Part shown: piece after piece, positions 1 through 64,000 of the stretch | How positions within the stretch are numbered: position 1 is the first letter of the stretch | How the letters are laid out: every line of letters starts with the position of its first letter | Source of the DNA: Neisseria sp. MVDL19-042950 | GTDB lineage: Bacteria > Pseudomonadota > Gammaproteobacteria > Burkholderiales > Neisseriaceae | DNA length: 64,000 nucleotides | Assembly: GCF_030504625.1 (NCBI RefSeq) | Contig: NZ_JAUKWH010000001.1 | Location: 248,001 to 312,000 of the forward strand | Direction of reading: 5' to 3' | Program-made: the position numbers and the translations under genes | The notes under the pieces: model-generated | Told to the model about the DNA's origin: nothing | What the model saw: only the letters and a program-made list of their open reading frames with translations | Databases searched by the model: none

Positions 1-124
1 TTGGTGTTTATTACAAGATTAAATTTGATAAAGATTGTTTATCTTGGTAAGCAGTTGGGATAAATGGTACAAAAAAGGGTTTGAGTGGGTTTGTGTCGGC
101 TTGATTATATGATCGGCGATTGAT

Positions 125-3100
125 TTATAACCATTCCGCCAGAACAGAGCTGTTTAAATTCCACGCCCAGATGCCGTTGCCGCTGCCGTCCAATCCGCGC
201 AGGAACAGGTAACGCACGGCGATTTGGGGCTGCGGAAGGCCGCGTATCTTGAAATAGCGGGCAACGGCGACGGCGTAAATCAGGGCTTGCAGGTAGTAGT
301 GGTGCTCGGCCATCGCTTCGTTCATGGCCGTTTGGGTGTAGTCGGCGGCGGTGTCGCCCAAGCGGTTGGATTTATAGTCGATAATGCAAACGAGGCCGTC
401 TGAATCCTGATACACCATGTCGATAAAGCCGTTGAGAAAACCTTTCACGGCGGCAAAGTCTAGTTGTTGCGCGGCGGCAACGCATTCGGATGGCAAGTTG
501 AGATGCGGACGGGCAAACCATTCGCGCAGGCGGTTCAGGTTGAAATCGTGCATGTAGAGCGTGAAAGCCATTTCGGGCAGGCGGCGGTCGGCGGCGATAT
601 CGGCTAGGGCGTGTTTGCCGGTGAGCGGGGTTTGGCGGACATGCTCGAGCATGGCGTTGACGGCAGGCAGCCAAGTAGCGTCGAAGCCATAACGGGCAAG
701 GGCGGCGGATATGGCTTCGGTTTGGGAGGTTGCGGAGACGGCGAAGTCGAAATGTTCGAGTATTTCATGCAGGCACACACCGGCGTTGGTGCCGCGCGGA
801 AAGGCGTGGATGCCGTCTGTTCCGCTGTTTTCAGACGGCATCTTTTCAGACGGCCTGTCTATGCTGCTTTCGGCGGGATCGATAGCGGGTTGCAGTTCGT
901 CGCGTTCGGAATCGCGGCTGCGGGTGTGGCGGCTCAAGCCGGTAAAGCTGGTGTGGCGTATCAGCTCGAAAGCTCTCTCGGGAATGCTTGCCGCTTGGTA
1001 GAGGCCGTCTGAAAACTGCATGCCGTGATATACGGTTTGAGTAGGAGCATCCTCCGTGAAAACAAATTCGGTGTTTTCAGAGGCATTGTCAATAAAACGC
1101 TGCCAGTTGGCTTTCAGCATCGCCACGCCTTCTTCGTTTTTGGCCGCTTCGTATGCCGTTTTGTTTTCGCTGCGGGTGGCCTGTCGGCCGCCCTCCAATA
1201 AATAAGCGAAAGTGTTGTCGGCGGTGTCGCTGCAATAAGCGGCGTAAATATTGAGCTGCTCTTCGGCGCGGGTAAGGGCGACATAGAGCAGGCGCAGACG
1301 TTCGGCGAGTTCTTCGTCGGCCAGCAACTCGGTATCGGTGTCGTCGAGCTGGTGTTTGGCAAGCAATACCGCCTGCCGGTTTTGATGAAGAATCTGCCAT
1401 TCGGCGGGTTTGTTGTCGGCGGCATCCCACACGAACGGGCAATACACCAGCGGATACTGCAAACCTTTGGCGGCGTGCATGGTAACGATTTTGACCAAGG
1501 CATCATCACTTTCCAACCGCAAGATGTTGTTTTCGCTGCCGCCGCTTTCTTGTGCAGCCTGAATTTGTTCCAACAGCCACTGGTGCAGCGACGAGGGCGT
1601 GTGGCTTTGCTCGTCTTCTTCGGCCAGATGTTCAAGAATCTGGTGGTAGTTGGTCAGGCTGCGTTCGTTGCCTGATTTGAGCAGCCCTGTTTCGATGCCG
1701 TGCCGCGCGGCAAACTGCTGCATGGCAGCGTAAATGCCGTGTTGCCGCCATGTGGCGGCGGTGGCTTCGGCGGAGGCAATCCATGCGAGCAAGGCGTTTT
1801 CGTCGTGATTGAGGGCGTAGAGTTCGGCTGCGGTTTGCCGGAACAGGATGCTGCCGAGCACGAAACGGAACGGTTCGGTTTGCTGCGGTTGCAGCCAGAA
1901 ACCGAGCAGGGCGGCGACGGCTTCGGCTTCCGGGGTGGCGAATACCGATTCGCGGCTGCGGATAACGCTTTGCACGTTGCGTTTTTTCAGCTCTTGCGAC
2001 ACCAACAATCCTTCGTTGTGGGTGCGCACCAGCACGGCGATCTGCCCCGATTGCAGCGGGCGCGCCTCGGAATCGGCGTTTTTCTGATAATTCAGACGGC
2101 CTGCCGCCGCTTCGTTGAGGGCTTGGGCGATTTCGTCGGCACAATATTCGGCGGCACGGCGGCGCAGCCTTTCTTTGGCGGCGGAATTGTCGTCGTTGCG
2201 GTTAAGCCAGCGCACCTGTATCGCGGGGCGGGCGGGTTTCAGACGGCCTGCTTCGCGCGAGGCGGCGACATCGGCGTAATTGATGTGTTCCAGCACGAAG
2301 GGGCGGTTTTTTTGTTTGAACAATGCGCCGATACCGTTAATCAGCTTGGCATGGCTGCGGTAGTTGGTGGCAAGCGTGTAGTGGTGTTCGGCATCTTCGG
2401 CGGCTTGGAGATAGGCGTAAATGTCGGCACCGCGAAAGCTGTAAATCGCCTGTTTGGGGTCGCCCACCAGAAACAGCGGGTTGCCTTGCCGGATAAACAG
2501 GCGGCTGAAAATTTCGTATTGCAGCGGGTCGGTGTCTTGGAATTCGTCTATCAGCGCCACTTTCCAGTTGTCCGCCACGGTTTCGGCCAAAGTGCGGCGG
2601 TGCGGGCTTTGCGTGAGCGCGTGGTAAACATCGAGCAATAAATCGTCGAAACCGCGTTCGTGGCGGGATTTTTTTTGTTCGGCCAAGGCGTTGTTGATGT
2701 GCTCGAGTAAATCGAGCTGCAAAACGGTGAGGGTGTTTTTTTCTTCTTCCTCGACGGCGGCAAAGTCGCGTTCCAGATTGGCGAGTATTTGCAGGTCGGC
2801 ATAGGCGGCAAGGTCGGGTGCGGTGTTTTTTTTAGTTTCGCTTTCCAATGCATCTACGGCGAACATCGCCAGTTTGTCGTTAGATGCAGGTAAAAGATTG
2901 TTTTCATCGGCTTGTTGCAGCTCGGCAAACAGGTTTTCAAAAGAGGTTTTGCGGTAGCTCCGGCCGTTCAGGTTGGGATATACCCGCCAAAATGTTTCGG
3001 TGAGTGCGGTTAGGTTTTCACGCACTTTTTGCCATGTTTGCTGCAAAGTTGCCGTTGCACCGGCCAAATCGGCTTGAGGCCGTCTGAAAACCAAATACGG

Positions 3101-3742
3101 GCGGCTGATGAATTTTTTTATCTTTGCCAACACGGTTTGCGGGGTTTGTTTGCATTTGAACACCAACCGCGCCAGCAGGGGATCGTCGGACACGTTTGCG
3201 CGCCAGAAGTCTTCGGCGGGTACGAGCAGGCGTTCGCGGTTGTCTTCGGTGAGTTCGACATCAAACGGCACTTGGCAGAGAAAGGCGTAATCGCGCAGCA
3301 GCCGCTGGCAGAAACCGTGGATGGTGTAAATCGCGGCATTGTCGAATTGGCCGATGGCGGCTTTCAGGCGCACAATCAGCCGTGCTTGCGGTTCTTGGCT
3401 TAAGGCTTGGGTAAGCAGCGGCAGAATAAAGCCGTCGTCTTTATGCTCGCGTTCGCAATAGGCTTGCAGGCCGTCTGAATCGTTTACGGCATTCGGATTG
3501 TCTTCCAATGCCCGCAGAACCTCGTCCAAGCGTGCGCGCAAACGGGTTTTCAATTCGGCGGTGGCGGCTTTGGTAAACGTAACCACCAATATGCTTTCGA
3601 CCGGCATTTTCTCGAGCACCACCAGCCGCGTGAACAGTGCGGCAATGCCGTAGGTTTTACCTGTGCCGGCGGAGGCTTCGATCAGATTGGTGCCTTGTAT
3701 GGGAATGGTGAGCGGGTTGAAGGGTTGGTGATGGGCGGGCAT
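125..3742 (-). CDS. recB: Exodeoxyribonuclease V subunit beta (RecB)
   Basis: 1205-aa ORF; N-terminal LIEASAGTGKTYGIAALFTRLV Walker A, VALIDEFQDTDPLQYEIF helicase motif, C-terminal IIDYKSNRLG nuclease motif. Confidence 0.97.
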   Translation of the reverse strand: MPAHHQPFNPLTIPIQGTNLIEASAGTGKTYGIAALFTRLVVLEKMPVESILVVTFTKAATAELKTRLRARLDEVLRALEDNPNAVNDSDGLQAYCEREHKDDGFILPLLTQALSQEPQARLIVRLKAAIGQFDNAAIYTIHGFCQRLLRDYAFLCQVPFDVELTEDNRERLLVPAEDFWRANVSDDPLLARLVFKCKQTPQTVLAKIKKFISRPYLVFRRPQADLAGATATLQQTWQKVRENLTALTETFWRVYPNLNGRSYRKTSFENLFAELQQADENNLLPASNDKLAMFAVDALESETKKNTAPDLAAYADLQILANLERDFAAVEEEEKNTLTVLQLDLLEHINNALAEQKKSRHERGFDDLLLDVYHALTQSPHRRTLAETVADNWKVALIDEFQDTDPLQYEIFSRLFIRQGNPLFLVGDPKQAIYSFRGADIYAYLQAAEDAEHHYTLATNYRSHAKLINGIGALFKQKNRPFVLEHINYADVAASREAGRLKPARPAIQVRWLNRNDDNSAAKERLRRRAAEYCADEIAQALNEAAAGRLNYQKNADSEARPLQSGQIAVLVRTHNEGLLVSQELKKRNVQSVIRSRESVFATPEAEAVAALLGFWLQPQQTEPFRFVLGSILFRQTAAELYALNHDENALLAWIASAEATAATWRQHGIYAAMQQFAARHGIETGLLKSGNERSLTNYHQILEHLAEEDEQSHTPSSLHQWLLEQIQAAQESGGSENNILRLESDDALVKIVTMHAAKGLQYPLVYCPFVWDAADNKPAEWQILHQNRQAVLLAKHQLDDTDTELLADEELAERLRLLYVALTRAEEQLNIYAAYCSDTADNTFAYLLEGGRQATRSENKTAYEAAKNEEGVAMLKANWQRFIDNASENTEFVFTEDAPTQTVYHGMQFSDGLYQAASIPERAFELIRHTSFTGLSRHTRSRDSERDELQPAIDPAESSIDRPSEKMPSENSGTDGIHAFPRGTNAGVCLHEILEHFDFAVSATSQTEAISAALARYGFDATWLPAVNAMLEHVRQTPLTGKHALADIAADRRLPEMAFTLYMHDFNLNRLREWFARPHLNLPSECVAAAQQLDFAAVKGFLNGFIDMVYQDSDGLVCIIDYKSNRLGDTAADYTQTAMNEAMAEHHYYLQALIYAVAVARYFKIRGLPQPQIAVRYLFLRGLDGSGNGIWAWNLNSSVLAEWL

Positions 3743-3808
3743 GGCGGTGGGAGTGTTAATCGGTTGGCGGCATCATAGCATTTCTTTGAGGAATCAGGGG
3801 AATGGAAA

Positions 3809-3839
3809 AGGCCGTCTGAAATGGGGTTTCAGACGGCCT
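3809..3839. terminator. Inverted AG-DUS pair (terminator-like)
   Basis: AGGCCGTCTGAA atggggt TTCAGACGGCCT between recB and the peroxidase gene; a further AG-DUS at 3861-3872. Confidence 0.7.
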
Positions 3840-3875
3840 GATCGGAAGGCTTTTTCAAAGAGGCCGTCTGAAAAG

Positions 3876-4778
3876 TTACAAATCCTGCAAACGTTCTACC
3901 GAAGGCGCATAATAGTAAGCACCTGAAACGGCGGCGGAAAGATGTTTCAGCAGCAAGTCTGTTTTGCCGTCGGTATCGCCGAACATACTCAGAAGTTGGG
4001 CTTCGATATTGTGCAATGTGCCGCAATAAGCAATAAACATCAGCCCGTGTTCGCCCGATGCCGTGCCGTAGGGCAGGCTGCGGCGCACGATTTTCAAGCC
4101 GACACCGTTTTCTTTGATGTTGACGCGGCCCAAGTGTGAATCGGGCAGGCGCACGTCTTTGCTGAATTCTTCGTTGGCTTCTTTGCTGCGGCCTACGGCG
4201 GCTTCTTGTTCGGCCAGTGGCACTTGATTCCATTTTTTCAAGTCGTGGCGGTATTTTTGCAATAATACGTAGCTGCCGCCGCTGTCGGGTCTGCCCGAAG
4301 GAATCGTGCCGACCGCCTGTATTTTTTCGTCGCCGTGCGGGTTTTCGGTGCCGTCTACAAAACCGTCCAAACCGCGTTCTTCAATCCAACGGAAGCCATG
4401 GGTTTCGTCTTTTACATCAATGTCGTCGCCGAATACATCGAGTATTTCCATGGCCAGAGAAAAGTTTGCATCGGGGCGCAGAGATTGGATGTGGAACATA
4501 ATGTCGCGCTGGGTGGCGGGGGCAAGGCCATTGCCGAGCGGTACGAAAGGTTTGATTTCGCTGCCTTCCTGCGTGTGGCCGAAACCTTTCCAATATTCGC
4601 TGCCGAATGCAATCGTGAGGCCGAGTACGGCATCGGGGTATTGGTTTTGTAGTTTGGCGAGGGTTTCGAGGCTTTGGCGGCAGGCGGTTTTAATCTGCTC
4701 ACGGCCGCCTTTGATATTGGCTTCAATAAATATGGCGGCTTTGCTGTGATCTGGAATGATGGCGGTTTGCGGTTTCAT
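3876..4778 (-). CDS. Dyp-type peroxidase
   Basis: 300 aa; GFRWIEERGLDGFVDGTENPHG matches the DyP GXXDG region; GLMFIAYCGTLHNIEAQL C-terminal motif. Confidence 0.92.
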   Translation of the reverse strand: MKPQTAIIPDHSKAAIFIEANIKGGREQIKTACRQSLETLAKLQNQYPDAVLGLTIAFGSEYWKGFGHTQEGSEIKPFVPLGNGLAPATQRDIMFHIQSLRPDANFSLAMEILDVFGDDIDVKDETHGFRWIEERGLDGFVDGTENPHGDEKIQAVGTIPSGRPDSGGSYVLLQKYRHDLKKWNQVPLAEQEAAVGRSKEANEEFSKDVRLPDSHLGRVNIKENGVGLKIVRRSLPYGTASGEHGLMFIAYCGTLHNIEAQLLSMFGDTDGKTDLLLKHLSAAVSGAYYYAPSVERLQDL

Positions 4779-4853
4779 TATGTTATGTTCCTTTCAAAAC
4801 AAATTATTATAAGATTATAACTGATACGTGCAATCAGTTTAACGGGAATATTT

Positions 4854-5942
4854 ATGAGAATATTTGCTTTTATTTTGATTTTGCTCCTGTTGCAGCTTTC
4901 CACCTATGGTTTGGGACGTTCGCTGCAATGGTTGCTTGCACCTTATATCGGCCAACACGGTAAACACCGGTTGATGGGCGCAGCGTTTTTCATTACCAAC
5001 GCGCTGATTGCAGGATTGGTTTTTCAGCTTGGCCACGCAGTGTTCCGCTGGATGGCTTTGTGGATGGTGTTGCTGCTGTTCGTGATGTATGCGGCGTTGG
5101 CTACGTTTGCGCTGTATCTGTTGCTGCGACGTTTTATGCGGCAAAAGCCCATGTCGCGCAGTTTGCGGTTGTTTGCGCCATTGTTTGTAGCCGCGCTGCT
5201 CGGTTGGTCGCTTTACCATGCTTATACGCCGGTTGTACGGCATGCAGAAATTACGATCGATAAACCGCTGGAAAAACCGTTGCGTATCGGCATGGCCAGC
5301 GATATGCATTTGGGCGTGCTGTTCGGAGCCCGCCAGTTGGACAAACTGGCGGACATTATGAACCGTGAAAAAGTAGACATTATCCTGCTGCCCGGCGATT
5401 TGATGGACGATAACGTGAAAGCCTACCGTGCGGAAAATATGCGCCCGCACTTGGAAAAACTGCGCGCACCGTTGGGCGTGTATGCCACGCTGGGCAATCA
5501 TGATTTGTTCGGGCACGAACGGAAAATCTATGAAGAAGTGAGCAAGGCCGGTATTCGCGTGTTGACTAACGAAAGCATTGTGGTCGATCGCCGGTTGCTG
5601 GTGGTGGGACGTAACGACGATTTGGATAGAAACCGCCCCTCGGCTGAAAAATTGTTGGAAAACGAAGATACTTCCATGCCGGTATTGCTGATGGATCACC
5701 GGCCTACCGACATTGCGCTTCATGCCGGACTGCCGATAGACGTGCAGGTTTCCGGCCACGTGCATAACGGCCAAATCGCTCCGGCCAATTTGATTGTCCG
5801 CTTTCTGAACCGCCTACATTACGGTTACGAGCAAATCGGCAACGGCCATTTTTTTGTTACTTCGGGTTACGGCTTTTGGGGCGTACCGTTGCGCTTGGGC
5901 TCGCAGTCGGAAGTATGGATTATCGATGTGGCGGGCAAATAG
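4854..5942 (+). CDS. Membrane-anchored metallophosphoesterase (YkuE/YaeI-like)
   Basis: N-terminal TM helices, then GMASDMHLG, LPGDLMDD, GNHD, VSGHVHNGQI metallophosphoesterase motifs. Confidence 0.92.
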   Translation: MRIFAFILILLLLQLSTYGLGRSLQWLLAPYIGQHGKHRLMGAAFFITNALIAGLVFQLGHAVFRWMALWMVLLLFVMYAALATFALYLLLRRFMRQKPMSRSLRLFAPLFVAALLGWSLYHAYTPVVRHAEITIDKPLEKPLRIGMASDMHLGVLFGARQLDKLADIMNREKVDIILLPGDLMDDNVKAYRAENMRPHLEKLRAPLGVYATLGNHDLFGHERKIYEEVSKAGIRVLTNESIVVDRRLLVVGRNDDLDRNRPSAEKLLENEDTSMPVLLMDHRPTDIALHAGLPIDVQVSGHVHNGQIAPANLIVRFLNRLHYGYEQIGNGHFFVTSGYGFWGVPLRLGSQSEVWIIDVAGK

Positions 5943-5956
5943 CTGAAAATGGCTTG

Positions 5957-6016
5957 AGGCCGTCTGAAAACATTTCAGACGGCCTTGAATAAAAAGCTCC
6001 CGATTAGGGAGCTTTT
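5957..6016. terminator. Inverted DUS pair (5957-5985) followed by hairpin AAAAGCTCCC-gatta-GGGAGCTTTT (5992-6016)
   Basis: Two adjacent inverted repeats between convergent genes, second with T-rich tail. Confidence 0.8.
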
Positions 6017-6040
6017 GTTTTTATCAACGGAGCAGGCGAA

Positions 6041-7792
<1,752 letters not shown>

Positions 7793-9463
7793 CTAGGCTT
7801 TTTTGGCTTCTTCGCGCAGTTCGCGGCGGAGGATTTTGCCGACGTTTGATTTCGGCAACTCGTCGCGGAATTCGATGTCTTTCGGCACTTTGTAGGCGGT
7901 CATCTCGGTGCGGCAGAAGGCGATAAGCTCTTCTTTGGTGAGCGAGGGGTCTTTTTTCACCACGAAGAGTTTCAGGGCTTCGCCGGTTTTTTCGCTGGCT
8001 ACGCCGATACAGGCGACTTCGAGCACTTTGTCGTGGTGGGCGACCACTTCTTCGATTTCGTTGGGATAGACGTTGAAGCCGGAAACGACAATCAGGTCTT
8101 TTTTGCGGTCAACCAGTTTGAACCAGCCTTTTTCGTCAACCACGGCGATGTCGCCGGTTTCGAGGAAGCCGCGGCTGTCGATGGCTTTGGCGGTTTCTTC
8201 GGGGCGGTTCCAATAGCCTTTCATCACTTGCGGGCCGCGCACCCACATTTCGCCGGGTTGTCCTACCGGCACTTCTTTGCCGTCGGCATCACGCAGTTCG
8301 ATTTCGGTGGAAGGCACGGGCAGGCCGATGCTGCCGGTGTAGGAAGGAATGCTGAGCGGGTTGCAGCATACGCCGGGGCTGGCTTCGGTAAGGCCGTAGG
8401 CTTCGACAATCGGCGTGCCGGTGATGTTTTTCCATTTTTCGGCCACAGGTTTTTGGGTGGCCATGCCGCCGGCTAAGGTGAGCTTGAGGGCGGAGAAGTC
8501 GATTTCGGCCAGTTCGGGGCGGTTGACCATGGCGTTAAACAAGGTGTTTACACCGATGAATACGCTGATTTTTTCTTTTTTCAATTCGCCCATGAAGCCT
8601 TTCATGTCGCGCGGATTGGTAATCAGCAGGATTTTGGCGCCGGCTTGGGTGAAGATCATCAGGTTAATGGTTAAGGCCAAGATGTGGTAGAGCGGCAGGG
8701 CGGCAATCACGATTTCTTTGCCGGGTTCCAATAAATTTTTAATCCATTCGGCGGCCTGCTGCATATTGGCGCAGATGTTGCCGTGGGTGAGGATGGCACC
8801 TTTGGCCACGCCGGTGGTGCCGCCGGTGTATTGCAGAAAGGCGGTGTCGTCGCGGGTGAGGGTAACCGGCGTGAACGGATGCGCCGCACCTTCTTTTAAG
8901 GCCGTCTGAAAAGGAATGGCGTTGGCGATGCGGTATTCGGGCACCATTTTTTTGACTTTGCGCACCACGAAGTTCATCAGCTTGCCTTTCAAGCCGAACA
9001 TATCGCCGACGCTGGCGACAATCACGTTTTTCACTTTGGTGCGCGGCAAAACCAATTCCAGCGTGTTGGCGAAGTTTTCCAGCACCACGATGGTGGTCGC
9101 GCCGCTGTCGTTGAGTTGGTGTTCGAGTTCGCGCGGGGTGTAAAGCGGATTGGTGTTGACAACTATCATGCCTGCTTTCAATGCGCCGAAGAGGGCGATG
9201 GGGTATTGCAGCAGGTTGGGCATCATGATGGCGACGCGTTCGCCGCGCGGCAGTTTGAGGCTGTGTTGCAGGAACGAGGCGAAGTTTTCGGCCAGCTTGG
9301 CGGTTTCGGCGTAGGTGAGGGTTTTGCCCATGTTTTGAAAAGCGGGCAGATGGCCGTGTTTGCTTACGCTTTCTTGAAACACTTCGATAATCGAGTTGTA
9401 GCGTTCGGTGTCGATTTCGGCATTGATGCCTTGCTCGTAGCTTTGGAGCCAGATTTTTTCCAT
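7793..9463 (-). CDS. fadD: Long-chain fatty-acid--CoA ligase
   Basis: Starts MEKIWLQSYEQGINAEI (ATG at 9463); LQYTGGTTGVAKGAILTH AMP-binding motif; ends LPKSNVGKILRRELREEAKKA. Confidence 0.96.
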   Translation of the reverse strand: MEKIWLQSYEQGINAEIDTERYNSIIEVFQESVSKHGHLPAFQNMGKTLTYAETAKLAENFASFLQHSLKLPRGERVAIMMPNLLQYPIALFGALKAGMIVVNTNPLYTPRELEHQLNDSGATTIVVLENFANTLELVLPRTKVKNVIVASVGDMFGLKGKLMNFVVRKVKKMVPEYRIANAIPFQTALKEGAAHPFTPVTLTRDDTAFLQYTGGTTGVAKGAILTHGNICANMQQAAEWIKNLLEPGKEIVIAALPLYHILALTINLMIFTQAGAKILLITNPRDMKGFMGELKKEKISVFIGVNTLFNAMVNRPELAEIDFSALKLTLAGGMATQKPVAEKWKNITGTPIVEAYGLTEASPGVCCNPLSIPSYTGSIGLPVPSTEIELRDADGKEVPVGQPGEMWVRGPQVMKGYWNRPEETAKAIDSRGFLETGDIAVVDEKGWFKLVDRKKDLIVVSGFNVYPNEIEEVVAHHDKVLEVACIGVASEKTGEALKLFVVKKDPSLTKEELIAFCRTEMTAYKVPKDIEFRDELPKSNVGKILRRELREEAKKA

Positions 9464-9484
9464 AAAGTGAGTTTCCTTGTTGTG

Positions 9485-9523
9485 AGGCCGTCTGAAAATC
9501 AGGTTGGCTTTTTCAGACGGCCT
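9485..9523. terminator. Inverted AG-DUS pair
   Basis: AGGCCGTCTGAA / TTCAGACGGCCT between fadD and mnmA. Confidence 0.65.
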
Positions 9524-9528
9524 GACTG

Positions 9529-10632
9529 TTATTGTGTAATGATAACGGGTTTGTCGGTAGCCGTAATGATGCCGCCGCCCAAGCATACGTCGCCGTCGTA
9601 GAGTACGGCGGATTGGCCGGGAGTAACGGCCCATTGCGGTTCGTCGAACAGCAGCTCGGCGGTTTCGTCGTCGATGTAGCGCAGCTCGCACGGCGCATCG
9701 GCCATGCGGTAGCGGGTTTTGCAGGTGTAGCGGCCTTCGGCGGGGCGTTCGGGCAGTGTCCAGCTCAAATCGTTCATGGTCAGGCTCTTGGTGTAGAGCA
9801 GCGGGTGGTCGTGGCCTTGTACGACGATTAATCGGTTGCGGGTTAAATCTTTGCCGGCAACAAACCACGGTTCGCCCGCGCCGCCTATGCCCAAGCCTTT
9901 GCGCTGGCCGATGGTGTAGAACATCAGGCCGACGTGTCCGCCTACTTTTTTGCCCTCGGGCGTAACCATGTCGCCGTTGTCGGTGGGCAGGTATTTTTGC
10001 AGGAACTCGCGGAACGGGCGTTCGCCGATAAAGCAGATGCCGGTGCTGTCTTTTTTGGCGGCGGTCGGCAGTTTGGCTGCGGCGGCGAGGCGGCGGACTT
10101 CGGGTTTTTCCAAGTCGCCGAGCGGGAAGATGGCGCGTTCGAGCTGGTGCGGTTTGAGGCGGTATAAAAAGTAGCTTTGGTCTTTGTTGTTGTCGAGACC
10201 TTTGAGCAGGTAGTGCACGCCGTTGCGCACTTCTTTGCGGGCGTAGTGGCCGGTGGCGATCACGTCTGCGCCTTGTTCGACGGCGTAGTCGAGAAAGCAT
10301 TTGAATTTGATTTCGGCGTTGCACAATACGTCGGGATTGGGCGTGCGGCCTGCTTGATATTCTTTGAGGAAGTAGGCGAAGACGTTGTCTTTGTATTGGG
10401 CGGCGAAATTGACGATGTCGATGTCGATGCCGATGATGTCGGCCACCGACATGGCATCGAGTGAATCTTGTTTGATGCTGCAATATTCGTCGTTGTTGTC
10501 GTCTTCCCAGTTTTGCATGAAAACGCCGCGCACTTGGTGGCCTTGTTCTTTGAGAAGGTACGCGGTAACGGAGGAATCAACGCCGCCGGATAAGCCGACG
10601 ATGATGTTTTGCGGGGTGTTCGATATGTGCAT
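9529..10632 (-). CDS. mnmA: tRNA-specific 2-thiouridylase MnmA
   Basis: [22 protein letters not shown]-loop; [24 protein letters not shown]. Confidence 0.98.
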
Positions 10633-10760
10633 GATGCAGATGCGGAAAATGGGGCGGGAATTTAAAGAAGAATTTTAACACAGGTTGGGTTGGTGTTAAG
10701 AAGAGGCTGTCTGAAAAGAATCGGGGTTGCGGAGGCGATGTTTTCAGACGGCCTGTTTGC

Positions 10761-11246
10761 TTAACGGGTAAAACGCATGTCGATGTGGGGGATGCCGTCT
10801 TCCAAATATTCTTCCGATACGGCTTCGTAGCCGAACCGCCGGTAAAACGGCAGCAGGTAGGTTTGGGCTTGCAGGTAGATGGTGCGGCACTGCCAGACGG
10901 TTTGGATGTAATCCATGCTGCGTTGCAGGGCTTCGGCAGCAAGACCCTGCCTGCGGTATTCGGCGGCAACGGCCAATCGGCCTATGGCTGCGGGGGCGAT
11001 GGGATGGTCGGGCATTTTGAGAATGCGGGCGTAAGCGGCAACGGTATTTTCGTTGCCATAGTAAATGTGCACGGCTTCGAGGTCGAGGCCGTCTGAATCT
11101 AAAAATGCACAGTTTTGTTCGACCACGAAAATACGGCTGCGTAATTGCAGGATGCGGTAAAGCTCAAGGTTGGTAAGTTGGGGGAAGGTTTTGCTGTGCC
11201 ATTGCATATTGATGGTTCGGTAAACAATAGGGTGGATAAATATCAA
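10761..11246 (-). CDS. GNAT family N-acetyltransferase, ElaA-like
   Basis: MQWHSKTFPQLTNLELYRILQLRSRIFVVEQNCAFLDSDGLD typical ElaA N-terminus; start may be the internal MQWHS. Confidence 0.85.
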   Translation of the reverse strand: MIFIHPIVYRTINMQWHSKTFPQLTNLELYRILQLRSRIFVVEQNCAFLDSDGLDLEAVHIYYGNENTVAAYARILKMPDHPIAPAAIGRLAVAAEYRRQGLAAEALQRSMDYIQTVWQCRTIYLQAQTYLLPFYRRFGYEAVSEEYLEDGIPHIDMRFTR

Positions 11247-11278
11247 AGGCCGTCTGAATGTTTATTTTCAGACGGCCT
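11247..11278. terminator. Inverted AG-DUS pair
   Basis: AGGCCGTCTGAA tgtttatt TTCAGACGGCCT. Confidence 0.6.
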
Positions 11279-11284
11279 TTCGGA

Positions 11285-12880
11285 TTAGGATGTTGTTTCC
11301 TCTTCTTCAAGGGCGGAATCGGCATTTTCCGGCAGCAAATCGTTTTCGTTGAAGTCCGGTTCCGGTTCGCTCTCGAACACTTTGCCGTTTAATTTCAGAC
11401 GGCCTTTGTTTAATTCTATCAGCGTGCGGATATCGCCTTCGTCCAATGTCAAATATTGCTCGCGCGCCATCGAGTTTACGGTGCTGTCTACCATCAGGCG
11501 CAGGGTTTCGTTGATGTCCTCGATGCTGGCGCGGCCTTCCGCGGCATCTTCGGGGTTAACGCTGAAGATGCTGCTGGCTTGGTTGATGGCCAGTTCTTCA
11601 AGCAGTTTTTGCGGCACGCGCATGTCGAGCTTGGCTTCGGTTTTTTTTACCATGGCGCTGAAGTCGTTCATATCGGCTTGGGTCAGGCCGTTAAAACGCA
11701 TTTCGCCTTTCACATCGACCACGCCTTGCGGCATGGTAAAGTTGAAGGCTTTAACTTTGAGTACGGGATTTTGGATGAACAGCCCTGCAGCCTCGGTTTT
11801 GGCGGTTTTCAACAATTCGTTTTGAATTTGTTCTTCGGTCATTTCGGTCGAAGCAAGTTCGGCCATTTTGTTTTTGATGGCAAGCAGGCCTTTGGCATCG
11901 AGATGTTCGGCTGCGATGTCGATATCCAACGGGCCGTAACGGTCGTTGCCGTAGGTTAGGGTTTGGAAGCGGAAACGCCCTTCGCTGTCGATCCAGCCAC
12001 CATTTTCATGGGTTTTGGTATCAAAGCGGAGTTTTTCAAGCAAGATTTTAGAAGGTGCAACCGTGCCGGTGGGGTTGATGAAGGCACCGATCTGCAAATC
12101 GGTAACCAGATTAACCAGTTCGTTTAATTTGACATTATAATCAATGCCTTCTTTCCATTGCAGCGAGAGTTTGTCTAAGGAAAATTCGCTGCTGCCCAAC
12201 GCCAAGCGGTTGCTGCCGTCGATGGTTTGGGTGCGGACGCGCAGGTTTTCCATGCCGATATCGCCTTTGTCGGCCAGTTTGATTTGCAGAGCGGGCGCTG
12301 CGTAATCATGGGTGTAGTCTTGGAAATCGGCTTGGTATGAAGTGGTGCCTTCCAGCCCTTTCCAGTTGAGTTTGATACCGGAAAGTTCTTCATAATCGAA
12401 AGAAGGCACGTTTAATGCGATTTTTCCGTTTCCGTTTAAATAAACGGTATTGGTCATGCTTACCGGAGTTTGTCCGCCGAAAAAGCGTGCCAGCACTTTG
12501 GCTGTTTCGGGGTGGTATTTGAATTCGGTTTCCACATGGGCGCGAACGGGCGTCAATCCGCCTGCAAACGGGCCGTGTTTGATGTGGTTGACGACGGTAA
12601 TCGGTTCTTTTAACACGGTTTTGAGATTGTCGGGCAGGTATTTTTGAGTGTTGTGAAGCAGGGTGGGTTTCAGGTGGATTACGGTGGTTTCGGTGGCACT
12701 AAACCAGCCCCGTTCGTATTGGTGCGATTCGACCGTTAAAAAGCTGGACTGTGCGAGCAGTGCTTGCTGTGCGTTCAGACTTTCTTCGGCTTTGGTGCCG
12801 AGATAGTAAGGCAGGCCGACAAAAACGGCGGCCAGCGCGACGAACACAACCAGTAATACGGAAATCAGGAGCTTTTTCAT
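11285..12880 (-). CDS. YdgA/DUF945 family protein
   Basis: MKKLLISVLLVVFVALAAVFVGLPYYLGTKAEESL N-terminal TM; VESHQYERGWFSATETTVIHL motif typical of DUF945. Confidence 0.85.
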   Translation of the reverse strand: MKKLLISVLLVVFVALAAVFVGLPYYLGTKAEESLNAQQALLAQSSFLTVESHQYERGWFSATETTVIHLKPTLLHNTQKYLPDNLKTVLKEPITVVNHIKHGPFAGGLTPVRAHVETEFKYHPETAKVLARFFGGQTPVSMTNTVYLNGNGKIALNVPSFDYEELSGIKLNWKGLEGTTSYQADFQDYTHDYAAPALQIKLADKGDIGMENLRVRTQTIDGSNRLALGSSEFSLDKLSLQWKEGIDYNVKLNELVNLVTDLQIGAFINPTGTVAPSKILLEKLRFDTKTHENGGWIDSEGRFRFQTLTYGNDRYGPLDIDIAAEHLDAKGLLAIKNKMAELASTEMTEEQIQNELLKTAKTEAAGLFIQNPVLKVKAFNFTMPQGVVDVKGEMRFNGLTQADMNDFSAMVKKTEAKLDMRVPQKLLEELAINQASSIFSVNPEDAAEGRASIEDINETLRLMVDSTVNSMAREQYLTLDEGDIRTLIELNKGRLKLNGKVFESEPEPDFNENDLLPENADSALEEEETTS

Positions 12881-13113
12881 TGCTTCAAATAGATAAAACG
12901 GAAAGTTTGAAGAATAGCATCATTTATAGGATTTGTCTTTGCGGCGGTTTTCAGACGGCCTGATGTCATAATTGTTGGCAATATTGATTAAATAATATTT
13001 TACTGGGAAAATATTATTTTAATTTTTAAGTATTTTCGCCGTCGGATGGTTTGCTTGTACAGATTGTTGTCGGGCGGCGGACGGCATAAATGAAAACAAT
13101 GGATAGGTAGAAT

Positions 13114-13557
13114 ATGAATAAATTGGCAGCGGTTTTGGCAGGAACATGGTTGGGTTTGCAATTGGGCGTAGGTTATTTGGTTGCGCCGATATTGTTTCAA
13201 AATATGGGCAGAATGGAAGCCGGAGCTTTGGCCGGTGTGATGTTTAATGTGGTGGCCTATACAGGCATGGCGGTTTGGCTGTTGGTTTACTTTATCGGCC
13301 GCGCCGAATTGAGCAGACATGTGATGCGTTCGTATACCAATAAGTTTGTGCTGGCGCTGCTATCGTTTTTGGCGGTAAATCAGTTTTTGGTTACTCCCGT
13401 TATCGAGGCGCATAAAGCAGGGAAAACAAATTGGCTGCTATCCCTCATCGGAGGATCATTCGGCCAGTGGCACGGCATCTCGAGTATCATTTATATGATA
13501 TGCAGCGTGCTGGCTTTGGGGCTGGTTTTCCGGTTGCTGAAATTGGATTGGTATTAG
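13114..13557 (+). CDS. DUF4149-type small membrane protein
   Basis: 147 aa, four predicted TM helices, GTWLGLQLGVGYLVAPILF motif. Confidence 0.7.
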   Translation: MNKLAAVLAGTWLGLQLGVGYLVAPILFQNMGRMEAGALAGVMFNVVAYTGMAVWLLVYFIGRAELSRHVMRSYTNKFVLALLSFLAVNQFLVTPVIEAHKAGKTNWLLSLIGGSFGQWHGISSIIYMICSVLALGLVFRLLKLDWY

Positions 13558-13579
13558 CATATTGTTTTTTTTTAGAAAG

Positions 13580-13618
13580 AGGCCGTCTGAAACATATTGT
13601 TTATGTTTCAGACGGCCT
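13580..13618. terminator. Inverted AG-DUS pair between convergent genes
   Basis: AGGCCGTCTGAA ... TTCAGACGGCCT. Confidence 0.7.
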
Positions 13619-13658
13619 TTTTGGTTAGACCGGATAGTCGAAACTATAGTTTGACCGG

Positions 13659-14894
13659 TTAAATTTCTTTGCTGATGATGGTATCACTGAATTTTTCGTC
13701 AGGTAGCAACCAGTTGAGCAGAATGGCTAAAATGGCACACAAGCCCACGCCGGCGAAGCTCATGCTGCCAAATTTGATTACCATGCCGCCTACACCGGTG
13801 GTCAATACCGAGCTGACGATAACCAGATTTTTCGGTTGCATCAGATTTACTTTGGCATCAATCAAGGTTTTTAAACCAAGTGAGGCGATGGTTCCGAACA
13901 GTAAAATCATGATGCCGCCCATTACCGGCAATGGAATCGAAGCCAAAAAAGCATTGAATTTTCCGAAAAAAGCCATGCTGATGGCAAAAATTGCCGCCCA
14001 AGTCATGATTTTCGGATTGCTGTTTTTGGTAATCATCACCGCTCCGGTTACTTCGCCGTAAGTGGTTACCGGCGGGCCGCCGATCAAACCGGCGACGCAT
14101 ACGCCCAAGCCGTCGCCTGCCAAAGTTTTATCCAGTCCCGGGTCTTTTGCATAATCGTTGCCGGTTACTTTGCCGATGGCCATTACCCCACCGATGTGTT
14201 CGATGGCGGGTGCAATGGCAACGGGCAGCATAAACAGAGCCGCCTGCCAGTTGATTTGCGGCGTTTCAAAATGAGGAATGGCAAACCACGGAGCATTCAT
14301 GATCGGCGCGGTATCCACCAATCCCATCACTAAAGCCACGGTATAACCGGCGGCAACACCGATCAAAATCGGAACCAGTTTGATCATTTTGCTGCCGAAT
14401 ACGGCAACGATAACGGTAACAGCAAAAGTAAAGCCGGAGAGCAGCAGCGATTGCGTATAGTCTATTACTTGTTCGCCGCCAGCTTGCCCCATTGCCATTT
14501 GGCTGGCTACGGCTGCAACCGACAAACCGATAACCATAATCACGGGGCCGATGACAACCGGCGGTAACAGGCGGTTTACCGTAGCCAATCCGCGCCACCT
14601 GATGAGCCCGGCAAAAATAAAATACATAAAGCCGGCGGCAAACAAGCCGAACATGGTGGAAGGCAGACCCCATTCGCCGATAGAATAAATAATCGGAGCA
14701 ATAAAGGCGAAAGAAGAACCTAAAAATATCGGCACCTTGCGTTTGGTAACCAGTTGGAACAGCAAAGTGCCGATACCCGCGCCCAGCAAGGCCAGAGCAG
14801 GATTAAGGCCGGTAAGTAGCGGCACGAGAACCATCGCGCCGAAAGCGACAAACAGAATTTGCGCACCGGAGATAGCTAGTTTGAGTTGTTGCAT
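13659..14894 (-). CDS. Uracil-xanthine permease (NCS2 family, UraA-like)
   Basis: AIEHIGGVMAIGKVTGNDYAKDPGLDKTLAGDGLGVCVAGLIGGPPVTTYGEVTGAV signature. Confidence 0.93.
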   Translation of the reverse strand: MQQLKLAISGAQILFVAFGAMVLVPLLTGLNPALALLGAGIGTLLFQLVTKRKVPIFLGSSFAFIAPIIYSIGEWGLPSTMFGLFAAGFMYFIFAGLIRWRGLATVNRLLPPVVIGPVIMVIGLSVAAVASQMAMGQAGGEQVIDYTQSLLLSGFTFAVTVIVAVFGSKMIKLVPILIGVAAGYTVALVMGLVDTAPIMNAPWFAIPHFETPQINWQAALFMLPVAIAPAIEHIGGVMAIGKVTGNDYAKDPGLDKTLAGDGLGVCVAGLIGGPPVTTYGEVTGAVMITKNSNPKIMTWAAIFAISMAFFGKFNAFLASIPLPVMGGIMILLFGTIASLGLKTLIDAKVNLMQPKNLVIVSSVLTTGVGGMVIKFGSMSFAGVGLCAILAILLNWLLPDEKFSDTIISKEI

Positions 14895-15036
14895 GTTAGA
14901 TTCCGTTATGTTTTTTAAACAAACGGGGCGGATTATAGCCTTGCGCCAATGTTTTGTGTGTAACTGAATGTGTCGGATTTAAGATATTTCCGTCGATAAT
15001 TTTATGAAAAATAATTACAGAAGATATTTAAAAAGC

Positions 15037-15042
15037 TATAAT
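15037..15042 (+). promoter_or_regulatory. Candidate -10 element (TATAAT) upstream of cmk
   Basis: AAAAGCTATAATTCCGCC, ~110 bp upstream of the cmk start; -35 not clear. Confidence 0.4.
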
Positions 15043-15153
15043 TCCGCCGCTTTACGGGAAAACAAAATGCCGTTCATCCGATTAAATCGAATGGTGGCAG
15101 AAAACAAATTAATCTAGTCGAATCACAATTAAATTTCTTAGAGATAACAATAA

Positions 15154-15813
15154 ATGAATTTGAACCGAAAAATAATTGCCGTTGACGGCCCGAGCGCTTC
15201 CGGCAAAGGAACGGTGGCTTCACGAGTAGCCGCCGCATTAGGTTTTGAATATTTGGATTCGGGTGCGCTATATCGTTTAACCGCACTCTACGCCCAATTA
15301 AAAAACATCGAATGGGACGATGAAGAAGGTATTGCAAAACTGGTGCAGCAGTTGCCGGCGGTATTTGACGGGCAGAAAATACTGCTTGACGGTAAAGACG
15401 TATCGGAAGCGATCCGCACCGAAGCCATTGGTATGGGCGCATCTTCAGTCGCCCGCCTGCCCAAAGTTAGGGAGGCGCTTTTGCAACGCCAGCGCGATTT
15501 TTTAACCGAAAAAGGTTTGGTTGCAGATGGGCGCGACATGGGCTCGGTGGTGTTTCCCGATGCCGTCTTAAAAATATTTCTAACCGCATCCGCCCAAATC
15601 CGAGCTCAGCGCCGTGCCAAGCAAATCGGCGTGCAATGCGAAGGAGTGGAGTTCGAACGGATTTTATCCGATATCGAAGCACGTGACGAAGCCGACAGCC
15701 GCCGTGCCGTTGCACCGCTAAAACAGTTGCCCGACGCGCTGTTGTTAGATACTTCGGAAATGAATATCGAAGAATCTGTAAAAAAAGTGCTTGATTGGTA
15801 TGCAAAAATCTAA
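15154..15813 (+). CDS. cmk: Cytidylate kinase
   Basis: IIAVDGPSASGKGTVASRVAAALGFEYLDSGALYR; LVADGRDMGSVVFPDA. Confidence 0.98.
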   Translation: MNLNRKIIAVDGPSASGKGTVASRVAAALGFEYLDSGALYRLTALYAQLKNIEWDDEEGIAKLVQQLPAVFDGQKILLDGKDVSEAIRTEAIGMGASSVARLPKVREALLQRQRDFLTEKGLVADGRDMGSVVFPDAVLKIFLTASAQIRAQRRAKQIGVQCEGVEFERILSDIEARDEADSRRAVAPLKQLPDALLLDTSEMNIEESVKKVLDWYAKI

Positions 15814-15822
15814 ACCTTGCTG

Positions 15823-15828
15823 TATAAT
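15823..15828 (+). promoter_or_regulatory. Candidate -10 element (TATAAT) upstream of rpsA
   Basis: CCTTGCTGTATAATCCGC just after the cmk stop; followed by DUS pair 15841-15875. Confidence 0.45.
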
Positions 15829-15840
15829 CCGCATAATTTT

Positions 15841-15875
15841 TTCAGACGGCCTCAAAAAACCAAAGGCCGTCTGAA
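15841..15875. repeat. DUS pair in divergent-core order (TTCAGACGGCCT ... AGGCCGTCTGAA) in the rpsA leader
   Basis: Opposite arm order to the usual terminator pairs. Confidence 0.8.
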
Positions 15876-15968
15876 AACCGTTTGTAGTAAACGCTTGTTG
15901 TGCCAGGGGCAGCAAGTTTCCTCTAACCAACCTCACACTCCTTGGCGGTGTACCGAAAAGAGTTATAT

Positions 15969-17654
15969 ATGACTATGGAAAATTTTGCCCAACTGTTGGA
16001 AGAAAGCTTTACCCTTCAAGAGATGAATCCCGGTGAAGTGATTACCGCTGAAGTAGTGGCGATCGACAACAACTTCGTTACCGTAAATGCCGGTTTGAAA
16101 TCAGAGTCTCTGATTGATGTAGCTGAATTCAAAAACGCTCAGGGCGAGATTGAAGTAAAAGTCGGTGACTTCGTTACCGTAACCATCGAATCTGTTGAAA
16201 ACGGTTTCGGTGAAACCAAACTGTCACGCGAAAAAGCCAAGCGTGCGGCCGACTGGATCGCTTTGGAAGAAGCTATGGAAAACGGCGATATTCTGTCCGG
16301 CGTAATCAACGGCAAAGTAAAAGGTGGCCTGACTGTAATGATCAACAGCATCCGCGCATTCTTGCCGGGTTCTTTGGTTGACGTACGTCCCGTAAAAGAC
16401 ACCTCGCACTTTGAAGGCAAAGAAATTGAATTCAAAGTAATTAAGCTGGACAAAAAACGTAACAACGTTGTGGTATCGCGCCGCGCAGTTCTGGAAGTTA
16501 CTTTGGGCGAAGAGCGCAAAGCATTGCTGGAAAACCTGCAAGAAGGTTCAGTGGTTAAAGGTATCGTTAAAAACATCACCGACTACGGTGCATTCGTTGA
16601 CTTGGGCGGCATCGACGGCTTGCTGCACATTACCGACTTGGCATGGCGCCGTGTGAAACACCCGAGCGAAGTTTTGGAAGTTGGTCAAGAAGTTGAAGCC
16701 AAAGTGTTGAAATTCGACCAAGACAAACAACGCGTATCTCTGGGTATGAAACAATTGGGCGAAGATCCTTGGAGCGGCCTGACCCGTCGTTATCCGCAAG
16801 GCACCCGTTTGTTCGGTAAAGTGTCTAACCTGACCGACTACGGTGCATTCGTGGAAATCGAACAAGGCATCGAAGGTTTGGTACACGTTTCCGAAATGGA
16901 TTGGACCAACAAAAACGTACATCCGAGCAAAGTTGTTCAGCTGGGTGACGAAGTAGAAGTAATGATCTTGGAAATCGACGAAGACCGCCGCCGCATCAGC
17001 TTGGGCATGAAACAATGCCAAGCCAATCCGTGGGAAGAGTTTGCCGCCAACCACAACAAAGGCGACAAATTGTCTGGCGCGGTTAAATCTATCACCGACT
17101 TCGGCGTATTCGTTGGCTTGCCCGGCGGCATCGACGGTTTGGTTCACCTGTCTGACCTGTCTTGGACTGAAGCGGGCGAAGAAGCCGTACGCAAATACAA
17201 AAAAGGCGAAGAAGTGGAAGCCGTTGTATTGGCCATCGATGTTGAAAAAGAGCGCATCTCTTTGGGCATCAAACAATTGGAAGGCGATCCCTTCGGTAAC
17301 TTCATCAGCGTAAACGACAAAGGTTCTTTGGTAAAAGGTACTGCCAAATCAGTAGATGCCAAAGGTGCCGTAATTGCTTTGTCTGACGACGTTGAAGCTT
17401 ATTTGCCTGCTTCCGAGTGGTCTAGCGAACGTGTTGAAGATTTGCGTAACGTTTTGAAAGAAGGCGAAGAAGTAGAAGCCGTTATTTCTACCGTAGATCG
17501 CAAAAACCGCAGCATCAAATTGTCTGTTAAAGCAAAAGATGCCAAAGAAAATCGCGATGCGTTGAATTCAGTTAATGCTGCATCAACTGCAAGTGCCGGT
17601 ACGACCAGCTTGGGTGATCTGCTGAAAGCCAAATTGTCTGGTGAACAGGAATAA
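15969..17654 (+). CDS. rpsA: 30S ribosomal protein S1
   Basis: [14 protein letters not shown] start at 15969; six repeated S1 domains (e.g. [29 protein letters not shown]). Confidence 0.98.
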
Positions 17655-17662
17655 GGTGCAGC

Positions 17663-17971
17663 ATGACCAAATCTGAATTAATGGTTCGCTTGGCAGAAGT
17701 ATTTGCTGAAAGGAATGGCAGTCAGTTGATTGCCAAAGATGTCGAATACAGCGTAAAAGTTTTGGTAGATACCATGACTCGTTCGCTGGCTAAGGGGCAG
17801 CGTATTGAGATCCGCGGCTTCGGTAGTTTTGATTTGAACCATCGTCCGGCTCGTGTTGGCCGTAATCCTAAAACCGGTGAGCGTGTGGAGGTGCCTGAGA
17901 AATATGTGCCTCACTTTAAGCCGGGCAAAGAATTACGCGAGCGCGTAGATCAGGCTATGCTAACCGAGTAG
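17663..17971 (+). CDS. ihfB: Integration host factor subunit beta
   Basis: [19 protein letters not shown]...[46 protein letters not shown]. Confidence 0.97.
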
Positions 17972-17983
17972 TAATTTAAAGGT

Positions 17984-18010
17984 AAAACGCCGCAGAAATG
18001 CGGCGTTTTT
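17984..18010 (+). terminator. Rho-independent terminator after ihfB
   Basis: AAAACGCCGCA-gaaa-TGCGGCGTTTTT. Confidence 0.93.
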
Positions 18011-18146
18011 ATCATTTTTTATATTTGTTTCGTATGATATGGCAGGTATGAATTAGAAGGAAAAATGATTTATGTGATTATTGGGCCTTAAATACTTGGA
18101 GGCCGTCTGAAATCATTTATAATGGCAAAATTGTTGATTTGCCATA

Positions 18147-19322
18147 TTGGTTATGATGAATAATAACGAAAATCGTTTTATTGCTCCCGACTTTGTCAAC
18201 CATAGTCCGCTCACTTGGTATCAGGCTGCATCGGAACAACCTGCTTTTATCCGTGATGGCGCTCAAGCAAAAGCCATTGAATATCTGGATAAGCTTTGGA
18301 CAGAATTGATGATGTTCAAGCGTAAACGTAACCGTTTTCTAGGTCGCAGTTTGCGTTCCCCGCAATTGCCGAAAGGGTTGTATTTTTATGGTGGAGTAGG
18401 TAGGGGAAAAAGTTTTTTAATGGATGTCTTTTATGGTTGCTTGCCATATCGCCGCAAGCGCCGTGTGCATTTCCATGCTTTTATGGCGGAAGTTCATCAA
18501 CGGATGAAGGCTTTTAAAAGTGAACCTGACCCGTTAAAAGCGATAGCTGCCGAGATTGCTAAGGAAACTCGGGTTTTGTGTTTTGACGAATTTCATGTCA
18601 GCGATATTGCCGATGCCATGATGCTGGGTAGGTTGTTGGAAAATTTGTTTGAAGGCGGCGTGGTTTTAGTGGCGACATCTAACTATGCACCTTCGGAACT
18701 TTATCCTCAAGGGCAAAACCGTAGCAGTTTTTTGCCGACGATTGCTTTAATTGAAGAAAAACTCACGATTTTAAATGTTGATGGAGGAGAAGATTACCGT
18801 TTACGTGCTTTAAAACCGGCAGAAGTATTTTATGTACCTGATAGTGAAGAGAACGAACGAAAGTTGACAGAGTTATTTTCGCAAATGACCCACGGTAAGG
18901 AAAAAAAACCTGAATCTATAATCATACATGGGCGCGAATTGACATGTAATGCTCATGATGAACGTGCAATTTGGTTTGATTTCCGTGTTTTATGTTTCGG
19001 GCCGCGCTCCCAAGCAGATTATCTATATTTAGCCGAGCATTATGAAATGGTTTTTGTGTCGGGTATTGAAAAACTAAGTGAGGCAGAGAGGGCAGAGGCT
19101 CGCCGTCTTACGTGGTTAATCGATGTTTTGTATGATTTTAGGGTGAAGTTTTGTGCCACAAGTAAAGTGAAAGCGGAAGAAATTTATGTAGAAGGTGATT
19201 TTGCTAATGAATTTGTACGTACCGTTAGCAGAATGATTGAGATGCAATCAAAAGAGTATCTCACCCAGCCTCATCTCACTTTGAGTAATAACAACGAAAA
19301 AGCAATCAACTTTCAACCATAA
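18147..19322 (+). CDS. zapE: Cell division protein ZapE (AFG1-family ATPase)
   Basis: GLYFYGGVGRGKSFLMDVFYGCLP Walker A; LCFDEFHVSDIADAMMLGRL Walker B. Confidence 0.93.
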   Translation: MVMMNNNENRFIAPDFVNHSPLTWYQAASEQPAFIRDGAQAKAIEYLDKLWTELMMFKRKRNRFLGRSLRSPQLPKGLYFYGGVGRGKSFLMDVFYGCLPYRRKRRVHFHAFMAEVHQRMKAFKSEPDPLKAIAAEIAKETRVLCFDEFHVSDIADAMMLGRLLENLFEGGVVLVATSNYAPSELYPQGQNRSSFLPTIALIEEKLTILNVDGGEDYRLRALKPAEVFYVPDSEENERKLTELFSQMTHGKEKKPESIIIHGRELTCNAHDERAIWFDFRVLCFGPRSQADYLYLAEHYEMVFVSGIEKLSEAERAEARRLTWLIDVLYDFRVKFCATSKVKAEEIYVEGDFANEFVRTVSRMIEMQSKEYLTQPHLTLSNNNEKAINFQP

Positions 19323-19386
19323 AATAGGGAAATTTGATAAAATGTTTGCCCAATTTTTATTGAAGCAATCATTTTAAGGAATATAC

Positions 19387-19812
19387 ATGGCAATTGAACG
19401 CACCATTTCTATTATTAAGCCGGATGCCGTAGCAAAAGATGTAATCGGCCAAATTTACAGTCGTTTTGAAAGTAACGGGTTGCGTATCATTGCGGCCAAA
19501 ATGAAGCATTTAAGCACCAAAGAAGCACAAGATTTTTATGCTGTGCACAAGGAACGTCCTTTTTTCGCAGCATTGGTCGAATTTATGACCAGTGGCCCTG
19601 TGATGATTCAAGTACTGGAGGGCGAAAATGCCGTTGCAAAAAACCGAGAATTGATGGGAGCAACCAATCCGAAAGAAGCAGCAGCCGGCACTATTCGTGC
19701 AGATTTTGCAGCATCCATTGATGCTAATGCCGTGCATGGTTCTGATAGTTTGGAAAATGCAGCAATTGAAATTGCTTATTTCTTTAGTCAAAGTGAAATT
19801 TGCTCACGCTAA
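19387..19812 (+). CDS. ndk: Nucleoside diphosphate kinase
   Basis: [45 protein letters not shown]. Confidence 0.98.
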
Positions 19813-19831
19813 ATAAAAAGCTTTATTTTTT

Positions 19832-19859
19832 AGGCTGTCTGAATATTTTCAGACGGCCT
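19832..19859. terminator. Inverted DUS pair, one arm variant (AGGCTGTCTGAA)
   Basis: AGGCTGTCTGAA tatt TTCAGACGGCCT. Confidence 0.65.
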
Positions 19860-19880
19860 GAGAGCTTTTAATGGAAGTAC

Positions 19881-20978
19881 ATGAAAACCAATTTGTTAAA
19901 TTTTGATTTAAACAGTTTGACACAATATTTTTCCGAAATAGGAGAAAAACCATTTCGTGCCAAACAAGTAATGCGTTGGATGCATCAGTCGGGTGTGGCA
20001 GACTTTGATGAAATGACAGATTTGGCTAAGTCGCTACGAAGCAAACTGAATGAAAATGCATGTGTTGTTGTACCTGAATTGATAACCTCCCAACAATCTT
20101 CAGACGGCACAAGGAAGTGGCTGTTGGATGTCGGCACCGGTAACGGCGTAGAAACCGTATTTATCCCAGAGGCTGAACGCGGTACTTTATGCATTTCTTC
20201 GCAAGTAGGCTGTGCGCTTGAATGTACATTTTGTTCAACCGGTAGGCAGGGTTTTAATCGTAATCTGACTGCCGCTGAAATTATCGGGCAATTGTGGTGG
20301 GCAAATAAAGCCATGGGCGTTACCCCTAAAAATGAACGCGTTATTTCCAATGTGGTTATGATGGGGATGGGGGAGCCCTTGGCAAATTTTGATAATGTCG
20401 TGACTGCATTGAGCATGATGTTGGACGATCATGGCTACGGCTTGTCGCGGCGTAGGGTAACGGTATCCACTTCAGGTATGGTGCCGCAAATGGATCGTTT
20501 AAAAGAGGTGATGCCGGTTGCTTTGGCAGTATCCCTGCACGCATCTAATGATATGGTTCGAGATGAAATCGTGCCGCTGAATAAAAAATATCCGTTAAAA
20601 GAATTAATGGCGGCATGTCGCAGGTATTTGGAAAAAGCTCCTCGTGATTTCGTGACCTTTGAATATGTTATGCTTGACGGCATTAATGATAAGGCACAAC
20701 ATGCGCACGAATTGATTGAACTTGTGCGTGATGTGCCTTGTAAATTCAATTTGATTCCATTTAATCCTTTTCCTAATTCAGGATACAATCGGTCAACCAA
20801 CGAAAATATACGTATATTCCGCGATATTCTTCAGCAAGCCGGTTTTGTTGTTACTGTTCGGAAAACACGTGGTGATGATATTGATGCGGCTTGCGGCCAG
20901 TTGGCGGGACAGGTTAAGGATAAAACACGCCGACAGCAGAAGTGGCAGCAGATTGTGGCAGCAGAGAGGGGAAGTTAA
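19881..20978 (+). CDS. rlmN: 23S rRNA (adenine-2503)-C2 methyltransferase RlmN
   Basis: [24 protein letters not shown] radical SAM CxxxCxx[14 protein letters not shown]. Confidence 0.98.
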
Positions 20979-20982
20979 GGTA

Positions 20983-21750
20983 ATGAAAATGAAATTATGG
21001 CCATCTTTATTATTGATTGCTTTGTTGAGTGCATGTGCCGGTAGTGGTGCTCCTAAGAAACCAAGTGCACGTGAGCGTTCCGTACAAGTCTCCAATATTA
21101 AAACTCAATTGGCTGTTGAGTATATGCGCGGGCAAGATTATCGTCAGGCAGTCAGCAGTATTGAAGAAGCTTTGGAAAGTAATAGCAAAAATGAGATTGC
21201 TTGGCTGATACGTGCCCAGATTTATCAGTACTTGAAAGTTTCTGATAAAGCTCGGGAAAGTTTTCAAAAAGCACTTGCTTTAAATCCGAATAGTGCAGAG
21301 ATTAATAATAATTACGGTTGGTTTATGTGTAGCCAATTAAACCGTCCTAATGAAGCTATTCCTTATTTTGATAAAGCTTTAGCTGATCCTACTTATCCAA
21401 ACCCCCAAGTTGCTTATCTTAATAAAGGCATTTGCAGTGCTAAGATGGGGCAATATTCTTTATCAGAAGCCTATTTAGAACGGGCATTAGCAGCCGACCC
21501 GCAATTTACATCGGTATTCAAAGAAATGGCACGCACCAAGATGCTTGCAGGCAACTTAAGCGATGCAGATTATTACTTCCGTCAATATCAAAGTAAGGTC
21601 GATGTTTTGACTGCTGATGATTTGTTGTTAGGCTGGCGTTTATATAATGCTTTGGGTGATACACAGGCAGCTTATGAGTATGAAGCCCAGCTGCGGACTA
21701 ATTACCCTTATTCTGAAGAATTGCAGACAATTACAACAGGACGTTTGTAA
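20983..21750 (+). CDS. pilW: Type IV pilus biogenesis/stability lipoprotein PilW (PilF-like TPR)
   Basis: MKMKLWPSLLLIALLSACAG lipobox, TPR repeats, follows rlmN as in Pseudomonas/Neisseria clusters; ATG at 20983. Confidence 0.93.
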   Translation: MKMKLWPSLLLIALLSACAGSGAPKKPSARERSVQVSNIKTQLAVEYMRGQDYRQAVSSIEEALESNSKNEIAWLIRAQIYQYLKVSDKARESFQKALALNPNSAEINNNYGWFMCSQLNRPNEAIPYFDKALADPTYPNPQVAYLNKGICSAKMGQYSLSEAYLERALAADPQFTSVFKEMARTKMLAGNLSDADYYFRQYQSKVDVLTADDLLLGWRLYNALGDTQAAYEYEAQLRTNYPYSEELQTITTGRL

Positions 21751-22697
21751 TGAACGATAACCAAAACACCGAACAGCAATATATTAATAATGCTGCCGTT
21801 GAAATGGGCGCAAAGTTGCGTCATGCGCGTGAGCAAAAAGGGTTTTCTATCGGCGAGGTGGCCGAGCGTTTAAAATTGCCGGCGCGCCAAATTGAAGGGT
21901 TGGAGAGCGGGAATTACGAGGGGATGCCCGAAGCAGTTTTTATACGGGGATTCCTGCGTACCTACGGGCGTTTTTTGGGATTGGATGAGAATGAAGTAGC
22001 GTCTTATCTTGACCGCATTTTGCCGCAAAATCGGAGTAATCTTTATGCTGTTGAGCGCAACAACCAGTCATTAAATTATCAACAAACTGAAATTAAAAAA
22101 TCCTTTCCCAAATGGGTAGCAGGTTTATTAGTACTGGCATTGGTTGGTTCAGGTGTATATGTTTGGCAGAACAAGTCAAATTTAGAGTATGCAAAACAAA
22201 CCGATAGTAATATTCAATCTGAATTAAGCAATGCTTCTGCCCCTAACTTACAGGCGAGTAATATTTCCGTAGTTGCAATGGGGAGCGAAGCAGAATCGGC
22301 TATTACACCTGCTTCTCAAGAATCGGTTTCAGAAAGTCAAGCCGTTGCAGCATCTGCGATTACCAATAGCAAACAGCAAGCCTCTGAGCCTGAACTGGTG
22401 CAAGCTTCCGCTCCTGCATTAACCGTAGCGGCTTCAGATGTAGCACTTATTGCTGCTGATGAGTTGGTGGTTAAAGTGCGTTACCGTTCGAATTTAGTCA
22501 TCAAAGACAAAGATGGTCAATTTGTTATCAATAAAATTGTACCGGCAGGCAGCGAACATCGTTTTAGAGGTGGAGCGCCATACAATGTATGGATTGGTTA
22601 TGCGTCAGGTGCAACCGCAAATTATGGTGGCCAGGATATTTCCGTATCGAAACATATGGTCGGTAAGAAAACATCATCGTTTATTGCAGGCCAGTAA
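21750..22697 (+). CDS. RodZ-like helix-turn-helix membrane protein (DUF4115)
   Basis: [44 protein letters not shown], single TM ([18 protein letters not shown]), C-terminal RodZ-like domain; start overlaps pilW stop. Confidence 0.9.
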
Positions 22698-23968
22698 TGA
22701 GCACTTCTTTATTAAAACGCCGTAACACACATCAAGTAGAGATTGACCATATAACCGTTGGTTCAGACGCGCCGGTAGTGGTGCAGTCAATGACCAACAC
22801 CGATACAGCGGATGCTGAAGGAACTGCAAAACAGGTTAAAGAGTTGAGCGATGCCGGTTCGGAAATGGTGAGAATTACGGTTAACAGTCCGGAAGCCGCA
22901 TCGAAAGTGGCTGAAATTCGCCGGCGCTTGGATGATATGGGTTGTAATACCCCGTTAATCGGTGATTTCCATTTTAACGGTGAGCGGCTACTGCAGGAAT
23001 TTCCCGAATGCGCAAAGGCTTTGTCTAAATATCGTATTAATCCGGGTAATGTAGGAAAAGGCGCGAAAGGCGATGAAAAATTTGCTTACATGATTCGTAC
23101 CGCGGCTGAATATGGTAAGGCTGTGCGCATCGGTGTGAATTGGGGTTCGCTTGACCAAAGTATCGCCAAACGGATGATGGATGCCAATCTGGCCTCTGCT
23201 TCGCCCAAACCTCCTGAAGAGGTAATGAAAGAAGCATTGATTGTATCGGCTTTAGAGTCTGCGCAAAAAGCGGTTGATCTAGGTCTGCCGGAAAACAAAA
23301 TTATTCTGTCTTGTAAAGTTAGTGCCGTACAAGATTTGATTCAAGTGTATAGAGAGCTTGGTGCGCGCTGTAATTACCCGCTGCATTTGGGCTTGACCGA
23401 AGCGGGGATGGGCAGCAAAGGGATTGTTGCGTCAACAGCTGCTCTGGCGGTGCTGCTGCAAGAAGGGATAGGTGATACCATCCGTATCTCTCTTACTCCC
23501 GAGCCGGGAAGCCCGCGAACACAAGAAGTTGTTGTTGGACAAGAAATTCTGCAAACTATGGGATTGCGTTCATTTACACCTATGGTTACCGCTTGCCCCG
23601 GTTGTGGGCGTACTACCAGCACCGTGTTTCAAGAATTAGCACGCGATATCCAGCAATATTTGCGAGAACGGATGACCGAATGGCGTGTACAGTATCCCGG
23701 TGTAGAGTCTTTGAATGTTGCCGTAATGGGTTGTGTGGTGAATGGTCCGGGTGAAAGTAAATTGGCCGATATCGGTATCAGTCTGCCGGGGACGGGGGAA
23801 ACACCCATTGCTCCCGTGTATGTCGATGGAGAGCGGAAAGTTACGCTTAAGGGCAATAACATGGCTGTTGAGTTTCTAGCTATCGTTCAGGAATATGTAG
23901 AAACCAATTACGGAGCAGGTGGTAAAAAGCGTAAGGATAGTCGAGTTATTCCTATCCGTTCTATTTAA
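22697..23968 (+). CDS. ispG: 4-hydroxy-3-methylbut-2-en-1-yl diphosphate synthase
   Basis: [64 protein letters not shown]. Confidence 0.98.
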
Positions 23969-24052
23969 AAACACCTAATTGGATTATTACGGTTTATTTC
24001 AGACGGCCTAAGGTTATTTATCTGCATTGAAAAGCACATACGAGGAGTAAAC

Positions 24053-24439
24053 ATGAAGCAGGATTTACGCGAATTACTCTTAAAACTTTATTTAATCAAT
24101 AATCCTAAAGCTGAACACAAAGTTTTTATTTACACTTACCAAGGTGTAAGTGATATGGCGGTTAATCCGTTTCAATATGCTGAAGCGGATTTAATTGAAA
24201 ATGTGAAGAAAAGTGTAATTTTGCAGAATCTTCCATCAGGAGAGATGGTGCAGGCTTTTGTTGTGCCGTCGAATACTTCGCATAAGAAGCAAATTTGGGA
24301 GATTGAAAATATTATGCTTTACGGCAATAAGAACGGTGTTCTTGTGCCGATTGAATTAGATAAAGAAAATATCGGGCAATCCGATAAGTACAGGCAATTT
24401 GTCAATTTAACCGATAGCATGCTGCGCCAGTTTATTTAA
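24053..24439 (+). CDS. Uncharacterised 128-aa protein between ispG and hisS
   Basis: Complete ORF with GAGGAG Shine-Dalgarno, bounded by DUS at ~24.0 and ~24.45 kb; no family recognised. Confidence 0.8.
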   Translation: MKQDLRELLLKLYLINNPKAEHKVFIYTYQGVSDMAVNPFQYAEADLIENVKKSVILQNLPSGEMVQAFVVPSNTSHKKQIWEIENIMLYGNKNGVLVPIELDKENIGQSDKYRQFVNLTDSMLRQFI

Positions 24440-24486
24440 TATTAGCTTAAGGCCGTCTGAAATCAATTTGATATAAAAATATAATT

Positions 24487-25782
24487 ATGGGACAAAAAAT
24501 CCAAGCCGTTAAAGGCATGAATGATTTATTGCCTGTCGTACAGAAAGACTTCAAACTTACCGCATCTTTCTGGCAGGCATTCGAAGATATTGTCGTACGT
24601 TGGACTCACCGTTTCGGTTATCAACAAATCCGCACGCCGATTGTGGAGCAAACCGGTTTGTTTGTCCGCTCTATCGGAGAAGAAACCGATGTGGTTGGTA
24701 AGGAAATGTACACTTTTTCAGATTCCAATGATTCGTTGAGCTTAACTCTTCGTCCTGAAGGCACGGCATCTTGTCTGCGTGCGGTTGTAGAACACAATTT
24801 GCTGTATAACGGCCCCCAGAAGTTGTGGTATATGGGCCCGATGTTTCGTCGGGAGCGTCCGCAAAAAGGACGTTACCGCCAATTCCACCAAGTAGGCATT
24901 GAAGCATTGGGTTTTGAAGGGCCTGATGTTGATGTCGAAATTGTGGCGATGTCGGCGGAATTGTGGAACGAACTGGGCATTCGTGATTACCTGACTTTGG
25001 AAATCAATAGTTTAGGTAGCCGAGAAGAACGGGCGGCACATCGTGCCGCATTGGTAGAGTATCTCAGTCGCCACGAAGAAAAATTAGATGAAGATAGCAA
25101 ACGCCGCTTGCATACCAATCCGTTGCGCGTGCTGGACAGTAAAAACCCTGATTTGCAAGAGATTTGTAATGTCGCTCCCCGACTGATTGATTATCTGGGT
25201 GAAACATCTTTGGCACATTATGCGCAGTTCAAAATCATGTTGGATGGTTTGGGTATTGCTTATATTGAGAATCCTCGTTTGGTACGTGGTTTGGATTATT
25301 ACAATCAGACGGTTTTTGAATGGACAACCGATAAGCTCGGAGCGCAAGCTACGGTATGCGGCGGAGGCCGTTACGACGGATTGATTGAAGAACTGGGCGG
25401 AAAACCTGCGCCATCTATCGGCTTTGCCATGGGTGTGGAGCGGTTGTTGTTGCTGGTTAGCGAATATGGTGCACTTGAGGTAAATTCTGCACCCGATATA
25501 TATGCCATGCACCAAGGTGAAGGAGCGGCTTTGCAGGTATTGAAATATACGCAGATGTTGCGCCGAATCGGCTTCAATATATTGCAACATTCGGGTTATC
25601 AAAGCCTGAAGGCTCAAATGAAAAAGGCTGATGCCAGCGGCGCACGTTTTGCATTGATTGTCGCACAAGATGAATTGTCAAATGGCACGGTAACATTAAA
25701 AGATATGCAGGGACAGCTCGGCCAAGTTACTGTGGCGGCAGCTGATTTGGTTAACACTTTAGAACAATGGAAGAATACATAG
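24487..25782 (+). CDS. hisS: Histidine--tRNA ligase
   Basis: [52 protein letters not shown]. Confidence 0.98.
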
Positions 25783-26412
25783 ATGGCAGCACATATTCAG
25801 GAACAGGAAGAGCTGGAGAATTTTAAATATTTCTGGAAAAGCTGGGGGCGTTGGCTGTTTGCCGCATTGGTTCTTGCCGCATTGATTTACCTCGGTTACA
25901 TCTTGTATCAAAACCATGTATTAAAGAAAGATCAGGAAGCTGCTGCGGTATTAGTGCAGATGGTTGAAAAAGCGCAAAGTAAAGCTGATGCTAAAGCCAT
26001 TAATGCCGATTTGCAGAATTTACAGCAAAATTATTCAGGCAGTATTGCCGCTTCCCAAGCAACCATGATGGTAGCGGCTACTGAGTTTGATAAAGGCAAA
26101 TATGATATCGCTGCAGGCCATCTGAATTGGGTGTTGAAAAATCAGAAAAATCCGCTGGTGCAAACGTTGGCTTCGAAACGGTTGGCGGTAGTTTATTTGC
26201 AGCAAAAGAAATACGATGAAGCATTGGCAGTATTGGATAAAAAAGTGGAAGCAAGTTTTGAACCGTTATTGCAGGAAGCCAGAGGCGATGTATACCTTGC
26301 TCAAGGTAAAAATAAAGAAGCTTTGCACGCATACGAGCAAGCATTGGCAAAACTGCCTAAAGATGCTGCCGACCAAGAATTGTTGTTGCTCAAGGCGGAA
26401 CAGTTGAAATAA
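25783..26412 (+). CDS. YfgM/AncC-type tetratricopeptide membrane protein
   Basis: Single N-terminal TM, TPR region, directly downstream of hisS. Confidence 0.9.
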   Translation: MAAHIQEQEELENFKYFWKSWGRWLFAALVLAALIYLGYILYQNHVLKKDQEAAAVLVQMVEKAQSKADAKAINADLQNLQQNYSGSIAASQATMMVAATEFDKGKYDIAAGHLNWVLKNQKNPLVQTLASKRLAVVYLQQKKYDEALAVLDKKVEASFEPLLQEARGDVYLAQGKNKEALHAYEQALAKLPKDAADQELLLLKAEQLK

Positions 26413-26444
26413 GGCCGTCTGAAAAAACAGATAAACCAATTCTA

Positions 26445-26490
26445 GGGGCTACCGGCAAATCCGCCTTCGGCAGATTTTGTCGGTAGCCTC
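26445..26490. terminator. Strong hairpin after yfgM
   Basis: GGGGCTACCGGCAAATCCGCC-ttc-GGCAGATTTTGTCGGTAGCCTC; long stem with G-T wobbles. Confidence 0.7.
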
Positions 26491-26737
26491 GGGTTTGTTC
26501 GAATTAAAATTTTTCAAAAGCAAGTAGTTAAATTGTTTTTGGTAAGAAAAACAGTTGAGAATAAAATGTCGATAATTTTAAAGTCCTGTGCGAGCCATAG
26601 TATTTTATATTGTTGATATTCCAAATAAAACGATATTGTTTGGCCGTCTGAAAACGGTCTGCATATCGGTAACATGAGAAGCGCTTATTCTTTTGCCGTT
26701 TTATAGGTGCGCATAGCTCAAGAAACAGAGATATATA

Positions 26738-28195
26738 ATGAAACCCACCATTGCCCTTGTCGGCCGCCCGAATGTCGGCAAGTCGACGTTATTTAACCGC
26801 CTGACACGCACGAAAGATGCGTTAGTGGCCGATTTGCCGGGGCTGACGCGTGACCGCCATTACGGACACGGGCGCGTCGGCAGTAAACCTTATTTGGTTA
26901 TTGACACCGGAGGTTTTGAGCCGGTTGTCGATAGCGGTATTTTGCACGAGATGGCAAAACACACATTGCAGGCGGTTGACGAAGCCGATGCGGTTGTGTT
27001 TCTTGTAGACGGGCGTACCGGCTTGACTCCGCAGGATAAAATCATTGCCGACCGTTTGCGCCAAAGCCCGCGTCCCGTGTATTTGGCTGTAAATAAAGGT
27101 GAAGGAGGCAACCATGCAGTGTTGGCATCAGAGTTTTATGAATTGGCTTTGGGTGAACCTCATGTGATTTCGGGAGCACACGGGGATGGCGTGTATTATC
27201 TGATTGAAGAAATTTTAGCCAATTTCCCCGAAGCGGAAGAAGAACCCGAGCAGCCCAAACATCCGGTATTCGCCGTGATAGGCCGCCCGAATGTCGGTAA
27301 GTCTACGTTGGTTAATGCCATTCTCGGAGAAGAGCGTGTTATCGCTTTCGATATGGCAGGAACGACACGCGACAGCATCCATATCGACTTCGAGCGCGAC
27401 GGCAAGCCGTTTACCATAATTGATACGGCAGGTGTCCGTCGTCGTGGAAAAGTAGAAGAGGCGGTAGAGAAATTCTCAGTAATTAAAGCAATGCAGGCAA
27501 TTGAGGCTGCGAACGTGGCGGTATTGGTTTTAGATGCCCGACAGGATATTGCCGATCAGGATGCTACGATTGCCGGTTTTGCTTTGGAAGCAGGACGTGC
27601 GTTGGTTGTTGCCGTCAACAAATGGGACGGAATCACCGAAGAGCGTCGCGAACAGGTAAAGCGTGATATTGCACGCAAGCTGTATTTTTTGGATTTTGCC
27701 AAATTCCATTATATCTCCGCATTGAAAGAACGCGGCATCGACGGATTGTTTGACAGCATCCAAGCCGCTTATGATGCTGCAATGATCAAAATGCCCACGC
27801 CCAAGATTACCCGTGTGTTGCAAAGTGCTATTGAGCGGCAACAACCCCCGCGTGCAGGTTTGGTAAGGCCCAAAATGCGTTACGCCCACCAAGGCGGCAT
27901 GAATCCGCCCGTTATCGTGGTGCACGGTAATTCGCTGCATGCCATTTCCGATAGTTATACCCGCTATTTGACGCAAACTTTCCGTAAGGCCTTCAATTTG
28001 CAGGGAACGCCTTTGCGTATTCAATACAATGTTTCGGAAAATCCGTATGAACAGGCTGATGACAAACCGAAGAAAAAGCCGTTACGCCGTGTAGCGTTGA
28101 GCAACCGGATTGAGAAGCGGGAAGGGCGTAAAGAAGAAAAAAAACGCTTTAAAAAGAAAACAAAAGTCAGTGTGAAGAAATTGCAGAGTAAATAA
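26738..28195 (+). CDS. der: Ribosome biogenesis GTPase Der (EngA)
   Basis: Two G domains ([40 protein letters not shown]), KH-like C-terminus. Confidence 0.98.
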
Positions 28196-28208
28196 TCAAA
28201 GTGAAAAG

Positions 28209-28240
28209 AGGCCGTCTGAAAAACAGTTTTCAGACGGCCT
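28209..28240. terminator. Inverted AG-DUS pair after der
   Basis: AGGCCGTCTGAA ... TTCAGACGGCCT. Confidence 0.7.
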
Positions 28241-28375
28241 CTTCTTTGAATGCGGTGCAAGATATGCCGGTAGAGCAAACGTAAACGTAGCATCTGCAAA
28301 ATTTAAGCACACGATCGGCGGATAACTCCGGAATGCATCTCAAGCCGATGATCGATAAAAGTTTTTTAAATAAGA

Positions 28376-28864
28376 TTACTCGGTATCAGGGAGCTTCATT
28401 GCCAGAACGGTTGCCTCCTGCTTGCTGCGGAAATCTGCCAATTTTTGTGCGAGCAAACCGTCTTCATTGGCTAACATAGATACTGCAAACAAAGCGGCAT
28501 TGGCTGCTCCGGCCTCACCGATGGCGAAGGTGGCGACGGGCACACCTTTAGGCATTTGTACGATTGAGAGCAGAGAATCTTCGCCGCGAAGGTATTTGCT
28601 CGGTACGGGCACGCCCAGCACGGGAACGGTTGTTTTGGCGGCTACCATTCCGGGTAGGTGCGCGGCTCCGCCCGCGCCCGCGATGATGGCTTTGATACCG
28701 CGTTTGCGGGCGGTTTCGGCATATTCGAACATTAAATCGGGTGTGCGGTGGGCGGAAACGACCAGCGCTTCGTATTCTACGCCGAATTCTTTTAGAAACT
28801 CCGCGGCATGCTGCATAACAGGCCAATCGCTGTTACTGCCCATGATGATACCGACTTGAATCAT
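28376..28864 (-). CDS. purE: 5-(carboxyamino)imidazole ribonucleotide mutase
   Basis: [51 protein letters not shown]. Confidence 0.98.
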
Positions 28865-28936
28865 GTAATTTTCCTTGTGGGGATGGTTGTGAGATAGAAA
28901 GAAAAAGAATATTTGTTTTCAGACGGCCTCTGACGT

Positions 28937-29593
28937 TTAGCGTTTTTTTAATTTTGTTGCCGCGCGCTTGGCGGCAGCGCTGTCGGGATAAATCTGAATC
29001 AGTTTGCGCCATGTGTCGCGCGCAATATCCTGCTGCTGCATACGGTATTGGCAGTTTGCTACGTCAAATAGGGCATTAGGGGCTTGCGGGCTGTTGCGGA
29101 AGCGGTTGACATAACGGTTGCCTATGTGAATTACCGACTCACAGTTGCCCAAGCGCAAATGGCTTTGTTGGAGCAGATACATGCTTTGGCGGGCGGTCTC
29201 ATCACCGTTGCCGCCTCCCTCCGCATTTTTCAGCAAGGGAAGAACGGCACTGTAATTGCCGTTCTGGTAATGTTTTTGTGCTTGGGCGTAAGCGGCAATC
29301 GCGGCGGGAGAGCTGGAACGCGTTTGGGAAGGCGTTGTTTCCGCAGGTGTTTTAGATTGCGGCTGGCGGGGAGCTTGCTTCGGTGCGCGGCGTTCAAGTT
29401 GGCGGATGCGGGTTTGCAAACCGGATATTTGTTCTTCAAGACGGGTAATCTGCATGCCGAGCGTGTTGATTTGCGTCTGCATGTCCGGTTCGGGGTAGGG
29501 AATGCCTGAGGGTTTGTCGGCTTGTTTCGGTATTCCGGCACAGGCACTCAATAGTAAGGAGGAAAATAACAGGGCGGAGAATTTTATTTTCAT
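28937..29593 (-). CDS. CpoB/YbgF-like TPR lipoprotein
   Basis: MKIKFSALLFSSLLLSACAG lipobox; coiled coil (LEEQISGLQTRIRQLERR) then TPR. Confidence 0.8.
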   Translation of the reverse strand: MKIKFSALLFSSLLLSACAGIPKQADKPSGIPYPEPDMQTQINTLGMQITRLEEQISGLQTRIRQLERRAPKQAPRQPQSKTPAETTPSQTRSSSPAAIAAYAQAQKHYQNGNYSAVLPLLKNAEGGGNGDETARQSMYLLQQSHLRLGNCESVIHIGNRYVNRFRNSPQAPNALFDVANCQYRMQQQDIARDTWRKLIQIYPDSAAAKRAATKLKKR

Positions 29594-29606
29594 GATGTTT
29601 GCTCGG

Positions 29607-30275
29607 TTATTTTTTCAAAAGCAGGGTCAAGCCGTCGCCTACGGGCAGAGTAATGGGAACGATGCGGTGATCATGCGGCAGATTTTGATTGAATTCCCGT
29701 AAAACCGTATGGGCGGGCGGGCTGTGTTCTCCGGCGGGTTCGAGTACGCGCCCGCCGAGCAATACGTTGTCTATGGCGATAATGCCGCCGCTGCGTACCA
29801 ATTGCAGGCAGCGTTCGTAATATTGCGGGGTGGGCGGTTTGTCGGCATCTATCAGTGCCATATCGTAACTGCCGCTTTCTCCGGCGGCAATCAAGTCGTC
29901 AAGCGTAAGCAAAGCGGGTTGCAGGTGCAGGCTGATTTTGTCGGCAATGCCTGCTTCCTGCCAAGTTTCGCGGGCGATATCCGTGAACGTAACATTGATA
30001 TCGCATGCGGTGATTTTACCGTGTTCCGGCAGGGTAAGCGCCATTGCCGTGCTGCTATAACCGGTAAACACGCCCACTTCGAGATAGCGTTCGGCTCTGA
30101 TCAGCTTGACCAACCAAGTGAGCAATGCCGCTTGTTCCGGCGCAATCGCCATTTTGCCGAGGCGGTGTGAAGCGGTACGCCCGCGTAATCGGGTTAAAAC
30201 CGGATGTTCGGGTTCGCCGATGCCGTGCAAATAAGCAAGCAGTTGCGGGTCGATGTTGTGTATGTGCGTTGCCAT
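29607..30275 (-). CDS. Class I SAM-dependent O-methyltransferase
   Basis: YLEVGVFTGYSSTAMALTLP; DMALIDADKPPTPQYYERCLQLVRSGGIIAIDNVLLGGRV. Confidence 0.95.
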   Translation of the reverse strand: MATHIHNIDPQLLAYLHGIGEPEHPVLTRLRGRTASHRLGKMAIAPEQAALLTWLVKLIRAERYLEVGVFTGYSSTAMALTLPEHGKITACDINVTFTDIARETWQEAGIADKISLHLQPALLTLDDLIAAGESGSYDMALIDADKPPTPQYYERCLQLVRSGGIIAIDNVLLGGRVLEPAGEHSPPAHTVLREFNQNLPHDHRIVPITLPVGDGLTLLLKK

Positions 30276-30296
30276 ACCGGTTAGGCCGTCTGAAAA

Positions 30297-30482
30297 TCAG
30301 TCGGGCTGGTAAGCATACGGTTTTTTAGGCAGTTTGGCCGCTTCGAAACCGGCTTGTTCTTCGGGGTTGAGTTCGACATCCCAAAGCAGACTGCGGTTTT
30401 TCAGGCGCTGTTCGGCTTCCTGAGGGTTTTTCTCCAGAAATTCGTCAATGAATCGGGTGGCATCGGATTTGTAGTGGTACAT
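30297..30482 (-). CDS. DUF3460 family small protein
   Basis: 61 aa MYHYKSDATRFIDEFLEKNPQEAEQRLKNRSLLWD. Confidence 0.85.
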   Translation of the reverse strand: MYHYKSDATRFIDEFLEKNPQEAEQRLKNRSLLWDVELNPEEQAGFEAAKLPKKPYAYQPD

Positions 30483-30694
30483 GGTGTTCTCCTGTAAAGT
30501 AGGGTGTATTATAGCCGAAAAAATTTTTTACAAACATCTTGATAAGGTATAATACGCGGTTTCTTTTTGATATTTTAAGGCCGTCTGAAACCTTTGCAGA
30601 TAGGCTTGCGTACCGCAGGTTTATCCGCAAAGGTTTCAAACACGAAACACCATGTTTCAGACGGCCTGTTTTGAGATTGATTGCGAAAAATAAT

Positions 30695-32059
30695 ATGTTG
30701 AAAAAATGGCTGCATAAGGTTTTGCCCGGGAAGTCAGGCAAAGGCAAGCCGCGTGTCCGCAAAGAAGTAATCCCATTCAGTGAACACAAAATCAGTGCCG
30801 ACCAGCTTAGTTTTGCCGCCGAAAAAGTTGTCCGCCGCCTGCACAATGAAGGCTATGAAGCCTATGTGGTCGGAGGTGCCGTGCGCGATTTGCTGCTCGG
30901 TATCGAACCGAAAGATTTTGATGTAGCCACCAACGCTACGCCCGAACAAGTGCGCAAAGTATTCCGCCGCAGCCGCATTATCGGCCGCCGTTTCCAAATC
31001 GTACACGTGATGATCGGCCCCGAAACCATCGAAGTAACCACCTTCCGGGGAGGCGGCAAGGTTCAGCAAAACGAACATGGCCGTATCATGAAAGACAATA
31101 CCTACGGCTCGATGGAAGAAGACGCGATGCGTCGCGATTTTACCTGCAATGCCCTGTATTACGACCCGATACGCCAGCAGATTATCGACTTCCATCATGG
31201 CGTTTCCGATGTCCGCGCACGCAAATTGGTAATGATAGGCAACCCTGCCGAGCGCTATCAGGAAGACCCCGTGAGGGTGCTCCGCGCCGTGCGTTTGTCG
31301 GGCAAACTGGGGTTTGAAGTCGAAAGAAACACTGCGGAACCCATTCCCGCTTTTGCAGGCCGTCTGAAACAAGAGCCTGTGGCACGGCTGTTTGACGAAA
31401 TCATGAAGCTGTTGTTTTCAGGCCATGCGGGGCAGTGTTTGCAGCAAATGAATACGCTCGGCATTCCGGGCAAAATCCACCCGTTGCTCAATGCTCTGCA
31501 ACATACTGAAAACGGCAGGCAAAATATTGTTTCACTGGCTCTGCGCAATACCGACGAACGTTTGCGGGCGGATAAATCGGTGTCGGTAGGCTTCGTACTG
31601 GCCGCCGTGTTGTGGCCGCAACTGAATACTTATTGGCAGAAGAATATGAGCCAAGGCCAGAAACCGGTGGTGGCATTGAATAACGCCATCGGCGATTTGC
31701 GCGACGATGTGGAAAAAGGTTGGGGCGTGCCGCAACGCTTTGCCGCCACCATGCGCGAAATATGGCAGTTGCAACCGCAATTTGACAACCGCAAAGGAGC
31801 ACGCCCGCACCGCCTGATCGCCCAGCAGCGTTTCAGGGCCGCTTACGATTTCCTGACATTGCGCGGCGAAGCGGGAGAGGTGGATGGCGAATTGGTGCAG
31901 TGGTGGACGAAATTCCAGCACGCCGACGACGAAATCCGTATGCAGATGACTGCGGTACAGCAGAAGCGCGGCGGTGAAACGTCCGGCGACAAGCCCAAGC
32001 GCAAACGCCGCCGCAAACCGAAGCAAAAAATTGAAAACAGCGGCAGTAATGCCGGATAA
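30695..32059 (+). CDS. pcnB: Poly(A) polymerase I
   Basis: LHNEGYEAYVVGGAVRDLLLGIEPKDFDVATNATPEQVRKVFRRSRIIGRRFQIVHV; start chosen at MLKKWLHKVLPGK. Confidence 0.96.
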   Translation: MLKKWLHKVLPGKSGKGKPRVRKEVIPFSEHKISADQLSFAAEKVVRRLHNEGYEAYVVGGAVRDLLLGIEPKDFDVATNATPEQVRKVFRRSRIIGRRFQIVHVMIGPETIEVTTFRGGGKVQQNEHGRIMKDNTYGSMEEDAMRRDFTCNALYYDPIRQQIIDFHHGVSDVRARKLVMIGNPAERYQEDPVRVLRAVRLSGKLGFEVERNTAEPIPAFAGRLKQEPVARLFDEIMKLLFSGHAGQCLQQMNTLGIPGKIHPLLNALQHTENGRQNIVSLALRNTDERLRADKSVSVGFVLAAVLWPQLNTYWQKNMSQGQKPVVALNNAIGDLRDDVEKGWGVPQRFAATMREIWQLQPQFDNRKGARPHRLIAQQRFRAAYDFLTLRGEAGEVDGELVQWWTKFQHADDEIRMQMTAVQQKRGGETSGDKPKRKRRRKPKQKIENSGSNAG

Positions 32060-32068
32060 CGCTGCTGC

Positions 32069-32118
32069 ATATGGCGAGAGGCCGTCTGAATGTTTTTCAG
32101 GCGGCCTCTCGCCATATA
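32069..32118. terminator. Long hairpin built on a DUS pair after pcnB
   Basis: ATATGGCGAGAGGCCGTCTGAA / TTCAGGCGGCCTCTCGCCATAT, 22-nt arms with one mismatch. Confidence 0.85.
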
Positions 32119-32212
32119 AGACAACAAAACAACAACCGCGGTTAAACCGATTTAACTTGTTTTACGGTACAATGCGCGTTTATTTTTACTGAATAAAAGG
32201 CGGCCTGAACAA

Positions 32213-33463
32213 ATGGCATCTTTAGAAACTTGGATCGGCCTGCGGTATCTGCGGGCGAAAAAACGCAACGGATTCATGTCGTTTATTACCATGATTTCAA
32301 TTGCCGGTATTGCGCTGGGCGTAACAGCATTGATTGTGGTGTTGTCGGTAATGAACGGCTTCCAAAAGGAAATCCGTGGCCAGCTTTTGAATGTGGCACC
32401 GCATGCCGAAATCGGCTATTACGATGCCGGTAATGGCGAAACATGGGCGGATTTGCGCGATTTTGTGAAAGGCCGTAAAGAGGTATTGGCTACCGCTCCT
32501 TATGTGGCGGATCAAGCGTTGCTGGCAAATGCGGGTGAAGTGCGCGGTGTGCAGATTCGCGGCGTGTTGCCTGCGGAAGAAAAAAACGTGGTCGATTACG
32601 GCAAAGATATGCCTGCGGGCAGTTTCGACGATTTGAAGCCGGGTGAGTTCGACATTATTCTCGGAGAAGGTTTGGCTGAGGCTTTAGGGGCCGAAAAAGG
32701 AGGGAAAGTAACTGTGATTACGCCGGAAGGCAATGTTACCCCTGCCGGTGTGGTGCCGCGCCTGAAACAGTTTAATGTGGTAGGCATTGTGAGAACCGGA
32801 GTATATGAGGTAGATAATTCGCTGGCGATGACCCATCTTAAAGATGCCCAAGTATTATATCGTTTGACTGACGGCATGACGGGTTTGCGCCTGAAGCTGG
32901 CTGATCCGCAGAATGCTCCCGATTTTATACGCGACCTCGTTCCCACCGCCCAGCGCGACAAAGTGTGGGTGCGCGATTGGACGTTTGCAAACCGCAGTTA
33001 TTTTGAGGCGGTTGAGCTGGAAAAACGGATGATGTTTATCATCTTGACACTGATTATCGCTGTGGCTGCGTTTAATTTGGTGTCTTCATTGGTAATGGCG
33101 GTTACCGAGAAACAGGCTGATATTGCTATTTTGCGTACATTGGGGCTGCCGCCTGCCGGAGTGATGAAAATCTTTATGGTGCAGGGGGCGTTTGCGGGTT
33201 TCTTCGGCACGCTTATCGGTGTGATTTGCGGTGTGTTGTTAGGTTGGAATGTCGGTAAAATTGTGGCCTTTTTCGAAGAGCTGTTCGGCGTGCACCTGAT
33301 TAATTCGCAAATTTATTTCATTGACTACCTACCGAGTGATGTCAACATGAGCGATGTGGCCGTGATTGCCGCGATTTCTTTGGTGCTGGCCTTTATCGCC
33401 ACGCTGTATCCGAGCTGGCGTGCGGCGAAAACCCAACCGGCGGAGGCGTTGCGTTATGAATAA
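32213..33463 (+). CDS. Lipoprotein-releasing ABC transporter permease (LolC/E; LolF-type)
   Basis: [50 protein letters not shown]-terminal FtsX domain; adjacent lolD. Confidence 0.95.
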
Positions 33464-34136
33464 TATTGTATTGAGCTGTCAGAACGTCAGTAAAAGCTAC
33501 CAAGACGGCGTGTTGAGTGTGGATGTGCTCAATAACCTGAATTTTCAGGTTGACGAAGGCCAAAGCGTGAGCATTATCGGTGCGTCGGGCAGCGGCAAAT
33601 CGACTTTGCTGCATATTCTCGGCGGCTTGGATATGCCGACTTCGGGCAGCGTCAATCTGATGGGACATGATTTGGGCAAGATGAACCAAAAGCAGCTAGG
33701 TGATTTGCGCAATCGGTATCTGGGTTTCGTTTATCAGTTCCACCACCTGCTGCCTGAATTTTCGGCATTGGAAAATGTGATGATGCCGTTGTTGATCGGC
33801 AAGAAGCCGAAAGCGGAAGCTGAAGAGCAGGCAGCGGCGATGTTGGAAAAGGTGGGTTTGAAGCAGCGTATGTTGCACCGCCCGAGCGAACTTTCCGGCG
33901 GCGAGCGCCAGCGTGCGGCGATTGCCCGTGCTTTGGTAACGCGCCCGAAATGTCTGCTGGCTGACGAGCCGACGGGTAATCTCGACCGTAAAAACGCTCA
34001 AAATGTGCTCGACATGATGCTGGATTTGAAAAACGAGTTGGGCACGAGTTTGATCGTGGTAACGCATGACGACGAATTAGCCGCCCGCTTCGACCGCGTG
34101 ATGACCATGACCGACGGCCGTTTGAACGACAAATAG
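33456..34136 (+). CDS. lolD: Lipoprotein-releasing ABC transporter ATP-binding protein LolD
   Basis: [18 protein letters not shown] start at 33456; [34 protein letters not shown]. Confidence 0.97.
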
Positions 34137-34156
34137 CCATCGGTTTGTATATTGCA

Positions 34157-34188
34157 AGGCCGTCTGAAAACATGTTTTCAGACGGCCT
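34157..34188. terminator. Inverted AG-DUS pair after lolD
   Basis: AGGCCGTCTGAA ... TTCAGACGGCCT. Confidence 0.7.
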
Positions 34189-34424
34189 GTGTTTTTATCA
34201 TGCAGGCTTGCCCGATAATCGTTTTTGAACCGGCGGTTCTGCCATGCCGACCGGCCTTGCCATAATACTGTTCGGCATGGTGTTTAAACCTTGCAGTCGG
34301 CAATTATTATCGGGTTTTGCGACAGTCTTCGCCGTATTGGTTTTTGCTTGGATTAGCTATAGAATACGTTTCGGCTTTTTGATAACCGCATCACAACATA
34401 TAACCACTCGACTTAATTTGATAA

Positions 34425-34463
34425 AGGCCGTCTGAAAACATCTTTGCGCTTTTCAGACGGCCT
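34425..34463. repeat. Inverted AG-DUS pair in the ilvD leader
   Basis: Pair lies ~30 bp upstream of the ilvD start. Confidence 0.7.
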
Positions 34464-34492
34464 GATTGAATCTATATACAAAGGAACACACC

Positions 34493-36355
34493 ATGCCAGC
34501 TTACCGCTCCAAAACCTCCACCCACGGCCGCAATATGGCCGGCGCACGCGCTTTATGGCGTGCCACCGGCGTGGCCGACGAAGATTTCGGCAAACCGATT
34601 ATCGCCATTGCCAACTCGTTCACCCAGTTCGTGCCCGGCCATGTGCATCTGCACAATATGGGGCAACTCGTGGCGCGCGAAATCGAAAAAGCAGGCGGTT
34701 TGGCGAAAGAATTCAACACTATCGCGGTGGACGACGGCATTGCCATGGGCCACAGCGGTATGCTCTACAGCCTGCCCAGCCGCGATTTGATTGCCGATTC
34801 GGTGGAATACATGGTCAACGCGCATTGTGCCGACGCGCTGGTGTGCATTTCCAACTGCGACAAAATCACCCCGGGCATGCTGATGGCCGCCATGCGCCTG
34901 AACATTCCCACCGTGTTTGTTTCGGGTGGCCCGATGGAAGCTGGCAAAGTCATCGGTGTGGCCAACATCACCGACCCCCGCAAGCTGGATTTGGTGGACG
35001 CAATGGTCGATGCCGCCAACGACGAAGTGTCCGACGAAGAAGTAGCGGCGGTAGAACGCTCCGCCTGCCCGACCTGCGGCTCCTGCTCCGGCATGTTTAC
35101 CGCCAACTCGATGAACTGCCTCACCGAAGCCTTGGGCTTGTCGCTGCCGGGCAACGGCTCGCTGCTGGCCACCCACGCAGGCCGTAAAGAACTGTTTTTG
35201 GAAGCAGGCCGTCTGATTGTGGAAATTACCAAACGCTATTACGAGCAAGACGACGAGAGCGTATTGCCGCGCAGCATCGCCACCAAAGCCGCGTTTGAAA
35301 ACGCCATGAGTTTGGACGTGGCAATGGGCGGTTCCACCAACACCGTGCTGCATCTGTTGGCCGCCGCCAGCGAAGCGCAAGTGGATTTCAAAATGGCCGA
35401 CATCGACCGCATCAGCCGCCAAGTGCCGTGTTTGTGTAAGGTTGCACCCGCCACGCAGAAATACCACATGGAAGACGTACACCGTGCGGGCGGCGTGATG
35501 GGCATTCTGGCCGAACTCGACCGCGCCGGCTGCCTGAAAACCGATGTTTCCACCGTTCACGAAAAAACCTTGAAAGACGCGCTGGCGAAATGGGACATCA
35601 CCAACCCTGTCAACGAAACCGCGCATGAGCGCTACAAGGCCGCACCGGGCGGCGTGCGCACCACCGAAGCCTTTTCGCAAAACCGACAATGGCCTTCGCT
35701 TGACCTCGACCGCGAAAACGGCTGTATCCGCAGCAAAGCACATGCTTATTCGCAAGACGGCGGCTTGGCCGTGCTGTTCGGCAACATCGCCGAGCGCGGC
35801 TGCGTGGTAAAAACCGCCGGTGTGGACGACAGCATTCTCAAATTCACCGGCCGCGCGCGCGTGTTTGAAAGCCAAGATTCCGCCGTGGCGGGCATTTTGG
35901 ATAACCAAATCGTCGCCGGCGATATTGTGATTATTCGCTACGAAGGCCCGAAAGGCGGCCCGGGCATGCAGGAAATGCTCTATCCCACCAGTTACCTGAA
36001 ATCCAAAGGCTTGGGCAAAGCATGCGCCTTGCTCACCGACGGCCGTTTTTCAGGCGGCACTTCCGGCTTGAGCATCGGCCATGTTTCGCCCGAAGCGGCG
36101 GAAGGCGGTGCCATCGGTTTGGTGAAAGAGGGCGACACCATCGAAATCGACATCCCTAACCGCAGCATCCGTTTGGTCGTTTCCGATGAAGAGTTGGCCG
36201 CGCGCCGCAGCGAAATGGAAGCGCGCGGAGCCAAAGCGTGGAAACCCGAAAACCGCGACCGCCACGTTTCCGCCTCCTTGCGTGCTTACGCGGCCATGAC
36301 CACTTCCGCTGACACCGGCGCGGTGCGTGATGTGAGCCAAGTCGAGCGCAAATAA
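34493..36355 (+). CDS. ilvD: Dihydroxy-acid dehydratase
   Basis: [58 protein letters not shown]. Confidence 0.98.
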
Positions 36356-36369
36356 GCGTTAATGATTAA

Positions 36370-36401
36370 GAGGCCGTCTGAAAACATGTTTTCAGACGGC
36401 C
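36370..36401. terminator. Inverted AG-DUS pair between convergent genes
   Basis: AGGCCGTCTGAA ... TTCAGACGGCCT. Confidence 0.7.
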
Positions 36402-36408
36402 TCTTGGT

Positions 36409-36879
36409 TTATGCCAGCACGCGCGGGAAGAGGATTTCGTTTTCCAAAACGATATGGTCGTTCAAATCATCTACCAATTCCCGTATCAGCGCATACAGCC
36501 GCTGCCAGCTTCCGCAGGCACCTTCGGGGGCTTGCAGGTTGCCGGTCAGTTCGAGCAGGCGGGAAACGGCGGCTTCGTGTTGGTCGTGTTCGTGCATCAT
36601 CATGCGGATGGGCATGGCTGCGCCGCGTCCGGCACCTTGGTTGATCATCGGAAACAGCACTTGCTCTTCTTTCATCATGTGGCTGAACAGCTCCGCCTGC
36701 ATGTGTTGTAGCAGCGGCAGCACTTCGGCGGGAAACGTGCCTTCATGCACGGTGGCAACTTTTTCCGCCAGCGGAATCAGCTCGGCAAACTGGCGGCGGT
36801 GGGTGTCGTGGTAGCGGCTCAAAATATGGCCGGTAACGGCATCGAACGGCGCTTGTTGCCAAAGGGTAAAATCGGTCAT
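36409..36879 (-). CDS. Hemerythrin domain protein (DnrN/YtfE/ScdA-like, without ScdA_N domain)
   Basis: HDTHRRQFAELIPLAEKV...HMMKEEQVLFPMI...MMMHEHDQHEAAV...LNDHIVLENEILFPR hemerythrin His/Glu ligands. Confidence 0.9.
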   Translation of the reverse strand: MTDFTLWQQAPFDAVTGHILSRYHDTHRRQFAELIPLAEKVATVHEGTFPAEVLPLLQHMQAELFSHMMKEEQVLFPMINQGAGRGAAMPIRMMMHEHDQHEAAVSRLLELTGNLQAPEGACGSWQRLYALIRELVDDLNDHIVLENEILFPRVLA

Positions 36880-36955
36880 GGTTGCGGCTCCTTAAGAAAT
36901 AGGCGTTTGAATTCTGCTATGATTGGGCTGTTTTTAATTGTCGAGGCCGTCTGAA

Positions 36956-37732
36956 ATGAAACTTACCGCCATTACCCGTTATCCCGTTAAATCTATGGGC
37001 GGCAATCCGCTTGCCGAAGCTCCCGTTTTTGCCGCGGGGCTGCCGCATGACCGCGAATGGCTGGTGGCGACACCGCAGGGCGGGTTTGTTACGGCGCGCA
37101 AGTTTCCGCAGATGCTGTTGTGGCAAACCGAAGCCTCGCCGGAGCGACTCGTGCTTACCGCTCCCGACGGCAGCCGCAGAACGGTGGGCGTTGATGAGAT
37201 GGTCGACACCGCCGACGTAACGGTTTGGAAAGACAACTTTCCCGCCCGCTGCGGCAGTGCCGAAACCGATGCGTGGTTGTCTGAAAAACTCGGCATCGAA
37301 GCCCGCCTTTTCTGGTTGGGCAATCCCAGCCGGCGCATACTGGCTTATTCGCAAACGCCGCTTTCTTTTGCCGACGGCGCACCGTTTCTGCTCGCCAACA
37401 CCGCCTCGCTCGACGATTTGAATCGGATGCTCGACACGCCCGTGGAAATGGAGCGTTTCCGTGCCAATTTTGTCGTGGCGGGTACGGAAGCCTACGAAGA
37501 GGAAAAATGGCACCGCCTCCGCATCGGCGAAGTGGAGTTTGAAAACTTCAAACCCTGTACGCGCTGCGTCATGACGACGGTTGATCTTCAAACGGCCAGA
37601 AAAGACCCGTTCCAAGAACCTCTCAGCACACTTGCCATTGCCCGCAATGCCATCTTCGGCGTGAATCTGGTGGCGCTTAACGAAGGCACGGTAAGGCTGG
37701 GCGATGAGATCGAAGTGCTGTCGTATAAATAG
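36956..37732 (+). CDS. MOSC domain-containing protein
   Basis: MKLTAITRYPVKSMGGNPLAEAPV; FRANFVVAGTEAYEEEKWHRLRIGEVEFENFKPCTRCVMTTVD. Confidence 0.93.
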   Translation: MKLTAITRYPVKSMGGNPLAEAPVFAAGLPHDREWLVATPQGGFVTARKFPQMLLWQTEASPERLVLTAPDGSRRTVGVDEMVDTADVTVWKDNFPARCGSAETDAWLSEKLGIEARLFWLGNPSRRILAYSQTPLSFADGAPFLLANTASLDDLNRMLDTPVEMERFRANFVVAGTEAYEEEKWHRLRIGEVEFENFKPCTRCVMTTVDLQTARKDPFQEPLSTLAIARNAIFGVNLVALNEGTVRLGDEIEVLSYK

Positions 37733-37761
37733 CGTTTGCCGCAAAATTTTTCAGACGGCCT

Positions 37762-37799
37762 CTTTTATGTTTCATATTTTCTTTTATGTTTCATATTTT
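37762..37799 (+). repeat. Perfect 19-bp tandem duplication
   Basis: CTTTTATGTTTCATATTTT x2. Confidence 0.9.
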
Positions 37800-37901
37800 A
37801 TGAATGATTGGAGACGGCGTATATACGCCGGTGGGAGTAGGGTGTGAATGTTTGCGGATGCGGGGCGGGCATTCGTACCCGTTGTTTTATATCGGAAATC
37901 A

Positions 37902-37923
37902 AGGCGGGCGGAAATGCCCGCCT
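37902..37923 (-). terminator. GC-rich hairpin downstream of bioC
   Basis: AGGCGGGC-ggaaat-GCCCGCCT, 27 bp past the bioC stop. Confidence 0.6.
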
Positions 37924-37949
37924 GATTATTTGAACAGGCTGCCGGAAAC

Positions 37950-38729
37950 TTACCAAGCCACAACATAAGTGATGCGGTAATCCAGCGGCAGCATACCGTT
38001 CGGCGCGCGCATGTTTTCGTAGGCTGTCTGAAAACGCTGCCAGCGTTGTTTGCCCGTCAAGCCTTTGTTTTCACGTGCGATCACATGATTGGCGCCGATG
38101 TTTTTCAGGCTGTGCAGCAGGGCTTGGAGGGTGGGGAAATATTGGGTATGCGTTTCGGTGTGTATCCGTAGGTTGGGAAAGCAGTTAAAGGCCGTCTGAA
38201 TTTCGCTTTCGGTAAGGAAGCGGTTGACGTGCGCGGCTTCATCGGCGGCCTGCCATGCCTGTTTGAGCTGTTGCAGGCTGCCTGCGCCGATAGTGGCGAC
38301 GGCCGCGCAGCCGCCGGGCTGAATCACGCGCTGCATTTCGGCGGCGGCTTGTTCGAGTGTGCACCATTGCAGGGCGAGGCTGCTGAAGCAGGCGTTGACG
38401 CTGCTATCGGCGAGCGGCAGGGATTCGGCATCGGCGAGCAGGCAGCAGTCGGCGCGGCGGTGGCGGGCGATGTGTTGCAACATGCCTTCGGCCAAATCGA
38501 GGGCGAGCACGTTTGCGCCGCGACTGCGTATTTTTTCGCTGACCCAGCCGCTGCCCGCGCCGATGTCGGCAACGGTTTTACGGTTGAGGCCGTCTGAAAA
38601 ACGGCTTTCCAGCAGTTGCAGCAAACGCAGCGCAGCCTGCTGTTGAACGTCGGCATACGCGTCGTAACCGGCGGCGGCTTGGCTGAAGGCGCGGGCGATG
38701 AGGTGTTTGGACGGGGTTTCAGACGGCAT
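37950..38729 (-). CDS. bioC: Malonyl-ACP O-methyltransferase BioC
   Basis: VADIGAGSGWVSEKIRSRGANVLALDLAEGML; VNACFSSLALQWC; adjacent to bioF; start codon is within an AT-DUS. Confidence 0.93.
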   Translation of the reverse strand: MPSETPSKHLIARAFSQAAAGYDAYADVQQQAALRLLQLLESRFSDGLNRKTVADIGAGSGWVSEKIRSRGANVLALDLAEGMLQHIARHRRADCCLLADAESLPLADSSVNACFSSLALQWCTLEQAAAEMQRVIQPGGCAAVATIGAGSLQQLKQAWQAADEAAHVNRFLTESEIQTAFNCFPNLRIHTETHTQYFPTLQALLHSLKNIGANHVIARENKGLTGKQRWQRFQTAYENMRAPNGMLPLDYRITYVVAW

Positions 38730-39879
38730 CTTGCAAGCCTTTGATTAGTGTTTCGATATGCGTCGGTTCGTGGGCGGCGGTGAAGGTAATCCGCAGCCGC
38801 GCCTGCCCGACGGGCACGGTGGGTGGGCGGATGGCGGGCACATACAGGCCGTGTCCGCGCAGTATGGCGGATGCGGATAAAGCGGCTTCGTTGCTGCCGC
38901 AGAGAAAGGGCTGGATGGGCGTTTCAGACGGCATCAGGCGTTCCCGCAGGCCGCATTCGGATAAGGCCGTCTGAAAAAAGTGGATATTGCCGCGCAGTTT
39001 GCCGCGCAAATCGTCGGCGCTGCGGATGCGGGCGAAGGCGGCGGAAAGGGCGGCGGCTTGAGCGGGCGGGAAGGCGGTGCTGTAAATCAGGTGGCGGGCG
39101 AACTGAGTGAGGTATTCGGCAACGGTGCGGCTGCACAATACCGCCGCGCCCATCAGCCCGACCGCTTTGCCGAAGGTAACGATCAATATGTCGGGTTGCA
39201 CGCCCGCCGCTGCCGCGCTGCCACGGCCTTCGCTGCCGAGGATGCCGATGCCGTGTGCGTCGTCGAGCAGCAGCCATGCGCTGTATCGTTCACACAGGGT
39301 TTTCAGACGGCCTAAGTCGGCAGTATCGCCGTCCATGCTGAACACGCCTTCGCTGGCCACCAAGATTCTTTTTCCTTGATGTTCAATCAGTTGTTTTTCC
39401 AAAACATCATATTGCCGATGGGCGAACCGCTTAAACTGCGCGGGGCCGAGGGCGGCGGCTTCCTGCATGGAGGCGTGGCAGAGTTTGTCGGCCAGCAGCA
39501 CGTCGTTTTTGCCCAATAAACCGAGCAGCACGGCTTGGTTGGCGGCGTAACCGCTGGGAAACAAGATGGCGCATTCGTAACCCAGCCAATCGGCCAAACG
39601 GTTTTCCAGCGTTTCATGCGCGTCGGTGTGGCCGCTAACCAAAGGCGAACCGCCGCTGCCGGTGCCGTACTGCGCCAAAGCCTGCTGCCACGCGGCGATG
39701 ATACCCGGGTCGCGGCTGAGACCGAGGTAGTCGTTGCCGGCGAAATTGAGATAGCGTTTTCCGCCGTTTTCGAGATAAGGCGGCGTTGTGTCGGCGCAGC
39801 GGGCGGTGCGGCGGCGGTAGGCTCGTTTGGCCGCTTGGCTGTCGAGCGCGGCTTGCAGGTGGTCGTTCCAATTCATCAT
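38719..39879 (-). CDS. bioF: 8-amino-7-oxononanoate synthase
   Basis: MMNWNDHLQAALDSQAAKRAYRRR; FAGNDYLGLSRDP; GSGGSPLVSGHTDAHETLENRLADW; LLLDDAHGIGILG. Confidence 0.96.
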   Translation of the reverse strand: MMNWNDHLQAALDSQAAKRAYRRRTARCADTTPPYLENGGKRYLNFAGNDYLGLSRDPGIIAAWQQALAQYGTGSGGSPLVSGHTDAHETLENRLADWLGYECAILFPSGYAANQAVLLGLLGKNDVLLADKLCHASMQEAAALGPAQFKRFAHRQYDVLEKQLIEHQGKRILVASEGVFSMDGDTADLGRLKTLCERYSAWLLLDDAHGIGILGSEGRGSAAAAGVQPDILIVTFGKAVGLMGAAVLCSRTVAEYLTQFARHLIYSTAFPPAQAAALSAAFARIRSADDLRGKLRGNIHFFQTALSECGLRERLMPSETPIQPFLCGSNEAALSASAILRGHGLYVPAIRPPTVPVGQARLRITFTAAHEPTHIETLIKGLQDAV

Positions 39880-40046
39880 GGCTGCGGCGGGTAGAAAGCG
39901 GCAGAGTGTGTATGGTTTCAGACGGCCTGTCAAATGCAAAACCGCCCGAGCAAGGGCTTTTTTTGTTACACTACGCCGTTGCATTTTTCGAGCTTGTCTG
40001 CCGGCTTGAGGCCGTCTGAAAAACAGAAAACAACGCGAAAACCGCC

Positions 40047-40499
40047 ATGCGTAGTATCTGCCTGCACACTTTTTTGCCCTGCTCCGCCGAAGAAGCGGCT
40101 GCGCACCTGAAAAAGCCGTCGTTGCTGCTGTATGTGGCGCGTCCGTTGGTTGTTTTCAGCCCGTGCCGAAACGAAACGCTTCCCGAAACATGGCAAGCCG
40201 CCGCCTACCGGCTCAACATGCACCTGTTCGGCCTTGTGCCGCTGGGCTGGCAGATCGTGGATATTTCCTATCCGGCGGCAGACTGCTTCACCATGCTCGA
40301 CAACGGCCGCGGCGTGCTGATACGCCGCTGGCGGCATACGGTTACCGTCAAACCTCAAAACGGCGGCTGTCTGTATGGCGACCGTGTGGAAATAGATGCG
40401 GGCATGCTGACTGCGCCGATGGCAATCGCTGCCCGCCTCTTTTTCCGCCACCGCCAACGGCGTTTGCGGCATTTGGCGGCAAACGGCTTTCGGATGTGA
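40047..40499 (+). CDS. Uncharacterised protein, possibly SRPBCC-like
   Basis: 150-aa ORF divergent from bioF; LFGLVPLGWQIVDISYP...RGVLIRRWRHTV...YGDRVEIDAGMLT...RHRQRRLRHL pattern. Confidence 0.75.
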   Translation: MRSICLHTFLPCSAEEAAAHLKKPSLLLYVARPLVVFSPCRNETLPETWQAAAYRLNMHLFGLVPLGWQIVDISYPAADCFTMLDNGRGVLIRRWRHTVTVKPQNGGCLYGDRVEIDAGMLTAPMAIAARLFFRHRQRRLRHLAANGFRM

Positions 40500-40585
40500 A
40501 GGCCGTCTGAAAAAATACAGCCCTCCGCAACCTACATTATCCGTAAGAGGCCGTCTGAAACAGGCCGTCTGAATTTGGAATCTTT

Positions 40586-41965
40586 ATGCTTTTCGACCTA
40601 AACCGTTATTCCTACCCCGTTTTCCGTAAAGAAAGCAAAAAACTCGTGCTGCTCGCCCTGCCGATGCTGCTTGCCCAAGTGGCGCAAGTGGGTGTGGGCT
40701 TTGTGGATACGGTGATGGCGGGCGGTGCGGGTAAAAACGATTTGGCCGCCGTCGCCCTCGGCAGCAGCGCGTTTGTGATGGTGTACATCACTTTCCTCGG
40801 CGTGATGACGGCATTGAATCCGATCATTTCCCAGCTTTACGGCGCAGGCAAATACGACGAAGTGGGCGAAACGGGGCGGCAGAGTATGTGGTTCGGCCTG
40901 ATGATGGGCGTGATAGGCATGTTGCTGATGTGGCTGGCTATTGTTCCGTTTCAGAAACTGCTCGATTTGAATGAAAACGTCGAAAGCATGATGGCGCAAT
41001 ACATGCTGTTTACCGGCTTGGCCATGCCTGCGGCGATGATACACCGCGCCTTGCATGCCTATGCTTCAAGCCTGAACCGGCCGCGCGTGATTATGATTGT
41101 GAGTTTTTTGGCGTTTTTTCTGAACGTGCCGCTCAATTATGCGTTTGTGTACGGTAAATTCGGCATGCCTGCGCTGGGCGGTGCGGGTTGCGGTGTGGCA
41201 ACTACCTTGGTGTTTTGGTTCAACGCCGCCGCGCTTTGGCTGTATGTGGTGAAGCAGAAATACTTCAGGCAGTTTAAGCTGACCGAGCGGTTCAGCAAGC
41301 CCGATATGAAGGTGTTCAAACAAATCTGGAAACTGGGCGCACCGATCGGTTTGTCGTTTTTTCTGGAAGTGAGCCTGTTTTCGTGCATCGTGTTTTTGGT
41401 GGCACGGCAAGGCGAAGATTATGTGGCGGCGCAGCAAGTGGTGATCAGCTTAACCAGCGTGATTTATATGATTCCGCAAAGCATCGGCTCGGCAGGCACG
41501 GTGCGGGTGGCCTACACCATCGGCCGCAGGGAATATGCGCGGGCGCGTTATATTTCGGGCGTTTCATTGGTTTTGGGCGTGGTGATGGCGGTGTTTACCG
41601 CTTTGCTGTTGGTATTTTTACGCTACCCGCTGGCAGGCATGTACACCGACGATGCGGCGGTATTGGCGATTGCGGCAACGGTGCTGCTGTTTGCGGCGGT
41701 GTTTCAGTTGGGCGACGCCACCCAATGCGTCGCTTCTTATGCCCTGCGCGGTTATAAAGTAACCAAAATCCCGATGCTGATTCACGCCGTGGCCTTTTGG
41801 GGCTTCGGTTTGGTACCGGGCTATCTGCTGGCCTATTCGGCAGACATGGGCATTTACGGTTTTTGGACGGCACTGGTGATTTCGCTCACCGTCGCCGCCG
41901 TTTTACTGGTTTGGTATTTGGAAATATGCAGCCGTTCGGTGGCTGAACGTAAAAGGATGTTGTGA
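40586..41965 (+). CDS. norM: MATE family multidrug efflux transporter (NorM-like)
   Basis: LALPMLLAQVAQVGVGFVDTVMAGGAGKNDLAAVALGSSAF; 12 TM. Confidence 0.93.
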   Translation: MLFDLNRYSYPVFRKESKKLVLLALPMLLAQVAQVGVGFVDTVMAGGAGKNDLAAVALGSSAFVMVYITFLGVMTALNPIISQLYGAGKYDEVGETGRQSMWFGLMMGVIGMLLMWLAIVPFQKLLDLNENVESMMAQYMLFTGLAMPAAMIHRALHAYASSLNRPRVIMIVSFLAFFLNVPLNYAFVYGKFGMPALGGAGCGVATTLVFWFNAAALWLYVVKQKYFRQFKLTERFSKPDMKVFKQIWKLGAPIGLSFFLEVSLFSCIVFLVARQGEDYVAAQQVVISLTSVIYMIPQSIGSAGTVRVAYTIGRREYARARYISGVSLVLGVVMAVFTALLLVFLRYPLAGMYTDDAAVLAIAATVLLFAAVFQLGDATQCVASYALRGYKVTKIPMLIHAVAFWGFGLVPGYLLAYSADMGIYGFWTALVISLTVAAVLLVWYLEICSRSVAERKRML

Positions 41966-43002
41966 TGCAATTGTTGCACGATGTGGATTTAACGCCGCTC
42001 AACACATTCGGCCTCAAAGCCGCGGCGCGTGATTTTGCCGTGTTGGAAAACGAAGCGGATTTGCCGGAATTGGTAAAGCTGCCCCAATTCGACCGCCATA
42101 CCGTTTTGTGGCTCGGCGGCGGCAGCAATATCCTGCTGATGCGCGACTACGACGGGCTGGTCGTCCACATGCAAAATAAAGGCATACGCGAACTTTTCCG
42201 TTCAGACGGCCTCGTTTATATAGAAGCGCAGGCCGGCGAAGTGTGGCACGACTTTGTGTTGAAAACGCTGGATATGGGCTTGAGCGGTTTGGAAAACCTC
42301 AGCCTGATTCCGGGCACGGTAGGCGCGTCGCCGGTGCAGAATATCGGCGCATACGGCGTGGAAGTGAAAGACATCATCCACAGCGTGCGCTGCTTTGATT
42401 TGGACACTTTAACTTTTGTCGAATTAAGCAATGCCGACTGCTGCTTTTCCTACCGTGAAAGCCTGTTCAAACAGCAAGGCAAAGGGCGCTATGTGATTGT
42501 TTCGGTTGTGTTCGCCTTAAAAGAACAATTCACCGCCAACGTCCGCTACGGCGATTTGGCTGCCGTATTGGCGGAAAAATGCGCAGGCCGTGCGGCAACG
42601 GCGAAAGACGTATCCGAAGCCGTGTGCAGCATCCGCGCCAGCAAACTGCCCGACCCGAAAGTGCTGGGCAATGTCGGCAGTTTTTTCAAAAACCCGATTG
42701 TCGATAACGAAACCGCGCAAAAGCTGCTGGCACAATACCCCGAAATGCCGCATTACCCGCAAGCCGACGGCAGCGTCAAACTGGCGGCGGGCTGGTTGAT
42801 CGACCAATGCCGTCTGAAAGGCTACGGCATAGGCGGTGCGGCGGTGCACGACAAACAGGCTTTGGTGCTGGTCAACAAACAGCAGGCCACAGCGCAAGAC
42901 GTTTACCGCCTCGCGCAATACATCTGCCAAATCGTACAGGAACGCTTCGGTGTGGCATTGCATGCGGAACCGAACTGGCTTCCGGCATCTTTTTCGTTGT
43001 GA
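41962..43002 (+). CDS. murB: UDP-N-acetylenolpyruvoylglucosamine reductase
   Basis: LNTFGLKAAARDFAVLE; LWLGGGSNILLMRDYDGLVVHM; LIPGTVGASPVQNIGAYGVEVKD; start GTG 41962 or ATG 41965. Confidence 0.97.
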   Translation: MMQLLHDVDLTPLNTFGLKAAARDFAVLENEADLPELVKLPQFDRHTVLWLGGGSNILLMRDYDGLVVHMQNKGIRELFRSDGLVYIEAQAGEVWHDFVLKTLDMGLSGLENLSLIPGTVGASPVQNIGAYGVEVKDIIHSVRCFDLDTLTFVELSNADCCFSYRESLFKQQGKGRYVIVSVVFALKEQFTANVRYGDLAAVLAEKCAGRAATAKDVSEAVCSIRASKLPDPKVLGNVGSFFKNPIVDNETAQKLLAQYPEMPHYPQADGSVKLAAGWLIDQCRLKGYGIGGAAVHDKQALVLVNKQQATAQDVYRLAQYICQIVQERFGVALHAEPNWLPASFSL

Positions 43003-43097
43003 TTGCAGCCAAAACAAAACGGCTTGGTTATAATCAACCGTTTGTTAAGGGCATAAATTGAAACGGGCGGCGGTATGCCGCCTTAAGGAGTAGCAAC

Positions 43098-43778
43098 GTG
43101 GCAAAAGAAATAAAAATAAATACTTATACCAGAATCATTGATGCGGGTCTGATGTTGTTCAACGAAGAAGGCGAACGCAACATCAGCACCAACCACATTG
43201 CCGCCCATTTGGGCATCAGCCCGGGCAACCTCTATTACCATTTCCGCAATAAAGACGAAATCATCGTCCAGCTGTTCAAACGGTACAGCGACGATTTGCT
43301 CAACTACCTGCACAACGCCCAACTGCCCGCAGGCGTATGCGACGCCATCAGCTACATGTCGGGTATTTACGACGTGATGTGGCGCTACCGTTTCCTCTTC
43401 AGCGACGTGAACACCTTGCTGGCAAGAAGCGCGGAGTTGTTGGGCGAACACAATAATTTCACCCAAGCCAAAGTGTCGCCGCTGCTGGTGAACCTGCTCA
43501 CCCGCTTAAACGGCTTGGGCATCATCAAAGCCGACGAAACCGCCATGAACGATTTGGCTTTAAACATGTGGATGGTAACCAAATACTGGTTCGATTTCGA
43601 CGGCTCGCTGCGCGGCCGCGCCAAACTGACCGAAGATTCCAAAGTCCGCGGCATCCAGCGCACCCTCAGCCTGCTGCGCCCTTATCTTTTGCCGGAATAT
43701 CTGGCCGAGTTTGACGAAACCGTCAGCAGCCTGACGTTGGAATCGGACTGTGTGAACGATACGATGTATCGGGGCTGA
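43098..43778 (+). CDS. TetR/AcrR family transcriptional regulator
   Basis: RIIDAGLMLFNEEGERNISTNHIAAHLGISPGNLYYHFRNKDEII HTH. Confidence 0.9.
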   Translation: MAKEIKINTYTRIIDAGLMLFNEEGERNISTNHIAAHLGISPGNLYYHFRNKDEIIVQLFKRYSDDLLNYLHNAQLPAGVCDAISYMSGIYDVMWRYRFLFSDVNTLLARSAELLGEHNNFTQAKVSPLLVNLLTRLNGLGIIKADETAMNDLALNMWMVTKYWFDFDGSLRGRAKLTEDSKVRGIQRTLSLLRPYLLPEYLAEFDETVSSLTLESDCVNDTMYRG

Positions 43779-43804
43779 AACGGCAATAAACTGTTTTTGA
43801 TCGG

Positions 43805-43832
43805 AGGCCGTCTGAAACTTTTCAGACGGCCT
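43805..43832. terminator. Inverted AG-DUS pair, followed by a third DUS core at ~43850
   Basis: AGGCCGTCTGAA actt TTCAGACGGCCT. Confidence 0.7.
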
Positions 43833-43910
43833 TTTTACGTAGCCTTGTTTCAGACGGCCATATTTGCGGTAACAAATAAACTTACAACTGCTGCGGCGTT
43901 GCTGCGCTTG

Positions 43911-43955
43911 GCCGTATCGCTTGTATTACCTGCGGCTTGCCGCCTCGTATCAAAA
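43911..43955. repeat. Diverged intergenic repeat, copy A
   Basis: GCCGTATCGCTTGTATTACCTGCGGCTTGCCGCCTCGTATCAAAA aligns ungapped with 50247-50291. Confidence 0.65.
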
Positions 43956-44011
43956 GTGGGTTTATTTGCTATACAATACCCGCTTCTTACTTTTTTGAAA
44001 TTGCCGGTAAC

Positions 44012-44608
44012 ATGAAAAACATTGTTGTTTATTGCGGTTCCAATCTGGGAGATACCTCCGCTTATTTCCATGCGGCTCAAGCGATGGGGGCGGCCATAGC
44101 CGCACGCGGCAGCCGTTTGGTTTACGGCGGCGGCAGAATCGGCCTGATGGGAACGGTGGCCGATGCCGTGCTGGCAAACGGCGGTAAAGTAACCGGTGTG
44201 ATTCCCACGTTTTTGCGGGAAAAAGAAGTGGCGCATACCGGCTTAACCGAGTTGGTCGAAACACCCGATATGACCACGCGCAAAAACAAAATGATAGCGC
44301 TCGCCGATGCCTTTATCGCCATGCCTGGCGGGTTGGGCACTTACGAAGAACTGTTTGAAGTGCTTTCGCAGGCCCAGTTGAAGCTGCACGGCAAGCCTAT
44401 AGGCATATTGAATGTAAACGGCTTTTTCGATCCGATGATAGCCATGTTGCAGCAAACCGCCGATGCGGGCTTTATGCCGCAAGCCAATATGAACCTGCTG
44501 TGCGTCGACGGCACCCCCGAAGGTTTGCTGGAAAAAATGGCGGCCTACCGGTTTGTGGACGTATCCAAATGGGTAACGCCGGATTGGAAGAATGCAGAGG
44601 CCGTCTGA
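44012..44608 (+). CDS. LOG family protein (nucleotide 5'-monophosphate phosphoribohydrolase)
   Basis: MKNIVVYCGSNLGDTSAYFHAAQ; TRKNKMIALADAFIAMPGGLGTYEELFEVLSQAQL PGGxGTxxE motif. Confidence 0.95.
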   Translation: MKNIVVYCGSNLGDTSAYFHAAQAMGAAIAARGSRLVYGGGRIGLMGTVADAVLANGGKVTGVIPTFLREKEVAHTGLTELVETPDMTTRKNKMIALADAFIAMPGGLGTYEELFEVLSQAQLKLHGKPIGILNVNGFFDPMIAMLQQTADAGFMPQANMNLLCVDGTPEGLLEKMAAYRFVDVSKWVTPDWKNAEAV

Positions 44609-44609
44609 A

Positions 44610-45389
44610 ATGAAAACACCCGATACGGCCATACTCGGCATGGGTTATCTGGGCCGCCCGCTGGCTGAAAAATTATTTGAAAACGGCGGCCGCGTGTCGG
44701 CCTTGAAACGCAGCCTGACTTCCGACGACATCAATCTGCCGATTGAATTGGATGCCGTCGATTTAAACGATGAAAAAGTTTTTCAGACGGCCTTTTGGCG
44801 CAAATGGTCCGATAAAAAAGTGTGGATCTGCCTGTTGCCGCCGTCGGCAGTCGGCCGCTATACCGATTTGCTGGCGGTTTGGGCGCAAGCGGCAAAACAG
44901 TTCGGCATACGGCATATTGTTTACGTAAGCAGCACCAGTGTTTACGGCGAAGAGGTGCGGGAATGCACCGAACATAGCACGCCGCAACCGCAAACGGCAA
45001 GTGCGCAAAAAGTGCTGGCGGCGGAGCGGCTGTTTCTCGAAAGCGGTATAGAGCATGTCGATATTCTGCGTTTGGGTGGGTTGTATTCCGCCGAACGCCA
45101 TCCGCTCAACAGCTTGTTGAAAAGCGGCAAAAAAGCGGCAGGCATGCACCGCCCCGTGAACATGCTGCACCAAAGCCGCGCCGTTGCCGCCTTATATTTG
45201 GCCGCCTGTACGCCGAGCGGCTTGCGCGTCCGCAATATCGTAGAAAAGCGGCATCCGCCCAAACACGAGTTTTATCGGGTCGAAGCCGCCAAACTCGGTC
45301 TGCCGGAATTGACCTTTGATGAAACCGATTGCAGCAGCGGTAAAATCGTAAACACCGCGTATGATGATTTTTCCACCGTTTTAGACTGA
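44610..45389 (+). CDS. NAD(P)-dependent epimerase/dehydratase-like protein (YeeZ-type)
   Basis: DTAILGMGYLGRPLAEKLFENGGRVSALKR; HIVYVSSTSVYGEEVRECTEHS. Confidence 0.9.
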   Translation: MKTPDTAILGMGYLGRPLAEKLFENGGRVSALKRSLTSDDINLPIELDAVDLNDEKVFQTAFWRKWSDKKVWICLLPPSAVGRYTDLLAVWAQAAKQFGIRHIVYVSSTSVYGEEVRECTEHSTPQPQTASAQKVLAAERLFLESGIEHVDILRLGGLYSAERHPLNSLLKSGKKAAGMHRPVNMLHQSRAVAALYLAACTPSGLRVRNIVEKRHPPKHEFYRVEAAKLGLPELTFDETDCSSGKIVNTAYDDFSTVLD

Positions 45390-45418
45390 AGGCCGTCTGA
45401 AACTTTTTCAGACGGCCT
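45390..45418. terminator. Inverted AG-DUS pair
   Basis: AGGCCGTCTGAA actt TTCAGACGGCCT. Confidence 0.65.
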
Positions 45419-45435
45419 GATAAGAAAGAACGCCC

Positions 45436-46005
45436 ATGACAGCCCTGATTCCCGTTATCAACCACCTGATTCGGCAAAACCGCGAAACCCAAGCGGCGCT
45501 GGCCGGATTCGCCGGCACCACCGTGTGCCTGAATGCCGCCGGTTTGCGCATACACGGCACCTTAAATGCCGAAGGTTTTCTTGAACACAGCGAAGCCGAA
45601 GCAGTTGCTGAAATCACTTTTCAAAACAGCGCCCTGCAAAAAGTGCTGCAAGGGCAAACACCCGGAGTCGGCGATGTGGCCCTCAGTGGCGACACCGATA
45701 CCGGCATGGCTTTGCTGCCGCTGTTCGGCGGTTTGCGCTATTACGCCGACGACGACTTGAGCCGACTGTTCGGTGATGCGGTGGCCGGAAGTATCGGCAC
45801 ACGGGCCGCCCGAGTGGGCCAAACGCTCAAGGCTTTCGGCCAAAGTATGCTGGAACAGTTCGGCGACTATGCCCGCGAACCCGAATCGCCGGTAATCAAT
45901 CGTGAAACTTTTGAAACATGGTCGCGGCAAGTCGACACCTTGCGCGACGACTTTGCCCGATTGAATGCCCGTTTGGAAAAATTGGAGCGGCGCAAGTCGG
46001 AATAA
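45436..46005 (+). CDS. SCP2-domain protein, UbiJ-like
   Basis: VALSGDTDTGMALLPLFGGLRYYADDDLSRLFGDAVAGSIGTRAARVGQTLKAFGQSMLEQFGDYAREP; C-terminal coiled coil. Confidence 0.75.
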   Translation: MTALIPVINHLIRQNRETQAALAGFAGTTVCLNAAGLRIHGTLNAEGFLEHSEAEAVAEITFQNSALQKVLQGQTPGVGDVALSGDTDTGMALLPLFGGLRYYADDDLSRLFGDAVAGSIGTRAARVGQTLKAFGQSMLEQFGDYAREPESPVINRETFETWSRQVDTLRDDFARLNARLEKLERRKSE

Positions 46006-46118
46006 ATAAGGATAAGATATACGTGATCATATCCGTTCGATTGTTCTTACCGCTTCAAACATGCCCGCTTTTTTTCCCCTTAACCGCTTGCCGGTGCGGA
46101 TGATTTCCAACCGTTGAA

Positions 46119-46162
46119 AACAGCCCGCATCCATTGTTTTTAAGCAATGGATGCGGGCTGTT
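46119..46162. terminator. Bidirectional terminator hairpin
   Basis: AACAGCCCGCATCCATTG-tttttaag-CAATGGATGCGGGCTGTT, 18-bp perfect stem between convergent genes. Confidence 0.92.
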
Positions 46163-46180
46163 CGTTATCCGGTTGGATCG

Positions 46181-49100
46181 TTAACCGAATGCTTTACGCG
46201 CGCCGGCAAACATTCTGTACCAGCCGGAAAGTTCGCTGTCTTGCCAATCGTCGGGGTGCCAGCTCATTTGGGCGGTGCGGTACACGCGCTCGGGGTGCGG
46301 CATCATGATGGTTACGCGGCCGTCGGCGTTGGTTACGCTTGCGATGCCTTGCGGCGAGCCGTTGGGGTTGAGCGGGTAGGTTTGGGTAACTGCGCCCAAG
46401 CCGTCCACATATTGCAGGGCAATATTGAGGCCGTCTGAAATTTTGCCGCCGATATGGGCGAAATCGGCGCGGCCTTCGCCGTGGCTCACGACTACGGGGA
46501 GATGGCTGCCTTGCATTTCGGCCAGAATCAGCGAGGGCGATTTGGGCACGTTGACCATGCTCAGGCGGGCTTCAAACTGCTCGCTTCGGTTGCGTTTGAA
46601 CTTCGGCCAGCCTTGCGTGCCGGGGATGATTTCCGCCAAGTTGCTCACCATTTGGCAGCCGTTGCACACGCCCAAAGTGAGCGTGTCGCCGCGCTCGAAG
46701 AAGGCGCTGAACTGGTCGCGCAGTTCGGGATGGAACAGGATGGATTTCGCCCAGCCTGCGCCTGCGCCCAATACGTCGCCGTAGCTGAAACCGCCGCACG
46801 CGGCGAGCATTTGGAAGTCGGCGAGTTTCACGCGGCCGGCCATCAGGTCGCTCATGTGTACGTCGTAAGCATCGAAGCCCGCACGGGTAAAGGCGGCGGC
46901 CATTTCCACCTGCCCGTTCACGCCTTGTTCGCGCAACACGGCGATTTTCGGCTTGGCACCACTCGCGATAAACGGCGCGGCGATGTCTTCTTTAAGGTCG
47001 AATTTCAGGTCGGCAAACAGCGCGCTGCGCTTGTCGTCTGCCAGCAGGGCAAATTCGCTGTCGGCGCATTCGGGGTTGTCGCGCAGGCGTTGGATTTGGT
47101 GGCTGGTTTCTTGCCAGGTTTGTTGCAGTTTGATTAATTTGTCAGAAATAAGGTGCGTTTGCCCGTCGCGGATGAAGAGCATATTTTCATCGGTCGGAGC
47201 ACCAATTTCAAAGACATTGTGATGCAGCTTTTGTTGATAGAATAAATTGATAATATCGGCAACATCTTGTTTTTTAACTTGGATAACAGCACCCAGCTCT
47301 TCATTAAATAATGTGCGGGCAATGGTTTCTTGCCATTCTGCCAACGCTTTTACCTCTTCAGTCTGCAATGATTGAGACAGAGCGGTATGGTTGGTAATAA
47401 ATGTTTGTGCAAGTAATAAATTTAAATCTACATCCAAGCCGCAACGTGCAGCAAATGCCATTTCCACCAACGTAGCAAACAAGCCGCCGTCACTGCGGTC
47501 GTGGTAAGCCAAGAGTTTATCTTCGGCCACAAGCTGCTGAATCACTTGGTAAAACGCTTTCAGACGGCCTGCTTCGATATCCGGCGCTTCGCCTGCCATA
47601 TCGTTATACACTTGGCTTAAGGCCGAGCCGCCCATGCGTGCTTTGCCGAAGCCCAAGTCCACGGCCAGCAATACGCTGTCGGCTACGTTTTTCAATTCGG
47701 ACGTAACGGTTTTGCGCACGTCCTGCACCGGTGCGAAGCCGGTAATAATCAGGCTCAACGGCGAAGTTACCGATTTTTGCGCGCCGTTGTCTTTCCACAC
47801 GGTTTTCATCGACAGCGAATCTTTGCCCACGGGAATGCTGATGCCCAGTTCCTGACAGGCTTGCGACACGGCTTCGACGGTGCGGTAGAGTTTTTCGTCT
47901 TCGCCGGCGTTGCCGCAGGCGGCCATCCAGTTGGCGGAAAGTTTGATGTTGCCGATGTCGCCGATATTCACGCCGGCGAGGTTGGTCAGCGTTTCGCCGA
48001 TGGCCATGCGGCCGGAAGCGGGCGCGTTAAAGAGGGCGACGGTCGGTTTTTCGCCCATGGCCATGGTTTCGCCTTTGTGGGTGTTGAAGCCCATCATGGT
48101 TACGGCGGCATCGGCTACGGGAGTTTGGTAACGCCCCACCATTTGGTCGCGGTGGGTCATGCCGCCGACGCTGCGGTCGCCGATGGTAATCAGGAAGTTT
48201 TTGGCGGCCACGGTGGGCAGGCGCAACACGCGGTAGGCGGCTTCTTTCAAGTCGATATGCCTGCCTGAAAACGGTTTTTCAGACGGCCTTACGGTGTTGT
48301 CGCTGCGGGTGGTTTTGGGCGGTTTGCCGAGCAAGACGTTCAGCCGCAAATCAACGGGATTATTGCCGTACAAATCGTCGCGCACTTGCAGATGGCCGTC
48401 GTCGGTGGCGGTGCCGACAACGGCAAACGGGCAGCGTTCGCGCTCGCAGATTTCGCGGAACAAATCAAGGCTTTCCGGCAATATCGACAATACATAACGC
48501 TCTTGCGCTTCGTTACACCAAATCTGCATCGGGCTTAAGCCGTGCTCTTCCAGCGGCACGTCGCGCAGTTTGAATACCGCGCCGCGGCCTGCGTCGTTGA
48601 CCAATTCGGGGAAGGCGTTCGACAATCCGCCCGCGCCGACATCGTGAATCGACACGATCGGGTTGTTTTTACCGAGCTGCCAGCAGCGGTCGATGACTTC
48701 TTGCGCACGGCGTTCGATTTCGGGGTTGCCGCGCTGTACCGAGTTGAAGTCCAAATCGGCGGCGTTGCTGCCGGTATCCATAGACGAAGCCGCGCCGCCC
48801 CCGAGCCCGATCAACATGCCGGGGCCGCCGAGTTGCACCAATAATGCGCCTTCGGGGATTTGGTCTTTATGGGTTTGGCCTGCCTGAATGTTGCCCAAGC
48901 CGCCGGCAATCATAATCGGCTTGTGGTAACCGCGCATTTGGCCTTCGAACTCTTCTTCAAAGGTACGGAAATAGCCCAAAAGGTTGGGGCGGCCGAATTC
49001 GTTGTTGAACGCCGCACCGCCGATGGGGCCTTCGATCATGATGTCGAGCGGGCTGCTGATGTGGTCGGGCTTGCCGTAGCCGCCTTCCCACGGTTGTTTG

Positions 49101-50146
49101 AAGCCGGGGATGTTGAGGTTGGACACGGTAAAGCCGGTCAAACCTGCTTTCGGGCGTGCACCTTTGCCGGTGGCACCTTCGTCGCGGATTTCGCCGCCCG
49201 CACCGGTGGCCGCGCCCGCGAAAGGTGCGATGGCAGTAGGGTGGTTGTGGGTTTCTACTTTCATCAAAATGTGCGTTTCTTCTTCGCTGAAGCGGTAGCC
49301 TTGCTGCTCGTCCGCACGCGGGTAGAATCGCTCGATTTTCGCGCCTTCGATGATGGAGGCGTTGTCTTTATAGGCCACAATCGTGCCTTCGGGGTGGGCG
49401 TTGTGGGTGTCGCGGATCATGCCGAACAGCGATTTGGGCTGTTTTTCGCCGTTTAAGATGAAGTCGGCATTGAAGATTTTGTGGCGGCAGTGCTCGGAGT
49501 TGGCCTGCGCAAACATCATCAGTTCGACATCGCTGGGGTTGCGCTGCAAGGCTTGGTAGTTTTCCAGCAGATAGTCGATTTCGTCGGGCGACAGCGCTAA
49601 GCCCAGTTCGCTGTTGGCTTGTACCAAAGCATCTTTGCCTTTGCCTAAAACATCAACGGTGGCGAAGGTTTGCGCTTCAGGGTGGGCGAAGAGCCGTGAG
49701 GCCGTCTGAAAATCGGGCAGCACGCTTTCGGTCATGCGGTCGTGCAAGAGGGCGGCCCATTGCTGTTTTTGCTCGGCGTTCAGTTCGCCTTTCACCCACA
49801 CCGCCATGCCGCGCTCGATGCGTTCGATTTCGCCCAAGCCGCAGTTGTGCGCAATGTCGGTGGCTTTGGATGCCCACGGCGAAATGGTGCCGATGCGCGG
49901 GGTGATTAAAAACAAATGCAGGCTGTTTTCGGCTTCGGGTGTTTTTTCGACACTTTCTGCTTCTAACAAAGCCTGCAATTTCGTTGCGGTTTCGTTGTTC
50001 AGCGCGGATTCGCTGCTCACAAAATACCAAAATTCGCTGCTTAATTCTGCTTTCGGCAGGCCGGCGGCTGCGGCTTTTTGCAGGAGTTTTTCGATGCGGA
50101 AATCAGACAGGGCGGCAACGCCGCGCAAGGGCAATACGACGGACAT
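46181..50146 (-). CDS. purL: Phosphoribosylformylglycinamidine synthase
   Basis: 1321 aa; [36 protein letters not shown]-terminal glutaminase LGVCNGCQM. Confidence 0.98.
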
Positions 50147-50246
50147 GAATCTAGCTCACACATGCGGTTGGAAATGGGCGTAATTGTACACAAAATCAGT
50201 ATGGTCTGCTCGGCTGCAATCAACCGAATTAATTTTTAATGCGCCA

Positions 50247-50291
50247 GCCGTATTAGCCGTACTGTCTGCGGCTTGCTGTCTTGTATTAAAA
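50247..50291. repeat. Diverged intergenic repeat, copy B
   Basis: GCCGTATTAGCCGTACTGTCTGCGGCTTGCTGTCTTGTATTAAAA, related to copy A. Confidence 0.65.
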
Positions 50292-50344
50292 ACCCGTTTG
50301 ATTGGCTGGATTTTCCTTTTCAGACGGCCTGAAAAGCCCATTGA

Positions 50345-50743
<399 letters not shown>

Positions 50744-50784
50744 TATATATGTGATGCAAATTCCGTTTTGGCAAATGCAGCAAG

Positions 50785-50811
50785 AGGCCGTCTGAAATTT
50801 TCAGACGGCCT
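50785..50811. terminator. Inverted AG-DUS pair
   Basis: AGGCCGTCTGAA att TTCAGACGGCCT between convergent genes. Confidence 0.65.
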
Positions 50812-50842
50812 CTTTGCCGATATGCAGAGGTTCGGCCGCTTT

Positions 50843-51655
50843 CTATTCTTTATCCAGATTCAAACGGGCGGCGATATGGCATTTGAACCCGTTGGCGCGG
50901 CAGTAATCCCGAATCTGTTGTTTCAGACGGCCTTCGGCTCCGTATTCCAACAGATAAACCTGCATGCCCGCCGCTTTCATTTCTTGCAGGTATTGCGTGA
51001 AATAGCGGCGGTTTGCAGCGGTTTGGGGGGCGAAACGTTTGGTGGCGAAGTTGATGGAGGTAAATACGGTTTCTTGGTTTACGCCGGTAGCCAGTTGCTG
51101 CAATTCTTTTTTCCGTGCCGCTTGTCGGGCGAAAGCGTCTCCGCCGTTGATGATTACGGGCAGCCGGTATTGCCGCAAGCCGCCGAGGATGTTTTTAAGG
51201 CCCTGATAGATATCCGGCTCGAGATAATGGAAATAAACATCGGCATTGTCGATAAAAAAGCCGTCTATGCCTTTTTCGACAAGCTGTTTGGCGAGCGTGT
51301 TTACCGTAAAAGCCTGCCATTCTTTATCGGAAACGTTTACCCAATATTCATCCGGCCAGTTTTCGTATTTGCCGAGTGTGATGGGGCGGAAACGCGGGTA
51401 GTAATCCCGAAAGGTTTCCAGCGAGCCGATATTGAGATAGGAAAATACTTTGTCCGCCTTGGAATGCAGGCATGCGATATCTGCGGCGGAAAATCCGGCG
51501 GCATCCACGACCACGGTTTCATATCGGTGCAGTTGCGCGGTATCGGCGGGATTCATGCCGATAAATACGCCGTACGTTTCTTTTGATTCGCCAACCGCGC
51601 TGCACAACATGATGATGCCCGCAAGCAGCAAGGCGGGGAATGTTACCGTTTTCAT
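50843..51655 (-). CDS. Secreted endo-alpha-1,4 polygalactosaminidase-like protein (GH114/TM1410 type)
   Basis: Signal peptide MKTVTFPALLLAGIIMLCSA; FSYLNIGSLETFRDYYPRF, VEKGIDGFFIDNADVY, PVIINGG motifs. Confidence 0.85.
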   Translation of the reverse strand: MKTVTFPALLLAGIIMLCSAVGESKETYGVFIGMNPADTAQLHRYETVVVDAAGFSAADIACLHSKADKVFSYLNIGSLETFRDYYPRFRPITLGKYENWPDEYWVNVSDKEWQAFTVNTLAKQLVEKGIDGFFIDNADVYFHYLEPDIYQGLKNILGGLRQYRLPVIINGGDAFARQAARKKELQQLATGVNQETVFTSINFATKRFAPQTAANRRYFTQYLQEMKAAGMQVYLLEYGAEGRLKQQIRDYCRANGFKCHIAARLNLDKE

Positions 51656-51767
51656 AAAGGGGCTTCGGGCGGAAAAACAAGGGCAATATGATTGAGGCGG
51701 GGAGCGGGGATAAGTTTCAGACGGCCCGAAGCCTTGCGTGCGGCCGTGATACGTTTGAGCGTGCGGA

Positions 51768-51799
51768 AGGCCGTCTGAAAACATATTTTCAGACGGCCT
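51768..51799. terminator. Inverted AG-DUS pair
   Basis: AGGCCGTCTGAA ... TTCAGACGGCCT. Confidence 0.6.
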
Positions 51800-51823
51800 G
51801 ACGGTTCAAAAGGAAAGAATATT

Positions 51824-52900
51824 TTATTTGGCGGCGTTCAATTGGTCGAACAAACTGCCGTCGGCAAAAAATTTCTTTGCAATGTCATCCCAAGAACCGA
51901 AAACCTCGTTGGGGCGGAACGTTTCGACGGCGGGAAAATCGGCTTGGTGTTTCGCCAACACGGCGGCGTTGCGCGGGCGCAAATAGAGTTTGGCGGCCAG
52001 CTCTTGCGCCGGTTCGCTCCACAGGTATTTCAAATATTCGCCGGCGGCGGCACGGGTGCCTTTTTTATCGGCCACGGCATCGACGACGGCGACGGGGCTT
52101 TCCGAGAGAATGGTGTAGCTCGGATACACGATTTCAAACTGGCCGGGTGCAAGGTTGCGGCTCACATGGTTGGCTTCGTTTTCAAAAGTAATCAGCACGT
52201 CGCCGATATCGCGCTGGGTAAACGTGGTGGTGGCGGCGCGCCCGCCGTTTTCAAACACGGGCACGTTTTTGAGCAGTTTGGCGGTAAAGGCTTTGGCTTG
52301 GGCTTCGTCGCCGTTGTGCGCTTTCAAGCCGTAGCCGAATGCGCCGAGGAAAGCGTAACGGCCGTTGCCCGAAGTTTTGGGGTTGGCGATTACGATTTGC
52401 AGATTGTCTTTAGCTAAGTCCGCCCAATCGCGCACTTGCTTGGGATTGCTTTTACGGACGAGAAACACGGTGGTGCTGGTAAAGGGAACGGCATTGTCGG
52501 GCAGGCGGGTGTGCCAGTCTGATGCGACCAATCCTTTTTTTGCTAAAAGCTCGATATCGGAAGTTTGGTTCATGGTGGCTACATCCGCTTGCAGGCCGTT
52601 GGCGACGGCCAAAGCCTGTTTGCTCGAACCGCCGTGCGATTGCTGCACGTTGATCGCCACACAGGGGTTGCGGGCTTGGTATTCTTTGATAAACAGCGGG
52701 TTGTATTCTTTATAGAAATCGCGGGCCACATCGTAGGAAACGTTCAGCAGTTTGATGTTTTTGCCGTCGGAAGAAGCAACGGTGTTTCCGTCGGATGCGG
52801 ATGCTTCGGCCTGATTTTTGGCAGCATCGGGCGAGCAGGCCGATAAAGCCAGTAGGGTGCCGAGCGCGGCGGCAAATGGGAGAAAGCGTGTTGCCGACAT
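51824..52900 (-). CDS. Sulfate/thiosulfate ABC transporter substrate-binding protein
   Basis: Signal peptide with LALSACS; LNVSYDVARDFYKEYNPLF; QQSHGGSSKQALAVANGLQADVATMNQ; ANPKTSGNGRYAFLGAFGYGL. Confidence 0.95.
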   Translation of the reverse strand: MSATRFLPFAAALGTLLALSACSPDAAKNQAEASASDGNTVASSDGKNIKLLNVSYDVARDFYKEYNPLFIKEYQARNPCVAINVQQSHGGSSKQALAVANGLQADVATMNQTSDIELLAKKGLVASDWHTRLPDNAVPFTSTTVFLVRKSNPKQVRDWADLAKDNLQIVIANPKTSGNGRYAFLGAFGYGLKAHNGDEAQAKAFTAKLLKNVPVFENGGRAATTTFTQRDIGDVLITFENEANHVSRNLAPGQFEIVYPSYTILSESPVAVVDAVADKKGTRAAAGEYLKYLWSEPAQELAAKLYLRPRNAAVLAKHQADFPAVETFRPNEVFGSWDDIAKKFFADGSLFDQLNAAK

Positions 52901-53104
52901 GGTATTTTCCTTTGCAGTAATTGGTTTGAGTATGGTCGACACTTTATCGAGGCCGTCTGAAAAAGAGAAAGAATACTTGGTTTTATCATCATTGCCTTTG
53001 GTTATAAGCCGTCTGAAACCATCTCCGGCGCGGGCAACGGTTTTCAGACGGCCTGATTTTGATTTATTCTTTCATGTTTATTATTTTTGTAGAAACAATC
53101 ATCT

Positions 53105-55336
53105 ATGCCTCGTTTCTGGCTGCCGCTCTGGGTGGGCGGCGTTACCGCTTCGTTTGCTTTGCCCGCCGTGCCGTCTTGGACGGCGCTGGCGGCGGTATGG
53201 CTGTGCCTGTTTGCAGCGGCGTGGCGGTTTCGGACGGCGGCGTGGCTGCTGATATGTTTTTCCGGCGCGTTATACGGCATTGGGCGCACGCAAGCCGCTT
53301 TGGAAAAACAATGGCCTGCGGTTCAGACGGCCTATGTGCCGCTTACGGTAAAAGTGGCGGATTTGCCGCAGCGCGACGATAAACGGGTGCGTTTTACGGC
53401 CGTTGCGCGCGATGATGCGGGGCGGGAATACCGTTTGTTGCTGTCCGATTACCGTTTGCGCGATTGGCCGGTCGGCAGCGAATGGCGGGTACAGGCGCGG
53501 GTAAGGCCGCCGGTGGGCGAGGCGAATCTGCGCGGTTTCAACCGTGAAGCATGGGCGTTGGCCAACGGCATCGGCGGCGTGGGCAATATCGGCAAAGAGC
53601 GGCAGGCTGCGGCGCAAAACCGTGCCGGCGGTTTATCGGCCTTGCGCGAAACGGTCAGCCTGCGTTGGCAGCAAACCGATACCCGCGGGCAGGATTTTTC
53701 AGACGGCCTCGGTTTGATGCGGGCGTTGAGCATCGGCGAGCAATCGGCTTTGAGCGCGCAGGCGTGGCAGGCGTTCCGGCCTTTGGGTTTGAACCATCTG
53801 GTAAGTATTTCCGGCCTGCATGTGAGCATGGTGGCGGTGCTGGCGGGGTGGCTGACGAAGCAGTTGCTGCGCCTGCTGCCGCGCGTACCGAAACGGCCGC
53901 GGGCGTGGATGCTGGCGGCGGGTTTGGCGGCGGCATTGTTTTATGCGGGTTTGGCGGGCTTTTCGGTGCCGACGCAGCGCAGCGTGTTGATGCTGCTGGC
54001 GTTGGCATGGGCTTGGTGGCGCGGCAGCGGTGCGTCGGTGTGGACGGGTTGGTGGCAGGCGCTGGCGGTGGTGCTGCTGTTTGACCCGTTGGCGGTATTG
54101 AGCGCGGGGTTTTGGCTGTCGTTCGGTTTGGTCGGCGCGTTGTTGTGGGTGTCGGCAGGCCGTCTGAACGAACGCGGCTGGCTGTTGGCGGTGCGCGGGC
54201 AATGGGCGGTGTCGCTGTTGTCGGTGGTGGCGTTGGGCAGTATGTTCGCTTCGCTGCCTTTGATTAGTCCGTTGGTGAATGCGTTGGCGATTCCGTGGTT
54301 TTCGTGGGTGTTGGTGCCGCTGGCTCTGTTGGCTTCGTTGTTGCCGTTTGGTTGGCTGCAATGGCTGGCGGCTGCGGCGGGCGAATACACGATGCGGCTG
54401 CTGGTGCTCACGGCGCAAGTCGCGCCCGAATATGCGGTTGCCGCCGCTCCGCCTTATTTGCTGCCGTTGGCAGTGGCGGCGGTGTTGATGGCGCTGCTGC
54501 CGCGCGGCACGGGCTGGAAACCGCTGGCATGGCTGGTGTTGGCGGGCTTTGTGCTGTACCGCCCGCCGCCGCTTGCGGAAGGCCGTCTGAAAGTAACGGT
54601 GTGGGACGCGGGGCAGGGTTTGTCGGTGTTGATGCAGACGAAAGAGCATAATCTGTTGTTCGATACCGGCACGGAGCATATCGCCAACGCGCAGATTCTG
54701 CCCGGCCTGAATGCCGCGGGTGTGCGCGGTTTGGACGTGCTGGTGCTGTCGCACCACGATACCGACCACGACGGCGGTTTTGCCGAAATCCGTCAAGCCA
54801 AACAGCTGCGCGAAATTTGGGCTGGGCAGCCTGAGTTTTATCAGGGCGCGCGGTTTTGCGGGGAGCGGCAATGGCAATGGAACGGCGTGGTGTTTGAGTT
54901 TTTGAGGCCGTCTGAAAACTTGAAAACGGCCGACGACAACGAGCAAAGCTGTGTTCTGCGCGTGCTGGCGGGCGGTCAGTCGCTGCTGGTAACGGGCGAT
55001 TTGGGCAAACGCGGCGAGCTGGCGTTGGTGGAAAAATACGGCGAAGGCTTGTACAGCCAAGTGCTGGTGCTGGGGCATCACGGTAGCGACACTTCGTCGG
55101 CAGGCGGCTTTCTGAACGCCGTTTCGCCGCAATACGCCGTGGCTTCGAGCGGCTATGCCAATGCTTACAAACACCCCGCCGCTGCGGTGCAAAACCGCGT
55201 GAAAGCGCACGGCATCGCGCTGTTGCGTACCGATTTGTCGGGCGGCTTGGTGTTTGAATTAGGCGCGGGGGAAGAGGTGCAGGTAGGCCGTCTGAAAACG
55301 GATAAACCTTATTGGCAGAGGAAGCCGTTTGAATGA
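53105..55336 (+). CDS. comA: DNA internalization competence protein ComEC/Rec2 (ComA in Neisseria)
   Basis: LMRALSIGEQSALSAQAWQAFRPLGLNHLVSISGLHVSMVA competence domain; VWDAGQGLSVLMQ...LVLSHHDTDHDGGF...VLGHHGSDTSSAGGFL metallo-beta-lactamase-like. Confidence 0.96.
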   Translation: MPRFWLPLWVGGVTASFALPAVPSWTALAAVWLCLFAAAWRFRTAAWLLICFSGALYGIGRTQAALEKQWPAVQTAYVPLTVKVADLPQRDDKRVRFTAVARDDAGREYRLLLSDYRLRDWPVGSEWRVQARVRPPVGEANLRGFNREAWALANGIGGVGNIGKERQAAAQNRAGGLSALRETVSLRWQQTDTRGQDFSDGLGLMRALSIGEQSALSAQAWQAFRPLGLNHLVSISGLHVSMVAVLAGWLTKQLLRLLPRVPKRPRAWMLAAGLAAALFYAGLAGFSVPTQRSVLMLLALAWAWWRGSGASVWTGWWQALAVVLLFDPLAVLSAGFWLSFGLVGALLWVSAGRLNERGWLLAVRGQWAVSLLSVVALGSMFASLPLISPLVNALAIPWFSWVLVPLALLASLLPFGWLQWLAAAAGEYTMRLLVLTAQVAPEYAVAAAPPYLLPLAVAAVLMALLPRGTGWKPLAWLVLAGFVLYRPPPLAEGRLKVTVWDAGQGLSVLMQTKEHNLLFDTGTEHIANAQILPGLNAAGVRGLDVLVLSHHDTDHDGGFAEIRQAKQLREIWAGQPEFYQGARFCGERQWQWNGVVFEFLRPSENLKTADDNEQSCVLRVLAGGQSLLVTGDLGKRGELALVEKYGEGLYSQVLVLGHHGSDTSSAGGFLNAVSPQYAVASSGYANAYKHPAAAVQNRVKAHGIALLRTDLSGGLVFELGAGEEVQVGRLKTDKPYWQRKPFE

Positions 55337-55442
55337 TGGCGGGTATTGAATCTTGCTTTGTAGAGTAGGGAATCGCTCTGATAAAACGCTAACGGTGCTC
55401 AATATAGTTAATCAACTTACTTCATCACGGTTCGTCAAAGTG

Positions 55443-55473
55443 CGTCATACTCGGGTCAAGCCCGAGTATGACG
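55443..55473. repeat. REP-like perfect palindrome
   Basis: CGTCATACTCGGG-tcaag-CCCGAGTATGACG followed by TGTTATTTTT. Confidence 0.85.
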
Positions 55474-55548
55474 TGTTATTTTTAGGGCGGATATGCAATC
55501 TGCCCTTACAAACGGTTTTGAAACCCAAGGTTTGCCGCATTCGCAAAA

Positions 55549-55579
55549 AGGCCGTCTGAATCCATTTTTTCAGACGGCC
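55549..55579. terminator. Inverted DUS pair
   Basis: AGGCCGTCTGAA tccatttt TTCAGACGGCC. Confidence 0.6.
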
Positions 55580-55590
55580 CGGCAAAGATG

Positions 55591-56325
55591 TTATTCGCAG
55601 CTCGATTTGCCGGTGCGGTGGTTGATGGCACCTTTGGAAATCAGCAAAGCCTGCATTTCCTTATGCCCGCGGGTGCAGGCGTAAGAAAGGGCGCTTTGGT
55701 TGTACGAGCCGGCGGATTTGTTGGTTTGTGTGGTAACCAAGTTCGGATTTGCGCCGAGTGAAAGCAGGTATTTCACCGTTTCGATGCGGTTGTTGCTGGC
55801 GGCCACCATCAGCAGCGTTTCGCCGTCGCTTTCTACGGTTTGGTCGTTCAGATCGGTTTTGTCTTTCAGTTTGGCATACACCTTGCGCACGATTTTGGTG
55901 TTTTTGCCCAACACGGCGGATTTGAGCACGTTGTACACGTCGCCGCGGTCGGTGGCGTTCAAATCGGCACCTTGGGCAATCAGGTAATCCACCATGTCTT
56001 CATAGCCGATAAACGCCGCCCAACCGAGCGCGGTTTGACCCAAGCTGGCTTCGTCTTTGGCTTCGAGGTTTTGACCTTTGGCCACCATTTTTTTCACTTT
56101 GGCCAAGTTGCCTTGCTTCACGGCATCAAACCATTCGGCATCGGGGCCTTCGGAAGGTTTGTCGTAGAAAATGCGCCATGAGAGTTTTTTCGGATTGGCG
56201 ATATCCTGCATTTCGGCCATGCTGTAACGGAATTTGCCTTTGGCAGCGGGCGCGGCCGAAGCGGCTACGGGCAAAACGAAGGCGGCCGCGAGCAGGGCGG
56301 CGGGGATAAATTTTTGAATGGACAT
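55591..56325 (-). CDS. Periplasmic ankyrin-repeat protein
   Basis: Signal peptide MSIQKFIPAALLAAAFVLPVAASAA; ankyrin repeats (DGETLLMVAASNNRIETVKYLLSLGANPNLV). Confidence 0.92.
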   Translation of the reverse strand: MSIQKFIPAALLAAAFVLPVAASAAPAAKGKFRYSMAEMQDIANPKKLSWRIFYDKPSEGPDAEWFDAVKQGNLAKVKKMVAKGQNLEAKDEASLGQTALGWAAFIGYEDMVDYLIAQGADLNATDRGDVYNVLKSAVLGKNTKIVRKVYAKLKDKTDLNDQTVESDGETLLMVAASNNRIETVKYLLSLGANPNLVTTQTNKSAGSYNQSALSYACTRGHKEMQALLISKGAINHRTGKSSCE

Positions 56326-56441
56326 AAAGTTTCCTTTGAAAAAATCGGATTGGGAAAAAATCATGTAATACGATACATAAAGACCGTCCGAAACTTTACC
56401 TTTTGTTTCAGACGGCCTCAAGATATTTAAATAAACCTTAA

Positions 56442-57413
56442 TCAACGGTGCAATTTATTTACATATTCTACTTCTTCGCGGCTGCCGAGCACCACCGATA
56501 CGCGCTGGTGCAGACCTTCGGGTCGGATATCGAGCATGTTTTGAATGGTGTTGCTGCTCGCGCCGCCCGCCTGTTCCAAAATCAGGCTCAAGGGGTTGGC
56601 TTCGTACATCAGGCGCAGTTTGCCGGGTTTGGCCGGATCGCGTTTGTCTTGCGGATACATGAATACGCCGCCGCGCATCAGGATGCGGTGGATTTCGGCC
56701 ACCATCGAGGCCACCCAGCGCATATTGTAGTTTTTGCCGCGCACACCGGTGTCACCTGCAAGCAGTTCGGAAATATATCGCTGCATGGGCGGGAACCAAT
56801 GGCGTTGGTTCGACATATTGATGGCGAATTCTTTGGTTTGCACCGGCACTTTCGGATGGGCTTGCGTTTGAACGAATTGGCCGCTTGAATCAAGTGTGAA
56901 CACAAACACGCCGTGTTTCACAGTAAACACCAACTGGGTTTGCGGGCCGTAGAGCACATAACCGCTGCCCACCTGTTCGCTGCCTTTTTGCAGAAACGAT
57001 TCGGTAGTCAGCACGCCTTCAGGTTTGGCCAAAATCGAGAAAATGGTGCCGACGGAAATGTTTACGTCGATATTGGACGAACCGTCGAGCGGATCGAACA
57101 GCACCAGATAGCGGCCGTTTTCGTTGCAAGCCACAAAAGTATCTTCTTCTTCGCTGGCCAAACCTGCTACGGCAGGGTTGGCTTTCAGGGTGTCAATCAG
57201 AATATCGTTGGCGATAACATCCAGTTTTTTTTGGTCTTCTCCCTGCACATTCCCCGTACCCGCTTCGCCCAAAATACCGGCCAGCGCCCCTTGGCGCACT
57301 TGGCTGTTGATTTTCGCGCAGGCGGCGACAACCGATTGGAGCACGCCGCCCAAGTTTTCGGGAAGGGCGTTTTGTTGCAGGTGTTGCGGTAAGAATTCAG
57401 AAAAAGTAGTCAT
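56442..57413 (-). CDS. fbp: Fructose-1,6-bisphosphatase class 1
   Basis: YLVLFDPLDGSSNIDVNISVGTIFSI; VASMVAEIHRILMRGGVFMYPQDKRDP. Confidence 0.98.
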   Translation of the reverse strand: MTTFSEFLPQHLQQNALPENLGGVLQSVVAACAKINSQVRQGALAGILGEAGTGNVQGEDQKKLDVIANDILIDTLKANPAVAGLASEEEDTFVACNENGRYLVLFDPLDGSSNIDVNISVGTIFSILAKPEGVLTTESFLQKGSEQVGSGYVLYGPQTQLVFTVKHGVFVFTLDSSGQFVQTQAHPKVPVQTKEFAINMSNQRHWFPPMQRYISELLAGDTGVRGKNYNMRWVASMVAEIHRILMRGGVFMYPQDKRDPAKPGKLRLMYEANPLSLILEQAGGASSNTIQNMLDIRPEGLHQRVSVVLGSREEVEYVNKLHR

Positions 57414-57480
57414 GATGTTCTCGCTTCAAGTGATGGAGGCCGTCTTAAAAAATATTTCAGACGGCCTGTCGGATTTTATT

Positions 57481-57840
57481 TCAAGAAGGGCGTTTCAAGA
57501 GTGTTTTACAAGGCTCGACCGCACGCTCGACACGCTGCTCGATTTCTTTTTGGTCTCGGCCGCCGGCCATCATTCGGGTCATGTCTGCGGGAGTAACCGT
57601 TTCCACGGCTTTGCTTGCGCCGCACGCGCAGAACTCTTGGGCGGTTTGCTCCGAAACGGCAGCTTCTTTGGGAATGCTGCTGATGCATTGCTTGGTGAAC
57701 GAAGCCATAAATTCTGTGCGAAATGCGGAATCGGTTCGGTTTTTCGAGGGTGGTTCGGTTTGCTGTTGCTGTCCGCCGCAGGCCGAGAGCAGGGCGGCGA
57801 TGAGCAGTAGGGCGGATAAATTGCGGTGTTTTTTATGCAT
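57481..57840 (-). CDS. Small cysteine-containing lipoprotein, uncharacterised
   Basis: MHKKHRNLSALLLIAALLSACGG lipobox; start at 57840. Confidence 0.8.
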   Translation of the reverse strand: MHKKHRNLSALLLIAALLSACGGQQQQTEPPSKNRTDSAFRTEFMASFTKQCISSIPKEAAVSEQTAQEFCACGASKAVETVTPADMTRMMAGGRDQKEIEQRVERAVEPCKTLLKRPS

Positions 57841-58429
57841 GGTTTCGGTTCCGTTTCGGGCGGATGCCTGCGGTTGGGAAGGGCAGGCAAACGGTTGCGG
57901 GGATTGTAAAGCAAATCGGTGCCGGTTTCTATATCGAAAGGCCGTCTGAAAACCGCGCCGATGCTTGCTTTGTTCAGACGGCCTTTTATTTAAAGCAGTT
58001 CGATTCAAGCAACAAAATAAAAAAGTATGTGTTGCAGCAACGTGAAAGAGAAATATGCCGGATATGCAAGATTTCGGCCGCATTGGCGGAAATGTCGGCT
58101 CCGCTGCTGGAAAAGAAAAAATGTAGCGGGAGAAGGCCGTCTGAAGTTTGGTTTGCAGGGCGGAACGGTAATAAAATTGCCCTCATGACGAAGTGTGGAC
58201 AAGGTAACAATGTTTACGTTATGATAAAAAATTTACAATAATTAACGCTCGTTGCGATGATTGTTACCCAAGCTGGCTTCAAACTTTCGATTTGAAGTTT
58301 GATGATGATGTTTTCTCAGCAAAAATGCTTTTTTCGCCATGGAAAAATGCGTTATGTGCAGGAGAAATCCGCCGCAATGTTGCAGGTGGCATCGAGTGCC
58401 TGAAAAAAGGCTGAATTTTCTTTAATCAA

Positions 58430-58498
58430 GCCGTTTCGGACAAGCGTATGCTTTATGTGCTTGCCCGTTAAAACGGCAGGGAAGAACTTCTTTTTCCC
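58430..58498 (+). ncRNA. Candidate structured leader RNA upstream of nrdA
   Basis: Nested GCCGTTT(58430-58436)/AAACGGC(58471-58477) enclosing CAAGC/GCTTG, then GGGAA(58479-58483)/TTCCC(58494-58498). Confidence 0.35.
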
Positions 58499-58531
58499 AA
58501 CTTTGTCAAGTCTGGAAGCTCAATCGAAAAT

Positions 58532-58545
58532 ACAGTATATTGTGC
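58532..58545 (+). promoter_or_regulatory. Candidate NrdR box 1
   Basis: ACAGTATATTGTGC resembles the NrdR box (ACACWATATATWGTGT-like). Confidence 0.7.
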
Positions 58546-58563
58546 CCAAATTATCACGGTACT

Positions 58564-58577
58564 ACTGTATCTTGTGT
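58564..58577 (+). promoter_or_regulatory. Candidate NrdR box 2
   Basis: ACTGTATCTTGTGT, same orientation, exactly 32 bp from box 1. Confidence 0.65.
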
Positions 58578-58603
58578 TTTAAGAAATTCTTAAGGTGAAG
58601 TAG

Positions 58604-60883
58604 ATGAATGCAGCAAACAACCTGAAAGTAACCAAACGCGACGGCCGTTTGGAACCGTTGGACCTCTATAAAATCCACCGCGTCATCAACTGGGCGGCAG
58701 AGGGTTTGGATAACGTTTCGGTATCTCAGGTTGAGCTGAAATCGCACATCCAGTTCTACAACGGCATCCGCACCGAAGATATCCATGAAACCATCATCAA
58801 AGCCGCTGCCGACTTAATTTCCCAAGATACGCCCGATTACCAATATCTTGCCGCGCGTTTGGCGATTTTCCATTTGCGCAAAATCGCTTACGGCGAATTC
58901 GAACCGCCGCATCTGTTTGACCACGTTTCCAAGCTTACCGAAGCAGGCAAATACGACCGCCACATTCTGGCGGATTACAGCCGTGAAGAATTTGAAGAAC
59001 TGAACGATTATATCAACCACGAGCGCGATATGACTTTCTCTTACGGCGCGGTTAAGCAGCTTGAAGGTAAATATCTGGTGCAAAACCGCGTTACCCGCCA
59101 AATCTACGAAACGCCGCAGTTTCTGTATATTTTGGTGGCCATGTGCCTGTTTGCCAAATATCCGAAAACCACCCGTTTGGATTATGTGAAACGTTTTTAC
59201 GATGCGGTTTCCACCTTCAAAATTTCCCTGCCTACGCCGATTATGTCGGGTGTGCGCACGCCGACGCGTCAATTTTCAAGCTGCGTGTTGATTGAGTGCG
59301 ACGACAGCCTCGACAGCATCAACGCCACCACCAGCGCGATTGTGAAATACGTTTCGCAACGTGCCGGTATCGGCATCAACGCAGGCCGTATCCGCGGCTT
59401 GGGCAGCGAAATCCGTGGCGGTGAAGCGCAACACACCGGCTGTATTCCGTTTTTCAAAATGTTCCAAGCCGCAGTTAAATCTTGTTCGCAAGGCGGCGTG
59501 CGCGGCGGTGCGGCCACTCTGTTTTACCCGCTGTGGCACATCGAAGTGGAAAGCCTGCTGGTGCTGAAAAACAACCGCGGCGTAGAAGACAACCGTGTGC
59601 GCCATCTCGACTACGGCGTGCAAATCAACCGTCTGCTTTATACCCGCCTGATTAAAGGCGGCAACATTACCTTGTTCTCGCCCAACGAAGTACCCGGTTT
59701 GTACGAAGCGTTTTTTGCCGATCAAGACGAATTCGAGCGTTTGTACACGCAATACGAGCAGGATCCGAATATCCGCAAACGTGCGTTGCCTGCAACCGAA
59801 CTGTTTTCACTGATGATGCAGGAGCGCGCCGGCACCGGCCGCATCTACATTCAAAACGTCGATCATTGCAACACGCACAGCCCGTTTGATCCCAAAGTCG
59901 CGCCCGTGCGCCAATCCAACCTGTGCTTGGAAATCGCCTTGCCGACCAAGCCGTTAAACGACATCAACGATCCGAACGGCGAAATAGCCTTGTGTACCTT
60001 GTCGGCATTCAACTTAGGCGCGTTGGAAAGTTTGGATGAACTCGAAGGCTTGGCCGATCTCGCCGTCCGCGCACTTGATGCTTTGCTGGATTATCAAGAT
60101 TACCCCGTTAAAGCGGCCCAAATCGCCACCATGAACCGCCGTACCCTCGGCATCGGTGTGATTAACTACGCCTACTATCTGGCGAAAAACGGCGTGAAAT
60201 ACAGCGATGATTCCGCTATTCCTTTGACCCACCGCACCTTTGAAGCCATTCAATACTACTTGCTCAAAGCCTCGGTAGAACTCGCCAAAGAATTCGGTGC
60301 CTGCCCGCTGTTTAACGAAACCACCTATGCGCAAGGCAAACTGCCGATTGATACCTACAAAAAAGATTTGGACGCCATCTGCCAAGAGCCGCTGCATCTC
60401 GATTGGGAAAGCCTGCGTGCCGACATTGTGAAGCACGGCCTGCGCAATTCAACCTTAACCGCCTTGATGCCGTCTGAAACCAGCTCGCAGATTGCCAACG
60501 CCACCAACGGTATCGAACCGCCGCGCGGTTTGGTGTCTGTGAAAGCCTCGAAAGACGGCATTCTGAAACAAGTGGTGCCTGAATTCGGCCGTCTGAAAAA
60601 CCAATACGAACTGCTGTGGCAAATGCCTTCCAACGACGGTTATTTGAAACTCGTCGGCATTATGCAGAAGTTTGTCGACCAAGCCATTTCCGCCAATACC
60701 AGCTACGACCCGCAACGCTTCGAAGGCGGCCGCGTACCGATGAAGCAACTGCTGAAAGATTTGCTCACCGCCTACAAATTCGGCTTGAAAACCCTGTATT
60801 ACCACAACACCCGCGACGGTGCGGACGATACGCAGACCGATTTGCAGGACGACGGCTGCGCGGGTGGGGCTTGTAAGATTTAA
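58604..60883 (+). CDS. nrdA: Ribonucleoside-diphosphate reductase subunit alpha (class Ia)
   Basis: N-terminal ATP cone (VTKRDGRLEPLDLYKIHRVINWAAEGL); QFSSCVLIECDDSLDSI; NLCLEIALPTKPLNDIND; C-terminal DDGCAGGACKI-like cysteines. Confidence 0.98.
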   Translation: MNAANNLKVTKRDGRLEPLDLYKIHRVINWAAEGLDNVSVSQVELKSHIQFYNGIRTEDIHETIIKAAADLISQDTPDYQYLAARLAIFHLRKIAYGEFEPPHLFDHVSKLTEAGKYDRHILADYSREEFEELNDYINHERDMTFSYGAVKQLEGKYLVQNRVTRQIYETPQFLYILVAMCLFAKYPKTTRLDYVKRFYDAVSTFKISLPTPIMSGVRTPTRQFSSCVLIECDDSLDSINATTSAIVKYVSQRAGIGINAGRIRGLGSEIRGGEAQHTGCIPFFKMFQAAVKSCSQGGVRGGAATLFYPLWHIEVESLLVLKNNRGVEDNRVRHLDYGVQINRLLYTRLIKGGNITLFSPNEVPGLYEAFFADQDEFERLYTQYEQDPNIRKRALPATELFSLMMQERAGTGRIYIQNVDHCNTHSPFDPKVAPVRQSNLCLEIALPTKPLNDINDPNGEIALCTLSAFNLGALESLDELEGLADLAVRALDALLDYQDYPVKAAQIATMNRRTLGIGVINYAYYLAKNGVKYSDDSAIPLTHRTFEAIQYYLLKASVELAKEFGACPLFNETTYAQGKLPIDTYKKDLDAICQEPLHLDWESLRADIVKHGLRNSTLTALMPSETSSQIANATNGIEPPRGLVSVKASKDGILKQVVPEFGRLKNQYELLWQMPSNDGYLKLVGIMQKFVDQAISANTSYDPQRFEGGRVPMKQLLKDLLTAYKFGLKTLYYHNTRDGADDTQTDLQDDGCAGGACKI

Positions 60884-60968
60884 GCTGGATATAATTTATT
60901 TGTATGGTTTACTAAATTTATAGATTACAGGTAATTAAAAGTGCAGCGAAAAATCGAGGAGAGGGAAT

Positions 60969-61421
60969 ATGTCAGAATATAAATTAATTGAAAACATTAT
61001 GCGGCTGTCCCAATCGGAGAATTGGTCAGAGGCTAAAATGGAGTGGAACTTACTTCACGTTTATGAAGCAACGGAGCCTGAGCGTTGTTTGTGTGGACAT
61101 TATCCAATAATTGAGTTGTGTATTTTAAAAAATAAAGTTAATAGCAATAAAGTTACAGTTGGAAATTGCTGTGTTAAAAAATTTGTTGGTTTACCATCGC
61201 ATTTAATTTTTAATGGAATTAAAAGAGTAACAAAAGATAAAGGAAAAGCCCTTAATGAGGCATGTATTCATTATGGCTACAAACATGGATGGATTAATGA
61301 TTGGGAATATGAGTTTTGTTGCAATACAAAAGGGAAAAGAAATTTAACTGGGAGACAATTAGAAAAACGCAAACAGATTAATGAAAAATTCATTCGAAAT
61401 TTAAAAAATAAGCCAAATTAA
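60969..61421 (+). CDS. Uncharacterised zinc-ribbon-like protein inserted between nrdA and nrdB
   Basis: Strong Shine-Dalgarno GAGGAGAGGG; ERCLCGHYPIIELCILKNKVNSNKVTVGNCCVKKFVG cysteine cluster; AT-rich codon usage. Confidence 0.8.
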   Translation: MSEYKLIENIMRLSQSENWSEAKMEWNLLHVYEATEPERCLCGHYPIIELCILKNKVNSNKVTVGNCCVKKFVGLPSHLIFNGIKRVTKDKGKALNEACIHYGYKHGWINDWEYEFCCNTKGKRNLTGRQLEKRKQINEKFIRNLKNKPN

Positions 61422-61527
61422 TTGGTCTAATTTTTAATTGAAAACAAGCCTAATACTAATATATTAACAATAAAGTAAAATTTTCTAAAAAACGTCTTAA
61501 TTATCCTAGATTTATTGAAAGTTTCCA

Positions 61528-62682
61528 ATGTCCTGCGAACACCTAGTCATGTTATACAGCACATTCAGCAAAGCAAAAAACGATGCTTTGCTGGAGCCGA
61601 TGTTTTTCGGCCAGCCTGTGAATGTTGCCCGTTATGACCAGCAAAAATATGAAATTTTTGAAAAACTGATTGAAAAACAATTGTCTTTCTTTTGGCGGCC
61701 GGAAGAAATCGACGTGTCGCGCGACCGTATCGATTACCAGAATCTGCCCGAGCATGAAAAGCATATTTTCATCAGCAATCTGAAATACCAAACGCTGTTG
61801 GATTCGATTCAGGGGCGCAGCCCGAATGTGGCTTTGTTGCCGTTGGTGTCGATTCCGGAATTGGAAACGTGGATTGAAACGTGGTCGTTTTCGGAAACCA
61901 TCCATTCGCGCAGCTATACGCACATTATCCGCAATATTGTGAACGATCCTTCGGTGGTGTTCGATGATATTGTCGATAACGAATACATTATTGCCCGCGC
62001 GGAAGATATCGCCTGCTATTACGATGATTTGATCGAATATACCCAATACTACAATCTGTTGGGCGAAGGCGAGCATCATGTGAACGGTAAGGTGGTTACG
62101 GTTAACAAGCGCGAGCTGAAGAAGAAACTGTATCTGTGCCTGATGTGCGTGAATGTGCTTGAGGCGATTCGTTTTTATGTGTCGTTTGCCTGCTCGTTTG
62201 CTTTTGCCGAACGCGAGTTGATGGAAGGCAATGCGAAAATCATCAAGCTGATTGCGCGTGATGAAGCTTTGCATCTGACCAGTACGCAGCATATGTTGAA
62301 CTTGATGCGCAGCGGTGCGGATGATCCTGAAATGGCGCAGATTGCCGCCGAGTTGGAGCAGGAATGTTTCGAGTTGTTTAAAACGGCGGCCATACAGGAA
62401 AAAGAATGGGCGGAATATCTGTTTAAAGACGGTTCGATGATCGGCCTGAATAAGGAAATTCTCAGCCAGTACGTTGAATATATTACCAATCTGCGTATGG
62501 CAGCGGTCGGTTTGAAACCTGCTTTTGAAGGAGCGAGCCAAAACCCGATTCCGTGGATCAATGCGTGGCTGTCGTCTGATAATGTTCAAGTGGCACCGCA
62601 GGAAGTGGAAATCAGCTCTTACTTAATCGGCCAGATTGATGCCGAAGTGAGCGCCGATGATTTGGGTGATTTCGAGCTTTAA
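61528..62682 (+). CDS. nrdB: Ribonucleoside-diphosphate reductase subunit beta
   Basis: [62 protein letters not shown] metal ligands. Confidence 0.98.
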
Positions 62683-62695
62683 AAACACAGTTGTC

Positions 62696-62739
62696 AGGCC
62701 GTCTGAAAGTGCAGGCGTTTCTGTACTTTCAGACGGCCT
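62696..62739. terminator. Inverted AG-DUS pair between nrdB and ferredoxin gene
   Basis: AGGCCGTCTGAA ... TTCAGACGGCCT. Confidence 0.6.
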
Positions 62740-62764
62740 GATTAATTTTTACCGGACAGTCAGC

Positions 62765-63076
62765 ATGGCTTTGATTACTACCCGTGATACTGCTTTTGAA
62801 CTGAAAGAGGGGGAAACTCTTTTGGAAGGGTTGGAGCGGACGGGGCATGAAGTTGAATACCAATGCCGCAGCGGGTATTGTGGTTCCTGTCGCGTTCAGA
62901 TTTTATCGGGTCGTGTGGATTATGATCATTTCCCGTTAGCATTTATCGGGCCCAACGAGATATTGCCCTGTTGTTGTCGTGTTTCTGAGGCAATAGAGAT
63001 AGATTGTCATATTCGTTCGCCGGAACCTGATTTGTTTGATGTGGATTTATTTGAAGATCAAACTGAAACTGATTGA
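62765..63076 (+). CDS. 2Fe-2S ferredoxin (YfaE-like)
   Basis: VEYQCRSGYCGSCRVQILSGRVDYDHFPLAFIGPNEILPCCCRVSEAIEID; location after nrdB matches YfaE, the NrdB cofactor maintenance ferredoxin. Confidence 0.93.
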   Translation: MALITTRDTAFELKEGETLLEGLERTGHEVEYQCRSGYCGSCRVQILSGRVDYDHFPLAFIGPNEILPCCCRVSEAIEIDCHIRSPEPDLFDVDLFEDQTETD

Positions 63077-63088
63077 GCCAATGAAGAA

Positions 63089-63115
63089 AGGCTGTCTGAA
63101 AATTTTCAGACGGCC
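63089..63115. terminator. Inverted DUS pair (one variant arm AGGCTGTCTGAA)
   Basis: AGGCTGTCTGAA aatt TTCAGACGGCC then CCTTTATT. Confidence 0.65.
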
Positions 63116-63141
63116 CCTTTATTAGAGAATATAAAAAAAGC

Positions 63142-63426
63142 TTACTTACAGTTTACACCTTGGATTTTAGGTGTATCACCGTCGCCTACTTTGAATGTGC
63201 ATTTGATCGAATTATCGCCAGATACAGTCAGATTGGCACCGGTTAAGTTTAAAGACACAGGTTCTTTTACACCCATGCTGACTGCAGTGGCAGCGATTTT
63301 CTGCACGTTATCTTGTGTGTATGGTGTGTTATTAGAAGCTACTTTGATTTCTTTAGCCGCATAAGCGTTTGCTCCCATAGCGAGGGCCGTAACGGCAAAT
63401 AAAGCAAAGAATTTGGTTTTTTTCAT
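63142..63426 (-). CDS. Small exported protein, uncharacterised
   Basis: Signal peptide MKKTKFFALFAVTALAMGANAYAA; two Cys in the mature part (KCTFKV...GVNCK). Confidence 0.8.
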   Translation of the reverse strand: MKKTKFFALFAVTALAMGANAYAAKEIKVASNNTPYTQDNVQKIAATAVSMGVKEPVSLNLTGANLTVSGDNSIKCTFKVGDGDTPKIQGVNCK

Positions 63427-63591
63427 GGTTGTTTCCTTTATATACGGCACAATCAATGTGCCATTAAAGGCAGAATAGGGTTAAAAGTGCCTATGTGCAA
63501 GTATCGGCGAGGTTTTTACGAGGATGTGTTGTAAGTAGGGTTTGTTTTACATTATTTTCAATCAACAAATTTATTTGCAATAACAAGAAAA

Positions 63592-63625
63592 AAGCTCCCG
63601 TTTCGAAACAACGGAAGCTTTTTGT
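63592..63625 (-). terminator. Terminator hairpin downstream of tssC
   Basis: AAAGCTCCCGTTtcgaaacAACGGAAGCTTTTT inverted repeat immediately after the tssC stop (minus strand). Confidence 0.75.
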
Positions 63626-63639
63626 GAATGTGGTTATAC

Positions 63640-64000
63640 TTATTTTTTATCTTTCGGCATTTGTGAGACAAGAGATAGATTTACATCCAATCCTTCGATT
63701 TGGAAATGTGGACGGGCATACAGACGTACTTTAAAGAAGCCCGGATTATCTTCAATATCTTCAACGACAACTTTGGCCTCCCGTAACGGATGGGTCGCCT
63801 GCAATTCATCGCTTGGGTCGGTCATTTCTGTAACCAAGGTATTGATCCAAGTGTTCAATTCTAATTCCAGTAAGCGACGATCTTTTGTCGTACCGATATT
63901 TTCCCGTTGAATCAGTTTCAGATAATGCGCCAAGCGTGAAAGCAGGAAGACGTAAGGCAGGCGAGAGTTGATTCGACTGTTGGCCGTTGCTTCTTTTGTT
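63640..64000 (-). CDS. tssC: Type VI secretion system contractile sheath large subunit TssC (VipB), C-terminal part; continues past the window edge
   Basis: Reading through to the edge gives LPYVFLLSRLAHYLKLIQRENIGTTKDRRLLELELNTWINTLVTEM...HPLREAKVVVEDIEDNPGFFKVRLYARPHFQIEGLDVNLSLVSQMPKDKK, the TssC C-terminal signature. Confidence 0.95.
   Translation of the reverse strand, partial: TKEATANSRINSRLPYVFLLSRLAHYLKLIQRENIGTTKDRRLLELELNTWINTLVTEMTDPSDELQATHPLREAKVVVEDIEDNPGFFKVRLYARPHFQIEGLDVNLSLVSQMPKDKK

Follow-up and report, generated by a model that had tools for sequence, protein, structure and literature searches.

Short start/stop overlaps, of the ATGA type and longer, occur with translational coupling in bacterial operons. 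The DNA uptake sequences (DUS) of Neisseria are 12-mers for which ComP binding and enhancement of transformation have been described, and TGA is present in all DUS dialects but one (PMC3630211). In N. elongata, an AG-dialect species, transformation with AG-DUS is 1.39 times that with AT-DUS, the latter still being functional (PMC3630211). According to Treangen et al. 2008, DUS are themselves conserved but occupy those places in core genes that are permissive (PMC2397512). Van Passel 2008 listed 30 genes of N. meningitidis MC58 that seem to begin with a DUS, which were excluded in that study as probable misannotations (PMC2346458). Our literature search found no report on DUS in combination with overlapping genes or translational coupling, and nothing relevant on fetC/fetD with an uptake sequence. 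Here we describe a DUS that forms both the end of bioF and the beginning of bioC in Neisseria sp. MVDL19-042950, in a 64,000-nucleotide stretch of DNA analyzed as a whole (the window), and a parallel junction in a permease gene pair.

Results

The 12-mer ATGCCGTCTGAA at 38729-38718 (38718..38729 on the minus strand) is an exact match to the AT-DUS and serves three functions at once, as start codon, stop codon and DUS. Bases 1-3 are the ATG (38727..38729) of bioC (37950..38729, minus strand), a malonyl-ACP O-methyltransferase gene of 259 aa whose ORF scores 208 bits with TIGR02072 (curated cutoff 185). Bases 9-11 are the TGA (38719..38721) that closes the bioF reading frame ...GLQDAV*; bioF, encoding 8-amino-7-oxononanoate synthase (38719..39879, minus strand, with the start chosen by the gene finder), scores 435 bits with TIGR00858 against a curated cutoff of 426. 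The genes overlap by 11 nt, the bioF stop lying one frame over from the bioC ATG, and base 12 is the sole DUS base that is non-coding in both frames. bioF and bioC are a two-gene operon with overlapping ends, and the original prediction that one AT-DUS supplies both the bioF stop and the bioC start is borne out by the two readings of ATGCCGTCTGAA and by the family matches. The accompanying statement that the 12-mer is the entire junction was too strong, given the Shine-Dalgarno-like AAAGG within bioF, 8 nt 5′ of the bioC ATG (38738..38742, minus strand), which is placed as a ribosome-binding site of a coupled pair would be and is retained in the closest relatives and weaker elsewhere. Translational coupling of bioF and bioC is predicted and likely. 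Directly 3′ of the bioC stop we noted, by eye, a GC-rich inverted repeat (37890-37930), likely the terminator of the operon.

The bioC start is secure on sequence grounds, since between an in-frame TAA 18 nt upstream (38745..38747, minus strand), which bounds the alternatives, and BioC residue 36 this ATG is the sole ATG, GTG or TTG, while the conserved BioC sequence IARAFSQAA starts at residue 11. The gene finder also selects the ATG at 38729-38727, and M1 is conserved in 16 relatives.

With 104 copies in the window, where 0.1 would be expected, its core GCCGTCTGAA places the 12-mer in a family over-represented in the manner of a DUS. The flanks of these 104 cores are AG in 91 cases, AT in 5 and other in 8, and the whole genome contains 2886 AG-DUS versus 148 AT-DUS (3034 AG and AT 12-mers), which makes the AG dialect of the genome certain and agrees with the predicted preference for AG-DUS around the junction. 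The junction DUS itself has the minority AT flank in place of the AG flank of the local dialect. AT rather than AG is found here because bioC needs an ATG and AGG cannot start a gene; the proposal that the start codon dictates the flank therefore holds, almost by definition. On a 344-kb contig, the AT flank is found in 7 of the 23 DUS that form a start or are read in sense frame 0, versus 9 of 316 intergenic DUS (Fisher p = 2e-5). A second AT-DUS in bioF, in frame 0 (38923..38934, minus strand, encoding LMPSETP and kept in 6/13 relatives), fits this trend of AT for AG, its Met/Leu codon being ATG or CTG in relatives. By analogy with N. elongata, the uptake cost of AT replacing AG would be modest.

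Gene starts show no enrichment of AT-DUS: 3 of the 97 examined serve as starts, the figure for ATGs in general being 2.5 percent (p = 0.44), and in two AT-dialect genomes AT-DUS starts are rarer than baseline ATGs (4/602, p = 0.001). Gene starts in this survey are uncurated calls of a simple home-made gene finder, which was run on one 344-kb contig and on samples, together covering 97 of the 148 AT-DUS. The three AT-DUS starts in this genome are those of bioC, a xerD-like gene and an earP-like gene, the latter two (G000:C1:212455-212466 and L173:1501-1512, both minus strand) being named by sequence resemblance only.

Of 46 Neisseria genomes, 12 have bioF and bioC of this type, and none has just one of the two; BioC is 95 percent identical in the closest genome (G053) and 66 percent identical in N. 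dentiae (G020). Most of the other Neisseria have no close bioF-bioC match, with distant homologues of BioC or BioF in a few, and the genus thus seems to have two biotin gene sets. The junction in the 12 genomes with the pair is an exact AT-DUS in eight, a DUS with one mismatch in one (ATGCCaTCTGAA) and DUS-free in three. As judged from 20-40 kb samples, the DUS carriers are of AG dialect bar one mixed AT/AG genome (G011), and the three genomes with no junction DUS are G041 and G049, of AG dialect, and G038, of an unusual GCCGTCTGCA dialect. The expectation, set beforehand, that same-dialect relatives would always have a DUS at this junction thus failed on G041 and G049, and because these AG-dialect junctions do without one, the DUS is to be regarded as a frequent occupant and not as a required part. 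Alignment across relatives, as the original prediction had proposed, gives a divided outcome: the exact 12-mer recurs by descent in 8/12, and 3/12 keep an overlap without it, of 14 nt (G041), 14 nt (G038) and 29 nt (G049). In G038, a Neisseria MAG (L068, L074), the apparent dialect core GCCGTCTGCA occurs 28 times in 20 kb and the homologous site in bioF reads ATGCCGTCTGCA; to our knowledge, this core is not among the known DUS dialects.

Overlap of the two genes extends well beyond DUS carriers. In Neisseriaceae without DUS bioF and bioC overlap by 17-23 nt, G054 has a short gap, and in gammaproteobacteria they mostly overlap, by 1-4 nt in many Vibrio and by some 17 nt in Yersinia, Rahnella and Xenorhabdus. 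The gammaproteobacterial values come from a scan of genome contigs with the BioC alignment, the matches of which include few Neisseria and are mostly gammaproteobacteria. Since the genes overlap too in the three Neisseria with a DUS-free junction, in DUS-free Neisseriaceae and in gammaproteobacteria, the overlap is independent of the DUS: it is the wider property, and the two are separable.

Of the 12 DUS columns, 11 are invariant across the nine bioF-bioC pairs whose junction is a DUS or near-DUS, as compared with 42 percent of columns for the pair as a whole, and base 12 is A in all nine. The surroundings of the DUS vary in these genomes, both in the 5′ flank base and in the bioC residues after MPSE, and BioF ends and BioC starts are quite different in other relatives. 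Conservation of the junction could in part be plain coding constraint, because hardly any change in the overlap leaves both proteins as they are. In a tree built from BioF plus BioC the deep nodes are weak, so that the junction DUS may have been gained once and lost later in some lineages, or gained several times. No special conservation of the junction DUS was found, its 8/13 comparing with 4-9/13 for the five other DUS in bioF-bioC. Next to the in-frame bioF copy described above, these are two antisense cores in bioC, one encoding FSDGL (38589..38598, plus strand, kept in 9/13 relatives) and one encoding IQTAF (38191..38200, plus strand, 4/13), an antisense core in bioF (38966..38975, plus strand, 8/13) and a sense core in bioF with an AG flank (39302..39311, minus strand, 9/13). 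The junction DUS behaves as an ordinary conserved DUS. As an interpretation, the original prediction therefore stands in that one 12-mer is start, stop and DUS and recurs in 8/12, and it falls short in that the DUS did not give rise to the overlap and the site is not specially conserved.

A junction of the same form was met in a sample of an AT-dialect genome, where two FecCD-family permease genes (Pfam PF01032, fetC/fetD-like by context) overlap by 11 nt in ATGCCGTCTGA (L241:6886-6897 in G028, with homologous sites L265-L294, L359 and L360, and L378 in G081). The 30 Neisseria with adjacent permease genes comprise 23 with an exact AT-DUS, spanning AT- and AG-dialect species, four with ATGTCGTCTGAA, one in which a DUS provides the stop only and the start has moved downstream, and two with none; across 27 genomes the overlap is the sole DUS position in this pair. 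The four ATGTCGTCTGAA genomes are exactly the four mucDUS-dialect genomes (AG-mucDUS 2487-2995 each, at most 334 in any other) and, being a single clade, count as one event. G081, of another genus and with dialect core GCTGCCTGAA, has ATGCTGCCTGAA at the junction, that is, AT followed by its own core, and G076, with the same GCTGCCTGAA core, has an 11/12 match. The change of dialect core alters residues from HAV/MPSE to HVV/MSSE, with AT kept. Thus, the core at the permease junction tracks the local dialect, since the mucDUS genomes and G081 carry their own cores though both proteins change. At bioF/bioC we found no other-dialect genome with its own DUS, so that dialect matching is seen at the permease junction only. 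DUS-free genera have the permease pair with the same 11-nt overlap in other sequence, for example ATGGGGCCTAA and ATGCAGCTTAA, from which it follows that the overlap came first and the DUS moved in later.

Two further observations concern such junctions. G037 (L405) has a GCCTGTCTGA-core, wadDUS-like dialect, with 21 copies in 20 kb, and its permease junction has no DUS. A third dual junction occurs in G028 (L358:1501-1512, minus strand), where a DUS closes an upstream ORF and opens a photolyase gene, and in G017 (L263:19715) the DUS is the stop only.

Discussion

We consider it probable (about 0.8) that a DUS settled in a short, older overlap of bioF and bioC and was kept there. According to this scheme, the overlap in one set of Neisseria would have become ATGCCGTCTGA, at the same time an 11-nt start/stop overlap and a DUS, with the bioC start codon pinning the 5′ flank to AT despite the AG dialect, at a modest cost in uptake. 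The BioF tail and the first BioC residues would tolerate any DUS-encoded amino acids, and ribosomes finishing bioF would probably start bioC in situ, aided by the AAAGG in bioF. We infer that uptake and recombination maintain the bioF/bioC DUS, the core being held by general DUS upkeep, in which tagged DNA is preferentially taken up and recombined, through selection or drive. In general terms, the best reading is that uptake tags colonize permissive, pre-existing overlaps, where the need for a start codon dictates AT in the flank and the core is maintained through uptake.

Alternatively, a DUS fell on the overlap by chance and was frozen there by two reading frames with no role for uptake, as might be argued from the absence of enrichment at starts (3/97 versus 2.5 percent) and the rarity in AT-dialect genomes (4/602, p = 0.001), from the coding role of all DUS bases but base 12 in at least one frame and from a conservation no better than that of the other DUS in the pair. 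We hold this to be unlikely, because the protein tails are dispensable, BioF ends and BioC starts being so different in other relatives, because base 12 is A in all nine genomes although no frame demands it, and because the permease-junction core shifts with the species dialect at the expense of both proteins. A scenario in which the DUS made the overlap, its arrival at the bioF 3′ end giving an early TGA and a new ATG and fusing a coupled unit, would explain why no 11-nt bioF/bioC overlap in Neisseria departs from a DUS by more than one mismatch, with 14 or 29 nt in DUS-free relatives. It is distinctly improbable in view of the overlaps in DUS-free lineages and of the exact 11-nt permease overlap in genera without DUS, and the DUS at most adjusted the length.

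That the true bioC start lies elsewhere and the DUS is merely upstream of it is what van Passel (2008) suspected for the MC58 genes (PMC2346458), and the DUS upstream of the G017 photolyase gene is probably not its start either. At bioC, with no ATG, GTG or TTG from the upstream stop to residue 36, conserved BioC beginning near residue 11, AAAGG at 8-nt spacing and gene finding choosing the same ATG, such an artefact is very hard to credit. Paired inverted DUS are known Neisseria terminators (PMC3630211), and the 12-mer might on that precedent be taken for a transcription terminator or attenuator between the genes. A terminator of this kind requires two inverted DUS a few bases apart, and the junction has no inverted partner, the nearest opposite-strand DUS lying within the genes, at some 120 nt on the downstream and 240 nt on the upstream side; moreover, termination inside the operon would cut off bioC. 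We rejected this candidate and give it next to no chance.

The bioF/bioC junction is therefore a genuine and conserved DUS with dual coding, which belongs to a small recurrent set and represents neither a new mechanism nor a new kind of system. More tentatively, and at somewhat less than even odds, DUS in start/stop overlaps may be a recurrent, conserved Neisseriaceae class in which a change of dialect rewrites the junction, reshaping two protein ends and a coupled-translation signal while the start codon guards the AT flank. The bioF/bioC junction offers a clean natural test of competing pressures, since a single set of bases has to serve two protein ends, a start codon, a stop codon and DNA uptake. 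The permease junction, genus-wide, is the better place for such a test: one homologous site carries three different DUS cores, and DUS-free outgroups share the overlap, so that upkeep of a DUS by uptake or by coding can be examined directly.

Like the short coupled start/stop overlaps of bacterial operons, that of bioF/bioC has a ribosome-binding site inside the upstream gene; unlike the usual ones, its 11-nt sequence is a DUS, and its coupling is a prediction. As in the genes set aside by van Passel 2008 (PMC2346458), the ATG comes from a DUS, the differences being that the bioC DUS is also the stop of the upstream gene, that the start is well supported and that the arrangement is conserved across species. 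It may serve gene annotators as a positive example, true DUS starts having previously been discarded as likely errors. The conserved DUS in freely varying gene ends resembles what Treangen et al. 2008 describe (PMC2397512), start/stop overlaps not being singled out in the passages considered here. With the DUS of Frye et al. 2013 (PMC3630211), the junction shares the exact core, a count per genome close to 3000, comparable with that of other AG-DUS species, and homologous positions kept across species, and it differs from them in having an AT flank forced by a start codon in an AG genome and in sitting on two overlapping genes.
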